Shown: positions 1 to 53,303 of the stretch, piece by piece
Position numbering within the stretch: position 1 is the first letter of the stretch
How the letters are laid out: each line of letters starts with the position of its first letter
Assembly (NCBI GenBank): GCA_012523635.1
Contig: JAAYTX010000083.1
Span: forward strand, 1-53,303
Direction of reading: 5' to 3'
Source of the DNA: Elusimicrobiota bacterium
GTDB taxonomy: Bacteria; Elusimicrobiota; Elusimicrobia; Elusimicrobiales; Elusimicrobiaceae
DNA: 53,303 nt
Notes under the pieces: generated by a model
Databases searched by the model: none
Seen by the model: only the letters and a program-made list of their open reading frames with translations
Told to the model about the DNA's origin: nothing
Position numbers and translations under genes: made by a program

Positions 1-787
1 GTTTGGCGGCGGCCTGCGCTATGTTCTTGGGAATGAGGCGGCTTTCCAGCTTCTGCAGCTCAGCCTCAAGATAGTCGGGGACAGTCTCTTCGTCCTGGTT
101 GGGCTTGGAACGGGCAGTGGCCTGCGGTTCCGGCTCCGAAACTGTTTCTTCCATGGCGGGGGCCGGTTCTTCCGGCGCCTGCGCTGCGGCTGGCTCCGGC
201 GCGGGCTGCGGCTCCTCAAACGAAGGCTCGGGCAAACCTGTTTCCTCAGGCTGTGGCTCGGGAACAGGCTCTGGCCTGGGCGCTGTCCGATGCGTCTGGG
301 GATGAACGCGTGAAGACGGCGGCTTTCGCGCGGGCGGAGGCTCGGGCTCCTGAATCTCCTCTACGGTTTCCTGTTCGGGCGCCTCGGCATCCTGGGGGGC
401 GTAATCCTGGGCGTACTCCTGCGGGTAGGGCTGCGCAGGCTCCTGCTGCGGCTCTTCCACAAGCTCCTGCAAACCGCCCCTGGAGCGGGACGCCGTCTCT
501 TCCTGTTCGGGGAGCTCTTCGTCGGAGAAGAAAACCTGTTCCGACTGGGCTCCGGGCGGGGCCATGGCGGATACGACGCTTTTCACGAAATCCAGCGTCT
601 TGGTCTCGTTAGAATGTATGGCAAGGGAATAGGCGGTCACGCCGTTCTCTTTCCTAGGGCGGCCGCAGACATTGGCTATGCGTTCCAGCAGGCCTATCAT
701 GTCCTCAAATTCGGCGCCCACCATCAGCGAGTAGCGGTATCTCCGCCACTTGCCGCGTTCGCGCCGTATTCCCCAGTTCTTTATCAT
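1..787 (-). CDS. Partial CDS (3' end beyond window): ~75-aa N-terminal domain followed by a long Pro/Glu/Gln-rich low-complexity region
   Basis: Hand translation of the minus strand from ATG at 787: MIKNWGIRRERGKWRRYRYSLMVGAEFEDMIGLLERIANVCGRPRKENGVTAYSLAIHSNETKTLDFVKSVVSAM...PEPVPEPQPEETGLPEPSFEEPQPAPEPAAAQAPEEP...YLEAELQKLESRLIPKNIAQAAAK; no stop before window edge. Absent from the ORF track. Confidence 0.75.
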   Translation of the reverse strand, partial: MIKNWGIRRERGKWRRYRYSLMVGAEFEDMIGLLERIANVCGRPRKENGVTAYSLAIHSNETKTLDFVKSVVSAMAPPGAQSEQVFFSDEELPEQEETASRSRGGLQELVEEPQQEPAQPYPQEYAQDYAPQDAEAPEQETVEEIQEPEPPPARKPPSSRVHPQTHRTAPRPEPVPEPQPEETGLPEPSFEEPQPAPEPAAAQAPEEPAPAMEETVSEPEPQATARSKPNQDEETVPDYLEAELQKLESRLIPKNIAQAAAK

Positions 788-800
788 CGTCCGAGGGCCG

Positions 801-1040
801 TCACTCGAAAATTATCCGCACGCCTTCGTAATCTATCCAGTCCCTGGCCAGGGGGCTTACAATGGCCCCCTTGGGCAGGCGGATGATTTTTTCTCCCGGC
901 TTGCGCATGCGGCGCAGTTCCCAATCGCTCACAAAAACACGTCCGGGCGGGCCATGCGGCTTTTCGCCGCCTGAAACCCGCCCCCCGCGCTGCGCCAGCA
1001 ATTCGACCAGCCAGTCTATAAGGTCATCCCTGGTGAACAA
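801..1040 (-). CDS. Small BMC-operon protein; C-terminus resembles the N-terminal segment of EutT-type cobalamin adenosyltransferases (LPxxxxxTPxARxxxxxxxxxIxF)
   Basis: 79 aa; ...GEKIIRLPKGAIVSPLARDWIDYEGVRIIFE; located within the BMC operon. Confidence 0.6.
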   Translation of the reverse strand: MFTRDDLIDWLVELLAQRGGRVSGGEKPHGPPGRVFVSDWELRRMRKPGEKIIRLPKGAIVSPLARDWIDYEGVRIIFE

Positions 1041-1068
1041 GGGAGCCTCCCTGTCAAAGCCCCGGAAC

Positions 1069-1368
1069 TCAGTCCGAAACCTTGACGCTCATCTTGGCCA
1101 GATATTTGTCCAGTTCGTCGTGCGGCCTGGGTATCACATGCACGCCGACGAGCTCGCCGACCTTCTGCGAGGCTGCGGCCCCGGCTTCGACGGCGGCGCG
1201 CACCGCGCCCACTTCGCCGCGGCACATCGTGGTGACGTACCCGGTGCCTATCTTCTCGTAGCCCAGCAGGCGCACCTTGGCCGCCTTGGCCATGGCGTCG
1301 GAGGCTTCTATCATGCCGATATAGCCTTTGGTTTCCACCAGTCCCAGCGCTTCCTTGGGTTCAGACAT
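1069..1368 (-). CDS. BMC-H shell protein (PduA/EutM/CcmK-like hexamer)
   Basis: [58 protein letters not shown], canonical BMC domain. Confidence 0.95.
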
Positions 1369-1391
1369 TGCAATTCCTCCTGTTTACAAAA

Positions 1392-2393
1392 TCAGTATTT
1401 GCCGGCCCCGGAATCCTTCCCGGTCACTATGCCCACGCTGGCGCTTGTGCCAAGGCGCGTGGCTCCTGCTTTTATCATTTCGCTGGCGGCCTTGCCGTCG
1501 CGTATGCCGCCGGAGGCCTTCACGCCCATGTCGGGCCCCACAACCTCGCGCATGAGCGCCACATCTTCCGCTGTCGCGCCGCCGGGTCCGAAGCCGGTAG
1601 AGGTCTTAACGAAATCGGCCTTGGCCTGCTTGGACATCTTGCAGGCGCGGATTTTCTCGTCCCTGGTCAGGTAGGCGGTCTCGATAATCACCTTGAGCAC
1701 CTTGCCCACGGTGGCTTCGCGCACGGCCTTTATGTCGTCAAGCACCAGCGCGTCGTTGCCGGACTTCAGCGCGCCCACGTTGATTACCATGTCAATCTCG
1801 TCGGCGCCATTGGCTATGGCGTCGCGGGCCTCTATGGCCTTCACCGTGGGGGTCGTTGAGCCCAGAGGGAAGCCGATGACCGTGCAGACTTTTACAGGGC
1901 AGCCGCGCAGCAGCTTGGCGCACAGCGCCACATAAGAGGGGTTCACGCAAACCGAGGCGAAGGTGTATTTGCGCGCCTCCTCGCAAAGCTTGCCCACTTC
2001 CTCCTGCGTCGCGTTGGACTTCAGCAGGGTGTGGTCTATCATCGCGGCTATGGAAGAGCACCTGCCGTCGGGATGGCAGAGGCCTATGCGGTCGGCTCCG
2101 GTGCAGCGCACCTGCTCGGCCGTCATGCTGTTGAGCGGGCTGCAGCGCTGGCAGGTGGGAGAGCACTGCCCGGTCTGCTGGGCGGCGCAAGTGTGCGGCG
2201 CGGCCTGGGCGGCTCCGCCGCGGTTCCAGTTAACCAGCCCGTTTGAAAACACCTTTCCGGCCGTGCCTATGCTCACGCCGTCGCCCGGCATCTTGTAGGA
2301 GGGCGCGGGTTTTGAGGCCCCGGTCCCTATGCCCTTCTGCTGGAGGGCCTTCATCACAGCGTCCACTATCGGCTTTATCTCGTCTTCACGCAT
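1392..2393 (-). CDS. deoC: Deoxyribose-phosphate aldolase with N-terminal encapsulation-peptide-like helix and Cys-rich linker
   Basis: DeoC core with Schiff-base region [24 protein letters not shown] and C-terminal Tyr; N-terminal [21 protein letters not shown]. Confidence 0.93.
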
Positions 2394-2682
2394 ATTTTTT
2401 ATCCTTTCCTCCGGAATGCACGGAATCCAGCACCCCGCAAATCAGCGTACGCACCGGGGCGTTGTCGTTTTTAATAACTTTTCTGGCCGAGCCGCCTTCA
2501 TCAAGCACCAGCACTGTGTCGCCCACGCCGGCGCCAACGCCGCCGTCCAGCGCCAGCGCGGTAGCCCCGGCGTATTCTCCGCTTACGGGTTCCACAGGCT
2601 TCACCAGCAGCAGCTTGCCCCCCTTAAGGTCGGGGTGCTTGCGCGTCGCCCACACACTTCCCACCACTTTAGCCACGAACAT
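2386..2682 (-). CDS. BMC-P shell vertex protein (EutN/CcmL-like)
   Basis: [30 protein letters not shown]...[22 protein letters not shown]; overlaps deoC start. Confidence 0.93.
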
Positions 2683-2690
2683 ATAAAATC

Positions 2691-2990
2691 CTAAAGCCCG
2701 TCCAGCTGATAGCCGTCCACAATGCCCACTATGGCGGCGTCGACGGGCGGGAGCGCAGTTCCGCAGCCCGCCTCGTAGCAGTTCTGATAAGCCACTATGG
2801 CCTCGCGGGAGGCCACATAGAAAACCTTTTCGCCGGAGCCGGCCCCTACGCAGTCGCCGGCCACCAGAGGGCTGCCGGTTTCCTTGCCGGTATCCCAGTC
2901 AAGGGGCTGTATCAGCAAAAGCTTCTTGTCCTCCACCGCGGCTTCCTGCCTGGTGCAGAACACCCTTCCGCAAACGCGAGCCAGCTTCAT
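2691..2990 (-). CDS. BMC-P shell vertex protein (EutN/CcmL-like)
   Basis: MKLARVCGRVFCTRQEAAVEDKKLLLIQPLDWDTGK...VAGDCVGAGSGEKVFYVASREA. Confidence 0.92.
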   Translation of the reverse strand: MKLARVCGRVFCTRQEAAVEDKKLLLIQPLDWDTGKETGSPLVAGDCVGAGSGEKVFYVASREAIVAYQNCYEAGCGTALPPVDAAIVGIVDGYQLDGL

Positions 2991-3445
2991 GGCCGTCCCT
3001 GGCAGTAGCGCTTTTCTATGGCGGCCACCTTCTCAAGCCGCTTGGAATGCCTGCCGCCCTCAAAGGGAGTGTTCAGCCAAACTTTCAGTATTTCCTGTAT
3101 GGACAGCTCGCCCATGGTTTTTCCGCCTAGGCAGAGGACGTTGCAGTCCTCGTGCGCGGCGGCGAAGCGGGCTGCGTTCGGGTCGTAGGCGCAGACCGCG
3201 CGCGCCCCGGGCACCTTGTTGGCGGCAAAGCAGACTCCGCCGCCGAAGCCGTCCAGCAGTATACCCCGGTCGAATTCCTTTCGCACCACGGCCTCGGAAA
3301 CCAGAAGGGCCGGGTCCGGATAGTCGGCCGACTCGGCGGCATAGCAGCCGAAATCTGTCACCTCATGGCCAAGGCCCTGGAGAAACTTCTTTATCTTCTC
3401 CTTGGCCTCGAAGCCGCCGTGGTCCGAACCTATAACCAGACGCAT
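2987..3445 (-). CDS. rpiB: RpiB/LacAB-family sugar-phosphate isomerase
   Basis: MRLVIGSDHGGFEAKEKI...AANKVPGARA...EGGRHSKRLEKVAAIE; catalytic Cys position is Asp. Confidence 0.9.
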   Translation of the reverse strand: MRLVIGSDHGGFEAKEKIKKFLQGLGHEVTDFGCYAAESADYPDPALLVSEAVVRKEFDRGILLDGFGGGVCFAANKVPGARAVCAYDPNAARFAAAHEDCNVLCLGGKTMGELSIQEILKVWLNTPFEGGRHSKRLEKVAAIEKRYCQGRP

Positions 3446-3454
3446 ACGCGCTCC

Positions 3455-4006
3455 TTACAGCAACGCCTTTCCCAGCTGAGAGTGGGCGTTGGGTATGAGA
3501 ATTTTAGACACTATCGCGTCTTCCGGCAGGGACAGCGCGGCGGCGGCGACCGCCGTCTTCACCGCGCCGACTTCGCCGGTGATGGAGAAGAAGCCCTTGC
3601 CGCCAATGCCGGTACCGAGCTTTATCTCTATCAAAGACACCTTGGCGGCCTTGCAGGCTATATCGGCCCCGTAGAGCGCGCCCATGGCATCCTTGGTTTC
3701 CAGTATGGCCACTGCCTCAAGCTTCGCGCTTTTGTTCTTGCCAGACAGCGCGGCCAGCGCGTCTTTGTGGATGTTGCGTATCACGAACTCGGCGATTACC
3801 ACGCCCTTGGCCGTTTCGGTTCCGGTCCGCATCGAGGATTCCACCTCTCCGACCGGGCCCGTAATTATTATCAGATATTTGCCGCGCGCGGTGGGCTCGG
3901 ACTTGGCTATCTCCACCCCGGCCGCCTTGCACATCGCATCCAGCGCCTCAATCCCGCGCGCTATGGACGAAGTTTCCAGAAGTCCCAGTGCTATGTCTGC
4001 CTGCAT
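3455..4006 (-). CDS. BMC-T tandem-domain shell protein (PduT-like)
   Basis: Two BMC domains in 183 aa: LGLLETSSIARGIEALDAMCKAAGV... and VAILETKDAMGALYGADIACKAAKV... Confidence 0.93.
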   Translation of the reverse strand: MQADIALGLLETSSIARGIEALDAMCKAAGVEIAKSEPTARGKYLIIITGPVGEVESSMRTGTETAKGVVIAEFVIRNIHKDALAALSGKNKSAKLEAVAILETKDAMGALYGADIACKAAKVSLIEIKLGTGIGGKGFFSITGEVGAVKTAVAAAALSLPEDAIVSKILIPNAHSQLGKALL

Positions 4007-4019
4007 ATTAAACGCTCCT

Positions 4020-5474
4020 TCAGGCTATCCTGAAATATCCCACCAGCACGCAGTGCAGCGGGCGCACGAAATGAGTGGGCTTGGTTATGCCGTCGCCGGT
4101 AGGCGTGCCTATGGACATGGAGGCGTAACCCTCGCCCATGCCAAGGCCGTAAAGCGTCGGCGCGTTCTTCACGTAGATGGAGCAGGCTATCCTGCGACCC
4201 ATCTTCGTGAGGTTCTCCACGTTCATCGAATACATCGCGGCGCTGTGGTGGTTGCCGCCCTCGGCCCGGTAAGCCAGCTCTATGGCCGCGTCCAGGTTCG
4301 GCACGAAGGTCACCGGCAGCACCGGCATAAGCTGTTCGGCCATCACGAACGGATGGTCGTTGGGAGTAACGCCCCACAGCACGCGGACATCATCGGACAG
4401 CGAAAGGCCTATGGCCTTTGCGATGTGCGAGGGGTTCTTGCCCACGAAGTCGCGGTTGACGCGCGGCTCCTTGCCGGGCTGGTAGTCGGGTATGGCGGCC
4501 TTGGCAAGCTGGTCCATCTGCTCCGGGCTCAGCTCGTAGGCGCGCTTGTCGGCGCGCATGGCTGCCAGGAATTTCTCCCGGGCGGCCTCCACCACAATCA
4601 CTTCCTTCTCGGCTATGCACAGCACGTTATTGTCGAAACCGCAACCGGTGATGATGCTTTCCGCGCATTCCGGGAAGCGGGCGGTCTCGTCCACCACTAC
4701 GGGCGGGTTGCCGGGGCCGGCGGCTATCACCTTGCAGGTCTTTCCCGTGGTCATGGCCACGCGCACTATCGCGGGCCCGCCTGTCACGAGGTTCATCCTC
4801 GCCTTGGGGTGGGACAGCAGTTCCTTGGTGCTGTCCTGCGTGGGAGAGGCCATGGTGGTCATCAAATCAGGCGGCGCGCCTGCGGCCACTGCCGCGGCGT
4901 TGAAAACGCGTATGGCTTCCTGCACGGATTTCTTCGAGGCCGGATGCGGGGAAAACACCACGCTGTTACCGGCCGCCAGTATGGCTATGGCGTTGCTGAT
5001 AACCGTCGCCACCGGGTTGGTGGACGGGGTTATGGCCGCCACCACGCCGAAGGGCGCGTACTCCACCAGCGTGAGGCCCTTGTCGCCGGTATAGGCGCGG
5101 GCCGAAAGGTCCTCGACGCCCGGGGTTTTCAGCGCGCAGATGAGGTTCTTCTGCACCTTGTCCTGCCAACGGCCCATGCCCGTCTCTTCCTGGGCCATTT
5201 TGGCGAAGCGCTCGGCGTTGCTCACGGCGGCCTGGCGTATGGCGTCTATTATCTTCTTGCGGGCTTCGATGCCCATGTCCTGAAAAACCGGCTGGGCCTT
5301 CTCCGCGGCCTCTACGGCCTCTGTGACCGTCTGGTACACGCCGCCGCCCGATGCCGCCGCCTCGCGGCGCGGCTGGGCCTGCGGCGCGCCCTGAATGGCC
5401 GCGCGAAAGCCGGGGTTTGAGTCCAGCTTCTTCAACACCTCTGAAACTATGCGGGTTATGTCGTCTTGAGTCAT
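4020..5474 (-). CDS. CoA-acylating aldehyde dehydrogenase (PduP/EutE-like) with N-terminal encapsulation-peptide-like helix
   Basis: GCGFDNNVLCIAEKEVIVVEAA active-site region; N-term MTQDDITRIVSEVLKKLDSN. Confidence 0.95.
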   Translation of the reverse strand: MTQDDITRIVSEVLKKLDSNPGFRAAIQGAPQAQPRREAAASGGGVYQTVTEAVEAAEKAQPVFQDMGIEARKKIIDAIRQAAVSNAERFAKMAQEETGMGRWQDKVQKNLICALKTPGVEDLSARAYTGDKGLTLVEYAPFGVVAAITPSTNPVATVISNAIAILAAGNSVVFSPHPASKKSVQEAIRVFNAAAVAAGAPPDLMTTMASPTQDSTKELLSHPKARMNLVTGGPAIVRVAMTTGKTCKVIAAGPGNPPVVVDETARFPECAESIITGCGFDNNVLCIAEKEVIVVEAAREKFLAAMRADKRAYELSPEQMDQLAKAAIPDYQPGKEPRVNRDFVGKNPSHIAKAIGLSLSDDVRVLWGVTPNDHPFVMAEQLMPVLPVTFVPNLDAAIELAYRAEGGNHHSAAMYSMNVENLTKMGRRIACSIYVKNAPTLYGLGMGEGYASMSIGTPTGDGITKPTHFVRPLHCVLVGYFRIA

Positions 5475-5481
5475 GGCCGCC

Positions 5482-5787
5482 TCACAAACCCTTGTCCTGC
5501 GACTTGCGGAACACCACGGAACCGTCCTTCTCTATGGTGTCTACTATGGCGAAGATGGCGCAATCCACCGGATTGCTCTCGGTCCTGCTGGTTTGCCGGG
5601 CCGAAGAGCCCTGCACCAGCAGCACCAGCTCGCCTTCCCCGGCGCCGACGGTATCAACAGCAATCAGCGGCGTGCCCTTGGGCTTGCCGTCCAGTTCCAC
5701 CGGCTGGGCCATCAACAGCTTGCAGCCGACCAGCTTGTCGTCCTTTCTGGTGCAGACGACGTTTCCCACCACTCTGGCGAAAAGCAT
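5482..5787 (-). CDS. BMC-P shell vertex protein (EutN/CcmL-like)
   Basis: MLFARVVGNVVCTRKDDKLVGCKLLMAQPVELDGKPKGTPLIAVDTVGAGEGELVLLVQGSSAR. Confidence 0.95.
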   Translation of the reverse strand: MLFARVVGNVVCTRKDDKLVGCKLLMAQPVELDGKPKGTPLIAVDTVGAGEGELVLLVQGSSARQTSRTESNPVDCAIFAIVDTIEKDGSVVFRKSQDKGL

Positions 5788-5856
5788 AAAACCTCCCGGT
5801 ACAGCGGCCCCGGCCCGCCGCCGAACACGCGGCGGGCCGGAGCGGCAAAATCAGAC

Positions 5857-6150
5857 TTATTTCTTGCCGCGGTTGTCAGCCAGGGATATGGGGAACTTCC
5901 CCTCCAGGTCGCCGTGCGGCTGCGGTATCACATGCACGGACACGACCTCGCCGACGCGCTGGGCGGCGGCGGCACCGGCATCGCAGCTGGCGCGGCAAGC
6001 GGCCACTTCGCCGCGGAACAGCACCGTAACCAGTCCCGACCCGATCTTCTCATATCCGGCCAGCCTGACGTTGGCGGCCTTCACGGCCGCATCGGCGGCC
6101 TCTATGCAGGGCACCAGCCCCTTGGTTTCTATCATTCCGAGCGCTTCCAT
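5857..6150 (-). CDS. BMC-H shell protein
   Basis: [59 protein letters not shown]. Confidence 0.95.
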
Positions 6151-6188
6151 TGTTCCTCCTTAAGTTGCTGCTGCAATTGCACTTCCGC

Positions 6189-6818
6189 CTACACTATGTA
6201 TCCAAAATCGCTGTTGCCCACCATGGCCGCGTTGGCTTCCTCCACGTCCAGATGGAGCTCCAGCGCGAATTTGTCGCTTACGCGGCACAGCACCTGCTCA
6301 AACACCACCCCGCGGTCGCCTTTCTCGCCGCAGCGCACGCGCACTATCTGCTTGTCCTCTATGCCAAAGTTCCTGGCGTCTGCCGGGGTGAAATGTATGT
6401 GCCGCTTGGAAAGAATCACGCCGCCCTGCACGGTGACCGTGCCCTTGGGGCCGGTTATCTTGATGCCCGGGGTATTGTCCAGGCTGCCGGAAGCGCGCAC
6501 CGGGGGCTTAAGGCCCAGCTTCACGGCATCCCCCATGGAAACCTCAATCTGCGTCCTGGTGCGGTAGGGGCCTATCATGCGCACGTTCTTGAAGGCGCCT
6601 TTCTCGGTCTCGATGTTCACGGCCTCGTTGCAGGCGAAGAAGCCCGGCTGGCGCAACTGCCTGTAAACCGTGGGTTCCGCCTCCTGCCCGAAAAGGGTCT
6701 TGAAATCCTCTTTGGTCAGGTGCAAATGGCGGTTTGAAACGCCTATCGGGATGGGTTTGGACGCGCGGTCCATGCGCTTGCCTATCTCTGCCGCTATTTT
6801 GTCGGAATCGGACGACAT
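6189..6818 (-). CDS. pduL: PduL-type phosphotransacylase
   Basis: IPIGVSNRHLHLTKEDFKTLFG...KRHIHFTPADARNFGI, PduL His motifs; N-term amphipathic helix MSSDSDKIAAEIGKRMDRAS. Confidence 0.94.
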   Translation of the reverse strand: MSSDSDKIAAEIGKRMDRASKPIPIGVSNRHLHLTKEDFKTLFGQEAEPTVYRQLRQPGFFACNEAVNIETEKGAFKNVRMIGPYRTRTQIEVSMGDAVKLGLKPPVRASGSLDNTPGIKITGPKGTVTVQGGVILSKRHIHFTPADARNFGIEDKQIVRVRCGEKGDRGVVFEQVLCRVSDKFALELHLDVEEANAAMVGNSDFGYIV

Positions 6819-6826
6819 ATGTTCTC

Positions 6827-7606
6827 CTATTTGGTTATAACTTCCTGAAAATGAATTATGCGCAGAAAGCCGTCGGCCTTGAGGCTGGCTCCGCCGACCA
6901 AGGCCCCGTCCACGTCGGGCTGGGCCATGATTTCGTCAACGTTGTCCGCCTTCACGGAACCGCCGTAGAGTATGCGCATGCCGTCCGCCAGCGCCGGGGA
7001 ATACAGCCTGCCCGCCAGCTTACGGATGAAAATGTGGGCGTCCTGAGCCTGGTCCGGGGTGGCGTTTTTACCCGTGCCTATGGCCCATACCGGCTCGTAG
7101 GCTATGATGAGGGTGGAAAGTTCTTCGGCCTTGCGGCCTGCAAGCGCGCCAGACACCTGGGTTTCAAGCACGCGGTAGGTTTTCTGGCTTTCGCGCTCGG
7201 CCAGCGTTTCGCCCACGCACAGCACCGGCACCAGCCCGTGGCGCAGTGCGGCGGCAAGCTTCTTATTTATAACCTGGTCGCTTTCGCCGAAAATGCTGCG
7301 GCGCTCGGAGTGGCCGATAAGCACATGCGTACAGCCGGCGTCCTTTATCTGCCCGGGAGCAACAGCACCCGTGAAAGCGCCCTTGTCCTCCCAGCTCATG
7401 TCCTGCGCGGCCAGCAGTATGTCGGAACCTTTCAGCGCGGCTGCCACCTGATGCAGCGAAGTGAACGACGGCGCCATCATGACCTGCCCGGCGTATCCCG
7501 GCCTGACGCCGTTTTTCACCGACGAAGCCAGGTCCACGGACTCCTTGGCGGTATTATGCATCTTCCAGTTTCCGGCTATCAGCGTCTTCCTCATTTTGGA
7601 GGCCAT
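6827..7606 (-). CDS. tpiA: Triosephosphate isomerase
   Basis: LIAGNWKMHNT...LIGHSERRSIFGE...AYEPVWAIGTGKNAT...YGGSVKADN. Confidence 0.96.
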   Translation of the reverse strand: MASKMRKTLIAGNWKMHNTAKESVDLASSVKNGVRPGYAGQVMMAPSFTSLHQVAAALKGSDILLAAQDMSWEDKGAFTGAVAPGQIKDAGCTHVLIGHSERRSIFGESDQVINKKLAAALRHGLVPVLCVGETLAERESQKTYRVLETQVSGALAGRKAEELSTLIIAYEPVWAIGTGKNATPDQAQDAHIFIRKLAGRLYSPALADGMRILYGGSVKADNVDEIMAQPDVDGALVGGASLKADGFLRIIHFQEVITK

Positions 7607-7637
7607 ATGAAAAAAATTCTCCCGGTTTTGTTGACTT

Positions 7638-7666
7638 CATGTCCACAGCGGACACCTCAGGACATG
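7638..7666 (-). promoter_or_regulatory. Inverted repeats with competing arms upstream of tpiA/BMC operon
   Basis: + strand CATGTCC-ACAGC-GGACA-CCTCA-GGACATG: the CATGTCC arm can pair with GGACATG (7 bp) or, via TGTCC, with GGACA (5 bp). Confidence 0.4.
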
Positions 7667-7772
7667 ACGGCGCAATGCTCTCGCGCCATAATATATATAC
7701 ATAGATACAAATATTGCCGCAAACAATCAAGACCCGGCTGTATGATGCGGCAAGGTTTGATATCATAATTCT

Positions 7773-8834
7773 ATGAAATCCATTCCCATCCTGTTTTCCG
7801 CGCTGTTGTTCCTTGCCGGGCCGTGTCAGGCGGACATGCAGTGGCGCACCATACCTGCGGCCGGGCAAATGGAGGCGGAAAAAGCGGCGCTGGCGCCGCA
7901 ACTCAAGGAACTGGGGCAAAAGCTTGCCAACGATTTCAGAATTAAAACCGCAGACGACGTAACCTCGCTACGCCGGGGACTGATAGCCGCCATCTGGAAG
8001 CCGGGCAACGGGATACCGGGGCGGCTGCCCGACAAAGCCACGCCAGGCATCATAGACGAGGATTTTCCCGGAGCGGACATAACCCGTCTAGACGTAAAAA
8101 TGGCAAAAGGCGCGCTTTCGCGGGTGTTTTTCCTGCGCGGTAAAGGACACAAATGCCTGATGATAACCCATGAAGGCCACGATGAGGACAGGGAAATCCG
8201 CAAAAAACTGGTGGACCTGTTCCTAAACGACTGCGACGTGCTGTCCATAGCCATGCCGGGCATGGGAGAAAACAGGCCGCCCAAAAGCTGCGGAGCAGAC
8301 CACGACAGTTTCGCCAAACTGGTGTCAGAGGATTTTTCGCCGCTGCAGTTCTTTTTCGACCCTACCGCCGTGTCGCTCAACTACGCCCTGAAAAACGCCC
8401 CTCAGGGCGGCTATGAAAAAATAGGCATGTTCGGACTTTCCGGAGGCGGCTGGACTGCGGCCGTGTACAGCGCTCTGGATACGCGCATACAGCGCAGCTA
8501 TGCCGTGGCGGGGAGTTATCCCCGCGTCATCATGCCGCCGGGGAAAGACGTGGGCGATTATGAACAAAGCACGCCGGAACTGCTTTCGCTGGCGGATTAT
8601 TCTGAAATATATCTGCTGGCATCGGTTCCCGGGCGGCGGCACGTCCAAATCAACAATGTGTACGACCCCTACTGCTTCGACGGCTGGCTCGGGCTTTCCT
8701 ACGGGCAGTTTCTTTCCGACCAGGCTAAAAAATACGGCGGGAGCTACGAGCTTATGCTGGACACCACAACGAACCACCACGCCGTCTCGGAAGCGGCGGG
8801 ACAATTCATACGCAAAGATTTTCTGGGGAAATAA
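7773..8834 (+). CDS. Secreted alpha/beta-hydrolase-like protein
   Basis: N-terminal signal peptide; nucleophile-elbow-like GLSGGGW. Confidence 0.65.
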   Translation: MKSIPILFSALLFLAGPCQADMQWRTIPAAGQMEAEKAALAPQLKELGQKLANDFRIKTADDVTSLRRGLIAAIWKPGNGIPGRLPDKATPGIIDEDFPGADITRLDVKMAKGALSRVFFLRGKGHKCLMITHEGHDEDREIRKKLVDLFLNDCDVLSIAMPGMGENRPPKSCGADHDSFAKLVSEDFSPLQFFFDPTAVSLNYALKNAPQGGYEKIGMFGLSGGGWTAAVYSALDTRIQRSYAVAGSYPRVIMPPGKDVGDYEQSTPELLSLADYSEIYLLASVPGRRHVQINNVYDPYCFDGWLGLSYGQFLSDQAKKYGGSYELMLDTTTNHHAVSEAAGQFIRKDFLGK

Positions 8835-9947
8835 TCAGGCCGGCGAACGACTGTAAATCCGGTAGCGTTTGTAGAGCCGGCAGCCGACAGCTTCCATCAC
8901 ATTGATGATTTTGAAATTGTCCTCCAGTATCCAGGACAATTCCCCGCCTGTCCAGCCAAGCTTCCTGCTGTTTTCTATCACCTGCTTTATCAGCACCAGT
9001 TCAAGCCCTTTGCCGCGGAACTCGTTTTTGACGCCCAGCATAAGCAGCCTGCCCCTGTTCATGGAACGCAGCTTCAACAGGAAAGGGATTATATTCAGCG
9101 GGTTGAGACTGCCGCGCGTGACCGCGAAGGCCTGATTAAGGTCCGGCGCGGCAAAGCTGAATGCGGCCGGTTTTCCGTCAACCTCCAGCATGCACACGTA
9201 TTCCGGCTTGAGAATGGGCTTGAAGGACTTGGCGATGTTGCTGAATTCCTCGTCGGTGACAGGCACAAATCCCCAGTTTTCGCTCCAGGCGTGAACATAG
9301 ATGTCTTTTATGGCCGCCAGTTCGGAATCGAATTTCTTGAGGTTTATCGGGCGAAGGCAGATTTTATTGCGCTCAACCGCGCGGGCTATGATTTTCTCAA
9401 CCCGTTCGGGAAGCGGCGGCGGCGCGTCGCGCCAGAAAGCCAGCAAATCCTTTACCTTGGCAAAACCGGCATTTTCTATATGCGCCGCGTAATAAGGCGG
9501 GTTATAAGGCATCATCAGAAGCGGCTCCGAATCAAAGCCGTCTATCAAAAGCCCGCAGGATTCGTTGGTGGACGGGTTCATCGGCCCGCGCACCTCATCC
9601 ATGCCCTGCTCTTTTAGCCAGGCTGACGCCGCCCCAAGCAGCGCCGAAGAGACCTCGGCATCGTCCGCGGTTTCGAAAAATCCGAAAAAGCCGCATTTAT
9701 CGGAATAATATCTGTTGTGCGCGTCGTTTATAATGGCGGCGACGCACCCAGCCGGAACGCCATTCCTGCGCGCGATAAAAAGCCGCCTGCGCCCGTGCTT
9801 CCAAAACGGGTGTGCCGGAGAAAGAAGAGCCCGAACCTCGCTTTTAGGTTCGGGCACCCAGTGTTTCAGATTTTTATTCAGCGCGTACGGTACGTCAATA
9901 AACGAGGAAATAGCCTCTTCTGGAACCGATGAGACCTCAACAGGCAC
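8835..9947 (-). CDS. GNAT-superfamily acyltransferase of YghO / bacterial ceramide synthase-like type
   Basis: EVRGPMNPSTNESCGLLIDGFDSEPLLMMPYNPPYYAAHIENAGFAKVKDL typical of YghO-like proteins; stops/starts 1 bp from the SPT-like gene. Confidence 0.65.
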   Translation of the reverse strand: MPVEVSSVPEEAISSFIDVPYALNKNLKHWVPEPKSEVRALLSPAHPFWKHGRRRLFIARRNGVPAGCVAAIINDAHNRYYSDKCGFFGFFETADDAEVSSALLGAASAWLKEQGMDEVRGPMNPSTNESCGLLIDGFDSEPLLMMPYNPPYYAAHIENAGFAKVKDLLAFWRDAPPPLPERVEKIIARAVERNKICLRPINLKKFDSELAAIKDIYVHAWSENWGFVPVTDEEFSNIAKSFKPILKPEYVCMLEVDGKPAAFSFAAPDLNQAFAVTRGSLNPLNIIPFLLKLRSMNRGRLLMLGVKNEFRGKGLELVLIKQVIENSRKLGWTGGELSWILEDNFKIINVMEAVGCRLYKRYRIYSRSPA

Positions 9948-9948
9948 G

Positions 9949-11169
<1,221 letters not shown>

Positions 11170-11254
11170 TTTAGTGGGTATATCCCTGTCTCTGTCCAGG
11201 CTTATATTTTAGGAAATAATTCCGGGCTTCTGCAAATGCAAGGCGGCATGGAAT

Positions 11255-11728
11255 TCATCTCGCCGCCGTGGAGGCGCGTTTTATTATGCCGGTCGTGGAG
11301 CGCCCTTTCAATAATTTAAGCAGAGCCACGCGCCCGGCGTACTCCCGTCCGGCCACCTGCTCAGGCCTGTAATCCGCGCCCTTCACAAGAACGTCCGGCC
11401 TGAGTTCCGCCAGCAATTCAGCGGGCGTAGGTTCGCCGAAAACCACCACACGGTCCACGGAAGCCAGCCCTGACAGCACAAGCGCCCTGTCCTTCTGGCA
11501 GTTTACCGGGCGGCTAGGCCCCTTCAGGCGCCTCACCGAAGCGTCCGAATTAAGCCCGACCACCAGGACATCACCCAGGCTGCGTGCCTTGTCCAGCAAA
11601 AGCACGTGCCCTGCATGCAAAATATCGAAACAACCGTTGGTGAACACCACTTTTTTCCCGTCCCTGGCCATCGCGCGGCGCCAACGCGCCGCCGCAGCGC
11701 GGGAGAGAAGCTTTCCGCTCAGGCGCAC
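11255..11728 (-). CDS. rfaE2: RfaE2/HldE-type heptose-1-phosphate adenylyltransferase (nucleotidyltransferase fold)
   Basis: VVFTNGCFDILHAGHVLLLDKARSLGD...LVKGADY. Confidence 0.87.
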   Translation of the reverse strand: MRLSGKLLSRAAAARWRRAMARDGKKVVFTNGCFDILHAGHVLLLDKARSLGDVLVVGLNSDASVRRLKGPSRPVNCQKDRALVLSGLASVDRVVVFGEPTPAELLAELRPDVLVKGADYRPEQVAGREYAGRVALLKLLKGRSTTGIIKRASTAAR

Positions 11729-13101
11729 GGCGCGGCTTCCTTCTGCGCGGGCTGCGGAGCCTCAGTCATGCGCAGCAGCGTGCCTGTATCCGCGCGGCCG
11801 GCAATGAAGTCCTTATTTTCCAGTATCTTCAGATGGAACGGAATTGTGGTGTTGATGCCGGAAACCTGGAATTCGGACAGGGCGCGGCGGCTCCTGGCCA
11901 GCGCCGAGTTCCTGTCGGGGGCCCAGACGATGAGCTTGGCTATAAGGCTGTCGTAATAGCTGGGTATGGTGTAACCGGCATAGACATGGCTGTCCAGCCT
12001 GATGCCGGGTCCGCCGGGCGGGGTCCAGGACAGGACCGTACCCGGAGAAGGCGCGAAATTGGCGTCCGGGTTTTCGGCGTTTATGCGGTGCTCTATGCAG
12101 TGGCCGTTGACCTCAAGAGTGCTCTCACCCTTACGGCTAAGCGCTCCGCCCTGCGCAATAAGCAGCTGCTCGCGCACCAGGTCCATGCCGGTGACCAGTT
12201 CCGTCACCGGGTGCTCGACCTGAAGCCGCGTATTTACTTCCATAAAGTAGAACTCGTCTTCCTGGGTCATCAGGAACTCGACAGTGCCGACCCCGCAATA
12301 ACCAGAGGCTTTCACCAGCTTAATCGCAGAGGCCGCAAGCCTTTGGCGCAGGGCCTTGTTGACGCCCGGAGAAGGAGATTCCTCCACCAGCTTCTGGTGG
12401 CGGCGCTGCATGCTGCAGTCGCGCTCCGGGAAGGCGGCCACATTGCCGTGCGAATCGGCCGCAAACTGTATTTCCACATGGCGGGGCCTTTCCACGTAAC
12501 GCTCGAAATAGACGCTGTCGTCGCCGAAGCCCGCCTTGGCCTCTGACTGGGCCATATGCATCTGGTGCATCAGTTCACCCTCGGAACGCGCTATGCGCAT
12601 GCCCTTTCCGCCGCCCCCGGCTGCGGCTTTTATCATTATCGGATAGCCTACGGCCTGGGCGGCCTTTTCAAAATCCTTGCTGACAAGGCCCTTGGAACCG
12701 GGAGTCACCGGCACTCCGCTTCTTATTGCCAGTTCGCGTGCCGTGGATTTATAGCCCAGGGACTGTATGGCCGAAGGCGGCGGGCCTATAAAGACTATTC
12801 CCGCCTCTGAAACGGCCTTGGAAAAGGCGGCGTTTTCCGACAGAAATCCGTAGCCGGGGTGCACCGCGTCTGCGCCGGTGATTTTAGCGGCCGACAGGAT
12901 GGCCGCCTGGTTAAGATAGCTCTGTCCGGCCGGGGCCGGGCCTATGCACACCGCCTCGTCGGCGGCGCTGACATGGGTGGAGGACCTGTCAGCCTCGGAA
13001 TATATGGCGACGGAACGTATGCCCATCTCGCGCAGGGTGCGTATCACGCGCAGCGCAATCTCGCCCCTGTTAGCTATAAGAACTTTCTTGAATTCAGCCA
13101 T
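11719..13101 (-). CDS. accC: Acetyl-CoA carboxylase, biotin carboxylase subunit
   Basis: FKKVLIANRGEIALRVIRTLREMGI...HPGYGFLSENAAF...MEVNTRLQVEHPVTE. Confidence 0.96.
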   Translation of the reverse strand: MAEFKKVLIANRGEIALRVIRTLREMGIRSVAIYSEADRSSTHVSAADEAVCIGPAPAGQSYLNQAAILSAAKITGADAVHPGYGFLSENAAFSKAVSEAGIVFIGPPPSAIQSLGYKSTARELAIRSGVPVTPGSKGLVSKDFEKAAQAVGYPIMIKAAAGGGGKGMRIARSEGELMHQMHMAQSEAKAGFGDDSVYFERYVERPRHVEIQFAADSHGNVAAFPERDCSMQRRHQKLVEESPSPGVNKALRQRLAASAIKLVKASGYCGVGTVEFLMTQEDEFYFMEVNTRLQVEHPVTELVTGMDLVREQLLIAQGGALSRKGESTLEVNGHCIEHRINAENPDANFAPSPGTVLSWTPPGGPGIRLDSHVYAGYTIPSYYDSLIAKLIVWAPDRNSALARSRRALSEFQVSGINTTIPFHLKILENKDFIAGRADTGTLLRMTEAPQPAQKEAAPCA

Positions 13102-13107
13102 ACCGAT

Positions 13108-14853
13108 TTATTTTCCTCCAGTGGAAACGGCACTGCGGCTTCGCGGAGTAACCCTAACCTCCGGCATAGCGTCAAAAGCCTTGGTTTTTATTCTGACGGC
13201 AGGCTGCTTCGCCTTCAGCTTCGGATAGCTGACGACCCTGCCGTTGACTATGTCCACTATCAAATCGTAACGCACTTCCCCTGGCAGCATCTTTGCGCCG
13301 CGTTGCGGATAACTGGACAGGCGCACCCTGTAATACGGGCCCGAGATGCGCTCCGCCGCCCACTCCGCGCGGGGCAATTCCCTAAGCCCGTAAGTCCTGC
13401 GCAGTTCGGCGCGAAGTGTTTCCCAGCCCTGCCCAAGCGTCTCCGTCTTGCCGTAGGGCTTGTAGGCGGACGCTATTTTAATGGCTTCATCGGGATAATT
13501 GCCGCTGAGTTTGTAAAGATACGCGGTTATTTCATTCTTTCTTCCCGACTTCACGCAGGCCTCATAGCCGTTCACCGCTTCGTTTAGGGCGGCGTCATAA
13601 TTGCCGATTTTCACATAACCCTGCACCAACTGCTCGGTAATCACGCAGAACGGGGCCGCCGGCAAATCCTGGGTTTCCACGAGAATAGAGGTGTATTCGC
13701 GCAGGGCGTTCATAACCTGCATGTTGAACATATAGGAGTCGGCCAGCTTCAGGCGGAAAGACAGCTCCTCTTCCGGTTTATAGAGAAAAGGTACACGGAC
13801 GCTGTCGGATGACGCCGCGGCGCAGGCTCTGGTCGCCTTGGCATAGTCTCCCGCCATAAAATAGACTTCGCAGGAATATCCGTTGAGCTTGGGGTCGCGA
13901 GGATCCAGCTTCCTGAGCTTGGAAAGCAGCGCAGGAGCCTGTTCAGGAGACTTTTCCAGAGCCTGGTCCAGCTGCGAATACAGATGCCAGCCGAATGGCC
14001 GCACCCATTTCCCGTCCTCCTTGACCATATAGGCCAGTTCAGGACGCCACGGACCGTTGGGAACCTGGTACAAATAGCCCACCACGGCGGCAGTAGTGCT
14101 CATGGCCACGGGCTGGAAAGCCCTGAAAATCCTTTTCTCAGAATACTGGGCCTTCACTGCGGCGGCAAAAGCTTCGGAAGAGGCATCGTCACGGGAAGCC
14201 TTGGTGAGCAGTTCCCTTGCGCGTTCATATCTGCCGGAACTGGCGCTTTCCACAAATGCCTTTACCCGCTCGACCACCACGACTTCCGGTGGCTTAGGCC
14301 ACAGGAATGCCACCAGCATTACAAGCAGAAGAACGCCGGCAAAAATACTGCCGTAGCGTTTTTTCAGCCCGGGATTATCCATGATACCAAGCAAAGTCCT
14401 GAACCCGGCCGCGAGCCTGGAAAACAGCGACACCCGCGGCATTCTGGGCTGGGCCGGCTTTGCTTTATCGCCGAGGCCGGAAGAAAAGGACTGGGCAAAC
14501 TGAAGCGGCTGTTTCGGCTGCGAGACCGGAGCAGGCGCGCCCCTAAGCGCTATCTGCGGGCCTGACGGCGGAGGAGGCATCAGCGGCGGCCTCCCCGGCT
14601 GGGGAGGGACCGGCGGCTGTCCGGCGGAAACGTTGATATTGGCGAAAGTAGCCATGGGTGCGGCAGGAGCCACGCCCGGCGGAAGCTCTATGGCTGCGCC
14701 GCAATTGTCGCAAGCCTTATTGGCAGCCGGATTGGCGAAATTGCATTTTTTGCAGATTTTGGCCACGGCCGCGCCGCAGCGGGGACATTTGGGAAAACCG
14801 GACTCGGAAGTAAATCCGCAGGATACGCAGCGTATGCTTGCCGGTTGTTCCAT
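13108..14853 (-). CDS. Double zinc-ribbon protein with TM helix and large C-terminal region
   Basis: N-term CVSCGFTSESGFPKCPRCGAAVAKICKKCNFANPAANKACDNCGA; TM segment YGSIFAGVLLLVMLVAFLW. Confidence 0.65.
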   Translation of the reverse strand: MEQPASIRCVSCGFTSESGFPKCPRCGAAVAKICKKCNFANPAANKACDNCGAAIELPPGVAPAAPMATFANINVSAGQPPVPPQPGRPPLMPPPPSGPQIALRGAPAPVSQPKQPLQFAQSFSSGLGDKAKPAQPRMPRVSLFSRLAAGFRTLLGIMDNPGLKKRYGSIFAGVLLLVMLVAFLWPKPPEVVVVERVKAFVESASSGRYERARELLTKASRDDASSEAFAAAVKAQYSEKRIFRAFQPVAMSTTAAVVGYLYQVPNGPWRPELAYMVKEDGKWVRPFGWHLYSQLDQALEKSPEQAPALLSKLRKLDPRDPKLNGYSCEVYFMAGDYAKATRACAAASSDSVRVPFLYKPEEELSFRLKLADSYMFNMQVMNALREYTSILVETQDLPAAPFCVITEQLVQGYVKIGNYDAALNEAVNGYEACVKSGRKNEITAYLYKLSGNYPDEAIKIASAYKPYGKTETLGQGWETLRAELRRTYGLRELPRAEWAAERISGPYYRVRLSSYPQRGAKMLPGEVRYDLIVDIVNGRVVSYPKLKAKQPAVRIKTKAFDAMPEVRVTPRSRSAVSTGGK

Positions 14854-14875
14854 AAAAGGGATGAATCGAAACCGC

Positions 14876-15250
14876 TCAGGCCTCTATGAAAAACAGGGGT
14901 TGCCCGTATTCGACGGCCTTGCCGTCCTCTATGCACACGACGCGCACGGTTCCGGCGCAGGGCGAGTTCACCTGCTTGCGGGCTCCGGGCATTTCAATAT
15001 AGCCCAGCAGTTCGTTCTCCTGCACTTTCCGGCCCTCAAGCTCGGCCTGGGATTTGCCCGGCAGTGCGGCGCGATAAATGCCGACAGCAGGGGAAAGCGC
15101 CGGAGAAAGGGAGGAGGAGGGCATGTTGGAGACCAGCGGGGCGTCTTCGGTGCGTATTTCCACGCTTTCCCCGTTTTTCCTGTACAGAAGCTCCGTCAAA
15201 TCGGTCTTTTTCATCCATGCGGTAATAGACGCCAATTCGTTAATGTTCAT
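14876..15250 (-). CDS. Biotin carboxyl carrier protein homologue lacking the biotinyl-lysine
   Basis: 124 aa BCCP-like architecture; attachment hairpin reads LGYIEMPGARKQVNSPCAGTVRVV where EAMKM is expected. Confidence 0.8.
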   Translation of the reverse strand: MNINELASITAWMKKTDLTELLYRKNGESVEIRTEDAPLVSNMPSSSLSPALSPAVGIYRAALPGKSQAELEGRKVQENELLGYIEMPGARKQVNSPCAGTVRVVCIEDGKAVEYGQPLFFIEA

Positions 15251-15271
15251 AAGCCTCCGAGCACTACAGGT

Positions 15272-15745
15272 TTATAAACCGGCACCGGCCGGGCTGAAAG
15301 CGTGCGGCAACAGCGTTTTTAAGGTTTGGGTTTCCACGCGGCGGATGCGTCCTTCGCCTGTGGCTGAAATCAGGACGACTTTCCCGTCAGGGCGCATGAA
15401 TTCCGCCATAACCTGGCGGCAGGCCCCGCAGGGGTTGGGCATTTTAGCGGCCACATACACAGCCTTGATGGCCTTTTCCCCGCCTGTAATGGCCTTGAAG
15501 ATTGCTATGCGTTCGGCGCAGACGGTAAGGCCGAAAGAGGCGTTTTCCACATTGGCGCCGGTATACACCGCGCCGGAAGCTCCGACAACAACAGCCCCTA
15601 CCCTGTATTTGGAATACGGGCAATAGGCCAGTTTTCTGGCTTTCACGGCCGCCTTCACCAATTCACCGTCCGCAACTTTGCAACGGCAGACTGAAGACAC
15701 GTTCTCCCCTCCGGTCCCGCTGGTCAAGCGGCTGCGGGACCGCAC
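15272..15745 (-). CDS. cdd: Cytidine deaminase (true start may be internal)
   Basis: YCPYSKYRVGAVV...GANVENASFGLTVCAERIAIFKA...PNPCGACRQVMAEF. Confidence 0.92.
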   Translation of the reverse strand: MRSRSRLTSGTGGENVSSVCRCKVADGELVKAAVKARKLAYCPYSKYRVGAVVVGASGAVYTGANVENASFGLTVCAERIAIFKAITGGEKAIKAVYVAAKMPNPCGACRQVMAEFMRPDGKVVLISATGEGRIRRVETQTLKTLLPHAFSPAGAGL

Positions 15746-15781
15746 GTTGAATACATATTATACTTTATTATTGCCCTGCGC

Positions 15782-16645
15782 TTACTCCAATATGACCGAC
15801 AGCTTTCTGCGCATGGCGGCCGGAACGGCCTTTTCCGCGGTAAGAACGGCATTGTGCATGGCGGCGCGGCAGCCGCAGGAGCTTTTATGCGCGGCAATCT
15901 CGGGTATTGATGCGGCCAACAGTTCCTTGGCCTTGGCAGTGTTCCAGCACAGGGTTTCCACTACCTTGGAAGCCGTGACTTCCTCCCCCTCGCGCCAGGC
16001 ATCGTAATCAGTAACCATGGAAACCGGGCAATAGCACATGCCGGCCTCGCGGGCCAGCTTGGCTTCCGGGGAGGCAGTCATGCCTATGAGGTCCCAGCCC
16101 ATTTTCCGGTGGAATTCGGATTCCGCCTTAGTGGAAAACAACGGGCCTTCCATGCAGACGAGCGTACCTCCCAGATGGGCCTTTATGCCCAGTTTCCCCG
16201 CCTTGCGGAACATGAGGCGGGAAATGTCCATGCAGAACGGGTGGGCGAATGCGGCGTGGGCCACTATACCCTCGCCAAAAAAAGTGGAAGGGCGGCCCCA
16301 GGTTTTGTCCACCAGCTGGTCCGGGAACACGAAGTGGCGCGGAGCAAGCTCGCCTCTCAGCGAGCCTACCGCGCTCATGCTGAGCACCGTACGCACGCCC
16401 AGTTTTTTAAGCGCGTAAATATTGGCGCGCTGCGGAAGCTCCGAAGGCAGTATGCGGTGCCCCTTGCCGTGCCGGGGCAAAAACGCCACCGGCACCCCGC
16501 CTATGCGCCCCACGGTGATAAGGTCCGACGTGGCGCCGAACGGTGTCGGCACCTTCAGTTCGCGCACATCCTTAAGCGCTTCCATGCTGTACAGCCCGGA
16601 ACCGCCTATCACTCCTATTTCTATCTTTTCAGGGCGCTTTGCCAT
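15782..16645 (-). CDS. mtnP: S-methyl-5'-thioadenosine phosphorylase / purine nucleoside phosphorylase family
   Basis: IGVIGGSGLYSMEAL...FLPRHGKGHRILPSELPQRANIYALKKLGV...GMTASPEAKLAREAGMCY. Confidence 0.88.
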   Translation of the reverse strand: MAKRPEKIEIGVIGGSGLYSMEALKDVRELKVPTPFGATSDLITVGRIGGVPVAFLPRHGKGHRILPSELPQRANIYALKKLGVRTVLSMSAVGSLRGELAPRHFVFPDQLVDKTWGRPSTFFGEGIVAHAAFAHPFCMDISRLMFRKAGKLGIKAHLGGTLVCMEGPLFSTKAESEFHRKMGWDLIGMTASPEAKLAREAGMCYCPVSMVTDYDAWREGEEVTASKVVETLCWNTAKAKELLAASIPEIAAHKSSCGCRAAMHNAVLTAEKAVPAAMRRKLSVILE

Positions 16646-16654
16646 GTTGCAGTC

Positions 16655-17905
16655 CTAGTCCTTGAGTTCGGGGTAGATGGGGAAGCGGCTGCACAACGCC
16701 GTCACTTTCTTGGCCACGCCGCCAAGATAGGTTTCGTTGCCGCCGTGCGTCAACGCGTCGTCTATAAGCTCGGCCACGGCGCCCATTTCGGCCTCCTTCA
16801 TGCCGCGGGTGGTGATGGCCGGAGTGCCCACGCGGATGCCGCTGGTCACCATCGGGGGCTGCGGGTCGTAGGGAATCGTATTCTTGTTGACCGTTATGCC
16901 CGCCTTGTCCAGCGCCAGTTCGGCTTCCTTGCCGGTCATTTTCTTGCTGCGCAGGTCAACTGAGAAAAGATGGCAGTCGGTGCCGCCGGAAACTATGCGG
17001 TAGCCCCTGTTCTTGAGCTGTTCCGCAAGGGCGCGGGCGTTCTTCATCACCTGGCCCTGGTATTCCTTGAACTCAGGCTTGAGCGCCTCGCCGAAGCAGA
17101 CGGCCTTTCCGGCTATGACGTGCATCAGAGGGCCGCCCTGGTTGCCGGGGAAGTTGGTCCTGGCTATCGCCTTGGAATGGGTGGCGCGCCCAAGCACCAG
17201 GCCGCCGCGCGGTCCGCGCAGGGTTTTATGCGTGGTTGTGGTCACGATATCGGCATAAGGCACAGGCGACGGATACAGGCCCGCCGCCACCAGGCCGGCG
17301 TAGTGGGCTATGTCGGTAACCAGATACGCGCCCACGCTGTCGGCCATTTTGCGGAAAGCCGCCCAGTCAAACACGCGGGAATAGTTGGACGCGCCAGCCA
17401 TTATCAGCTTAGGCTTGTGCTGCTCCACCAGCTTGGCGGCTTCCTCGTAATCCAGCGTTTCCGTGTCCTGGCTCACGTTCATCGAAACGATATGGAAATA
17501 TTTGCCGGAAAAATTAAGCGGATGGCCGTGCGACAGATGGCCGCCATGCGAAAGGTTGAGGCCCAGCACCGTGTCGCCGGGATTGATGAGGGAAAGATAG
17601 GCCGTGATGTTGGCCTGGGTGCCGGAGTGGGGCTGCACGTTGGCATATTCCGCGCCGAAAAGCTGCTTGGCCCGTTCTACGTCTATTTCCTCGACCACGT
17701 CCACATGCTCGCAGCCGCCGTAATAGCGCTTGCCCGGATAACCCTCGGCGTATTTATTGGTCAGCACCGAACCCTGCGCCTCCATGACTGCCTGGGAAGT
17801 GTAGTTTTCGGAAGCTATCAGTTCCAGCTTCTCCTGCTGGCGCAGCACTTCGCCTTTGATGGCCTGAAAAACCTGCGGGTCCTGCTTCTTTATCTGGGAA
17901 TACAT
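16655..17905 (-). CDS. glyA: Serine hydroxymethyltransferase (track ORF extends to a TTG at 17986; ATG of MYSQIKK preferred)
   Basis: [42 protein letters not shown]...[14 protein letters not shown]. Confidence 0.95.
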
Positions 17906-18018
17906 ATAGCTCCTCCGTTGAATGTGCCGCGCTTGGCGGACTGAAATAGCGGTTAAAACCGCCCACGGCGCGCCGTACTGGCGCAAGCTGCCGGAAATCG
18001 AACCTACGTTGAGTATAA

Positions 18019-18651
18019 TTATTTTGGGGAAGCTTTCAAATAAGACAGGACAACAGCCGAAGGCAGGGAACCCTCGCGCAGCACCGCCGGCTCGGCGCCG
18101 GTGAAATCCATGACAGTGGAATCGCCGGGCAGGGCGTCGCCGCCTGTCAGTATGAAATCAACCAGCCCGTCAAACACCCCGCAGGCCTCAGCCCCGTTGC
18201 AAGCGCTCGGCTTTCCGGAAATATTGGCGCTGGTGGCCGCCAGAGGCCTGCCAAGAACATTCACAAGATTGCGGAGTTCCCCGAGCGCGGGCACCCGCAG
18301 GCCCATGGTATCCGCACCGCGGCAGAAAGCGCGGCCGGGAGGCAGCGTTTTCAGCACCACGGTAAGCGCCCCGGGCCAGAATTTCATTGCAGCCATGCCG
18401 GCGTCATGCGTGAATCTGGCCAGCGGAAGCGAGGCTTCCAGCGAAGAGGACAACAGCGGCAAAGGCTTGTCAGCCGCGCGGCCTTTCAGGGAATAAATCT
18501 TGCGCAGCCCCTCTTCCGAATCAGACGCGGCTCCTATGCCGTAAACGGTATCGGTGGGGAAAACAGCCACGGCCCCGGCCCTGCGCCCGGCGCACACGCG
18601 TTCCAGGTCCGCGCCGGACAGCGAACGCAGTTCAAGCTTCTCGGTCTTCAT
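18019..18651 (-). CDS. tsaC: YrdC/Sua5 family L-threonylcarbamoyladenylate synthase
   Basis: [14 protein letters not shown]...[12 protein letters not shown]...[14 protein letters not shown]; start set at MKTEKLEL. Confidence 0.9.
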
Positions 18652-19345
18652 CAGGCCCGTCCTGTTCCGGCTCCGGCTCTTCGCCGGAAGGAAACAGCAC
18701 CACGGTGAACTCGCCCTTGGGCGGCTTCGCCCGCAGTCGGGCCGCAAGCTCTTGCGCTGTTCCGCGCAGCCATTCTTCATGCACTTTGGTGAGTTCCCTG
18801 GCAAGCACAACCCTGGTTTGCGGCCCCAAAACTCGCGCCACAGCCTCAAGCAGCGCCGCCACGCGGAATGGTGATTCGTAAATAGCCACCGGCTTGCCTA
18901 AAGAGGCGGCATTGCGCACCGCCGCCTCTATGCGGCTTTTGCGGCGCGGCAAAAAACCCAGGAACACGAAAGAGGACACGGGGAAACCGGACCCCGCAAG
19001 GGCGCAGGCCACCGCGCTGGGGCCCGGCAAAGACTCGACTTTTATCCCTTCGGCCAGAGCCGCCGCGACAAGCTTCCACCCGGGGTCCGATATGCAGGGT
19101 GTGCCGCGGTCCGAAACCAACGCGCAGTTCTCATGTCGGCGCAGCAAATCCAGCGCATGCTGCACGGCAAACGGGCTGTGCTCGTTGTAACGTTCAACGC
19201 GGGCCCTGGCCCCGTAGTGCGCCAGCAGGGCCATTGTGGGGCGGGTGTCCTCGCAAAATACGATTTCGGCCTTGGACAGGATGTCCAAGGCGCGGACAGT
19301 TATGTCTTTAAGGTTGCCCAGCGGTGTGGGAATGATTATCAGCAC
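18632..19345 (-). CDS. rsmI: 16S rRNA (cytidine-2'-O)-methyltransferase RsmI
   Basis: LIIIPTPLGNLKDITVRALDIL...FCEDTRPT...LVSDRGTPCISDPG; track ORF extends to 19462. Confidence 0.92.
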   Translation of the reverse strand: MLIIIPTPLGNLKDITVRALDILSKAEIVFCEDTRPTMALLAHYGARARVERYNEHSPFAVQHALDLLRRHENCALVSDRGTPCISDPGWKLVAAALAEGIKVESLPGPSAVACALAGSGFPVSSFVFLGFLPRRKSRIEAAVRNAASLGKPVAIYESPFRVAALLEAVARVLGPQTRVVLARELTKVHEEWLRGTAQELAARLRAKPPKGEFTVVLFPSGEEPEPEQDGPDEDREA

Positions 19346-20468
19346 TTTCTGCGCCGTCCAGTTTGGACCATTCGTTACGGAAAAGCTGCACGAAGACATC
19401 CACCACTTTGGGGTCGAACTGCTCGCCGCGGCCTTTCTCCAGTTCCTCGATGGCCCTGTCAAAGGAAAGGGCCTTGCGGTAAGGCCTGTCAGACACCATG
19501 GCGTCCCAGGCGTCTATCACCGAAACCACGCGGGAGCCTATCGGAATCTCCTCGCCTTTCAGACCGGCCGGATAACCGCTGCCGTTGAACCACTCGTGGT
19601 GGTGAAGCACCATTTTGGGCACGCGCCCCAAAAATTGTATGGGGTGCAGAATCTGGTAGCCGATAGCCGTGTGCTTCTTGATTGTTTCGTATTCCTGGGG
19701 GGTAAGCCGGCTGGGCTTTCTGAGTATGAGTTCGCTGATGCCGATTTTTCCGATATCGTGCAGCAGCGCGGCATACTCTATCTCGCGGACCAGATCCTCT
19801 TCCAGGCCCATCTCCTCGGAAATGCGGCGCGCGCGGGCGCTGGCCCTGGCCCCGTGGTCGTGGGTATAGGAATCTTTCGCGTCGATGACGCGTGTAAGCG
19901 TCTCCACCATTTCCAGATAAAAACCGCGCATGGCCTCGTTCAGGCCCACGTTTTCCACCGTAATGGCAGTCTTGTCCGCGAGCACGGCGAGAATCTTCAG
20001 CACATACTCGTCTTTAAGCACCCTGTAATCGGCTACGTGCAGGTTCAGCACTCCCAGCACTTTCTTGCGAGTCCGTATGGGTATGGCCACGAAAGGTTCG
20101 CGCTGTTCCGGCGCGCCGATATAGCCCACATAGCCGTTTTCGTTGCCGGGGTCTTCGGTGGTGATGATTTTACCGGTCTGGAACGCAAGGCCGGCCACGC
20201 CTTCGCCAGACTTGAGACGCGTGCTGGCGATCACTTCGGCCGATATGCCCTTGGAGGCTATTATGTTGAGCGTCTGGGACTTTTCGTCGAACAGCATGAT
20301 TGAGCCGCGGCTGGCCTTTATCAGGTTGCAGGCGTTTTCCAGCACCGGCTCATAAAGTTCTTCGTTGAGTTTGTGCGAATAGGCGGCGGAGGAGAGTTCG
20401 TGAATATTGGTAAGCGATACTATCAGCCTGTCCAAGAGCTCCCACTTTTTCTGCAGTTCGATATCCAT
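19308..20468 (-). CDS. GAF + HD-GYP domain protein (putative cyclic-di-GMP phosphodiesterase)
   Basis: ASRGSIMLFDEKSQTLNI (GAF); YAALLHDIGKIGI, HHEWFNGSGYPAGLKGEEIPIGSRVVSVIDAWDAM (HD-GYP). Confidence 0.9.
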   Translation of the reverse strand: MDIELQKKWELLDRLIVSLTNIHELSSAAYSHKLNEELYEPVLENACNLIKASRGSIMLFDEKSQTLNIIASKGISAEVIASTRLKSGEGVAGLAFQTGKIITTEDPGNENGYVGYIGAPEQREPFVAIPIRTRKKVLGVLNLHVADYRVLKDEYVLKILAVLADKTAITVENVGLNEAMRGFYLEMVETLTRVIDAKDSYTHDHGARASARARRISEEMGLEEDLVREIEYAALLHDIGKIGISELILRKPSRLTPQEYETIKKHTAIGYQILHPIQFLGRVPKMVLHHHEWFNGSGYPAGLKGEEIPIGSRVVSVIDAWDAMVSDRPYRKALSFDRAIEELEKGRGEQFDPKVVDVFVQLFRNEWSKLDGAESADNHSHTAGQP

Positions 20469-20619
20469 GTAAGCCGGCCGTTTTTAAGATAGCAGAAACA
20501 AGAATCTGAAGCGTACGAACCCTGCATGTATAATTTAGCATAAAAGCCCTGCTTCCACAAGACGAAAAAACCGACGGAAGCGGAGCGTTTTCCAAATTTG
20601 GTATTCTTTTCTTATCTTC

Positions 20620-21939
20620 TTGTCCGGGAGTTCTTTAATGGATTTTTCCGGTGCCACGCACTCGCTAGCCTACCGACGACGCCGCTTTCTGGTCTGGTTT
20701 CCGCTGGGCCTGACCTACGCCACGCTTTACATGGGACGATACAACCTCAACGTCGCCAGCAAGACGATGATGGACATGTTCCAGTTGAGCAAGGAACAGT
20801 TCGGCATAATCGGCACTGCCGGCTTCTGGACTTACGCCCTCTCGGTGACGCTCAACGGCCCGCTGTCGGACCGCATAGGCGGGAAAAAGGCAATACTGAT
20901 AGGCGCGGCAGGCGCGGCCGTGCTGAACCTCCTCATAGGCCTGCTCTTCTTAAACGGCTGGCAGACCAAGCTTGTTGTGGGGATGTCGCTCCTTTACGCC
21001 GTGAACTGCTACTTCCAGTCCTTCGGCGCCGTGTCCATAGTCAAGATAAACTCGGCCTGGTTCCACGTGCGCGAGCGCGGCGTGTTCGGCGGAATTTTCG
21101 GAATCATGATTTCCAGCGGTTATTTCCTGGCCATGACCGTTGGCGGCTGGATAATGGCCAATATGAGCTGGTACATGGTATTTCTCATACCCTCGGTGTG
21201 CATGGCCACCATGGCCGCCGTGGACTACTTTTTAGTAAAAAACACGCCGGTGGAGGCGGGGTTCCAGGAACTCCACACCGGCGACGCCAGCGCCGACGAC
21301 GCCGACAAAAACAAACCGGTGGACCTGAGCTTCGTCGTGAACCGCATACTGCGCAACAAAGTGATAATGACGCTGGCGGTCTCGGAATTCTGCACCGGCT
21401 TCGTGCGGCAGGGCCTGATGTTCTGGTTCGTGGCCTTCCTGGCCGAACGCCACGCCGTGCATCACGGTTCGGCGCTGTTTTCCATAGCCACGATAGGCGT
21501 GACAGTGGGCGGCATAATCGGCGGCCTTATCTGCGGCTATCTGTCCGACCGCGTGTTCCAGTCAAGGCGGCCGCCCGTGGCCTTCCTTTTCTATCTGGCG
21601 CAGATTGCCTCCCTGGTGCTGCTGGGCCGGGTCTCAAGCCCGCTGGCCGCTTCCATAATGATAGGCGTCTGCTGCGTCTGGATATTCGGCGTGCACGGGA
21701 TGCTGTCCGGCGCCGCCTCGATGGACTTCGGCGGAAGCAAGGGCGCTTCGACGGCTGCGGGACTGCTGGACGGCGTGCAGTATCTGGCATCGGGCATCTC
21801 CGCCATGATGCTGGGCAGGATGCTTGATTCCTACGGCTGGGGAATATGGGTGTGGCTGCTGATTCCGTTCTCGCTGGCGGGCGCCGTGCTGATGTACACT
21901 CTCTGGAACGAAACCCCGCTTAAACAACAGGCGCACTAG
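20620..21939 (+). CDS. MFS transporter, organophosphate:phosphate antiporter (GlpT/UhpT/UhpC)-like
   Basis: YATLYMGRYNLNVASKTMMDMFQLSKEQFGIIGTAGFWTYALSVTLNGPLSDRIGGKKAI; 12-TM profile. Confidence 0.82.
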   Translation: MSGSSLMDFSGATHSLAYRRRRFLVWFPLGLTYATLYMGRYNLNVASKTMMDMFQLSKEQFGIIGTAGFWTYALSVTLNGPLSDRIGGKKAILIGAAGAAVLNLLIGLLFLNGWQTKLVVGMSLLYAVNCYFQSFGAVSIVKINSAWFHVRERGVFGGIFGIMISSGYFLAMTVGGWIMANMSWYMVFLIPSVCMATMAAVDYFLVKNTPVEAGFQELHTGDASADDADKNKPVDLSFVVNRILRNKVIMTLAVSEFCTGFVRQGLMFWFVAFLAERHAVHHGSALFSIATIGVTVGGIIGGLICGYLSDRVFQSRRPPVAFLFYLAQIASLVLLGRVSSPLAASIMIGVCCVWIFGVHGMLSGAASMDFGGSKGASTAAGLLDGVQYLASGISAMMLGRMLDSYGWGIWVWLLIPFSLAGAVLMYTLWNETPLKQQAH

Positions 21940-21948
21940 CACAGAAAA

Positions 21949-21993
21949 GAGGCACCCAGCTGAACCTTGTTTAGTAAGGTGCTTAAGTGCCTC
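21949..21993. terminator. Nested inverted repeat between convergent genes (possible bidirectional terminator)
   Basis: GAGGCAC...ACCTT-GTTTAGT-AAGGT...GTGCCTC, 7-bp outer and 5-bp inner arms, A-rich flanks. Confidence 0.45.
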
Positions 21994-22034
21994 AAAAGAA
22001 GTATAACCCTCTTTAAATAAATTTCAAGGCTTTT

Positions 22035-25000
22035 TCACGGAGTCGCGGACGAAATTGGAGCGCCCTCGTCCGCGACAAAACCAGCGTCGTTTGGGCGAAT
22101 CAGCAAATCCGGAGTCCCGTCCTCGCCCTTCTTCTTTTCCTGACCCTTTGGTTTTGGGGCAGGCTTGGGCGGCTGGATGGCGGAATCAGGCAAAGGGCCA
22201 AGCGCTATCTCCACCTCGGCAAGAAGCGCCGCGTTATTACCGGGCTCGCTTAAAATCTTGACCTTTTTATAAGCCGCGATCGCCTCCGCCTTGCGCCCTT
22301 TGGAGCCGAACTCCCTTCCCTGCGCCATGAAATAATCTATCGCCCTTTGCTTCAGCGCCAGTTCCCTGGCCTGGCGTTTTTGCCGTTCGGCATCATCCTT
22401 AACAACGGGCGCCGCTTTCTGCGCATCCTTTTCACTAAGCTGTTTGCGTTCCATAGCGTCGCGCGCCGCCATGTTTGCGGCCAGTCTTTCACGCAGCTGC
22501 CGGTCCACATTTTCTTTCTGAATCCTGTTCTCTTCAGCGCGCGCGGCGGACAGTTTCTGCTCCACGTAATACCAGCGATACAGGCTTCCGGCCACAGCCA
22601 TCAGCAGGATTATCGCGGCGGCGCGATAAAGGACCGGAGCCCACTTCACAAGCCGACGCACGACGCGCATTCTCTCGGCTGCGCCTTTTTCGCGCTGGAC
22701 ATGAACATTCAGTTCCACAAGCTTCTTGAACACCCCTTCGGGGGCCAGCCAGCCGTATCCCCTGCGCTGCAGGTCGGCTGTGAGTTCGGCAAAATCGGCG
22801 TCTGTCCAGGAGGCGGTACCGTAGCGCGTCAGGCCATCCTTTGCCAAGGGGCGGTGGTTTTCCAGGAAATTCTCAAGATAAGGCAAAGCGCCCTCGTGCC
22901 ACGGGGCTGCGGCCGGGAACACGGTGCGCCATTGCGGCGTCCACACATGCAGCAGCCCCGACTCGTCGGCCTGGCCTGAAACCAGCATCCTGCCGTCCCG
23001 CGAAAGCGTAAGCGACACCAGAGCCTTGCCCGCCACCGGGACGGTAAGCAGGCAACGGCCCGACGCAAGGTCCCACACGCGCAAATCCACGCCGCCCGCA
23101 AAAAGGAAACGCCCGTCCGGCGAAACGACCATTGCGCCGATGCGCCCAGCCTGTCCGGAAAACTCCAGCAGGCAACGGCCGGTGCTCAATTCCCACAGCC
23201 GCATGCTCATGTCCACGCTGCTGGATACGCAGTGCCGCCCGTCCGGCAGCACATGCAGGCTTACTACGGCGGCGCGGTGCCCGCGCAGCATCCGCACGCA
23301 TCTGCCGGAAGCCGTTTCCCAAACGCGCAAAGTCTTGTCCCTGCTGGCCGAAACGGTGTGTTTGGAACAGGTGGTTATGCCCACCGCCGTCACCGCGGCG
23401 GAATGGCCGCGAAAAGTGGTTTCTACCGCGCCGTCAGACAGCCGCCACAGCCTGACAGTGCCGTCGTCAGAACCTGTCGCGGCGAAACGCCCGTCGCGTG
23501 TGACGCTGACGCAGTTCACAGGCCCGGAATGGCCGCGTAATGACATCACGTTTGAGCCGGTGGACAGGTCCCACACCTTGCCCAAACCGTCCGCCCCAAC
23601 GGAAACAGCCCGGCTTTCACCCGCAAGGGCAACGCCGTGGCAGGCCCCGTCATGCGCCTTGATAAGCCGCCCGCAATCCCCCAGCGAAAGCCGGCACAGC
23701 CTGACAAAACCGTCCGCGCTTGCCACGACGCAGGAAGCCCCGTCGCCCAGCAGAGCTATGGACTCCACAGCGCCTGAATTAAGCGTAAGCGTGCCGGATG
23801 AATCCAGCGAATTGATGCCGTCCGGGACGGACTTGGCCTCCACCGAAGCCAGCAGGTCCATTATGGGCTGGTAGTGCTCGTAGCCGGGCACTGCGCGCGC
23901 CTTTAGCAGAAGAGAGCGGGCCGCCTCGCCCTGATTGGCGTTTATGCGGGTCTGCGCATCGCGCACCAGCGCCAGAAAAACGGTTTCATTGTGCTTTTCT
24001 TCCTTGGCATCGCGCGGCTTGACGTTGACAAAACCAAGTTCCAGAGAGGCTCCACCAGAGGTTTTAAGCCTGTTTACCGCAGCCAGCACTTCCTGGTTCA
24101 CGCCGTGGCGCTGCATCAGCGCGCCGTTCAGAAAACGGAACGCCGAGCCTGTGTCCCCGCGCTTGGCCGCCAGCAGTCCGGAGAGATAAAGGGGCAGCCA
24201 GTCCCAAGGGCGCATGCGCGCGCTTTCCGCAAGCTGGCCGGACAGGCCTTCTAAAGAGCCGGGATTGTTTACGGCAAGCAACAGGCCCTGGTTGTACAAG
24301 GCGCCCGCGTTTGTAGGGTCCATGCGCAAAGCTTCGCCGAAAAGGCGCAGGGCTTCGTCCCGCCGGTCAAGGTCGGCCATCGAAACGCCCTGGTTGACCA
24401 GCGTGTCGGCCAAAAGCGGAGCCGCGCCGATATAAGGCCTTGGGTATTGCCTGCCGAACATGCGGGCATACAGCCCTTCCAGTTCGCGGCGTATTTCAGC
24501 AAATCCCTGGGGACGCTGGTCCAGAGGGCAACTCAGACACCGCTTTATCACGCCGGCAAGGTCCTGAGGCAGGTCCGCGCGGAGCTGTTCAGGCGGCGTA
24601 GCCGCCCAGCCGATTGAATAGAGCCTTGCGTAAAATGCCTCAAGAGTCTCTTTCTCCTGCAGCACAAAGGGTTTGACGCCGGTGCAAAATTCATACACCA
24701 TCACGCCGAAGGCCCATATGTCGGCGGCCGGCCCGGCCGTGCCGGCCGAGGTCCACTGCTCCGGGGCCATATATTCGGGCGTGCCCAGGCCGCCCTGCGT
24801 GGCTCCCATGCGTACTGAAACCGGGCCCGCTCCAGTAGGAACGGCGGGGGAATCTTCTTCCTGCTGCTCGGCCTTGGCCAGGCCGAAGTCCGTTATTTTA
24901 AGGGTTCCATCGGCCTTAAGCAGGCAGTTGCCGGGCTTGAGGTCGCGATGCACAAGGCCCATCGAATGCGCGTATTCCATGCCCCGGCAAATCTGCACGG

Positions 25001-25781
25001 CATAGTCCAGGGCCGTTTCAAGGCTCAGCGGCGCGTCCGTCCTGGCGATTTTGGGCACCAGGCTTCCGCCTTCCACAAATTCTATGAAGATGCGCGGCAT
25101 ACCCAGCAGGCGCACGAAATAGCAGGTAACGATGTTCGGATGAAGGCCCAGGCCCACCCACATGTTCGCTTCCTTGAAGAAGCGGTACATTGAATCCTTG
25201 TCGTCAAGTATGCTAGCTGCGGGAGATTTGACTGCCAGCTCAGTGCCCCAGCCCTTGTGGTAAACATTATGCACTGTGCCGAAACCGCCGACGCCCAGCA
25301 CTCCGCGCACCTCGTAGATGCCGTTTATGACGTCGCCCTGCTCCCAGGCCAGCTTGCCGCCGGAAAGTTTCTGCGACGCGTGGTAAATGGGAGACTTCTG
25401 CATCCGCAACTGGGCCGTCTTGGCGTGTTCGGTGAATTTGGCGTACTCGGGCCCGGCCCGGCCCACGAAGTTTGCATAAGCCACATAGGCTTCCTGATAG
25501 CGGCCCAGGTTTTCAAGCGCTATGCCGAGATTGTAGTAGGCGATTACAAGACCGGGATTAAGGTCAAGAGCGGTTTTGAGCTCGGCGGAAGCCTCGCTGA
25601 AAAGTTTTTTACGTATCAGCGCCGACCCGAGCGAGCAGTGCGCGGAGGAAGAATCGGGGCGGAATTTAAGCGCCTCCCGATACTGCGACATGGCGTCGTC
25701 CACGCGCCCCTGCTCGAAAAAAGCGTGGCCTGATGTCATGCAGGACTGAAACTGCGCCATCACGTCTTTCATCCGCGGCAA
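22035..25781 (-). CDS. TPR - Ser/Thr protein kinase - TPR - WD40 propeller - TM protein
   Basis: HSMGLVHRDLKPGNCLLKADGTLKITDFGLAKAE; repeated WD units (GHSGPVNCVSVTRDGRFAATGSDDGTVRLWRLSDG etc.); C-terminal TM AAIILLMAVAGSLYRWYYV. Confidence 0.93.
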   Translation of the reverse strand: MPRMKDVMAQFQSCMTSGHAFFEQGRVDDAMSQYREALKFRPDSSSAHCSLGSALIRKKLFSEASAELKTALDLNPGLVIAYYNLGIALENLGRYQEAYVAYANFVGRAGPEYAKFTEHAKTAQLRMQKSPIYHASQKLSGGKLAWEQGDVINGIYEVRGVLGVGGFGTVHNVYHKGWGTELAVKSPAASILDDKDSMYRFFKEANMWVGLGLHPNIVTCYFVRLLGMPRIFIEFVEGGSLVPKIARTDAPLSLETALDYAVQICRGMEYAHSMGLVHRDLKPGNCLLKADGTLKITDFGLAKAEQQEEDSPAVPTGAGPVSVRMGATQGGLGTPEYMAPEQWTSAGTAGPAADIWAFGVMVYEFCTGVKPFVLQEKETLEAFYARLYSIGWAATPPEQLRADLPQDLAGVIKRCLSCPLDQRPQGFAEIRRELEGLYARMFGRQYPRPYIGAAPLLADTLVNQGVSMADLDRRDEALRLFGEALRMDPTNAGALYNQGLLLAVNNPGSLEGLSGQLAESARMRPWDWLPLYLSGLLAAKRGDTGSAFRFLNGALMQRHGVNQEVLAAVNRLKTSGGASLELGFVNVKPRDAKEEKHNETVFLALVRDAQTRINANQGEAARSLLLKARAVPGYEHYQPIMDLLASVEAKSVPDGINSLDSSGTLTLNSGAVESIALLGDGASCVVASADGFVRLCRLSLGDCGRLIKAHDGACHGVALAGESRAVSVGADGLGKVWDLSTGSNVMSLRGHSGPVNCVSVTRDGRFAATGSDDGTVRLWRLSDGAVETTFRGHSAAVTAVGITTCSKHTVSASRDKTLRVWETASGRCVRMLRGHRAAVVSLHVLPDGRHCVSSSVDMSMRLWELSTGRCLLEFSGQAGRIGAMVVSPDGRFLFAGGVDLRVWDLASGRCLLTVPVAGKALVSLTLSRDGRMLVSGQADESGLLHVWTPQWRTVFPAAAPWHEGALPYLENFLENHRPLAKDGLTRYGTASWTDADFAELTADLQRRGYGWLAPEGVFKKLVELNVHVQREKGAAERMRVVRRLVKWAPVLYRAAAIILLMAVAGSLYRWYYVEQKLSAARAEENRIQKENVDRQLRERLAANMAARDAMERKQLSEKDAQKAAPVVKDDAERQKRQARELALKQRAIDYFMAQGREFGSKGRKAEAIAAYKKVKILSEPGNNAALLAEVEIALGPLPDSAIQPPKPAPKPKGQEKKKGEDGTPDLLIRPNDAGFVADEGAPISSATP

Positions 25782-25887
25782 AATCCTCCCGGCTCACAGT
25801 TTAACAGAATACAATTCCGCATTTCCAGCCCGCCGGACGCCGCCTGCCGGAACAGTTTGGCCTAGCCCGTCCCATTATTGTTATACT

Positions 25888-27498
25888 ATGCATGGAATGC
25901 GAGAGCGCGCAAACATATTCAGACATGGTTTTTTTGCCGCGGCGCTGGCCGCTGTGCTGTTTGCGTGCGCCCTGCCGCTTAATGCCGCCACCTTCACAAG
26001 TTCCGATCAAAAATTCATGCTGGAATTCGGGCCGCGCTGGGCGGCGCAGGAAGCTGATTCTGCCGAAAACGTGCTGAACCTGGAAGCGAACGGGGCCTCA
26101 TTCTCCATAAGCCGCATGGATGAAAACCCGGACATCGACCAGCTGCGGACTTTGTTGCAGGCTGAACTGCTGTCGCTGCGCAGCAAAGGCTACGCCGTAC
26201 CCGGCGAGCCAAAGGAATTCCGCCTCCCGTCAGGCCCGCTGATGATTTATGCCGTATATCTTGGCGGCAACGACGACGTGGCCGCAGGCTTCTTCAACCT
26301 GGGCGGAATGGCCTTCGCCATATCCGCCGTAGGAATGAAAGAAGACGAACTTCTGCGCACAATGCAGACCCTGCACAGGCCCGGCGAGGAGATAGCGGCG
26401 GCACCGGTGCAGCGCAAATACAAGCCAAAAACCGCCGAACCTCCGCCCCTGCCGGCGGCACCAGCCTATCCCGCCCCCGCTTCGACAGAAGCGATCAATA
26501 ACCTTTTGGGGGCCGCAATAGATACCGCCGCGCCCGCACAACAGTCCGCGCCTGCGGTGCCGGAATCGGCCCAGCCCGCCGCGCCCGCGACGGAACAACC
26601 GGCGCGGCCTGATAAAACGCCTCTATATCCGCGGACTCCGCTTCCGCTGGCGCCGCTGGCCATACTGCTGGCGCTTTGGGGAGCCGGAACAGTTTACGCT
26701 TCGTCAGCCGCGAAAAAACTTCCCCCCGTTGCGCGCGTGGAAGCTCCGCCGCAGAATCCGCCTCCTGACTATAATTTCCCCTACGCTCTGCATGTCTCGG
26801 ACCGGGGGCTGGAACGCCGTTTCGATTTTTCCGGCGCGGACGGAGCGCGCTACTGCGCTTCCTGCAACTGCCTGCTGGACAAACTGGCGGCATATGCGCT
26901 GTACGCGCTGCTGGCCTTTGAATTCGCCTGGACCTGCCTTTATATGATAGGACTGGACCTGGCGCACATCCTTTTGCCGCTTCCGGGCGGCGCTGTGCTG
27001 GCTTCGTTTCCGGAACTGCTTTTCCTGGCGGTCGCCGCAGTCGGCCTGATACTGCGGCTTGAGCAGGAATACACGCTCCAGATACGCGATGAGCAGTCAA
27101 ACATAGTACTGGAGCTTTCCGGCACGCGCTCGGAAGCGCAGTTCAAAAACGCAGAAGGAAATCTTGTCGGGAAATTGTCCAAAACCACTGCCGGAGCGTG
27201 GCAGGTACATGCCTCCGCCGACGCCCCCGCCGCGCTTGAATTAGTGGACATCGCCCCGCAGCTCAAGCCGCTGCGCAGGGTTTTCGGCAACCTGGGCGGC
27301 CTGCTGAACGCGCGGCACGTCTTCCAGTCCGGCGGGAAGCTGGCCGGAACTGTCCTGCAAAGCTCCTCCAACGATTCTGACCTGACTTTGGAATTCGCAT
27401 TCTCCGCCTACCGCGCGGCAAGGCCGGACCAGATAGTCGCGTCGCTCCTTTACGTCAAAGCGGTTGAGCGGGACTACCCGTACCCCTGGTTCTTCTAG
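25888..27498 (+). CDS. Signal-peptide-bearing membrane protein with Pro/Ala-rich linker and C-terminal beta-rich (LURP-one/scramblase-like?) domain
   Basis: N-terminal signal; TM segments; LQIRDEQSNIVLELSGTRSEAQFKNAEGNLVGKLSK. Confidence 0.5.
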   Translation: MHGMRERANIFRHGFFAAALAAVLFACALPLNAATFTSSDQKFMLEFGPRWAAQEADSAENVLNLEANGASFSISRMDENPDIDQLRTLLQAELLSLRSKGYAVPGEPKEFRLPSGPLMIYAVYLGGNDDVAAGFFNLGGMAFAISAVGMKEDELLRTMQTLHRPGEEIAAAPVQRKYKPKTAEPPPLPAAPAYPAPASTEAINNLLGAAIDTAAPAQQSAPAVPESAQPAAPATEQPARPDKTPLYPRTPLPLAPLAILLALWGAGTVYASSAAKKLPPVARVEAPPQNPPPDYNFPYALHVSDRGLERRFDFSGADGARYCASCNCLLDKLAAYALYALLAFEFAWTCLYMIGLDLAHILLPLPGGAVLASFPELLFLAVAAVGLILRLEQEYTLQIRDEQSNIVLELSGTRSEAQFKNAEGNLVGKLSKTTAGAWQVHASADAPAALELVDIAPQLKPLRRVFGNLGGLLNARHVFQSGGKLAGTVLQSSSNDSDLTLEFAFSAYRAARPDQIVASLLYVKAVERDYPYPWFF

Positions 27499-27510
27499 TT
27501 TTTCCTGAAA

Positions 27511-28233
27511 TCAGACAGGCAGGATGTTCTTCAAAAGCGGCATTTTTCCGCTAAGCAGCAGCATGATTCCTATCACTACGAAAACAATTCCAGCCAGACG
27601 CTCTCCGTAAGCAAGCAAGCGCCTGTGCTTCGCAGCCAGGTTCACCAGCTTTCTGGCGCCAAGCGCGGCAAGCAGCAGCGGAACGCCCAGCCCCATAGAG
27701 TAGGCCAATAAAAGCAAAGCGCCCTTCCACGCAGTATCCCCGGAAGCGGCCAGCGCCAGCAGGCCTGCCAGCACGGGGCCTATGCACGGCGTCCAGCCCA
27801 GCGCGAAGGCAAAGCCCATCAGAAGCGCGCCCCAATACCCCGGCTTGAATTTATGAAGGGAAAAGCGTTTTTCATAATTGAGAAACACGAAATTGAAAAG
27901 ACCCAGAAGATACGCCCCGAAAAACAGCAGCAATATGCCGGAAATTATTTCCACCTGCCTGCCGTAATTAAGGAAAAAACCGCCCAACATTGAAGCGGTG
28001 GTGCCCAGCAGCACGAAAGCGCAGGAAAACCCGGACACAAACAGCGTCGCCGAGAGCATAACCCTGTGCCGCTTCTCGGGGGAAGGCCCCTGCTCCTGCA
28101 ATATCTCGGCGGCGCTTAAGCCGGAAATCAGCGACAGATAGCCCGGTATCAGCGGCAGTACGCAGGGAGAAAAGAAAGTGGCCAGCCCGGCAAACAGGGC
28201 TGAGAACAGTTCCAGAGGGCTAATGATGGGCAT
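27511..28233 (-). CDS. ccdA: CcdA-family cytochrome c biogenesis / thiol-disulfide transmembrane protein
   Basis: GLATFFSPCVLPLIPGYLSLISGLS...GFAFALGWTPCIGPVLAGLL. Confidence 0.93.
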   Translation of the reverse strand: MPIISPLELFSALFAGLATFFSPCVLPLIPGYLSLISGLSAAEILQEQGPSPEKRHRVMLSATLFVSGFSCAFVLLGTTASMLGGFFLNYGRQVEIISGILLLFFGAYLLGLFNFVFLNYEKRFSLHKFKPGYWGALLMGFAFALGWTPCIGPVLAGLLALAASGDTAWKGALLLLAYSMGLGVPLLLAALGARKLVNLAAKHRRLLAYGERLAGIVFVVIGIMLLLSGKMPLLKNILPV

Positions 28234-28816
28234 TTTCCACTACTGGTGTTTCCCTGGGCAGTGGATCCCACTGCCCCGACTCCACCATCTCCATTACCCT
28301 GGGCCACCGCCCCTGGCTTTTCAGTATGAACTCGCATATTTCGCGCACCGCGCCGGAACCGCCGCGCTGGAGCGAAACATAATGAGCCTTCTTCTTCACT
28401 TCGGGGACCGCATTGGCCGGTGCGCAGGCCAGCCCGATACGGTTCATGACCGGAATGTCTGTCCAGTCGTCTCCTATGTAGGCCACTTCCTCTGGCTTCA
28501 CGCCGGCCTGCGCCAGAATCTTTTCGTAAGGCGGCACCTTCGCCAGAAACCCCATGAAAATATACCTCATGCCAAGACTGCGCGCGCGGCCTTCCGTGGC
28601 GGGCGACCTGCGCCCGGTTATCACGCCTGTCTGCACCCCGAACACGCGCAGCAGGCGCAGGCCTATACCGTCCAGCGCATGAAAGCCCTTGAATTCCACC
28701 ATGTGCCCTTCGGGGCCCGGGACATGGTACATATGCCCGTCGGTAAGCACCCCGTCCACATCCATAAGGACCAGCTTGATTTTCTTCGCGCGTTTGGCGG
28801 CGTCTTGTTTTTTCAT
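28220..28816 (-). CDS. kdsC: 3-deoxy-D-manno-octulosonate 8-phosphate phosphatase (KdsC-like HAD)
   Basis: KLVLMDVDGVLTDGHMYH...TGVITGRRSPATEGRARSLGM...VAYIGDDWTDIPVMNRIGLACAPANA. Confidence 0.9.
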   Translation of the reverse strand: MKKQDAAKRAKKIKLVLMDVDGVLTDGHMYHVPGPEGHMVEFKGFHALDGIGLRLLRVFGVQTGVITGRRSPATEGRARSLGMRYIFMGFLAKVPPYEKILAQAGVKPEEVAYIGDDWTDIPVMNRIGLACAPANAVPEVKKKAHYVSLQRGGSGAVREICEFILKSQGRWPRVMEMVESGQWDPLPRETPVVENAHH

Positions 28817-28822
28817 AGTGAG

Positions 28823-29875
28823 TTATTTTAGCAAACCGCCGCTTTCCGGCAGGCTGCCCAGCGGCATAGGGCGCAGGCGCCCCCCCTCTGACAGCCAGCG
28901 CGAAATCAGCTCCAGTTCCTTGGCGCGGCAGGCGTAGTTGCCGGGCTTGGGGCCGTCGTAGTCCTCGAAATAGCAGCTCATGGCATCTTCCATCCACTGG
29001 CGTATTGGGGTCGAGCGCCAGCCCAAGACATTTTCGGCCTTGGAGATGCCCAGCACATAATCCCGCGCCGTCCAGTATGGCGAACAGGCGAGGTCATAAC
29101 CCGCCGCAGAAAGGTATTCGGAACTTATGTCGGCGGCCTGCACCACCACCCCGGACAGCGCCGCCGAAATATCCAGCCATTCAGACAGCGCCAGCGGGGC
29201 CGACTCGCCGAAATGAAAGGTTTCGCCGACGCTTTTTTCGGGGAACAGCATCAAGGTTTCAAGCGCCCGCGCAGCATCGGAGCTCCAGATATAGCGGCGG
29301 TAGGCCGCACCGCCATCGGGCACTATCACAGGGTGCCCGTCGGCCATGCGCAGCCAGTAGGAATAGGCGCGAAGCTTAGGGTCGCGCGGGCCTATCACTA
29401 TCGGGAACCGCGCTATTACGGCGGGGAATCCTTCGCCCCGGAACTTGGAAAGCAGGGCTTTTTCAGCGCGCAATTTGCCGAAACCGTAAGGGTCAGCCTG
29501 GTCCTGCGGCAGTTCCGTCAGGCGCGCGCACTGGTCTTCCGTAAACGGGGATTTCGCGCCCTTTACCGCCAGGTGTACATCGCCCGTGCTTACCATTATC
29601 CAGAGCCCGGCGCGCAGTCCAGCCGTCTCCATGCCCAGCAGGACGTCCTCTTCCGAAAAACAGATATTGTCCACCACTGCATCCCACCGTTCGCCGGAAA
29701 GCGCAGCCATGTCTGAGGCGCTTTTCCTGTCACCGGGAATCTGGCGTATCGCGCGCGGCAAGTCCTCGCACGGGCAGCGCCGCGAGAATACCGTCACCTG
29801 GTCTCCGGCCGCGGCGCGCCGCAGCGCAAGCTCGCGCCCGAAAAACCTGGTCCCCCCCAGTATCAGAAGCTTCAT
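28823..29875 (-). CDS. NAD-dependent epimerase/dehydratase (extended SDR)
   Basis: MKLLILGGTRFFGRELALRRAAAGDQVTVFSRR Rossmann motif. Confidence 0.8.
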   Translation of the reverse strand: MKLLILGGTRFFGRELALRRAAAGDQVTVFSRRCPCEDLPRAIRQIPGDRKSASDMAALSGERWDAVVDNICFSEEDVLLGMETAGLRAGLWIMVSTGDVHLAVKGAKSPFTEDQCARLTELPQDQADPYGFGKLRAEKALLSKFRGEGFPAVIARFPIVIGPRDPKLRAYSYWLRMADGHPVIVPDGGAAYRRYIWSSDAARALETLMLFPEKSVGETFHFGESAPLALSEWLDISAALSGVVVQAADISSEYLSAAGYDLACSPYWTARDYVLGISKAENVLGWRSTPIRQWMEDAMSCYFEDYDGPKPGNYACRAKELELISRWLSEGGRLRPMPLGSLPESGGLLK

Positions 29876-30423
29876 CAGCGGCGGCTCAAGGCCAAAGCCT
29901 GCAGGGCGATTATGGTTTTGGAATCTTTTATCCTTCCGCTCCGCACCATTGCCATGGCGCGCTTAAGCGAAAATTCGCCGGGCCGCAGGAATTCGTCGTC
30001 ATCGGGCGAGGCCGGGCCGGGCTTAAGCCCGCTGGCCTGATAAATATGCAGACGTTCGTTTGAAAAAGCGCAGCAGGGCCAGAAAGTTATCAGCTTGCTC
30101 AGGCTTGAAACCGTGTACCCGGTTTCTTCCTGCAGTTCGCAGCGCGCACGCAGCGCAGGGCTGTCCTTGGGCCCGTGCATTTTTCCGGCCGGTATCTCCC
30201 AGGTGGCTTCGCCTACGGGGTAGCGGTACTGGCGCACCATAAGTATGTTGCCGTTTGGAAGCACAGGCAGCACGGCGACGGCGCCCGGATGGTCCAGATA
30301 TTCGCGGTTAGCCGTCTTGCGGTTTGGCAGCAAAACCTTGTCCACATTGAAATTCACCGCTCCGCCTTTGTATAGGCGTTTTTTGCAAAGACCCTTCTCT
30401 ATAAGTTTAATATGGTTAGGCAT
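29875..30423 (-). CDS. NUDIX hydrolase, ADP-ribose pyrophosphatase-like
   Basis: WEIPAGKMHGPKDSPALRARCELQEETGY Nudix box; start set at MPNHIKL. Confidence 0.9.
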   Translation of the reverse strand: MPNHIKLIEKGLCKKRLYKGGAVNFNVDKVLLPNRKTANREYLDHPGAVAVLPVLPNGNILMVRQYRYPVGEATWEIPAGKMHGPKDSPALRARCELQEETGYTVSSLSKLITFWPCCAFSNERLHIYQASGLKPGPASPDDDEFLRPGEFSLKRAMAMVRSGRIKDSKTIIALQALALSRR

Positions 30424-30448
30424 GCTGCCTCCTTGGTAAAAATATTTT

Positions 30449-33400
30449 ATGAAATCCTCAGAATTTATACACCTGCACAACCACTCCGAATATTTGCTGC
30501 TAGACGGCATGCTGAAGATAACCGACGAGGACGGCAAGCCGTCGGAGTTCCTTAAAGGCCTGCTGCAGAAGAACGTAAAAGCCTTGGCCATCACCGACCA
30601 CGGCAACATGTACGGCGCGGCGGATTTCTATTTCGCGGCCAAAGAATGCGGCGTGCACCCCATCATAGGCTGCGAATTCTACATAGCCCCCGGCTCGCGC
30701 AAGGAAAAGAACGAGCAGCGGGCCAACGGCCACATCACCCTTCTGGCGCAGGACCTGGACGGCTACCAGAACCTCATGGCCATGATTTCGCAGGCTTTCA
30801 TCGACGGGTTTTACTACGACCCGCGCATAGACCGCGAACTGCTGGCCGCGCACTCCAAGGGCGTGATAGCGCTGTCCGGCTGCCTCAAGTCCCATGTGGC
30901 GCAGGCCTGCCTGTCCGGCAACTTGGACAAAGCCTGCGCGCTGGCCGCCGAATACCGCGACATACTGGGCGCGGGCAACTACTACATAGAACTGATGGAC
31001 CACGGCATACCCGACGAACAGAAAGCCATGCCCGGGCTGCTTGAGGTGGCCAAACGCACCGGAATACCGCTGGTGGCCACCAACGACTGCCATTATCTGC
31101 GCAAGGAAGACTGGGAGGCCCACGACATCCACCTCTGCATCTCCACCGGAGACACGCTGGACGACCCCAACCGCCTGCGCATGACCACGCACGAGCTTTA
31201 CTTCAAATCGGCGGACGAAATGAAGAAGCTCTTCGCGCACACGCCCCAGTCCATAGCAAACACAGTGGAAATCGCCATGCGCTGCAACGTGGACGTGCCG
31301 CACGGCAAGTTCATACTGCCTGTTTTCGAGCTTCCGGAAGGCTTCAAGCACCTCACCGAAGCGCAGTACCTGGAAAAGCTCTGCGATGAAGGGCTAAAGA
31401 AAAAACTTGGCGGAGAGATACCGGAACAATACGCCCAGCGACTGCGGGATGAATTGAAGACCATCATCAGCATGGAATTCCCGGGTTACTTCCTGATAGT
31501 CAGCGATTTCATCACCTATGCCAGAAAGCAGCGCATACCCGTGGGCCCCGGGCGCGGCAGCGGCGCCGGCTCGCTGGTGGCATATTCGCTGGATATAACC
31601 CGGGTGGACCCGTTGGAGAACGGACTGCTATTTGAGCGCTTCCTCAACCCGGGCCGCAAATCCATGCCCGACCTGGACATAGACTTTTCCGACGAAGGCA
31701 GGGGCCGCGTCATAGAATACGTGCGCCAGAAATACGGCGAAGGCAACGTGGCCCAGATAGTGACTTTCGGAACGATTAAGGCCAAGCTGGCGATAAAGGA
31801 CGTCGCGCGCGTGATGAACATGCCGCCGCAGGAAGCCAACGCCATCACCAAACACATCCCCGGCGACATAACAATATACCGCGCTCTCAACGAAGTGCCG
31901 GAACTGCAAAGGCTTTCGCACGACCCGAAAATAAAGAAAGTGATAGACGCCGCCATGAAGATAGAGGGCCTCAAGCGCCATACCGGCGTGCACGCGGCGG
32001 GCACCGTGGTGACAAAAGAGGCGGTGATGCACTACACGCCGCTGGCCAGAGGCTCGCGCGAGGTGATCACCACCCAATACGAAGGCCGCACGCTGGACAG
32101 GCTGGGCCTGCTGAAAATAGACTTCCTGGGCCTGCGCACCCTGACCGTCATAGACAAAACCGTGGAACTGGTGCAGAAAACTCGCGGGATAACCATAGAC
32201 ATACAGAAAATCCCGATGGACGACCAGAAAACCTTCGACCTCCTGCGGGCGGGGGAAACCACCTGCGTGTTCCAATTGGAAAGCAAAGGCATGAAGGAAC
32301 TGGTGAGGGCGCTAAAACCCTCGCAGTTCAGCGACATTTCGGCGCTTGTGGCCCTTTACCGCCCCGGCCCCATGAAAAGCGGCATGCACGATGAATTCGT
32401 GGCCCGCAAGCACGGCCGCAAGAAAATCACCTACGAACATTCCTCGCTTGAGCCCATACTGAAAGAGACCTACGGCACGATGATTTACCAGGAACAGGTC
32501 ATGAACATCTCAAAGGCCATGGCCGGGTTCACGCCCGCGCAGGCCGACGACCTGCGCAAGGCCATGGGCAAGAAAATCGCCGAGAAGATGGAAAAGGCGA
32601 AAAACGATTTCCTATCCGGCTGCGAAAAGAACCATATCCCGGCCAAAATCGCGTCCAAAATCTTCGGCCAGATGGCGGAATTCGCCGCCTACGGCTTCAA
32701 CAAGTCGCATTCCGTGGCCTACGCGCTGGTTTCGTATCAGACGGCATACCTGAAGGCCAACTACCCCGTGGAATTCATGACCTCGGCGCTGACCTCGGAA
32801 ATCGGGCACAACGCCATAGGTTCCGAAGACAAGGAAAACAAGATTGTCACCTACAAGAACGAAGCGCTGGACATGGGCATAGCGGTGCTTGGCCCTGACG
32901 TGCAGCATTCGGAAATAGATTTCAGCGCCGAAAGCGTGGAGGAAGGCTCCAAAAAGATACGCTTCGGCCTGCAGGCCGTTAAAAACGTGGGCTATGAAGC
33001 CGCGAAATCCATAATGGAAGCGCGCGAAAGCGGCGGCCCGTTCAAGAGCCTGGACGACCTTTGCATGCGGGTGGACCTGCGCCAGGCCAACAAGAAAACT
33101 TTCGAGTCGCTGATAAAGGCCGGCGCGCTGGATTCGCTGATGCCGCAGCTGCCGCCGGAAAAAAGCCGCGCCGCCCTTATGGCCGCGCTGGAAAGAACTC
33201 TGCTGCGCATGAACAAAATGAAGGAAGAGCTGGCCTCGGCGCAGGAAAACCTTTTCGGCTCCAGCCTTGAGATGTCCTTCCACGAGGACGCCGCAGAAGC
33301 CGCGCCGACAGAGCCGCTGCACGAGCGCACCCTGCTCAGCAACGAAAAGGAAGTGCTCGGCTTCTTCCTTTCAGGACACCCGCTGGCCAAGCTGGAACGC

Positions 33401-33976
33401 CAGATAAAAATGGCGTCGGACTGCTCGATAGACGACGTGCTTCAGGGCAAGGCATCGGGCCCGGTGCGTGTCGCGGGCCTGATTTCCAAGGTGCTCAAGC
33501 GCCAATCCAAAAAGACGAAGGAGCCCTGGGCGCAAATCGAGTTGGAAGACATGAGCGCCAGCATCACTGTCAACGCCTTCCCGAAAAGCTTCGCCAAAAA
33601 CGGCCACGCCATCAGCACCGACGCCATAGTGGTGGTTTCGGGCAAGGCGCGTTCCCAGTCGGACGAAGAGAACCCCGTGATGGAAATTTCAGCAGACGAG
33701 ATAACCCCTCTCTACCAGGCCATAGCCAAATACGGGCGCAACATGCTCATAACCTTCTCCCCGTCGGGCATGGAGGAGGAGGAACTTAAGGCGCTTAAAA
33801 AACTGCTGGACCAGCACAAAGGCGGCGTGCCCGTGTACCTCCAACTACAGCTCTCCCCCAAGGAACAGGTTAACGTTGACACCGGCAAGCTGGTCGACCT
33901 CAGCCAGGCGCTTTTCGAAGACCTGGACAAGCTGCTTAAAAAGAACGGCAGCTGGGTTGTGGAAGGGCTGCGCTGA
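30449..33976 (+). CDS. dnaE: DNA polymerase III alpha subunit
   Basis: 1175 aa; PHP domain FIHLHNHSEYLLLDGML; PVGPGRGSGAGSLVAYSL; MPDLDIDFSDEGRGRVIEYV. Confidence 0.98.
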   Translation: MKSSEFIHLHNHSEYLLLDGMLKITDEDGKPSEFLKGLLQKNVKALAITDHGNMYGAADFYFAAKECGVHPIIGCEFYIAPGSRKEKNEQRANGHITLLAQDLDGYQNLMAMISQAFIDGFYYDPRIDRELLAAHSKGVIALSGCLKSHVAQACLSGNLDKACALAAEYRDILGAGNYYIELMDHGIPDEQKAMPGLLEVAKRTGIPLVATNDCHYLRKEDWEAHDIHLCISTGDTLDDPNRLRMTTHELYFKSADEMKKLFAHTPQSIANTVEIAMRCNVDVPHGKFILPVFELPEGFKHLTEAQYLEKLCDEGLKKKLGGEIPEQYAQRLRDELKTIISMEFPGYFLIVSDFITYARKQRIPVGPGRGSGAGSLVAYSLDITRVDPLENGLLFERFLNPGRKSMPDLDIDFSDEGRGRVIEYVRQKYGEGNVAQIVTFGTIKAKLAIKDVARVMNMPPQEANAITKHIPGDITIYRALNEVPELQRLSHDPKIKKVIDAAMKIEGLKRHTGVHAAGTVVTKEAVMHYTPLARGSREVITTQYEGRTLDRLGLLKIDFLGLRTLTVIDKTVELVQKTRGITIDIQKIPMDDQKTFDLLRAGETTCVFQLESKGMKELVRALKPSQFSDISALVALYRPGPMKSGMHDEFVARKHGRKKITYEHSSLEPILKETYGTMIYQEQVMNISKAMAGFTPAQADDLRKAMGKKIAEKMEKAKNDFLSGCEKNHIPAKIASKIFGQMAEFAAYGFNKSHSVAYALVSYQTAYLKANYPVEFMTSALTSEIGHNAIGSEDKENKIVTYKNEALDMGIAVLGPDVQHSEIDFSAESVEEGSKKIRFGLQAVKNVGYEAAKSIMEARESGGPFKSLDDLCMRVDLRQANKKTFESLIKAGALDSLMPQLPPEKSRAALMAALERTLLRMNKMKEELASAQENLFGSSLEMSFHEDAAEAAPTEPLHERTLLSNEKEVLGFFLSGHPLAKLERQIKMASDCSIDDVLQGKASGPVRVAGLISKVLKRQSKKTKEPWAQIELEDMSASITVNAFPKSFAKNGHAISTDAIVVVSGKARSQSDEENPVMEISADEITPLYQAIAKYGRNMLITFSPSGMEEEELKALKKLLDQHKGGVPVYLQLQLSPKEQVNVDTGKLVDLSQALFEDLDKLLKKNGSWVVEGLR

Positions 33977-34114
33977 TCCTCCCGCGACGCAGGCTGCCTG
34001 TCCTATATGGTAAAATTGTAACAGTCGAATTTTTTCCGGCCGGATGCCAACTGCCTGCTTTTCCCGTGCTATTCCACGCTCCGGACACATATAATCAAGG
34101 CGGCGTTAAAATAA

Positions 34115-34927
34115 ATGCACAAGCAACACTGGAGCCTTAAAAGCCTTCCTTTTGAAAACACTCCCGACCCGGACTTTTTCTTCGAGTCCGAGGAGCACGC
34201 GGAGGCCGTTTCCCGCATGGGCTACGTCCTGCAGTCGCACAAGGTGTGCGGCGTGCTCACGGGCGTGTACGGCTGCGGGAAAACACTCGTCATGCACTCT
34301 CTGCGCAGGCGCTTTGAACAAGAAGGATACAAGTTCGCGCTGGTCACCAACCCCCGTTTGAGCGAGGTGGACATACTGCGCATGATACTCTACGGGCTGT
34401 CCAGCTCGGAAATCCCCACGCAGAAAGGCGACATACTGATGTGCCTGCAGAAGACCATCACGGAAATAAACAACGACGGCAAGCACCCGGTTATAGTGAT
34501 AGACGAGGCGCACGCCATAGAGAACAACATGGTGTTCGAGGAGCTGCGCCTGCTGCTCAATTTCCAGACCGACAACCGTGTCCTGGTAACGCTGCTGCTT
34601 TCCGGCCAGCCGGAACTCAAGGGAAAGCTGGAATCCAACAAGCAGTTCAACCAGCGCGTCAGCATGAAATATTACCTCGGCCCGTTCAACCAGGAAGACA
34701 CTGTCCGCTACATACAGCACAGGCTTTCCGCGGCGGGCGCCAAAAACCAGATTTTCACCGATGAGGCGCTGGAGGCGGTCTTCCAGCGTTCCGGCGGCAT
34801 ACCGCGCTGGATAAACAACATCTGCCACATGGCCATGATGGCGGCCTTCTCGGCCGACCAGAAACTGGTAACCCCGGAAATGGTGAAGGAAGCGGTGGAA
34901 ACGCTGGACGGCACCCCGGTTGCCTGA
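34115..34927 (+). CDS. ExeA/GspA-like AAA+ ATPase
   Basis: LTGVYGCGKTLVMHSLRRR (Walker A), PVIVIDEAHAIEN (Walker B). Confidence 0.88.
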   Translation: MHKQHWSLKSLPFENTPDPDFFFESEEHAEAVSRMGYVLQSHKVCGVLTGVYGCGKTLVMHSLRRRFEQEGYKFALVTNPRLSEVDILRMILYGLSSSEIPTQKGDILMCLQKTITEINNDGKHPVIVIDEAHAIENNMVFEELRLLLNFQTDNRVLVTLLLSGQPELKGKLESNKQFNQRVSMKYYLGPFNQEDTVRYIQHRLSAAGAKNQIFTDEALEAVFQRSGGIPRWINNICHMAMMAAFSADQKLVTPEMVKEAVETLDGTPVA

Positions 34928-34931
34928 ACAC

Positions 34932-35567
34932 ATGAAAAGCAACCGCACCATACTGGCGATAGGCGCCCACCCGGACGACCTTGAATTCGGCTGCGGAGGC
35001 CTGCTCCGCCTTCTGACAAAGCGCGGATGGAGCGCCCACCTGCTGGTGATGACCGGCGGGGAACAGGGCGGCAGCGCGCCGGTGCGCAGGCACGAGCAGG
35101 AGCACAGCGCGGACTTCATGCGCGCCGAATTGCACTGGGGCGGCTTCAACGACACTGAACTGCCGCCGGACAGAACGCTTATCAAGACCATAGACAGACA
35201 TGTGCAGGCCATAAAGCCGGACATCCTGCTCTCACACTACTGGGACGACACGCACCAGGACCACCGTGCGGTGGCCCAAGCCGCCATAACCGCAGGCCGC
35301 CATCTGCAAAATATGCTTTTCTACGAAGGCCCCAGCACGCTCAATTTCAAGCCCGGCATCTATGCGGACATCAGTTCCGCAATCAACGACAAGCTTAAGC
35401 TGCTGAAACTGCATGCCAGCCAGGTCAACAAAACCCGCGTCCCGCACCTGTCCATACTGGAAAGCGCCAAAAGCGTGGCAATCTACCGCGGCAACCAGAA
35501 CAAGTGCAAGTACGCCGAAGCGTTCCAGACGGGACGCCTTTCGCTGGACTTTCTCGTCGGCCTCTGA
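34932..35567 (+). CDS. PIG-L/LmbE-like deacetylase
   Basis: ILAIGAHPDDLEFGCGGLLRLL...HYWDDTHQDHRAVAQAA. Confidence 0.93.
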   Translation: MKSNRTILAIGAHPDDLEFGCGGLLRLLTKRGWSAHLLVMTGGEQGGSAPVRRHEQEHSADFMRAELHWGGFNDTELPPDRTLIKTIDRHVQAIKPDILLSHYWDDTHQDHRAVAQAAITAGRHLQNMLFYEGPSTLNFKPGIYADISSAINDKLKLLKLHASQVNKTRVPHLSILESAKSVAIYRGNQNKCKYAEAFQTGRLSLDFLVGL

Positions 35568-35570
35568 GAC

Positions 35571-36746
35571 ATGAGCGCACGCCTTCCACGCAGGTATTGG
35601 CTGTTTTCCATAATATGCCTGTGCATTCTCCTGCCGCTGATGCCAAAGGGCGGCATTTCCGCGCTAAGCTGGGAAACAGGACTGCGCTGGCTCTACCTTT
35701 TCCTCATCGCGTTCTTCACCACAGTCATTTCTTCGCCGCTTATAATAAAGCTGGCGCACAGATATGATTTGCTGGACCGTCCCGACGCCCGTAAAATGCA
35801 CAAAACGCCAATACCGCGCATCGGCGGCGCGGCGATGTTTCTGGCCGTCTGGCTGGTGTTCCTGCGCAACATGGTGTTTTCAACAGAACTCTGCGGGATA
35901 ATGGCCGGCAGCTCAGTGGTGTTCATCCTGGGAATGCTGGACAACCTGCTGGGCCTTTCCTCGCTTACCCGCCTTTTCTGGCAGATTGCAGGCTCGCTGA
36001 TTGTGGTGATTTCCGGCGTACGCTTTGACTTCCCGATGCACTGGCCTGGCGGCTTCTATATTTCCGCAGTGCTCAGCGTGTTGTGGCTGGTGGGCATTAT
36101 AAACGCCTTCAATTTTATGGACGGGATAGACGGCCTTGCCGCAGGCCTTGGAACCGCGTCCTCGCTGATACTCATGGCCGTTGGGATATGGACTGGCCAG
36201 CGGGACCTGGTGTTCCTGGCCGCTTCGCTAAGCGGGGCCTGCCTTGGCTTCCTGCTCTATAACTGGCACCCGGCTGTCATGTTCATGGGCGACGGCGGCA
36301 GCACCTGGCTGGGCTTTCTGCTGGGGGCCTGTTCGCTGTGGCACGGCTGGGCCACCAATAAGCCGCTGGTATCATTCGGCGCACCGCTGATACTGCTTGG
36401 CATACCGATATTCGACATAATTTATATAACCGTTTCGCGAATACGGCGCGGAGTGGTGCGCTCGGTGCGCCAATGGCTGGACCATGTGGACAAGGACCAT
36501 TTCCACCACCGTCTTCTTAAGCTGGGATTCACAATAGAGCAGGCCGTGGCCTTTCTTGTCCTGCTCAACATCTGCATGGGCATAAACGCGCTGGTGCTGG
36601 TGCGGGTTCAGTCCAACTTCACCGCAGCGCTGATGGTGCTGCAAAGCACGCTGCTTTTCATCATAGTGGCGCTGGTCATGATACGCCGCCAGGACGATTG
36701 CGTCAGCCTCGAAGCTCCGTCAAAGACTTCAGAAACCCCAAAATAA
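35571..36746 (+). CDS. Undecaprenyl-phosphate glycosyl-1-phosphate transferase (WecA/TagO, MraY family)
   Basis: DRPDARKMHKTPIPRIGG...NAFNFMDGIDGLAAGLG...FMGDGGSTWLGFLLG...HFHHRLLKLG. Confidence 0.93.
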   Translation: MSARLPRRYWLFSIICLCILLPLMPKGGISALSWETGLRWLYLFLIAFFTTVISSPLIIKLAHRYDLLDRPDARKMHKTPIPRIGGAAMFLAVWLVFLRNMVFSTELCGIMAGSSVVFILGMLDNLLGLSSLTRLFWQIAGSLIVVISGVRFDFPMHWPGGFYISAVLSVLWLVGIINAFNFMDGIDGLAAGLGTASSLILMAVGIWTGQRDLVFLAASLSGACLGFLLYNWHPAVMFMGDGGSTWLGFLLGACSLWHGWATNKPLVSFGAPLILLGIPIFDIIYITVSRIRRGVVRSVRQWLDHVDKDHFHHRLLKLGFTIEQAVAFLVLLNICMGINALVLVRVQSNFTAALMVLQSTLLFIIVALVMIRRQDDCVSLEAPSKTSETPK

Positions 36747-37584
36747 GACCCAGCGGACGCGACAGCCTCCGCCACAGAGTAAACGGCTCGCCCCTGGCCT
36801 CAAAAAATTCCCGGCCGGGGAAAATCCTGCGCGGCAGATTGGCCGGAGACAGCACCGCGGGCAACAGATACTGAAGCGTTCTGGACGGGTCGGAGCGACG
36901 GGCCGCCGCAAAAAAAATCCTTTCCTTAACACCGCCTGCGGCGCGCGCGCCGGAGACCCTTTCCAATTCCAACCGCCGCATTGCGGCGCCGAACGGGGCC
37001 GCAAGCCCAAGACGCAGGGCCAGCACTCGCGCCGCCTCCCAGTCGGCGGCAAAATGCCGCGCAATGCCGCGGGCATCGTTCACCGCCTGCCCAGGCAGAC
37101 AGCCGTTGTGAAGCAGCGGATTAAGCAACGCTATCAACAACAGCCATTCCGCGGACGGAGACATGAATTTTACTTCCCCCCAGAAAACTTCACTGGCGCT
37201 TTCCCAAAGCAGTGAAACGGCAAGCCCGGCATCCGGCGCGAACTCAAAAGGCGCGGTATGGATATCTATTGCGGGCAGGCACAAAACGCCCTCAGGCCCC
37301 GACATCACAAAATCATTTGACCCGCCGCGCGTACGTTCGTATCCCAACTCAGGCAGCAAGGCCGCAAAGCGCTGCGCGTCGCCTGCTTTAACCAGCAGGT
37401 CCAAATCGCAGAATTCGCGTTCGCCCGGCTGGTAGACTCCCACAGCGCACAAAAGCGCCCCCTTTATAGGCATGACGGATATACCGGCTTTTGCGGCGGC
37501 CGACAGAACGTCTTCCAGCGCGCGCAGCAATACGGCGTTCCGGGCGCCGGTAAGATAAACGTTTGCCGCGGCAGTCTGTGTCAT
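36703..37584 (-). CDS. RiPP-associated nucleotidyltransferase-fold protein (NTP_transf_5-like)
   Basis: ISVMPIKGALLCAVGVYQPGEREFCDLDLLVKAGDAQRFAALLPELGYE. Confidence 0.82.
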   Translation of the reverse strand: MTQTAAANVYLTGARNAVLLRALEDVLSAAAKAGISVMPIKGALLCAVGVYQPGEREFCDLDLLVKAGDAQRFAALLPELGYERTRGGSNDFVMSGPEGVLCLPAIDIHTAPFEFAPDAGLAVSLLWESASEVFWGEVKFMSPSAEWLLLIALLNPLLHNGCLPGQAVNDARGIARHFAADWEAARVLALRLGLAAPFGAAMRRLELERVSGARAAGGVKERIFFAAARRSDPSRTLQYLLPAVLSPANLPRRIFPGREFFEARGEPFTLWRRLSRPLGLILGFLKSLTELRG

Positions 37585-39254
37585 CGGTTTGCGGATAGAG
37601 CCTGTTCAGGAGAAAGACCGGAGCGAACCCCGCCCATGCCGTCGAATATGCAGGCCGCGTCGGCCATAAGCGCCGACTGGGGCCTGTGGGCCGCTGAAAT
37701 TATGGCAAGCCCCGGATACTCGCGCCGCACGGCATCCAGAATCAGCCTTTCGCTTGCCATATCAAGCGATGAGAGGGCCTCATCCAGCAACAACAGGGCG
37801 GGACGCGTTAGCAGAGCTCTGGCTATCGCAAGGCGCTGTTTCTGCCCGCGCGAAAGCGTCGCGGCGTTGTGCCCAAGCGGCGTATCCATGCCCTGCGGCA
37901 AGCTGTCCGAGAATTCTTTCAGACCGACAACCGACAGCACAGCATCCAGTTCCTCAGGGGCCGCCTTGGGGCTGGCAAAAAGCAGGTTATTGCGCACAGT
38001 ATCGTTCCAAAAATAGCTTTCCTGCGGGGCCACGCCGATGTTGGGGCGCGGCCCGGACACTCCGGCGCCGTCTATTTCAACACTTCCGCTTTGCGGGCTG
38101 TAAAGTCCAAGCAACAGATTGAACACCGTGGTTTTCCCGCAGCCCGATGGCCCCAGCAACACTGTATGTTTTCCGGCTTCAACGGAAAATGACGCCCCGT
38201 TCAAAACCTGTTTACCGTCAGCATAGGCAAATGAAACCGACTTGAACTCTACTGCTCCGGCCCGCACAGGGACCGGCTGCGTACCCGTCTCAGTCGGGGA
38301 ACTGAAAATATCCTCAAGCCTGCGGCAGGAAAGCAGGCCAAGGGCTAGATCCGGCACAGCCTCCGCCGCCTGCGCCGCCAGCGAATTAAGCTGCATGATA
38401 TAAATGGCCAGCGCGGCCAGCGCACCAAATGACAAAAGGCCCTGCCGCATCAGAAACAGGGCGTAGAAAATGAACAAAGCCGCGCCGAGCAAAGCGGCAA
38501 GGCGCGAAGCCATGCCCAGCCATGACGACACCCTGAGACCGGCTATTTCCATGCGCAGCGCCGCAGTCAGGCGGCCGCAGAAACGGCGCAAGGCCGCCTT
38601 CTCCCTGCCCATGGCCTTAACCAGGTATGTCCCGGCAAACAGTTCCTCGGAAAGAGAATAGAAATTCTGCGCGCTATCTATCAGGCTTTCCCAGGTATCC
38701 AGCATTTTCTTTTTAAGGAAATGCTGCGGCAACAGCATAAGCGGCAGCAAAATCACAGCCAGAAGGGCCAGTTGCGGATTCAGCTTCAGCATTATGCCTA
38801 TGGTCAGCAGAACCCGCAGGGCGATATAGGGAATCTGCGCGGCAGTTTCCGTCATGAAAGAAGAAACCCTGTCCACATCCTGGGTGGCCTGATAAAAACT
38901 CTCGCCCGGGCTTTTGCGCGCGCTGACGGAAAGCGGACGGCGGTAGAGGCTTGCGAAAGTTTTGACCGACAGGGACAACTGTAGTTTTGACGTCACGCCC
39001 TTCATGGCCAAGGTCTTGCCCACAGCGGCCAGCTCCGCAAACAGGAATAATGCCCCCAAAGCCGCCACATACCGGTAAAACAACGCCGAGAATTCGCCGC
39101 GCCCGGCCATGTCAACGAGCATTCCGGTTAGATAAGGCTTGCCAAGCTCAAGCAGCATAAGGGCAACGGCCAGAAAACCGGCTCTAGCCAGCATGGGTAT
39201 GGACGGCTTGAGCAGGCTGAAAAACGAGCGCAACAGCCGCAACTGCGTCTTCAT
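37581..39254 (-). CDS. ABC exporter (fused TMD-NBD, no C39 peptidase domain)
   Basis: HTVLLGPSGCGKTTVFNLLLGLYSPQSG; LSRGQKQRLAIARALLTRPALLLLDEALSSLD; start set at MKTQLRL (4-bp overlap with upstream gene). Confidence 0.93.
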   Translation of the reverse strand: MKTQLRLLRSFFSLLKPSIPMLARAGFLAVALMLLELGKPYLTGMLVDMAGRGEFSALFYRYVAALGALFLFAELAAVGKTLAMKGVTSKLQLSLSVKTFASLYRRPLSVSARKSPGESFYQATQDVDRVSSFMTETAAQIPYIALRVLLTIGIMLKLNPQLALLAVILLPLMLLPQHFLKKKMLDTWESLIDSAQNFYSLSEELFAGTYLVKAMGREKAALRRFCGRLTAALRMEIAGLRVSSWLGMASRLAALLGAALFIFYALFLMRQGLLSFGALAALAIYIMQLNSLAAQAAEAVPDLALGLLSCRRLEDIFSSPTETGTQPVPVRAGAVEFKSVSFAYADGKQVLNGASFSVEAGKHTVLLGPSGCGKTTVFNLLLGLYSPQSGSVEIDGAGVSGPRPNIGVAPQESYFWNDTVRNNLLFASPKAAPEELDAVLSVVGLKEFSDSLPQGMDTPLGHNAATLSRGQKQRLAIARALLTRPALLLLDEALSSLDMASERLILDAVRREYPGLAIISAAHRPQSALMADAACIFDGMGGVRSGLSPEQALSANR

Positions 39255-40267
39255 CGCACCGCCTCCTGCCATACGCGGCAATAGTAAGGAAGTTCTTTCG
39301 ACGGAGAAGAAACCTCAAGATACGCCTGGCCCGGGCACCAGCCGCAGTTACCGAACCCGGCGCAGGAGCGGCATTTGGACTTGGCGTTGAAGCGGATGGG
39401 GCGCAAAGCCGCCCGCGCCCTGTCCGCCGCGCGGGCAACGCCGTATTTCAAAATACTGTTCCCGGGGTTGCGTATCATGTCGCAAAGAAAAACATCGCCA
39501 TACGCGTCGACCGAAATACCATGCCCGGAAAACACCCCGCAAAAAAACGGCGATGCGGCGCGCGTTGCAGGGGAATGCTTATCAATACTGCCGCCGTAAA
39601 ACGCGGCATATTCCCCGGGCTCAAGCCGCAGACGGCACGGAGCGGTGTCGCCGTCCAGCCGGGCGTTAAGCAGGGCCGAGGCGTCAAGCGGAACCCGAAG
39701 CCGGGATGCAAACTTTTTCAGGGCTGGAAGTTCTTTACTGTTCGAGCGCGTAACCTGCGCTTTCAGCAACAACGGTATTTTTTTGCGCCGCAACAGGCGC
39801 AGGTTTTTCCTGATTTGCGGGAGGCTTCCGTTCACTCCGCTTATTCGGGCATGCAATGCCGGAGATAAGGCATTAAGAGTAACTTCCACCCTGAACGGCG
39901 GCTGTTCCGACAGCAACCGCAGCATTTCAGGCGTAATTCCCAGCGCGTTGCTCATGATGGTTATCAGGAAGCCGCAACGTTTTGCATAGGCGTATATAAC
40001 AGAAAAATCCGGACGGCAAAACGGATCCCCACCGCTAAAGGTCACCCACAATACCCCGGCGGCGCGCATTTTATCCAGCACAGCCAAAACCTGTTCTGTG
40101 GAAAGCTCGCGGCGGAATCCTGAAGGCGTGCTGAAGCAGGCCGTCTGGCAGTGTTCGCAGGAAAGGTTACAGCGGTAGGTAAGCTCGAAATGGCAGACGC
40201 TGTTGCCGGCCGCTTTTTGATTCTTTGCGCGGCTGAGGGAAAAATTGCGGTAGGAACACTGTCTCAT
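39251..40267 (-). CDS. Radical SAM/SPASM protein (RiPP maturase)
   Basis: YRCNLSCEHCQTAC; TFSGGDPFCRPDF; SPASM CRSCAGFGNCGWCPG. Confidence 0.93.
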   Translation of the reverse strand: MRQCSYRNFSLSRAKNQKAAGNSVCHFELTYRCNLSCEHCQTACFSTPSGFRRELSTEQVLAVLDKMRAAGVLWVTFSGGDPFCRPDFSVIYAYAKRCGFLITIMSNALGITPEMLRLLSEQPPFRVEVTLNALSPALHARISGVNGSLPQIRKNLRLLRRKKIPLLLKAQVTRSNSKELPALKKFASRLRVPLDASALLNARLDGDTAPCRLRLEPGEYAAFYGGSIDKHSPATRAASPFFCGVFSGHGISVDAYGDVFLCDMIRNPGNSILKYGVARAADRARAALRPIRFNAKSKCRSCAGFGNCGWCPGQAYLEVSSPSKELPYYCRVWQEAVR

Positions 40268-40270
40268 CTG

Positions 40271-41227
40271 TCAGCGCGGCAAAGCGCGCACGAAACCTAT
40301 CACCTTGCGGTTCTTTACGAAATTCAGCTTGCAGCAGGGCACCCGCGACAGCAGTTCCCCGCCCAAAGCCAGGCAGGAGGACAAAGCCGCCCTGTCCCAC
40401 GACGGCGGGAACAGGCACGGGTACAGATGCCGGAACGCGCTGTCGAATGCCAGAGTTTTACAGGAATTGCGTCGGCCCTTGCCGATAAAAAATATTTTAT
40501 CCAGGCGCGAGGGCTTGTTGTAGGATTTCAGCTGCCCCCCCACCTCTCCGTGCCAGGGAGGGTTATACATCACAAAACCGTTTCCGCGCCTCAACACGAC
40601 CACCCTGTCGTCGTTGAGCATACCTGCCCGGCTGTTCCTGTGCCACAGTTTCGCGGTGGTGCTTTTGCCAGCCCCTGATTTTCCGGCGAAAATATAACCC
40701 CTGCCGTCTGTATCGCGCAGGCCGCAGGCATGCAGCAAGAGGCCCTCGCCGCGCGATGTTATCCTGTAAATCAGCAGAATCTGCAGAAAATCGTAAACGA
40801 TATCAAGCGGATCCCAAACCATCGCCCCGCCGCGTTTGGCCAGCATCACCGCGTCCACACGGCTCAGATCGCCGGAAATTGTCAGCACCTGCTCTTTGTC
40901 CCGGAGAGGGCAGTAAAATACGTGGCGGGAACCTGCGCGGTACAGGCTCCAGTTTTCCTTGCCGTCCTCGGGATGATAAGTGGTGAAGGCCCTGGCGCGG
41001 GGCAGGGGCGGCAGCTTGGCTGCTACAGATACGTTGACCAGCACATCCGGCCGCCGCCCTGACCGCACTGCAAAAGAGGCAAGGCGCTCGTCTTCCGGCC
41101 TGAACGGATTATCCAGAAGGTCGACCGGCTTGAAGAGGCTTTGCATACGCACCAAAGTGCCGCAAATATCAAGGTCCAGGGAATATTTGCCGTTCAGCAG
41201 GCGGAAATTTTTCTTTATACTGTTCAT
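40271..41227 (-). CDS. HPr kinase/PEPCK-fold kinase-like protein of RiPP clusters
   Basis: LLLHACGLRDTDGRGYIFAGKSGAGKSTTAKLW...LNDDRVVVLRRGNGFVMYNPPWHGE; start at MNSIKKN overlaps preceding stop. Confidence 0.85.
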   Translation of the reverse strand: MNSIKKNFRLLNGKYSLDLDICGTLVRMQSLFKPVDLLDNPFRPEDERLASFAVRSGRRPDVLVNVSVAAKLPPLPRARAFTTYHPEDGKENWSLYRAGSRHVFYCPLRDKEQVLTISGDLSRVDAVMLAKRGGAMVWDPLDIVYDFLQILLIYRITSRGEGLLLHACGLRDTDGRGYIFAGKSGAGKSTTAKLWHRNSRAGMLNDDRVVVLRRGNGFVMYNPPWHGEVGGQLKSYNKPSRLDKIFFIGKGRRNSCKTLAFDSAFRHLYPCLFPPSWDRAALSSCLALGGELLSRVPCCKLNFVKNRKVIGFVRALPR

Positions 41228-42084
41228 ATGGCCGGGCAACGCTTCAATAGCGCCCTCTTAAGTTTAGGAGAATCCAGCCTCCGCCACAATGTCTTTAGCG
41301 ACGAGGGCCCTATTTTCCATTTAGGGCCATCCACAGCCACGCAGATTTTAAGCTCTCCGGCGGGAGTTATCGCCGCCTGCACGTCCCCGGCTCCGCAGCG
41401 CGGGCAGGCCGGCGTCCTCGATAAACCGGGCTTCCCGGACAGGATTTCCGCCGGGAGTGGCGTTCCGTCAAGACGCGGTATATGCTCTGTATCCAGCCGC
41501 CACGGCGCGCCGTATTTTCCGGCAAACGCCCTTAACGAGGGCAGTTCCAGCCTGTTGGCTTTCAGCTTGCAGGTTTTAAAACCCAAAGACAGTCCTTCTT
41601 TCCTTAGAATGCCGGCGGCCCCCAGCACGGCCCTATGGGAATCCGGTGCGCCAGTGACCGCTCCGAAAGCCTTTTTGCTCATGGCTGGCAGTGTAATATC
41701 AACTTTGGCACAGCCGCAATTTTTAAGCTTCCGCGCCGTAGCCTGAGTTATCAGCGAAGCGTTGGTATAAAGATAAGTCTGCATACCGCGCCGACGCGCG
41801 TGTTTCAAAATAGTGAAAATGCCTTTTTTCAGCAGCGGCTCCCCGCCGGTGACACCGAGTTGGAGGCAGCCGACGGCGGCCAGTTCGTCTATGATGGCGC
41901 AAAAACGGCGGGCAGTGATTTCCTTTTTACGGTATTGCGCCCTGTAGCCGTGCGGAATATAGCAATGCGGACAATTGAAATTGCAGTCATAAGTAACTTC
42001 CAGCATCACCCTCAACGGAAAGCGGCGCTTTCTGGCCGCGCGCTCCAACCGCGCGCGAAACGCGGAAGAATCCAGCGTCTTCAC
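41224..42084 (-). CDS. Radical SAM protein with short/truncated SPASM region
   Basis: TYDCNFNCPHCYIPHGYR; GVTGGEPLLKKGIF; CPRCGAGDVQAAITPAGELKIC. Confidence 0.92.
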   Translation of the reverse strand: MKTLDSSAFRARLERAARKRRFPLRVMLEVTYDCNFNCPHCYIPHGYRAQYRKKEITARRFCAIIDELAAVGCLQLGVTGGEPLLKKGIFTILKHARRRGMQTYLYTNASLITQATARKLKNCGCAKVDITLPAMSKKAFGAVTGAPDSHRAVLGAAGILRKEGLSLGFKTCKLKANRLELPSLRAFAGKYGAPWRLDTEHIPRLDGTPLPAEILSGKPGLSRTPACPRCGAGDVQAAITPAGELKICVAVDGPKWKIGPSSLKTLWRRLDSPKLKRALLKRCPAI

Positions 42085-43154
42085 TGAGGGACGCCCCCGC
42101 CAGCCGCCTCATGCGCCAGCACGCAGAAGTAAGGCACCGGCGTTTCCTGGTGTCCCATTTCAAGCAGCGCAGCGGCGGGACAGCTGTAGCAGATGCCGCG
42201 CAGATGACAGGTGCCGCAGGGGCTGTCGGTGCAGGTGCTGGCCCGTGCCACCTGCCTGCCCATGGCGCGGAATGCCGGCAATAACGACGCCTTGCCGGCC
42301 TGACGGCTGAATTTTTCAGTAAACATGCAGAACTTCATCCTGCCGCGCGGATTTATGAAAAGCTGGCTGCGCCAGGAATTGCACCGGTAAAGCGCGGTTT
42401 TGCGTCCGCCGACGGGAACGACATCGCTTTTTACGGCGCATTCGTGTTCGGCGCGGGCGTCCCTGTCCTGCGCCAGCATCTCGCGCCGCTGTTCCGGGTA
42501 AAGGCGATATTTGCATGGAGAAGTATCGCCGTCGAGCCGCGGATAAATATTGCAGTCATATGAGAAATTGTAGATATTCTCACGCAAACTGCCGAAATTC
42601 TTCTCCGCCCAGGCTTTCACCCTGCCGAATTCCCTGTAATTGGCGGTCATGCACGGCATTTTAATTGAAATGTTAAGCCCCTGTGCCTTAAGCGCGCGGA
42701 TATTTGACATGGCGCGCTTGAAAGAACCCGGCACGCGCGTTACAGACTCGTAGGCGCGCGGCGCGGCCCCATAAACCGAAATTTCCATTGTGTAAGGCGG
42801 CAGGCTGCGAAACAAGTCAAGATGCGCTTTTGAAATCGGGTAACCGGTAGTAAAGACCGTGACCAGAAATCCCAGTTCCTTTGCCGTGCGGTAAATTTCC
42901 TCGAAATCCCGGCGGGAGACCGCCTCGCCACCGGTAAAGGTAATCCAGAGGCAGCCCGCGCGCTTAAGCCGGACAAGAAGGTTCTTCCACTCCGAGGCCG
43001 AAAGCTCGTCTTTGGGAGACGAGGTATTCTTGCAATAACAATGTACGCAATTAAATGGGCAGCGGTAAGTAAGTTCCAGATACGCCGTCAGCGGCGTGTT
43101 TTTCGCGGAAGACAGCAGCCTGTTTTCGAGTGCAACAACCCCGGCAGTCCTCAT
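42081..43154 (-). CDS. Radical SAM/SPASM protein (RiPP maturase)
   Basis: TYRCPFNCVHCYCKNTSS; TFTGGEAVSRRDF; SPASM CTDSPCGTCHLRGICYSCPAA; start at MRTAGVV, 2 bp after precursor stop. Confidence 0.93.
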   Translation of the reverse strand: MRTAGVVALENRLLSSAKNTPLTAYLELTYRCPFNCVHCYCKNTSSPKDELSASEWKNLLVRLKRAGCLWITFTGGEAVSRRDFEEIYRTAKELGFLVTVFTTGYPISKAHLDLFRSLPPYTMEISVYGAAPRAYESVTRVPGSFKRAMSNIRALKAQGLNISIKMPCMTANYREFGRVKAWAEKNFGSLRENIYNFSYDCNIYPRLDGDTSPCKYRLYPEQRREMLAQDRDARAEHECAVKSDVVPVGGRKTALYRCNSWRSQLFINPRGRMKFCMFTEKFSRQAGKASLLPAFRAMGRQVARASTCTDSPCGTCHLRGICYSCPAAALLEMGHQETPVPYFCVLAHEAAGGGVPQ

Positions 43155-43156
43155 TC

Positions 43157-43375
43157 CTAGCTGACAGAGGAACTGCGCTGCGTGTTGCAATAGTAGGTGC
43201 GCCTGGTGTTCCTGAAGCAGACGTTCGAACGGTTTATCATCATCGGATATCCAGGACCATACCAGTATGGTTCGAAAGCGCGGCGGTTGGTATAGCAGGA
43301 ACAGGCAAGCACAGCCTGCTCCGGGTTGAGCTTTATCCTGGTGATTTCGGGGGTGAACTTGGGCTTGCCTTTCAT
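43157..43375 (-). CDS. Putative RiPP precursor peptide, 72 aa
   Basis: MKGKPKFTPEITRIKLNPEQAVLACSCYTNRRAFEPYWYGPGYPMMINRSNVCFRNTRRTYYCNTQRSSSVS; GAGG-type RBS; sits between PqqD and radical SAM genes. Track ORF 43157..43462 is the same frame extended upstream. Confidence 0.85.
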   Translation of the reverse strand: MKGKPKFTPEITRIKLNPEQAVLACSCYTNRRAFEPYWYGPGYPMMINRSNVCFRNTRRTYYCNTQRSSSVS

Positions 43376-43385
43376 ATGCGGCTCC

Positions 43386-43667
43386 TCACAGGACGGCCTT
43401 GATGTCTTCCAGTTCCTTGCGCAGGGCGGACAGCCTGCCGTCCGCCTGCTTTTCCGTAGCATCGAAATGTTTAAGCAAAATGGCCTTGATGTCGCCCCAG
43501 CTGCGCTTGCCGTCTATCTTGTCCCACACCCAGGCCGCCGGCTGGTTCATGGTATAAATTGAGTTCAAATCCCGCGAATCGCGGAATATGGGAACCAGCA
43601 CGGTTTCTCCGCCTATCTGTCGGCAGACCATGTCCTTGTTCCTGCGCGGGATTTTGGAGTCGCTCAT
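43386..43667 (-). CDS. PqqD-family peptide-recognition (RRE) protein
   Basis: VLVPIFRDSRDLNSIYTMNQPAAWVWDKIDGKRSWGDIKAILLKHFD. Confidence 0.92.
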   Translation of the reverse strand: MSDSKIPRRNKDMVCRQIGGETVLVPIFRDSRDLNSIYTMNQPAAWVWDKIDGKRSWGDIKAILLKHFDATEKQADGRLSALRKELEDIKAVL

Positions 43668-45001
43668 GCTTTGCCCCGTCTGAAAAGGCCGTCATTAATT
43701 ATAGCCCCGCGGATATGCCGCGCGCAAGCGCGCATTGAGGCTTCAATACTGCGGGAAGCCAGCCCCAATTGCAGGGCGGCGCGATAGCAGGAAAGGGCAA
43801 AAGCCCAGCGGCGCTGCCTTTTAGCCGTTTCACCGGCGTAATAATAGGCGTGCGGACGCAGCGGCTCCGCACCGAGCAATATGGAGAAAACCATGGCGGC
43901 TTCAGCCAGCCTGCCGGACTCTAGGCAAGCCTGCCCCAGCACCTGCAGCGCGTCGGCCCTGATGCCTTTAAAACGCCCGCGCGCGGAGAGAACAGCCGCC
44001 TTGCGCAGAAAATTGATTGCCGCGTTCAATTGATGGCGCCGGAAAGCGACATGTCCCAGCCCCGACAACGCCTGCGGATTCTCGGGGTCAGCCGCCAGCA
44101 CTTTTGCGAACTCCATTTCAGCCTTTTTAAGCCGCCCGGTTTGCAGGTAGAGCATGCCGTAGGAATTATCTGGGCCGCGGTATGCCGATACCAGCCCGGC
44201 CGCTTTCCAGTACGAGTCTTTCCCGCCTTTCTCAAGGAAAGCGCCGAAATGCCGCGACGCGGACAGGCTGCGCCTGTATCTCTCCCCGAAACGGCGCGGG
44301 GACATAAGAAAAGCCAATTCGTCGGCCAGATGGCGAAAACGCATGGGGGTGAAGCCGCCGTTGGTGGAATAGGCGATTGTAACCATCGCCGGAGCGCGCA
44401 CGGACTTTTTAAGAGAGACAAATAATTTTTCCGGAGGGCAGGACACCGCCCTGCGTCCGATAACTGAAGTATTTTCGGCGTTGCGCAGGCTGTCGGCAGT
44501 CATGAAATCTGCGTCTATATCAAGCAGCGCCCCGCCTAGGCGGGGCAGGGTATCCAGAGTGCAGACCCGAAATTCTCTGCCGCGGAAGCGGCAACACGCA
44601 CCTTCACCGGAAAAAACCGGGCGGACGCCGGAGCCCAGCGAAGAAAGCAAAATCTTTTCAAGCAGGGGCCTGTCGCGCCGCAGCTCTTCGCCGGTGCCGG
44701 GCACCACCCAGTAAACGCCGCTTACGATGCCCTCTTCCAGGGCGGGATATATATAGTTGCCGATATCCGTCTGCCGCGAAAAATCGGCGGAGTAACGCAG
44801 GAAAGCCAGCGACGCTTCCAGCCCGCGCTTCAATTCCTCAACGCTGCGCGCGGATGACACCGCGGTGAACGGACGCTCCGCGGAAGGCACACGGAAATCA
44901 ATATGCGCGTCAACATGTACAAGAGGCAGCCCGCGCAGGCCGCGCTTGCGCCATAGCTTCAGGGCCTGATCGTGATCCTCTATAAGTTTTATTTCCATCA
45001 T
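43664..45001 (-). CDS. UPF0489 (arginase/deacetylase-fold) domain fused to TPR repeats; candidate peptide arginase
   Basis: LVHVDAHIDFRVP and LLDIDADFMTA metal-ligand-type motifs; C-terminal TPRs (AEMEFAKVLAADPENPQALSGLGHVAFRRHQLNAAINFLRKA). Confidence 0.75.
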   Translation of the reverse strand: MMEIKLIEDHDQALKLWRKRGLRGLPLVHVDAHIDFRVPSAERPFTAVSSARSVEELKRGLEASLAFLRYSADFSRQTDIGNYIYPALEEGIVSGVYWVVPGTGEELRRDRPLLEKILLSSLGSGVRPVFSGEGACCRFRGREFRVCTLDTLPRLGGALLDIDADFMTADSLRNAENTSVIGRRAVSCPPEKLFVSLKKSVRAPAMVTIAYSTNGGFTPMRFRHLADELAFLMSPRRFGERYRRSLSASRHFGAFLEKGGKDSYWKAAGLVSAYRGPDNSYGMLYLQTGRLKKAEMEFAKVLAADPENPQALSGLGHVAFRRHQLNAAINFLRKAAVLSARGRFKGIRADALQVLGQACLESGRLAEAAMVFSILLGAEPLRPHAYYYAGETAKRQRRWAFALSCYRAALQLGLASRSIEASMRACARHIRGAIINDGLFRRGKA

Positions 45002-45399
45002 CTTCCCAAAAGCCGTGCGGCAAACCGGCGCAAGCCCATAAGCGCCGGGAAAAGGTAAATGGCCAGCCGCGAAATAACGCGCTGCGGAAATGTCTCAAGC
45101 GAAACTGCCCCGCCAGACTTTATCACGGACGACACCTTGCCCAGGCAGGCTTGAAAAGGCACGCGGTCCGGCTGGGAAAAAGAGGCGTCGCCCCGCAGGA
45201 GGAGACAAAGGCTGCCTCCGGTGCTGTCCAGCCCTATTACGCGGTGGCATACTTTCCGCCCGTCAATTTCGGCAAGCACTATGTCGCCGACTCGCAGCTC
45301 GCCTGCGGAAACCCGGCGCAACACCAGCCTGTCCCCGCGGCGGAGCATGGGCTCCATGCTGTAGCCGTCTGCCTCGAACAGTGAAAGATTATCTTGCAT
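44998..45399 (-). CDS. S24/S26-like peptidase, Ser/His (ER/SipW-type) signal peptidase-like
   Basis: DGYSMEPMLRRGDRLVLRRV...RVGDIVLAEIDGRKVCHRVIGLD...LLRGDASFSQPD. Confidence 0.8.
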   Translation of the reverse strand: MQDNLSLFEADGYSMEPMLRRGDRLVLRRVSAGELRVGDIVLAEIDGRKVCHRVIGLDSTGGSLCLLLRGDASFSQPDRVPFQACLGKVSSVIKSGGAVSLETFPQRVISRLAIYLFPALMGLRRFAARLLGR

Positions 45400-45432
45400 A
45401 AGGCGCGGAAAGCCGGAGCGCGCCGCGTCGCG

Positions 45433-47460
45433 TCAGGAATCGGATATCGAGTTGAGCACTTTCCAGAAATGGGAGGCCGTGCGCATGCGCTGGTCAGGGT
45501 CGGTTTTAAGCGCCATGTCCATAAGCTGGTCCACTTCCTTTGGAAGGGTTCTCACCACTTCGGACGGGGGGATTATCCTGCCGCTGCCGGGGACATAACC
45601 CTGTATTTCCCACGGCACATGGCCGACCAGCGTCTCGTAAAGGCAGATGCCCAGAGAGTAAATGTCGGATTCCTTGCGTATTATGCCCCGGTTCTGCTCG
45701 GGGGCCATATACGCGGGCGTGCCGGCCACCAGCTTGCTCTGGCGCGGACCTTCAACACGGCGGGCCACGCCGAAATCCATGACCTTCACCACATTGGCTT
45801 CGGTTATCATTATATTCGAGGGCTTCAGGTCGCGGTGTATGATGTTGTGCGCATGGGCGTATTCCAGCGCCTTGCAGATGTTCTCGAAAATCGGCTTGGC
45901 TTCGTTGAGATTCAGCGCCCCGTCCACGTTGATGCGCTGCTCCAGCGTCTGCCCGTGCACATGCTCGAACACCAGGTACAGGTCGTTTTTTATTTCCAGC
46001 ACGGTATAGATTTCCACTATGTTCGGGTGGTGCAGCGAGGCCACGGTGCGGGCCTCCTGCAAAAGTTCGTCGCGCCTGTCATCGCGCACCAGTTCGGCGC
46101 GCAGCTTTTTCACGGCCACCTTGCGCTTGAGTATGCGGTCTGTGGCCTCGTACACCACGCCCATGCCGCCTTCGCCCAGCTGCTTCTCTATCTGGAAGTG
46201 GGCCAGCATGTCAGGCTGGCTTTTCTTGTCCTGCTTGCGCTTCTCCTCTATTATCTGCAGCACTTTCTTGAGAATCAGGAAGCCTATTATGCCGCCTATG
46301 GCCATCATAAGCAGGCGTATCACCAGCTTCCACTGGCTTTTGGAAAGCTTCAGCGGGCCGGCCCCGGCCTGTTTTTCTTCGCCGGAGAGGCCGCCGTTTT
46401 TCACAAGCTGTTCGTATTTTTCGCGGGCGCGGGCCTCTTTGGAAGAGTAGCGTCCCGGGTCGAGGCTGACGGCTACAGCCATATCATCGAACATTTCCTT
46501 ATATTTGCCCATCTGTTCGAGAATGACTGCGCGGTTGTAATAAGCCGAGGCGGCCTTGGGCTCCAATGCTATGGTGCGCGAAATGTCGTCATAAGCGGCG
46601 GCATAGTTGCCCATATCCTTGAGCACCCAGGCCCGTATGCTGTAGACAGCAGCGTCGTTGGGGTTAAGCGAAAGGGAGGCGGTGGTGTCGCGCAGAGCGT
46701 TCTCATGCTCGCCGGAATAGCCGTAGGCGGCGGCCCTTATGCGGTAGGCCTCTATCAGCTTTGGATTGTGCTGAAGGGCGCGCGACGCCGAGGCTATGGC
46801 GCCCTTATAGTCCTTGGAATCCATCTGGGCGCGCGCCCATTCAAGCTCGGCGTTGCCGGTGCGGGAATCGTCAAAAGACTGGGAAAGCGCCATTGTGCCG
46901 CCGCTGGAAGAAGGCTGGGGCGAGGTGGCCGGTTCCTGCTCCTGCTGCACGCGCGGCTGCTGCGCGGCGGTGTCCGGCTGCGAAACGGCCGGAGAAGGCT
47001 TGCCCGACATCGGGTCGTTGTAGCCAGCCGTCCTGATAGGAGACCGGAACGTCATCTCCCCCATGTAAATATCCTCGCGCAGGAGCTGGGATTCGCACGC
47101 CTCCTCCATTCGCAGAAGCGCCTGCTGTTCATCTGAGGAAAGCACAAGGCCCTGGTCCGGCTTGGCTACGCCTTTTTTGTTTTCGGGTGACCAGAAAAGC
47201 TCGGGATGGCGGAACACGTAACGGCGTATGCTGGCCCACTGAGACAGGCGCAGCTTGTCCATCGAAAGCAGCTCCCAGCGGAACATAAGCGGCGTTGTGG
47301 CCCGGTACTTTCCGGCCATCATATCCTTGCTAAGCTGCGCCGCCGTTATCTCTGCCGCGGAGTCCGCCGCGCCGGCCGCGAAAGCACAGACAGGACCGCA
47401 CAACGCCAGAAAAACCAGCGCCGCGAAGGTTGCCAAAGCATGCCGTACGATGCGTCTCAT
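45433..47460 (-). CDS. Signal peptide - TPR - TM - C-terminal Ser/Thr protein kinase
   Basis: GEGGMGVVYEATDRILKRKVAVKKL; IIHRDLKPSNIMITEANVVKVMDFGVARR; GTPAYMAPE; TM LVIRLLMMAIGGIIGFLIL. Confidence 0.94.
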   Translation of the reverse strand: MRRIVRHALATFAALVFLALCGPVCAFAAGAADSAAEITAAQLSKDMMAGKYRATTPLMFRWELLSMDKLRLSQWASIRRYVFRHPELFWSPENKKGVAKPDQGLVLSSDEQQALLRMEEACESQLLREDIYMGEMTFRSPIRTAGYNDPMSGKPSPAVSQPDTAAQQPRVQQEQEPATSPQPSSSGGTMALSQSFDDSRTGNAELEWARAQMDSKDYKGAIASASRALQHNPKLIEAYRIRAAAYGYSGEHENALRDTTASLSLNPNDAAVYSIRAWVLKDMGNYAAAYDDISRTIALEPKAASAYYNRAVILEQMGKYKEMFDDMAVAVSLDPGRYSSKEARAREKYEQLVKNGGLSGEEKQAGAGPLKLSKSQWKLVIRLLMMAIGGIIGFLILKKVLQIIEEKRKQDKKSQPDMLAHFQIEKQLGEGGMGVVYEATDRILKRKVAVKKLRAELVRDDRRDELLQEARTVASLHHPNIVEIYTVLEIKNDLYLVFEHVHGQTLEQRINVDGALNLNEAKPIFENICKALEYAHAHNIIHRDLKPSNIMITEANVVKVMDFGVARRVEGPRQSKLVAGTPAYMAPEQNRGIIRKESDIYSLGICLYETLVGHVPWEIQGYVPGSGRIIPPSEVVRTLPKEVDQLMDMALKTDPDQRMRTASHFWKVLNSISDS

Positions 47461-47495
47461 ATCAAAATCCGAACAATTACTTTAGAAAACAAATC

Positions 47496-48737
47496 CTATA
47501 AAGTCCATATCAGCCGGGCCGTCATGGCCGCAGTGACGGACGACGAGCCGGAGAATGCGCCGCCGCCGGGGCTGTTCCTGTAAAACATCAGCGTAAGGCC
47601 GGACAGCGTGCCGCCCGGCTTCCCCTGCAATTCGGCTCCGGCGGCCAGTTCCAGCGCGGAAGCCGACTCCGTATAACCGTTTGACGTGCCGCTGCTGCCG
47701 TTGGGCGTGACGGTATAGTTAAGCTTTGTCTTGGCCGTCCCGGCCCCGCCAAGCAGGTAAAGCTCGCCCGCGCCGAACTGCGCCGCGCGGTAAGCCGCCA
47801 GAGCCATCAGGGAAAGACACTCGCCGGACACTTTTATGCTGGATACGGAGGTGCCGTAATCCTTTGAGGAAAGCGACAGCAGCGCCAGGTCCGCGCCCAG
47901 CTGCCATTTCCCGTCGCCAAGCACGCGCATCAGACGCCCACCCAGCAGCACCCCGGCGTTGTTTATAGAAATCGTTTCATTGTTGGTGTACACGGTGGTC
48001 AGCTTCAGCCCCGGTTTCCAGACGCCTATCTGCGCCGAAAGCCGCCACGGCTTTATGCGGGCCATGCCGGAATCTTCCGAAGAACGGGCGGCGGCCGAAG
48101 AAACGGTTTTGCGCTTGGGCGAGCTCTCTATCTGCGGCGGCGGTTCATCCGCCCTTATAAAACCGGATTTTGCAGCCGCCGGCGGCTGGACCGGTTGCGG
48201 CGGCACGGCGGCAGGAAGAACCGCCGGCGCGGCTGACTGCGGCGCTGCCGCCGCCGCGGAAACAGGAGCGAGCGCCTCCGGGGCCGCTGCGACCGGCGCG
48301 ACCGCCGCGGGGGCCGCGCTTGAAACCGCCGCGTCATAACCCTGAACAGGGGATGTGGAAACCTGGGTCTGCGCAGGCGCAGAAGCAAGCGCACTGACCG
48401 GGGAAGAAGACAGCTTCACCACCGATTCGCGTTCTATATCACGCACGCCCTGCCCTGTTTCAAGCGTTATATGAGAGAGACTGATATCCTTTACCACGCC
48501 GCTGAGAACAGAGCCGTCTTTCAGCAGCACGTAGTACAGGTCAGGCTGGACAGACTGCACCGAAGCGCGCGGCACCCGTATGGTGGAGCTGTCCTGCGCC
48601 ACCACATAATAATCCTGTCCGGCATCTATAACTGAACCCCGAATCTCGGAGCCGTCGGACAGGCGCAGGGTCTCGGCCAAGGCGGGCGCGGCGCTCAAAG
48701 TGCCCGCCAGCGCCGCCAATGCCAAGACGCGAATCAT
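47496..48737 (-). CDS. Secreted protein with N-terminal small beta domain, Ala/Pro-rich linker and C-terminal outer-membrane-barrel-like domain
   Basis: Signal peptide MIRVLALAALAGTLSAAPALAETL; ends in aromatic-rich MTARLIWTL; ATGA overlap with upstream gene. Confidence 0.6.
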   Translation of the reverse strand: MIRVLALAALAGTLSAAPALAETLRLSDGSEIRGSVIDAGQDYYVVAQDSSTIRVPRASVQSVQPDLYYVLLKDGSVLSGVVKDISLSHITLETGQGVRDIERESVVKLSSSPVSALASAPAQTQVSTSPVQGYDAAVSSAAPAAVAPVAAAPEALAPVSAAAAAPQSAAPAVLPAAVPPQPVQPPAAAKSGFIRADEPPPQIESSPKRKTVSSAAARSSEDSGMARIKPWRLSAQIGVWKPGLKLTTVYTNNETISINNAGVLLGGRLMRVLGDGKWQLGADLALLSLSSKDYGTSVSSIKVSGECLSLMALAAYRAAQFGAGELYLLGGAGTAKTKLNYTVTPNGSSGTSNGYTESASALELAAGAELQGKPGGTLSGLTLMFYRNSPGGGAFSGSSSVTAAMTARLIWTL

Positions 48738-49054
48738 TTCTCTTCCCCGCAGCACTGGCTCATCATCAGCAGGCGTTCGATGACAAGCGAAAACCCGGTG
48801 AACACAAACCATGCCACAGCACCGATAACCAACTGGGCCAGCGAATTCACTATGCCCCAGCCAAAGCCTTGATTCGGTATTTCCGGGTGCGAAAAATAAA
48901 TCACCCACTGCATCACCACCATGAACAGATAGTACACCACTGCAAGGCGCGCCACCCACTTGAACACCACCGTCAGCCTGGACAGGCATTTGCGGTTCGC
49001 CGCTTCGGCGTCCTGCTTGGACTCCCCACAGCAACAGGTATGATTCTCTTCCAT
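48734..49054 (-). CDS. Small membrane protein with Cys-rich termini
   Basis: MEENHTCCCGESK...two TM segments...MSQCCGEEK. Confidence 0.65.
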   Translation of the reverse strand: MEENHTCCCGESKQDAEAANRKCLSRLTVVFKWVARLAVVYYLFMVVMQWVIYFSHPEIPNQGFGWGIVNSLAQLVIGAVAWFVFTGFSLVIERLLMMSQCCGEEK

Positions 49055-49068
49055 TTGTTCCTCCGGTC

Positions 49069-50721
49069 TTATTCGGCTGAAGCCTTCAAAAGTTCGCGCG
49101 CATGCGCCAGCCCGGCCTTGCTGAAGCCGGATTTCCCGCCCATCATGCGGGCCAGTTCCTGCACCCTGCTGTCCCCGTCCAGGCTGGTTATGGAGACGGA
49201 CGTGCCGCCCCCCGCCGCCTGCTTGCTTATGCTGAAATGAGCGGCCCCGTTAGCGGCCACCTGCGCCAGGTGGGTCACGCAGAAGATCTGGCGGTCGGCG
49301 GCGGCCTGGCGAAGCTTCTCGCCCACACACCCTCCCACCACGCCGCCCACGCCCGCGTCCACCTCGTCAAATACCAGCACCGGCGTTCCGTCCGCCTGCG
49401 CGAAAACCGTCTTGATGCCGAGCATGACCCGCGACATCTCGCCGCCGGATATTATGCCGCGCAGCGGCTTCAGCGGCGAGCCCGGGTTGCCGGAAAAGAG
49501 GAATTCTACATCGTCCGCCCCGTTTTCGCCCACGGCCCCTTCTTCGTACTCGACCGAAACCGAGAAGCGGACCTCCGGAAAGCCCAGCGGCTTTATCTGC
49601 GCCTGCACCTCGCGCGACATTTTGGCCGCGCATTTATGGCGCTTGTCATGCAGCGCGGCGCAGGCCGCCTGCAGTTTCTTCAAATTGGCCTGCTGCGCCT
49701 TTTCCAGCTCCTGCAAGTTCCCGTCAAAATTCTCAAGCCCGGAAAGCTGTCGCTCCAGTTCTTGGGCCCTGGCCAGCGCGGCCTCAACAGTGCCGCCGTA
49801 TTTTTTCTTTATGCCGTCCAGCTTATGCTGGCGCGAAAGCAGTTCGTCCAGCTTCTGCGGGTCAACGCCAAGGGAATCCTTGTATGAGGACAGTTCTCGC
49901 GCCGCTTCCTCAAGCTGCGTCAGCCCGGACGAGGCCGCCGCGGACAGGTCCGCCGCCCCTTCATCCAGTGAAGCCAGGTCCTGCAAAAGCCTGACGGCGC
50001 GTCCAGCCCCGGCGCAGGCGGCGTTTTCGGCGCCGTAAAGCAGTTCATACGCCTCTTCCGAGAGAGCGCGCAGTTTTTCCATGTTCTTGTAGCGGGGCAA
50101 AGCGGCGTCTATTTCGGCGTCTTCCCCGGGCCTTAATTCCGCGCCGCGCAGTTCCTGCAACTGGTAGCGATACAGCTCCAGCATTCGCTCCCTGTCCTGC
50201 GCAGACATCTTAAGGGCGTCTATGCGCGAGGAGATGTCGGCCTTCTCGCGCCACAATCCGGCTATGGTCCCGCGCTCCTTTTCATGGCCGCCGTAGGCGT
50301 CGAGCAGTTCAAGCTGGTTCTGTTTCTTAAGAAGAGACTGGTGTTCGTGCTGGCCGTGGAAATCCACCAGCCTGTCGCCAAGCGCGGCCAACGCCGACAC
50401 CGTGGCAGGCGAACCGTTTATCCAGGCCCGCGTCTTTCCGGCCGAGTCAAGCTCGCGCCTGAGCGCAAGACGGGCCTCGGGCAGGCCCAGCTTCCTGGCC
50501 TGCGCGGCAGGGAATTCGAAAACGGCCTCCACCTCGGCGCGGCGCTCGCCGGAGCGCAGCATCTCGGCATAGGAACGTTCGCCCAACGCGAAACCCAGCG
50601 CCTCAATCAGCACCGATTTGCCGGCCCCGGTCTCGCCGGTAAACACGTTCAGTCCGCGCGACGGGCGCAGCGAAAGCGACTGCACTATGGCGAAATTCTT
50701 TATGGAAAGGGAAGCCAGCAT
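49069..50721 (-). CDS. recN: DNA repair protein RecN
   Basis: MLASLSIKNFAIVQSLSLRPSRGLNVFTGETGAGKSVLIEAL...DFHGQHEHQSLL...LVFDEVDAGVGG. Confidence 0.96.
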   Translation of the reverse strand: MLASLSIKNFAIVQSLSLRPSRGLNVFTGETGAGKSVLIEALGFALGERSYAEMLRSGERRAEVEAVFEFPAAQARKLGLPEARLALRRELDSAGKTRAWINGSPATVSALAALGDRLVDFHGQHEHQSLLKKQNQLELLDAYGGHEKERGTIAGLWREKADISSRIDALKMSAQDRERMLELYRYQLQELRGAELRPGEDAEIDAALPRYKNMEKLRALSEEAYELLYGAENAACAGAGRAVRLLQDLASLDEGAADLSAAASSGLTQLEEAARELSSYKDSLGVDPQKLDELLSRQHKLDGIKKKYGGTVEAALARAQELERQLSGLENFDGNLQELEKAQQANLKKLQAACAALHDKRHKCAAKMSREVQAQIKPLGFPEVRFSVSVEYEEGAVGENGADDVEFLFSGNPGSPLKPLRGIISGGEMSRVMLGIKTVFAQADGTPVLVFDEVDAGVGGVVGGCVGEKLRQAAADRQIFCVTHLAQVAANGAAHFSISKQAAGGGTSVSITSLDGDSRVQELARMMGGKSGFSKAGLAHARELLKASAE

Positions 50722-50724
50722 CTC

Positions 50725-51561
50725 TCAGCGCTCCCCCCATTTCAGTTTGCGGCTAAGCACCTCGAAATAGTCGTAATCCTCGGGCACAAGCAGTTGCAGC
50801 TTCTTCTCGGAACGGCAGATGCAGATGGTCTCCCCGGGGGAAAGCCTGTGGTGTTCCTGCCCGTCGAGGCTGACCAGGGCGTGCGTGGGCATTCCCGCGC
50901 GGCGGGCCGTCAGCATTCTCTTGGAATCCGCCGGAAGCACCAGCGGCCTCTGGGAAAGCGAGTGCGGACAGATGGGAGAAAGCACCAGCGCATCCACGTC
51001 GGGATGCACTATCGGGCCGGAAGCCGCCAGCGAATAGGCCGTGGAGCCAGAAGGCGTAGAGGCTATAATGCCGTCGCACACGAAATGGCGCACGAAGCCG
51101 CCGCCGAACTGCGCCTGCAGGGTTATGGCGCGCGGTTCCGCGCTGCGCACCACGCAGTCGTTGAACGCCAGCGCCTGCCGCAGGCGGAATTTCTTGCCGT
51201 TCGACGCGCCGACCTGCAAAAGCGTCCGTTCGTGAATTTTAAAGGCTCCGCGCAGTATGCGCCGCAGCACCTTGCCCAGGCCGCGCATCTCCACCGCGCT
51301 GAGAAAGCCCAGCGTGCCGGAGTTGACGCCGAGAAGGGGCACGGAACGCCCGGCCAGTTCCCGGGCGGCGTGTATGACAGTGCCGTCTCCGCCGACCGTC
51401 ACCACCAGGTCGGCCCCTGAATGCCAGCGTCCGCGCGCGCAAGAAGGAACAAGAACTGAAGAAACCCCCAGCTCGCGCAGCAGATTCTTTACGGACTTCG
51501 CCGCCCGGACTGAAACTTCCTTGTGTTCGTTGTGAAATATTACTACGCGTTTAAATATCAT
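50725..51561 (-). CDS. nadK: NAD kinase
   Basis: VVTVGGDGTVIHAAREL...LLGVNSGTLGFLS...DGIIASTPSGSTAYSLAASGPIVHP. Confidence 0.95.
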   Translation of the reverse strand: MIFKRVVIFHNEHKEVSVRAAKSVKNLLRELGVSSVLVPSCARGRWHSGADLVVTVGGDGTVIHAARELAGRSVPLLGVNSGTLGFLSAVEMRGLGKVLRRILRGAFKIHERTLLQVGASNGKKFRLRQALAFNDCVVRSAEPRAITLQAQFGGGFVRHFVCDGIIASTPSGSTAYSLAASGPIVHPDVDALVLSPICPHSLSQRPLVLPADSKRMLTARRAGMPTHALVSLDGQEHHRLSPGETICICRSEKKLQLLVPEDYDYFEVLSRKLKWGER

Positions 51562-53146
51562 TGCGAATGTTTATATTGTCAGAAAAGATGATGCGCGCCC
51601 TCTGTCCGCGCGGGAAAATTATATCAAATTCACCCATTTTGGACCGGATATCCGCACCCCGAAGCCCGGCGCCCAGTTCCACCGCTGCTTCAGGCAGGTC
51701 CAGCCGCCATGAATACGATTTCGGAACGGAACCGTTGTAGCCGGGCCTGACTGTGCGCCGCAGCCTCAAATCGCGGTAAAACGGCCATTCAAGGCTTGCT
51801 TTCCAGCCTGAAGCGGGCACACTGTCTCCCGGCCACAGAGACACGGCGCTTTTCAGCAGCGGCAGGTACTTTTCATCCGCCGGGCCGTAAGGCGCGAATA
51901 TGCGCTTTATTTTTATGCGCCTGGACAGTGCTTCCAGCCCAGACAGCGCATCGCCGCCGCAGCCTGAAATAAACAGGGCTTCCAGCCGCTTGCGGCCCCT
52001 AGACAGGACGGCATCGGCCAGCATGTCGCCGTTCACCGCGCTGCCGAACAAAAGCAATTCCCCGTCCGGCAGCGAAAACAGCACGGAACGCTGGTAGCCA
52101 GCCCCCAGCACAAGCGCCTGCGGGGCAGGCTTGTGGAACAAAGCGAAAAGCAGCGAAAAAACGGCGACCGCCGCCGCAGGCTTCCATAAATGCTTCAACA
52201 GGCCCCTGCCGGGCAGGTGCAGCAGCAGGAAAACCGCGCAGTAAAAACATATGGTGAAGGCCGGACCCGGCGATGGCACTTCAAAAGTTAGCCCCCAGGC
52301 CGCGCTTCCCTGCACCACCATGACAAGAAAATCCAGCAAGCCCTTAATCAGCCAGGAAAGCGGCGTAAAAACAAGCGGCAACGGAGACAGAAGAGCTAGC
52401 GCAAAACCGCCGGACATCAACAGCGAGGCCAGCGGAATTACAAAAAAGTTGGACAGCAGCGGAGCCAGCGACACCCTGTGAAAATACCCCGCCATAAGCG
52501 GGAATAACGCCAGCTGCGCGGCAGCGCCGGCGATGAAGAGCTGCGCCGACCACCGCAGAATCCGCCCCTCTTTGGGCGGCTTGTAAACCGACAGCGCCAC
52601 CAGCAAAGCCGCCGTGCTTGCGAAAGACATCTGGAAATCCGGTCGGAAAAGGGTTTGAGGGTCGGCGATAACAAGAGCAAGCGCCGCCAGCACCAGGCCG
52701 TGCAAAAGCCCCGATTCTCGCTCCAGCAAAAAGCCTGCCGTGCCGAACACTGACATCACGTAAGCGCGCAGCAGCGGCGTGTCCGCGCCCGCCAACAGCG
52801 TGTAAAACCCGGCGGTAAGCACAGCCGCAAACCCGGCCCACCGCCTGCCAGCGCGCGCAAACCGCGCCAACAGAAACACGATGAACGTGACCATGCCCAC
52901 GTTCGAACCGGAGGCCACCAGTATGTGCATGGCCCCCGAATCGCGGAAGGCGCGGTTAAGCTCACGCGAAATAGAGGCGCGTTCGCCCAAAGTTATGCCG
53001 GAAAGCACGGCGGCCCGTTCGGCGCCGAGAGCGCGCTCAAAAACGGAAATCATCCGCCCGCGCAAAACGTTCACAGCACGTTGTAAAGGGTTCGGGGCCC
53101 TGATTTCCCTTACGCTTCCGCCTTCAAGCACCGAATAAATACCCAT
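51551..53146 (-). CDS. comEC: ComEC/Rec2-like competence protein, apparently lacking the N-terminal OB region and with degenerate C-terminal metallo-beta-lactamase-like domain
   Basis: AAVLSGITLGERASISRELNRAFRDSGAMHILVASGSNVGMVTFIVFLL (competence domain); frame stays open upstream to a TGA without reaching an ATG. Confidence 0.85.
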   Translation of the reverse strand: MGIYSVLEGGSVREIRAPNPLQRAVNVLRGRMISVFERALGAERAAVLSGITLGERASISRELNRAFRDSGAMHILVASGSNVGMVTFIVFLLARFARAGRRWAGFAAVLTAGFYTLLAGADTPLLRAYVMSVFGTAGFLLERESGLLHGLVLAALALVIADPQTLFRPDFQMSFASTAALLVALSVYKPPKEGRILRWSAQLFIAGAAAQLALFPLMAGYFHRVSLAPLLSNFFVIPLASLLMSGGFALALLSPLPLVFTPLSWLIKGLLDFLVMVVQGSAAWGLTFEVPSPGPAFTICFYCAVFLLLHLPGRGLLKHLWKPAAAVAVFSLLFALFHKPAPQALVLGAGYQRSVLFSLPDGELLLFGSAVNGDMLADAVLSRGRKRLEALFISGCGGDALSGLEALSRRIKIKRIFAPYGPADEKYLPLLKSAVSLWPGDSVPASGWKASLEWPFYRDLRLRRTVRPGYNGSVPKSYSWRLDLPEAAVELGAGLRGADIRSKMGEFDIIFPRGQRARIIFSDNINIRNDI

Positions 53147-53303
53147 GGAATGCAGGTATCCGGCATATCCCGGGCCGCTCAGCCCGCGCCCATGCCCTGC
53201 TTGCTCAGGTTGGGCTCTGGCTCAATCAACGCTCCGCCCGCATCGCCGATGACCGTCTGCGTCGGCTTTACCTCTCTATGCCTGCACATCGCAGACTATT
53301 GGA

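What the first reader, a model, noticed from the sequence alone, without database searches (positions are those of the whole stretch)
43157..43375. 72-aa precursor peptide with Arg/aromatic/Cys-rich core
MKGKPKFTPEITRIKLNPEQAVLAC-SCYTNRRAFEPYWYGPGYPMMINRSNVCFRNTRRTYYCNTQRSSSVS. A leader with KFTPEITRIKLNPEQAVL, a motif style seen in PqqD/radical SAM systems, precedes a core with 4 Cys (CxC plus two distal), 7 Arg, no Lys, and many Tyr/Phe/Trp. The FEPYWYGPGYP segment and N/R pairs are plausible sites for C-C, C-S or C-O crosslinking. The correct start is 43375, not the track's 43462.
Basis: partly seen in the sequence, partly recalled or inferred. Interest (0 to 1): 0.8.

Follow-up and report, generated by a model that had tools for sequence, protein, structure and literature searches.

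The report
Ornithine-peptide precursor with radical SAM cluster
A bacterium of the little-known phylum Elusimicrobiota carries a gene for a small peptide that a set of neighbouring enzymes should cross-link, turn its arginines into ornithines and phosphorylate at its tail; related peptides with the same start but wildly different bodies occur across several uncultured phyla and form an undescribed peptide natural-product family.

Summary
The 72-aa ORF (43157-43375, minus strand) is real, its start is right, and it is a RiPP precursor. It lies in a ten-gene operon: S26-type peptidase, UPF0489 peptide-arginase domain fused to TPRs, PqqD, precursor, three radical SAM enzymes, HPr-kinase-like protein, ABC exporter, NTP_transf_5. 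Homologous cassettes occur in two other Elusimicrobiota and at least 26 of 384 sampled Omnitrophota have the precursor; relatives reach Nitrospirae and Aminicenantes. Leaders are 71% identical (KxF.PxITRxKLNPEQAVLxCxC), while cores are unrelated (8%). First, the arginase domain's only PDB relative is OspR peptide arginase (profile E=4e-12) and every metal ligand is kept. Among precursors with this same leader, cores from arginase-positive genomes are Arg-rich (R/(R+K) 0.70) and those from arginase-negative genomes are not (0.42, p=4e-4), though their leaders do not differ. So the arginines probably become ornithines. Second, almost every precursor ends in Ser (a few Thr), as in lasso clusters whose HprK-type kinase phosphorylates the C-terminal Ser. 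Cross-link chemistry is unknown; at least three Cys per core is the shared feature. New variant of a known kind (RiPP), with no match to any Pfam or NCBIfam precursor family; nothing was shown experimentally.

The parts
43157..43375 (-). Precursor peptide A, 72 aa (leader M1-A24, core about C25-S72)
   Evidence: homologous leaders, hypervariable cores
43304..43375 (-). Leader MKGKPKFTPEITRIKLNPEQAVLA; the exact cleavage site is unknown
   Evidence: 71% mean identity over 10 precursors
43160..43303 (-). Core CSCYTNRRAFEPYWYGPGYPMMINRSNVCFRNTRRTYYCNTQRSSSVS: 7 Arg, 4 Cys, last residue Ser72 (43160-43162)
   Evidence: most Arg-rich of 28 PEQAVL-type cores
43386..43667 (-). PqqD-like RiPP recognition protein, 93 aa
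   Evidence: PF05402 E=2e-8, above gathering score; 55% and 47% identical in L063 and L059
43664..45001 (-). Peptide-arginase (UPF0489) domain, about residues 1-235, fused to TPR repeats
   Evidence: PF12640 E=4e-9 above gathering; NF052474 pept_arginase E=7e-7, below its cut-off; 8brp OspR E=4.5e-4 single sequence, 4.3e-12 profile; metal ligands invariant in 21 homologs
44998..45399 (-). S24/S26-like peptidase (archaeal/SipW-type signal peptidase relative), candidate leader peptidase
   Evidence: PF00717 E=2e-6 above gathering; TIGR02228 E=1e-11, below cut-off
42081..43154 (-). Radical SAM enzyme 1 (CPFNCVHC) with 7-Cys SPASM-like C-terminus; ATG at 43154
   Evidence: PF04055 E=1e-18; Cys spacing
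41224..42084 (-). Radical SAM enzyme 2 (CNFNCPHC), short partial C-terminal Cys domain
   Evidence: PF04055 E=1.5e-17
40271..41239 (-). HPr-kinase-like P-loop protein (H170, G-x4-GKS, NDDR), candidate C-terminal Ser kinase
   Evidence: ScmC 6e-5, HprK_rel_B 1e-4, both below cut-off; AF2 model matches PEPCK/HPr kinase fold; motif conserved
39251..40267 (-). Radical SAM enzyme 3 (CNLSCEHC) with SPASM-type Cys motif
   Evidence: PF04055 E=2e-20
37581..39281 (-). ABC exporter (transmembrane domain plus ATPase)
   Evidence: PF00664 and PF00005
36703..37584 (-). NTP_transf_5 nucleotidyltransferase-like protein, candidate phospho-Ser tailoring enzyme
   Evidence: PF14907 E=1e-20; 42% identical in L058

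Best explanation
The ORF encodes the precursor of a hypervariable RiPP. Shown by sequence: a conserved KLNPEQAVL leader and a hypervariable Cys-containing core in a conserved cassette (PqqD, three radical SAM enzymes, HPr-kinase-like protein, ABC exporter), with an accessory peptide arginase-TPR protein and, in this genome, an S26-like peptidase and NTP_transf_5. Inferred: PqqD binds the leader and presents the core to the radical SAM/SPASM enzymes, which most likely form thioether links from the Cys residues. The arginase hydrolyses core arginines (up to seven here) to ornithines. The HPr-kinase-like enzyme phosphorylates the C-terminal Ser72, which NTP_transf_5 may decorate further. The S26-like peptidase removes the leader and the ABC protein exports the product. 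The hypervariable cores suggest an antagonism or signalling role under diversifying selection.
For: Leader 71% versus core 8% identity. The cassette recurs in Elusimicrobiota and Omnitrophota, and related arginase/rSAM/HprK clusters occur in Nitrospirae and Aminicenantes. The only PDB match of the arginase profile is OspR, 8brp; its metal ligands are invariant (ligands from PMC10028609). In the same leader family, core R/(R+K) is 0.70 with arginase (n=39) and 0.42 without (n=17), Fisher p=4e-4; cores lacking Arg are 1/39 versus 5/17; leaders do not differ (68R/152K versus 32R/65K). Arginase and precursor co-occur across 384 Omnitrophota genomes: 12/26 versus 17/358, p=1.5e-8. C-terminal residue: 50 Ser, 2 Thr and 1 Gly of 53 precursors from HprK clusters, against 6% Ser ends in other cluster proteins; 49 Ser, 6 Thr and 1 Gly of 56 PEQAVL-type precursors (the sets overlap). 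Lasso kinase PadeK phosphorylates a conserved C-terminal Ser, and PsmN adds hexose to it (PMC9266682).
Against: No product, enzyme activity or expression has been observed. The HprK assignment rests on weak profile scores and a P-loop fold shared with PEPCK; Foldseek ranks PEPCK first, with TM-scores of only about 0.4. NTP_transf_5 is not detected in most Omnitrophota loci with this query, so the phosphate decoration step is weak. One arginase-positive core has no Arg, and arginase is absent from about half of the PEQAVL genomes, so Arg conversion is accessory. Sequences are related and genomes incomplete, so p-values overstate independence. The type of cross-link is a guess.
Confidence: 0.72

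Rival explanations
1. RiPP precursor as above, but the arginines are not converted. The UPF0489-TPR protein is a binding or scaffold protein, and core Arg reflects GC-rich codons or needs for cationic charge or cross-linking.
For: Background R/(R+K) of this operon's proteins is 0.65, so Arg is common anyway. TPRs are typical scaffolds.
Against: All metal ligands are invariant. Arg enrichment tracks arginase presence within one leader family while leaders show no shift. Omnitrophota cores are Arg-rich too although their operon proteins are Lys-rich.
Confidence: 0.2
2. The HprK-like protein and C-terminal Ser have another role. The kinase phosphorylates a different protein or regulates, and the C-terminal Ser/Thr is needed for export or recognition.
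For: HprK similarity is weak, and Foldseek ranks PEPCK first.
Against: A terminal Ser/Thr recurs across four precursor types in clusters that share this kinase. This matches the demonstrated PadeK/ThcoK/PsmK chemistry (PMC9266682).
Confidence: 0.3
3. The radical SAM enzymes make C-C or C-O cross-links at aromatic residues (cyclophane-type), and the Cys form disulfides or bind metal.
For: This core has 9 aromatics, PEQAVL cores average 12 aromatics per 100 aa, and Y or W follows CxC in most members.
Against: Position 28 can be Met (L072), and other precursor types of these clusters have almost no aromatics but still at least 3 Cys.
Confidence: 0.3
4. Not a gene, or a decayed leftover.
For: No homolog in the 100 closest genomes; truncated copies exist elsewhere (L070 7976).
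Against: Full-length leader, C-terminal Ser, ribosome-binding site, intact operon, homologs in other genera and phyla.
Confidence: 0.02

Closest known systems
Peptide arginases OspR, FlmR, OhkR (pfam12640/UPF0489) and their RiPP clusters
   Same: Same arginase family by Pfam score, by sequence to 8brp, and by metal-ligand motifs DxHxD, ExH and LDIDxD (PMC12703449, PMC10028609).
   Different: Fused to C-terminal TPRs. The precursor type (KLNPEQAVL leader) is not among those listed as arginase-associated (NHLP, N11P, SCIFF, SCCRRSCN, DD(I/V)LF, MGXRRSSE; PMC12703449). Partnered with three radical SAM enzymes and an HprK-like kinase.
Lasso-peptide tailoring kinases PadeK/ThcoK/PsmK and nucleotidyltransferase PsmN
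   Same: HprK-like kinase, a conserved C-terminal Ser in the precursor and, in this genome, an NTP_transf_5 protein; His/Lys/Asp-Asp motif retained (PMC9266682).
   Different: No lasso cyclase or B protein was seen among the operon genes; radical SAM enzymes instead. I could not test whether PsmN belongs to PF14907.
PqqD-dependent SPASM radical SAM RiPPs (PQQ, sactipeptides, ranthipeptides including SCIFF)
   Same: PqqD-type recognition protein, CxxxCxxC plus SPASM-type Cys motifs in rSAM1 and rSAM3, Cys-containing core.
   Different: None of the listed NCBIfam equivalog cut-offs is reached by any of the three radical SAM proteins. Three different enzymes act on one precursor.
Enteropeptins (sactipeptides with N-methylornithine)
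   Same: Radical SAM plus arginase logic in one cluster; the G233 cluster also has an Fe-S N-methylase-like gene.
   Different: The enteropeptin arginase KgrD is pfam00491, not pfam12640 (PMC12703449). Leader and core were not aligned here.

Membership tests
RiPP precursor | Conserved leader plus variable core beside maturases | tested here: met
   71% versus 8% identity; cassette
RiPP precursor | Leader bound by the recognition element, modified and cleaved | not testable with these tools
   needs experiment
Peptide arginase (PF12640) | Profile match above gathering score | tested here: met
   37.5 bits versus 27
Peptide arginase (PF12640) | Six Mn ligands of motifs ExH, DxHxD, LDIDxD | tested here: met
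   present in the window protein and invariant in 21 aligned homologs
Peptide arginase NF052474 (FlmR/OhkR) | Curated NCBIfam cut-off | tested here: not met
   29 bits versus 350: same superfamily, not that subfamily
Peptide arginase (PF12640) | Arg-to-Orn activity on the precursor | not testable with these tools
   indirect support only: Arg enrichment with arginase
SPASM radical SAM maturase | CxxxCxxC and 7-Cys SPASM spacing | tested here: met
   rSAM1 and rSAM3 yes, rSAM2 partial; the Pfam SPASM model itself scores below cut-off
PQQ, mycofactocin, SCIFF and other named rSAM equivalogs | Curated cut-off | tested here: not met
   no model reached its cut-off among those listed
HprK-type RiPP kinase (PadeK-like) | HprK fold and His-Lys-Asp-Asp motif | tested here: inconclusive
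   motif present; fold matches PEPCK/HprK superfamily with modest TM-scores; no curated cut-off met
HprK-type RiPP kinase (PadeK-like) | Conserved C-terminal Ser in substrates | tested here: met
   50 of 53 end in Ser, 2 in Thr
Lasso peptide | Lasso cyclase (asparagine-synthetase-like) and B proteins in the cluster | tested here: not met
   no such family among the ten operon proteins
Sactipeptide / ranthipeptide | Cys thioether to alpha, beta or gamma carbon | not testable with these tools
   needs MS/NMR

The most novel reading that the evidence does not exclude
A distinct RiPP class of uncultured bacteria in which one leader-guided assembly line (three radical SAM enzymes plus PqqD) cross-links almost arbitrary hypervariable cores, an HprK-type kinase phosphorylates the C-terminal Ser (the first such RiPP kinase use outside lasso peptides, as far as I found), and an optional TPR-fused arginase sets the number of ornithines. 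Leader-conserved, core-hypervariable paralogs (up to ten or more per genome) would make it a natural combinatorial peptide library.
Probability: 0.45. Interest if true: 0.82.

Novelty: new variant of a known kind. Interest (0 to 1): 0.66.

Why it matters
If the mechanism holds, this is an undescribed RiPP family in phyla with almost no characterised natural products. Its enzymes appear to tolerate nearly unlimited core sequence, and it combines radical SAM cross-linking, arginine-to-ornithine conversion and C-terminal phosphorylation. It makes a general rule testable: HprK-type kinases in RiPP clusters predict a C-terminal Ser modification whatever the peptide class. It also gives a natural with-arginase/without-arginase comparison inside one leader family, which could separate what ornithine adds to a peptide.

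Tried and rejected
The 100 closest genomes gave no precursor or arginase homolog; weak precursor hits there look like chance (most contain stops or cover only part of the core). An apparent arginase fusion in L090/L091 (~950-990 aa frames) is probably just an open frame upstream of an internal Met, so I dropped it. Foldseek on the arginase-TPR model listed only TPR proteins because the repeats dominate; I used the arginase domain alone by sequence instead. NCBIfam and Pfam gave no precursor family. GC content does not mark the cluster as recently imported (0.58 versus 0.57-0.61). I found no paper on these clusters in the library; a survey of Cariaco Basin MAGs notes Omnitrophota gene clusters, PqqD and radical SAM only in general terms. 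The two primary papers on PadeK and PsmN were not held, so I rely on a review. Considered and rejected: lasso peptide, PQQ-like cofactor, SCIFF.

Full report
OBSERVATION. The ORF exists as described: 72 codons on the minus strand, ATG 43375 to TAG 43157, with GAGGAG 7 nt upstream at the end of pqqD. The core has 4 Cys, 7 Arg, no Lys and 9 aromatics. The window is one whole contig (C182) of a 2.35-Mb, 94% complete genome and contains the only copy in it. The organism is placed in Elusimicrobiota by inference: two 'same class' genomes, G229 and G233, correspond by position and contig length to records titled Elusimicrobia bacterium.

SURROUNDINGS. Ten genes run in the same direction and mostly overlap or abut: S24/S26 peptidase-like, UPF0489 arginase domain plus TPR, PqqD, precursor, rSAM1, rSAM2, HPr-kinase-like, rSAM3, ABC exporter, NTP_transf_5. 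Serine/threonine kinase, RecN-like and NAD-kinase-like ORFs follow on one side (names from their sequence; only the kinase was profiled). A WecA-like/PIG-L/ATPase trio lies on the other side.

RELATIVES. A search of 341 genomes of the phylum with the HprK-like protein found two close relatives, G229 (53%) and G233 (45%). Both hold the cassette, G229 split over two contig ends, and a homologous precursor. A collection scan with the arginase-TPR profile gave 25 loci, mostly Omnitrophota, plus Nitrospirae, Aminicenantes and Gottesmanbacteria. Many carry PqqD, rSAM, HprK-like and precursor genes, and their genomes often hold several precursors (G344 ten, G342 eight, G348 seven matches). In an even sample of 384 Omnitrophota genomes, 26 have a match at E<=1e-6. 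Over ten precursors the leader is 71% identical and the core 8%; PEQAVL, C25 and C27 are invariant. In complete loci the common cassette is PqqD, A, rSAM1, rSAM2, HprK, rSAM3, ABC, with the arginase optional.

ARGINASE. The N-terminal domain passes PF12640's gathering score. A single-sequence search of the PDB finds OspR peptide arginase, 8brp, at E=4.5e-4; the profile finds only that entry, at 4.3e-12. OspR's ligands are H12, D39, H41, D43, D165 and D167 (PMC10028609). The corresponding H9, D30, H32, D34, D162 and D164 are invariant in 21 homologs. The structure model is confident (pLDDT 91), but the fold search was swamped by TPRs. Peptide arginases convert peptidyl Arg to Orn (PMC12703449).

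DOES ARG TRACK THE ARGINASE? Three comparisons agree. (a) Over 53 precursors from HprK clusters, core R/(R+K) is 0.825 with arginase (about 0.55 expected from operon proteins, z=6) and 0.14 without; the leaders of the arginase group are Lys-rich (0.21). The arginase domain is absent from the whole genome in the six arginase-negative genomes tested. (b) Within the PEQAVL family alone, the comparison least confounded by leader type, the value is 0.70 (n=39) versus 0.42 (n=17), p=4e-4. Cores with no Arg are 1/39 versus 5/17, and leader composition does not differ. (c) Arginase and precursor co-occur across 384 genomes: 12 of 26 precursor genomes versus 17 of 358 others, odds ratio 17. The samples are related and the genomes incomplete, so these are supports and not proofs. 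The window core is the most Arg-rich of 28 PEQAVL cores.

KINASE AND C-TERMINAL SER. 50 of 53 precursors end in Ser and 2 in Thr; other cluster proteins end in Ser 6% of the time. The rule crosses four precursor types: PEQAVL; NPEMAV; TACRS; and the Lys-rich FETAALACGKC type. The shared HprK-like protein has His, P-loop Lys and Asp-Asp residues and a model that matches the PEPCK/HPr kinase superfamily, with modest TM-scores and PEPCK ranked first. In lasso clusters, HprK-type PadeK phosphorylates a conserved C-terminal Ser, and PsmN (annotated nucleotidyltransferase) adds hexose to it (PMC9266682). I infer the same for Ser72. Most Omnitrophota loci lack a detectable NTP_transf_5 with this query, so the second step is less certain.

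RADICAL SAM CHEMISTRY. All three proteins keep CxxxCxxC; rSAM1 and rSAM3 keep SPASM-type Cys spacing and rSAM2 a partial one. None meets a listed curated equivalog cut-off. At least three core Cys recur in every precursor type, while aromatics do not, so Cys thioethers are my first guess (about 0.5), aromatic cyclophanes second (0.3).

NOVELTY. No Pfam or NCBIfam family covers the precursors. The published arginase-associated precursor types do not include this leader (PMC12703449). Literature searches in the open library found no description; subscription papers were not available, so a mention elsewhere is possible. All parts belong to known enzyme families, so I call it a new variant of a known kind.

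WHAT IS SHOWN AND WHAT IS INFERRED. Shown by sequence: precursor identity, start, conserved cassette, arginase domain with complete metal site, statistical link of Arg to arginase, C-terminal Ser rule. Inferred: leader binding by PqqD, Arg-to-Orn conversion, phosphorylation, cross-link type, leader cleavage by the S26-like protein, biological role.

Noticed in passing
L093-L129, e.g. L113:4441 region, L119:10453: About 30 Elusimicrobiota genomes carry a different, Lys-rich precursor (KKKxYxKPxxKTEKVFETAALACGKCxTGPxxQLACKxLKKFS) near an HprK-like gene and usually one SPASM radical SAM gene, without arginase nearby, always ending in Ser.
   Followed up: partly
L079:7839, L083:12598, L085:12679, L086:12679, L090:10794, L091:11252: A third precursor type, TACRS...CxxCRxTYxxS, with about 24 Arg per 100 core residues and arginase nearby.
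   Followed up: partly
G344 (L158, L172-L177): One Omnitrophota genome has at least seven NPEMAV-type precursors scattered over contigs; each core has one Arg, in C-R-[QE], and no Lys.
   Followed up: partly
L059:9701-10711 and 11625-12695: The G233 cluster has an extra FliB-type Fe-S lysine-N-methylase-like gene (NF038110 E=5e-4, below cut-off) and a GT9 glycosyltransferase; the former could N-methylate ornithine, as in enteropeptins.
   Followed up: partly
window 34115-36746; L063:2635-5263; L064:2099-4736: XrtA-type ATPase, PIG-L deacetylase and WecA-like genes lie near the cluster (adjacent, or within about 11 kb of its arginase) in all three Elusimicrobiota, in different arrangements.
   Followed up: partly
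L070:7976, L168:2576, L169: Truncated precursor copies (leader intact or nearly so, early stop in or before the core) beside full ones suggest turnover of core genes.
   Followed up: no
G559 (L217): Fifteen precursor matches in one 1.4-Mb Omnitrophota genome; those read have SCC instead of CxC after PEQAVL.
   Followed up: no

What the first reader, a model, noticed from the sequence alone, without database searches (positions are those of the whole stretch)
43664..45001. UPF0489-TPR fusion as a putative peptide arginase acting on an Arg-rich core
The N-terminal half has arginase/deacetylase-fold metal motifs (VHVDAHIDF and DIDADFM). As I recall, the peptide arginase OspR, which converts Arg to Orn in proteusins, belongs to this UPF0489-type family; this should be verified. 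The adjacent precursor core has 7 Arg and no Lys, which fits Arg-to-ornithine conversion. The TPR fusion could provide substrate or complex binding and appears unusual.
Basis: partly seen in the sequence, partly recalled or inferred. Interest (0 to 1): 0.85.

Follow-up and report, generated by a model that had tools for sequence, protein, structure and literature searches.

The report
TPR-fused peptide arginase in RiPP cluster
A bacterial gene beside a small arginine-rich peptide very probably encodes an enzyme that trims arginines in that peptide to ornithine; it belongs to a previously undescribed branch of such enzymes that carries an extra protein-binding (TPR) domain, and across related bacteria its presence goes with arginine instead of lysine in the peptides.

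Summary
Window 43664-45001 (-) is a 445-aa UPF0489 (PF12640)-TPR protein, overlapping a PqqD gene; a 72-aa precursor follows (43157-43375), with 7 Arg and 0 Lys in its core. The six OspR metal ligands are present and invariant in every relative that covers them. The domain's only significant PDB match is the peptide arginase OspR. The TPR fusion is the norm here: over 30 relatives in Elusimicrobiota and Omnitrophota, mostly beside PqqD/radical-SAM/HprK/signal-peptidase-like genes; in two genomes it is also fused to a B12-type radical SAM. OspR's dimerization insert is missing.

Same-type clusters with and without the gene gave a natural control: Arg share of Arg+Lys in cores is 0.76 with it, 0.39 without (permutation p 5e-5; PGLS p <= 6e-4), also when the B12 enzyme is absent. 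In one genome, 31 of 31 precursors have Arg (27) or Lys (4) at one fixed position. Best reading: a peptide arginase of a new TPR subfamily makes ornithine, a Lys-like residue. Reservations: Asp or Asn replaces OspR Glu11 in nearly all members, the protein is far below the FlmR/OhkR model cut-off, and no activity is shown.

The parts
43664..45001 (-). UPF0489-TPR protein, 445 aa: candidate peptide arginase
   Evidence: PF12640 over cut-off; profile match to OspR 8BRP E 4.5e-8; orthologs with conserved gene order
44312..45001 (-). ureohydrolase (UPF0489) domain, residues about 1-230
   Evidence: alignments to OspR; Foldseek best hits OspR 8BRP then an agmatinase (low-confidence model)
44972..44974 (-). 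metal ligand His10 (= OspR His12)
   Evidence: invariant; OspR ligands from PMC10028609
44897..44911 (-). DAHID: metal ligands Asp31, His33, Asp35 (= OspR Asp39, His41, Asp43)
   Evidence: invariant
44507..44515 (-). metal ligands Asp163, Asp165 in LDIDADF (= OspR Asp165, Asp167)
   Evidence: invariant
44975..44977 (-). Asp9, at the position of OspR Glu11 (proposed guanidine contact)
   Evidence: Asp in 28, Asn in 3, Glu in 2, His in 1 of the family members covering it
43763..44161 (-). TPR region, residues 281-413
   Evidence: Pfam TPR families; confident helical repeats in the model, Foldseek to TPR superhelices
43386..43667 (-). PqqD-like peptide-binding (RRE) protein, start overlaps the end of UPF0489-TPR
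   Evidence: PF05402 34.7 bits
43157..43375 (-). precursor peptide, 72 aa: leader MKGKPKFTPEITRIKLNPEQAVL, core ACSCYTNRRAFEPYWYGPGYPMMINRSNVCFRNTRRTYYCNTQRSSSVS (7 Arg, 0 Lys)
   Evidence: leader conserved in relatives and found together with the gene in 3 of 3 Elusimicrobiota genomes with strong leader hits
42081..43154 (-). radical SAM/SPASM-type maturase 1 (likely ATG 43154)
   Evidence: PF04055; order conserved
41224..42084 (-). radical SAM maturase 2
   Evidence: PF04055
40271..41239 (-). HprK-related kinase-like protein
   Evidence: weak HprK/ScmC-type matches with a P-loop; conserved in clusters
39251..40267 (-). radical SAM maturase 3
   Evidence: PF04055
37581..39281 (-). ABC exporter (permease-ATPase)
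   Evidence: PF00664, PF00005
36703..37584 (-). nucleotidyltransferase-like protein (NTP_transf_5)
   Evidence: PF14907 74.5 bits
44998..45399 (-). small S24/S26 signal-peptidase-like protein, possible leader protease
   Evidence: PF00717; archaeal/ER-type TIGR02228 44.9 bits, below its cut-off of 51.85; conserved next to the gene in many clusters

Best explanation
The protein is a peptide arginase of a new TPR-bearing subfamily of UPF0489. Its N-terminal ureohydrolase domain holds two metal ions (probably Mn2+) on His10, Asp31, His33, Asp35, Asp163 and Asp165. A metal-bound hydroxide attacks the guanidine carbon of Arg side chains in the precursor core, leaving ornithine and urea (-42.02 Da per Arg). 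The TPR superhelix, in place of the dimerization insert that OspR uses, probably holds the leader, the PqqD-leader complex or partner maturases. Shown here: sequence family, metal ligands, conserved cluster, and the link between the gene and Arg in cores. Inferred: the reaction, which Arg residues are changed, the role of the TPR, and the order relative to the three radical SAM enzymes.
For: PF12640 over its cut-off. The only significant PDB match is OspR (E 3.9e-4 single sequence; E 4.5e-8 profile); Foldseek on the domain model gives three OspR chains first, then an agmatinase. The six ligands are invariant wherever covered. Gene order is kept in relatives. Leader and UPF0489 genes co-occur in the Omnitrophota sample: 21 genomes with both, of 48 and 32 among 336, Fisher p 9e-13. 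Arg share of Arg+Lys in cores is 0.76 with the gene (26 genomes) and 0.39 without (24 genomes), p 5e-5, in both leader groups and after subtracting neighbouring-protein background; PGLS p 1.6e-4 and 6e-4 on two gene trees with full tree covariance. The effect remains in clusters lacking the B12 radical SAM (0.77, p 4e-4). One genome has Arg/Lys (27/4) at one fixed core position in 31 of 31 precursors, expected 1.5. Characterised UPF0489 RiPP enzymes OspR, FlmR, OhkR and BipC are peptide arginases.
Against: OspR Glu11, proposed to contact the guanidine, is Asp in nearly all members (Asn in three). The score to NF052474 is 29-33 bits against a cut-off of 350. Some cores have only one or two Arg, and some precursors in gene-bearing genomes have Lys at the conserved site (G600: 9 Arg, 14 Lys). 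G466 has the gene but keeps Lys after its first core Cys, and G428 lacks the gene but has five Arg. Sister-pair test: only two supported pairs, none contrary, not significant. The Arg/Lys measure was chosen after seeing the sequences. The domain model alone is weak (pLDDT 66, TM about 0.39 to OspR). No chemistry is shown.
Confidence: 0.83

Rival explanations
1. The UPF0489 domain has lost or changed its activity, and the protein serves mainly as a TPR scaffold that gathers maturases; Arg in the cores is wanted for another reason.
For: TPR is the best-scoring part of the sequence; Glu11 is replaced by Asp or Asn.
Against: All six metal ligands and the Ser at OspR Ser264 are invariant in divergent relatives, which argues for catalysis; Arg bias follows the gene.
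Confidence: 0.05
2. The basic residue is the target of another cluster enzyme (radical SAM crosslink or B12-type C-methylation) or a protease site, and UPF0489-TPR acts on an already modified Arg or on something else.
For: Arg and Lys interchange at the fixed site in two genomes, as for a trypsin-like site; B12-type radical SAMs are fused to UPF0489 in L046 and L047 and are next to it in many clusters.
Against: Arg bias persists without the B12 enzyme and is absent in clusters that keep the radical SAMs and peptidase but lack UPF0489. Lys at the site equally fits a need for a primary amine, which ornithine supplies.
Confidence: 0.07
3. It is a ureohydrolase for a small molecule (agmatinase or arginase type) that merely sits in the cluster.
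For: Shared fold; agmatinase 1WOG and H. pylori arginase appear lower in the Foldseek list.
Against: The nearest family is the peptide arginases, with no Pfam match to the conventional arginase family; the gene is coupled to PqqD and precursor; core composition tracks the gene. OspR does not act on free Arg (PMC10028609).
Confidence: 0.03
4. The Arg enrichment is only a lineage effect: Arg-rich precursor families and UPF0489 are inherited together without a causal link. (This would remove the comparative evidence, not by itself the arginase assignment, so its probability overlaps with the others.)
For: Presence of the gene is clustered on the HprK tree (7 changes against 12 in shuffles) and only two well-supported independent pairs exist; leader subtypes partly coincide with presence.
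Against: PGLS with full tree covariance still gives p 1.6e-4 and 6e-4; the effect is seen in both leader groups; no contrast goes the other way.
Confidence: 0.12

Closest known systems
OspR-type peptide arginases (PF12640/UPF0489; OspR of landornamide, PDB 8BRP)
   Same: UPF0489 domain; same six metal ligands (OspR H12, D39, H41, D43, D165, D167); Ser264 kept; encoded in a RiPP cluster beside an Arg-bearing precursor
   Different: Glu11 is Asp; 47 instead of 97 residues between the last metal Asp and the Ser, so the OspR dimerization insert (170-234) is lacking; a C-terminal TPR is added; precursor leader is not NHLP, Nif11, SCIFF or DD(I/V)LF type
BipC / PbsE, biphenomycin arginases (UPF0489)
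   Same: UPF0489 arginase working with a B12-type radical SAM in a RiPP pathway (PMC12707348)
   Different: no TPR reported in the passages read; different precursor; MNIO and other maturases absent here
FlmR/OhkR family (NF052474)
   Same: detectable homology over residues 3-168
   Different: 29-33 bits against a cut-off of 350; model of 287 positions, too short to hold a TPR region
SynChlorMet-type radical SAM/PqqD/HprK cassettes (TIGR04248-04251)
   Same: PqqD-like, HprK-like and radical SAM partners; weak matches of the window genes to Scm models
   Different: all far below model cut-offs; no arginase is part of that described cassette as far as I know (memory, not checked)

Membership tests
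UPF0489 domain family PF12640 | score over Pfam's gathering cut-off | tested here: met
   37.5-39.2 bits against 27
peptide arginases (OspR type) | six Asp/His ligands of the binuclear Mn site | tested here: met
   H10, D31, H33, D35, D163, D165; invariant in all relatives that cover them
peptide arginases (OspR type) | DXHXD motif | tested here: met
   DAHID
peptide arginases (OspR type) | strict motif EEH(N/H)EAF | tested here: not met
   EDHDQAL; the metal His is kept, Glu11 is Asp
peptide arginases (OspR type) | strict motif LDIDLDYFSC | tested here: inconclusive
   LDIDADFMT: LDID.D and aromatic kept, SC not; other members read LDIDVDYL/LDIDLDYL
peptide arginases (OspR type) | encoded with a RiPP precursor whose core holds Arg | tested here: met
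   the window precursor and its four closest relatives have 2-7 core Arg
peptide arginases (OspR type) | dimerization insert between last metal Asp and Ser264 | tested here: not met
   about 50 residues shorter (OspR 170-234)
peptide arginases (OspR type) | Arg to Orn activity, -42.02 Da and urea | not testable with these tools
   needs co-expression or assay
NF052474 peptide arginase, FlmR/OhkR family | score over NCBI cut-off 350 | tested here: not met
   29.0 (whole) and 32.6 (domain) bits
SynChlorMet cassette | Scm model cut-offs | tested here: not met
   ScmD 16.6 of 100, ScmC 22.4 of 125 bits

The most novel reading that the evidence does not exclude
A large, undescribed branch of RiPP clusters in Elusimicrobiota and Omnitrophota uses a TPR-docked peptide arginase that lost OspR's dimerization domain, so that the TPR takes over precursor or partner binding. 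Gaining the gene lets the peptides encode ornithine through Arg at places where sister clusters use Lys; in some genomes one such enzyme serves dozens of scattered hypervariable precursors that share a single fixed Arg/Lys.
Probability: 0.5. Interest if true: 0.78.

Novelty: new variant of a known kind. Interest (0 to 1): 0.66.

Why it matters
Few peptide arginases are characterised, and how they hold large peptide substrates is stated as open in the OspR papers. A subfamily that drops the dimerization insert and adds a TPR makes that question testable by domain deletion. The with/without-gene contrast gives sequence-level evidence that these enzymes shape core peptides, and it flags ornithine-bearing peptides in two largely uncultured phyla, including natural libraries of dozens of precursors apparently served by one enzyme. 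Ornithine-installing enzymes are of interest for peptide drug work.

Tried and rejected
Full-length search of 200 phylum genomes mostly returned unrelated TPR proteins, so domain-only profiles were used. Full-length Foldseek was swamped by TPR folds, so the domain was folded alone; that model is weak. A first precursor alignment used a frame-shifted window reference and was discarded. The first with/without comparison is not independent of relatedness; sister pairs were too few, so PGLS was added. The idea that the B12 radical SAM, not UPF0489, drives Arg content was tested and not favoured. Possible missed UPF0489 genes in control genomes were checked with the Pfam family itself: 25 of 27 have none; G622 and G425 were left out of the test. 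G489 has a precursor identical to one in a gene-bearing genome and may be a false negative of an incomplete assembly; it was kept as a control, which works against the result. Plasmid collection: no match. The 2020 first report of peptide arginases was not held.

Full report
OBSERVATION. The ORF at 43664-45001 (-) encodes 445 aa. Pfam finds UPF0489 (residues 4-111) over its cut-off and TPR repeats in residues 281-412. The gene lies in a run of genes on the minus strand, most with overlapping or nearly touching ends: S24/S26-type signal-peptidase-like protein, UPF0489-TPR, PqqD-like protein, 72-aa precursor, three radical SAM enzymes with an HprK-like protein between the second and third, ABC exporter and NTP_transf_5. 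The precursor starts at ATG 43375 behind GAGGAG; its core after MKGKPKFTPEITRIKLNPEQAVL has 7 Arg and no Lys.

ACTIVE SITE. The paper on OspR gives its ligands as His12, Asp39, His41, Asp43, Asp165 and Asp167, Glu11 as the likely guanidine contact, Ser264 in place of the conventional Glu277, and a dimerization insert at 170-234 (PMC10028609). Alignments place these at His10, Asp31, His33, Asp35, Asp163 and Asp165, with Asp9 at Glu11 and Ser212 at Ser264. The six ligands and the Ser do not vary in any relative that covers them (34-36 rows). Glu11 is Asp in 28 members, Asn in 3, Glu in 2 and His in 1. The stretch between the last metal Asp and the Ser is 47 residues here and 97 in OspR, so the OspR dimerization insert is lacking. 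This is read from alignment, not from a structure.

FOLD. The AlphaFold2 model of the whole protein is fair (pLDDT 79, pTM 0.67), but its Foldseek list is taken up by TPR proteins. The domain alone gives a weak model (pLDDT 66); still its first three hits are OspR chains (E about 3e-4, probability 0.99), then an agmatinase. TM-scores are low, so this is supporting evidence only. By sequence profile OspR is the only significant PDB relative (E 4.5e-8).

RELATIVES. Full-length relatives (39-48% identity) are in an Omnitrophota MAG (L002), in two Elusimicrobia MAGs (L003, L004 = L007) and in a further genome of the window's class (L006), all followed by PqqD, precursor and radical SAM genes. The leader K-[PT]-[KR]-F-x-P-xx-TR-[IV]-KLNPEQAVL-x-C is nearly invariant while cores vary. 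In 342 genomes of the window's phylum the leader profile and the UPF0489 profile hit the same three genomes strongly. Two more genomes (L046, L047) carry a chain of 914-956 aa or more in which a B12-type radical SAM (closest model TIGR03975, RiPP C-methyltransferase) is fused to UPF0489 and TPR, in L046 also to a C-terminal PqqD domain; their precursors have cores with 6 and 7 Arg and no Lys. In 336 genomes of the L002 phylum, 32 hold the subfamily. Of 36 loci inspected, 27 show PqqD or radical SAM genes nearby; several of the rest sit on short contigs. Leader and UPF0489 genes co-occur in 21 genomes against 4.6 expected (Fisher p 9e-13).

THE CONTRAST. Genomes with the leader but without UPF0489 gave controls. 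Pfam's own family was absent from 25 of 27 of them, and most controls are clusters of the same kind with PqqD, radical SAM, HprK, signal-peptidase-like and ABC genes. Cores of gene-bearing genomes have Arg as 0.76 of Arg+Lys (26 genomes), controls 0.39 (24 genomes): permutation p 5e-5. Arg makes up 10.3% against 3.7% of core residues (p 1e-4). Subtracting the Arg share of neighbouring long ORFs leaves +0.27 against -0.05. Both leader groups show it separately. In leader group II, cores begin with x-x-CR in six gene-bearing genomes but x-x-CK in most controls. PGLS on HprK and radical SAM trees gives slopes of 0.24-0.43 with p 6e-4 or smaller for this measure. Clusters with the gene but no B12 radical SAM still show 0.77. 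Limits: the measure was chosen after seeing the sequences; supported sister pairs are only two; incomplete assemblies may hide genes; exceptions exist (G466, G428).

FIXED SITES. One gene-bearing genome (G553) has 31 precursors with otherwise variable cores; all 31 carry Arg (27) or Lys (4) at core position 8, expected 1.5, never more than 7 in 5000 shuffles. Another (G600) has a basic residue a few positions behind a conserved Cys, mostly C-x-x-[TS]-[VPA]-[RK], in 23 of 24, with 9 Arg and 14 Lys. Eight precursors of G361 have a single Arg in C-R-[QE]. Arg/Lys exchange at a site served by an arginase is what a need for a primary amine would give, since ornithine is lysine short of one methylene. 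A basic protease site would give the same pattern and is not excluded.

MECHANISM AND STATUS. Most likely the protein binds precursor, or precursor with PqqD, partly through the TPR and hydrolyses core Arg to Orn with a metal-bound hydroxide, as OspR does. Known UPF0489 RiPP enzymes that were tested (OspR, FlmR, OhkR, BipC) do this (PMC10028609, PMC12703449, PMC12707348), and BipC works beside a B12-type radical SAM, as many members here would. As to membership: it is a UPF0489 protein; it very probably works like an OspR-type peptide arginase; it is not in the FlmR/OhkR family by NCBI's cut-off; it departs from two descriptive features of the tested bacterial enzymes, the EEH(N/H)EAF motif and the dimerization insert. 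Hence 'new variant of a known kind'. I found no paper in the held library that describes UPF0489-TPR fusions or these clusters, but most subscription journals are not held.

Noticed in passing
G553 (L165-L179) and G600 (L181-L200): Two Omnitrophota-phylum genomes hold at least 24 listed precursors each (75 and 115 first-look candidates), scattered over many contigs, with hypervariable cores and one fixed Arg/Lys: apparent one-enzyme, many-precursor systems.
   Followed up: partly
L046 9249-12303 and L047 9333-12203: Single-chain fusion of B12-type radical SAM, UPF0489, TPR and (L046) PqqD-like domain.
   Followed up: partly
L090, L091, L101 (UPF0489 N-terminus): Asn instead of Asp/Glu next to the first metal His (OspR Glu11 position); one of these genomes (G466) is also the exception that keeps Lys after the first core Cys.
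   Followed up: no
window 44998-45399: Small signal-peptidase-like protein with SMEP and a later HR, closest to archaeal/ER-type signal peptidase, next to the maturation genes in many of these clusters; candidate leader protease.
   Followed up: no
window 45433-47460: Protein with TPR repeats and a Ser/Thr kinase domain ends just upstream of the cluster on the same strand; relation to it unknown.
   Followed up: no
G420:C1 near 147939 and G425:C72 near 14929 (L222): Open frames of 39,687 and 7,924 aa turned up as weak UPF0489 hits; very large proteins, the hits themselves probably chance.
   Followed up: no
L111 7333-8214: A short UPF0489 relative of 293 aa without TPR, beside another PqqD/radical SAM set with a CK-type precursor.
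   Followed up: no
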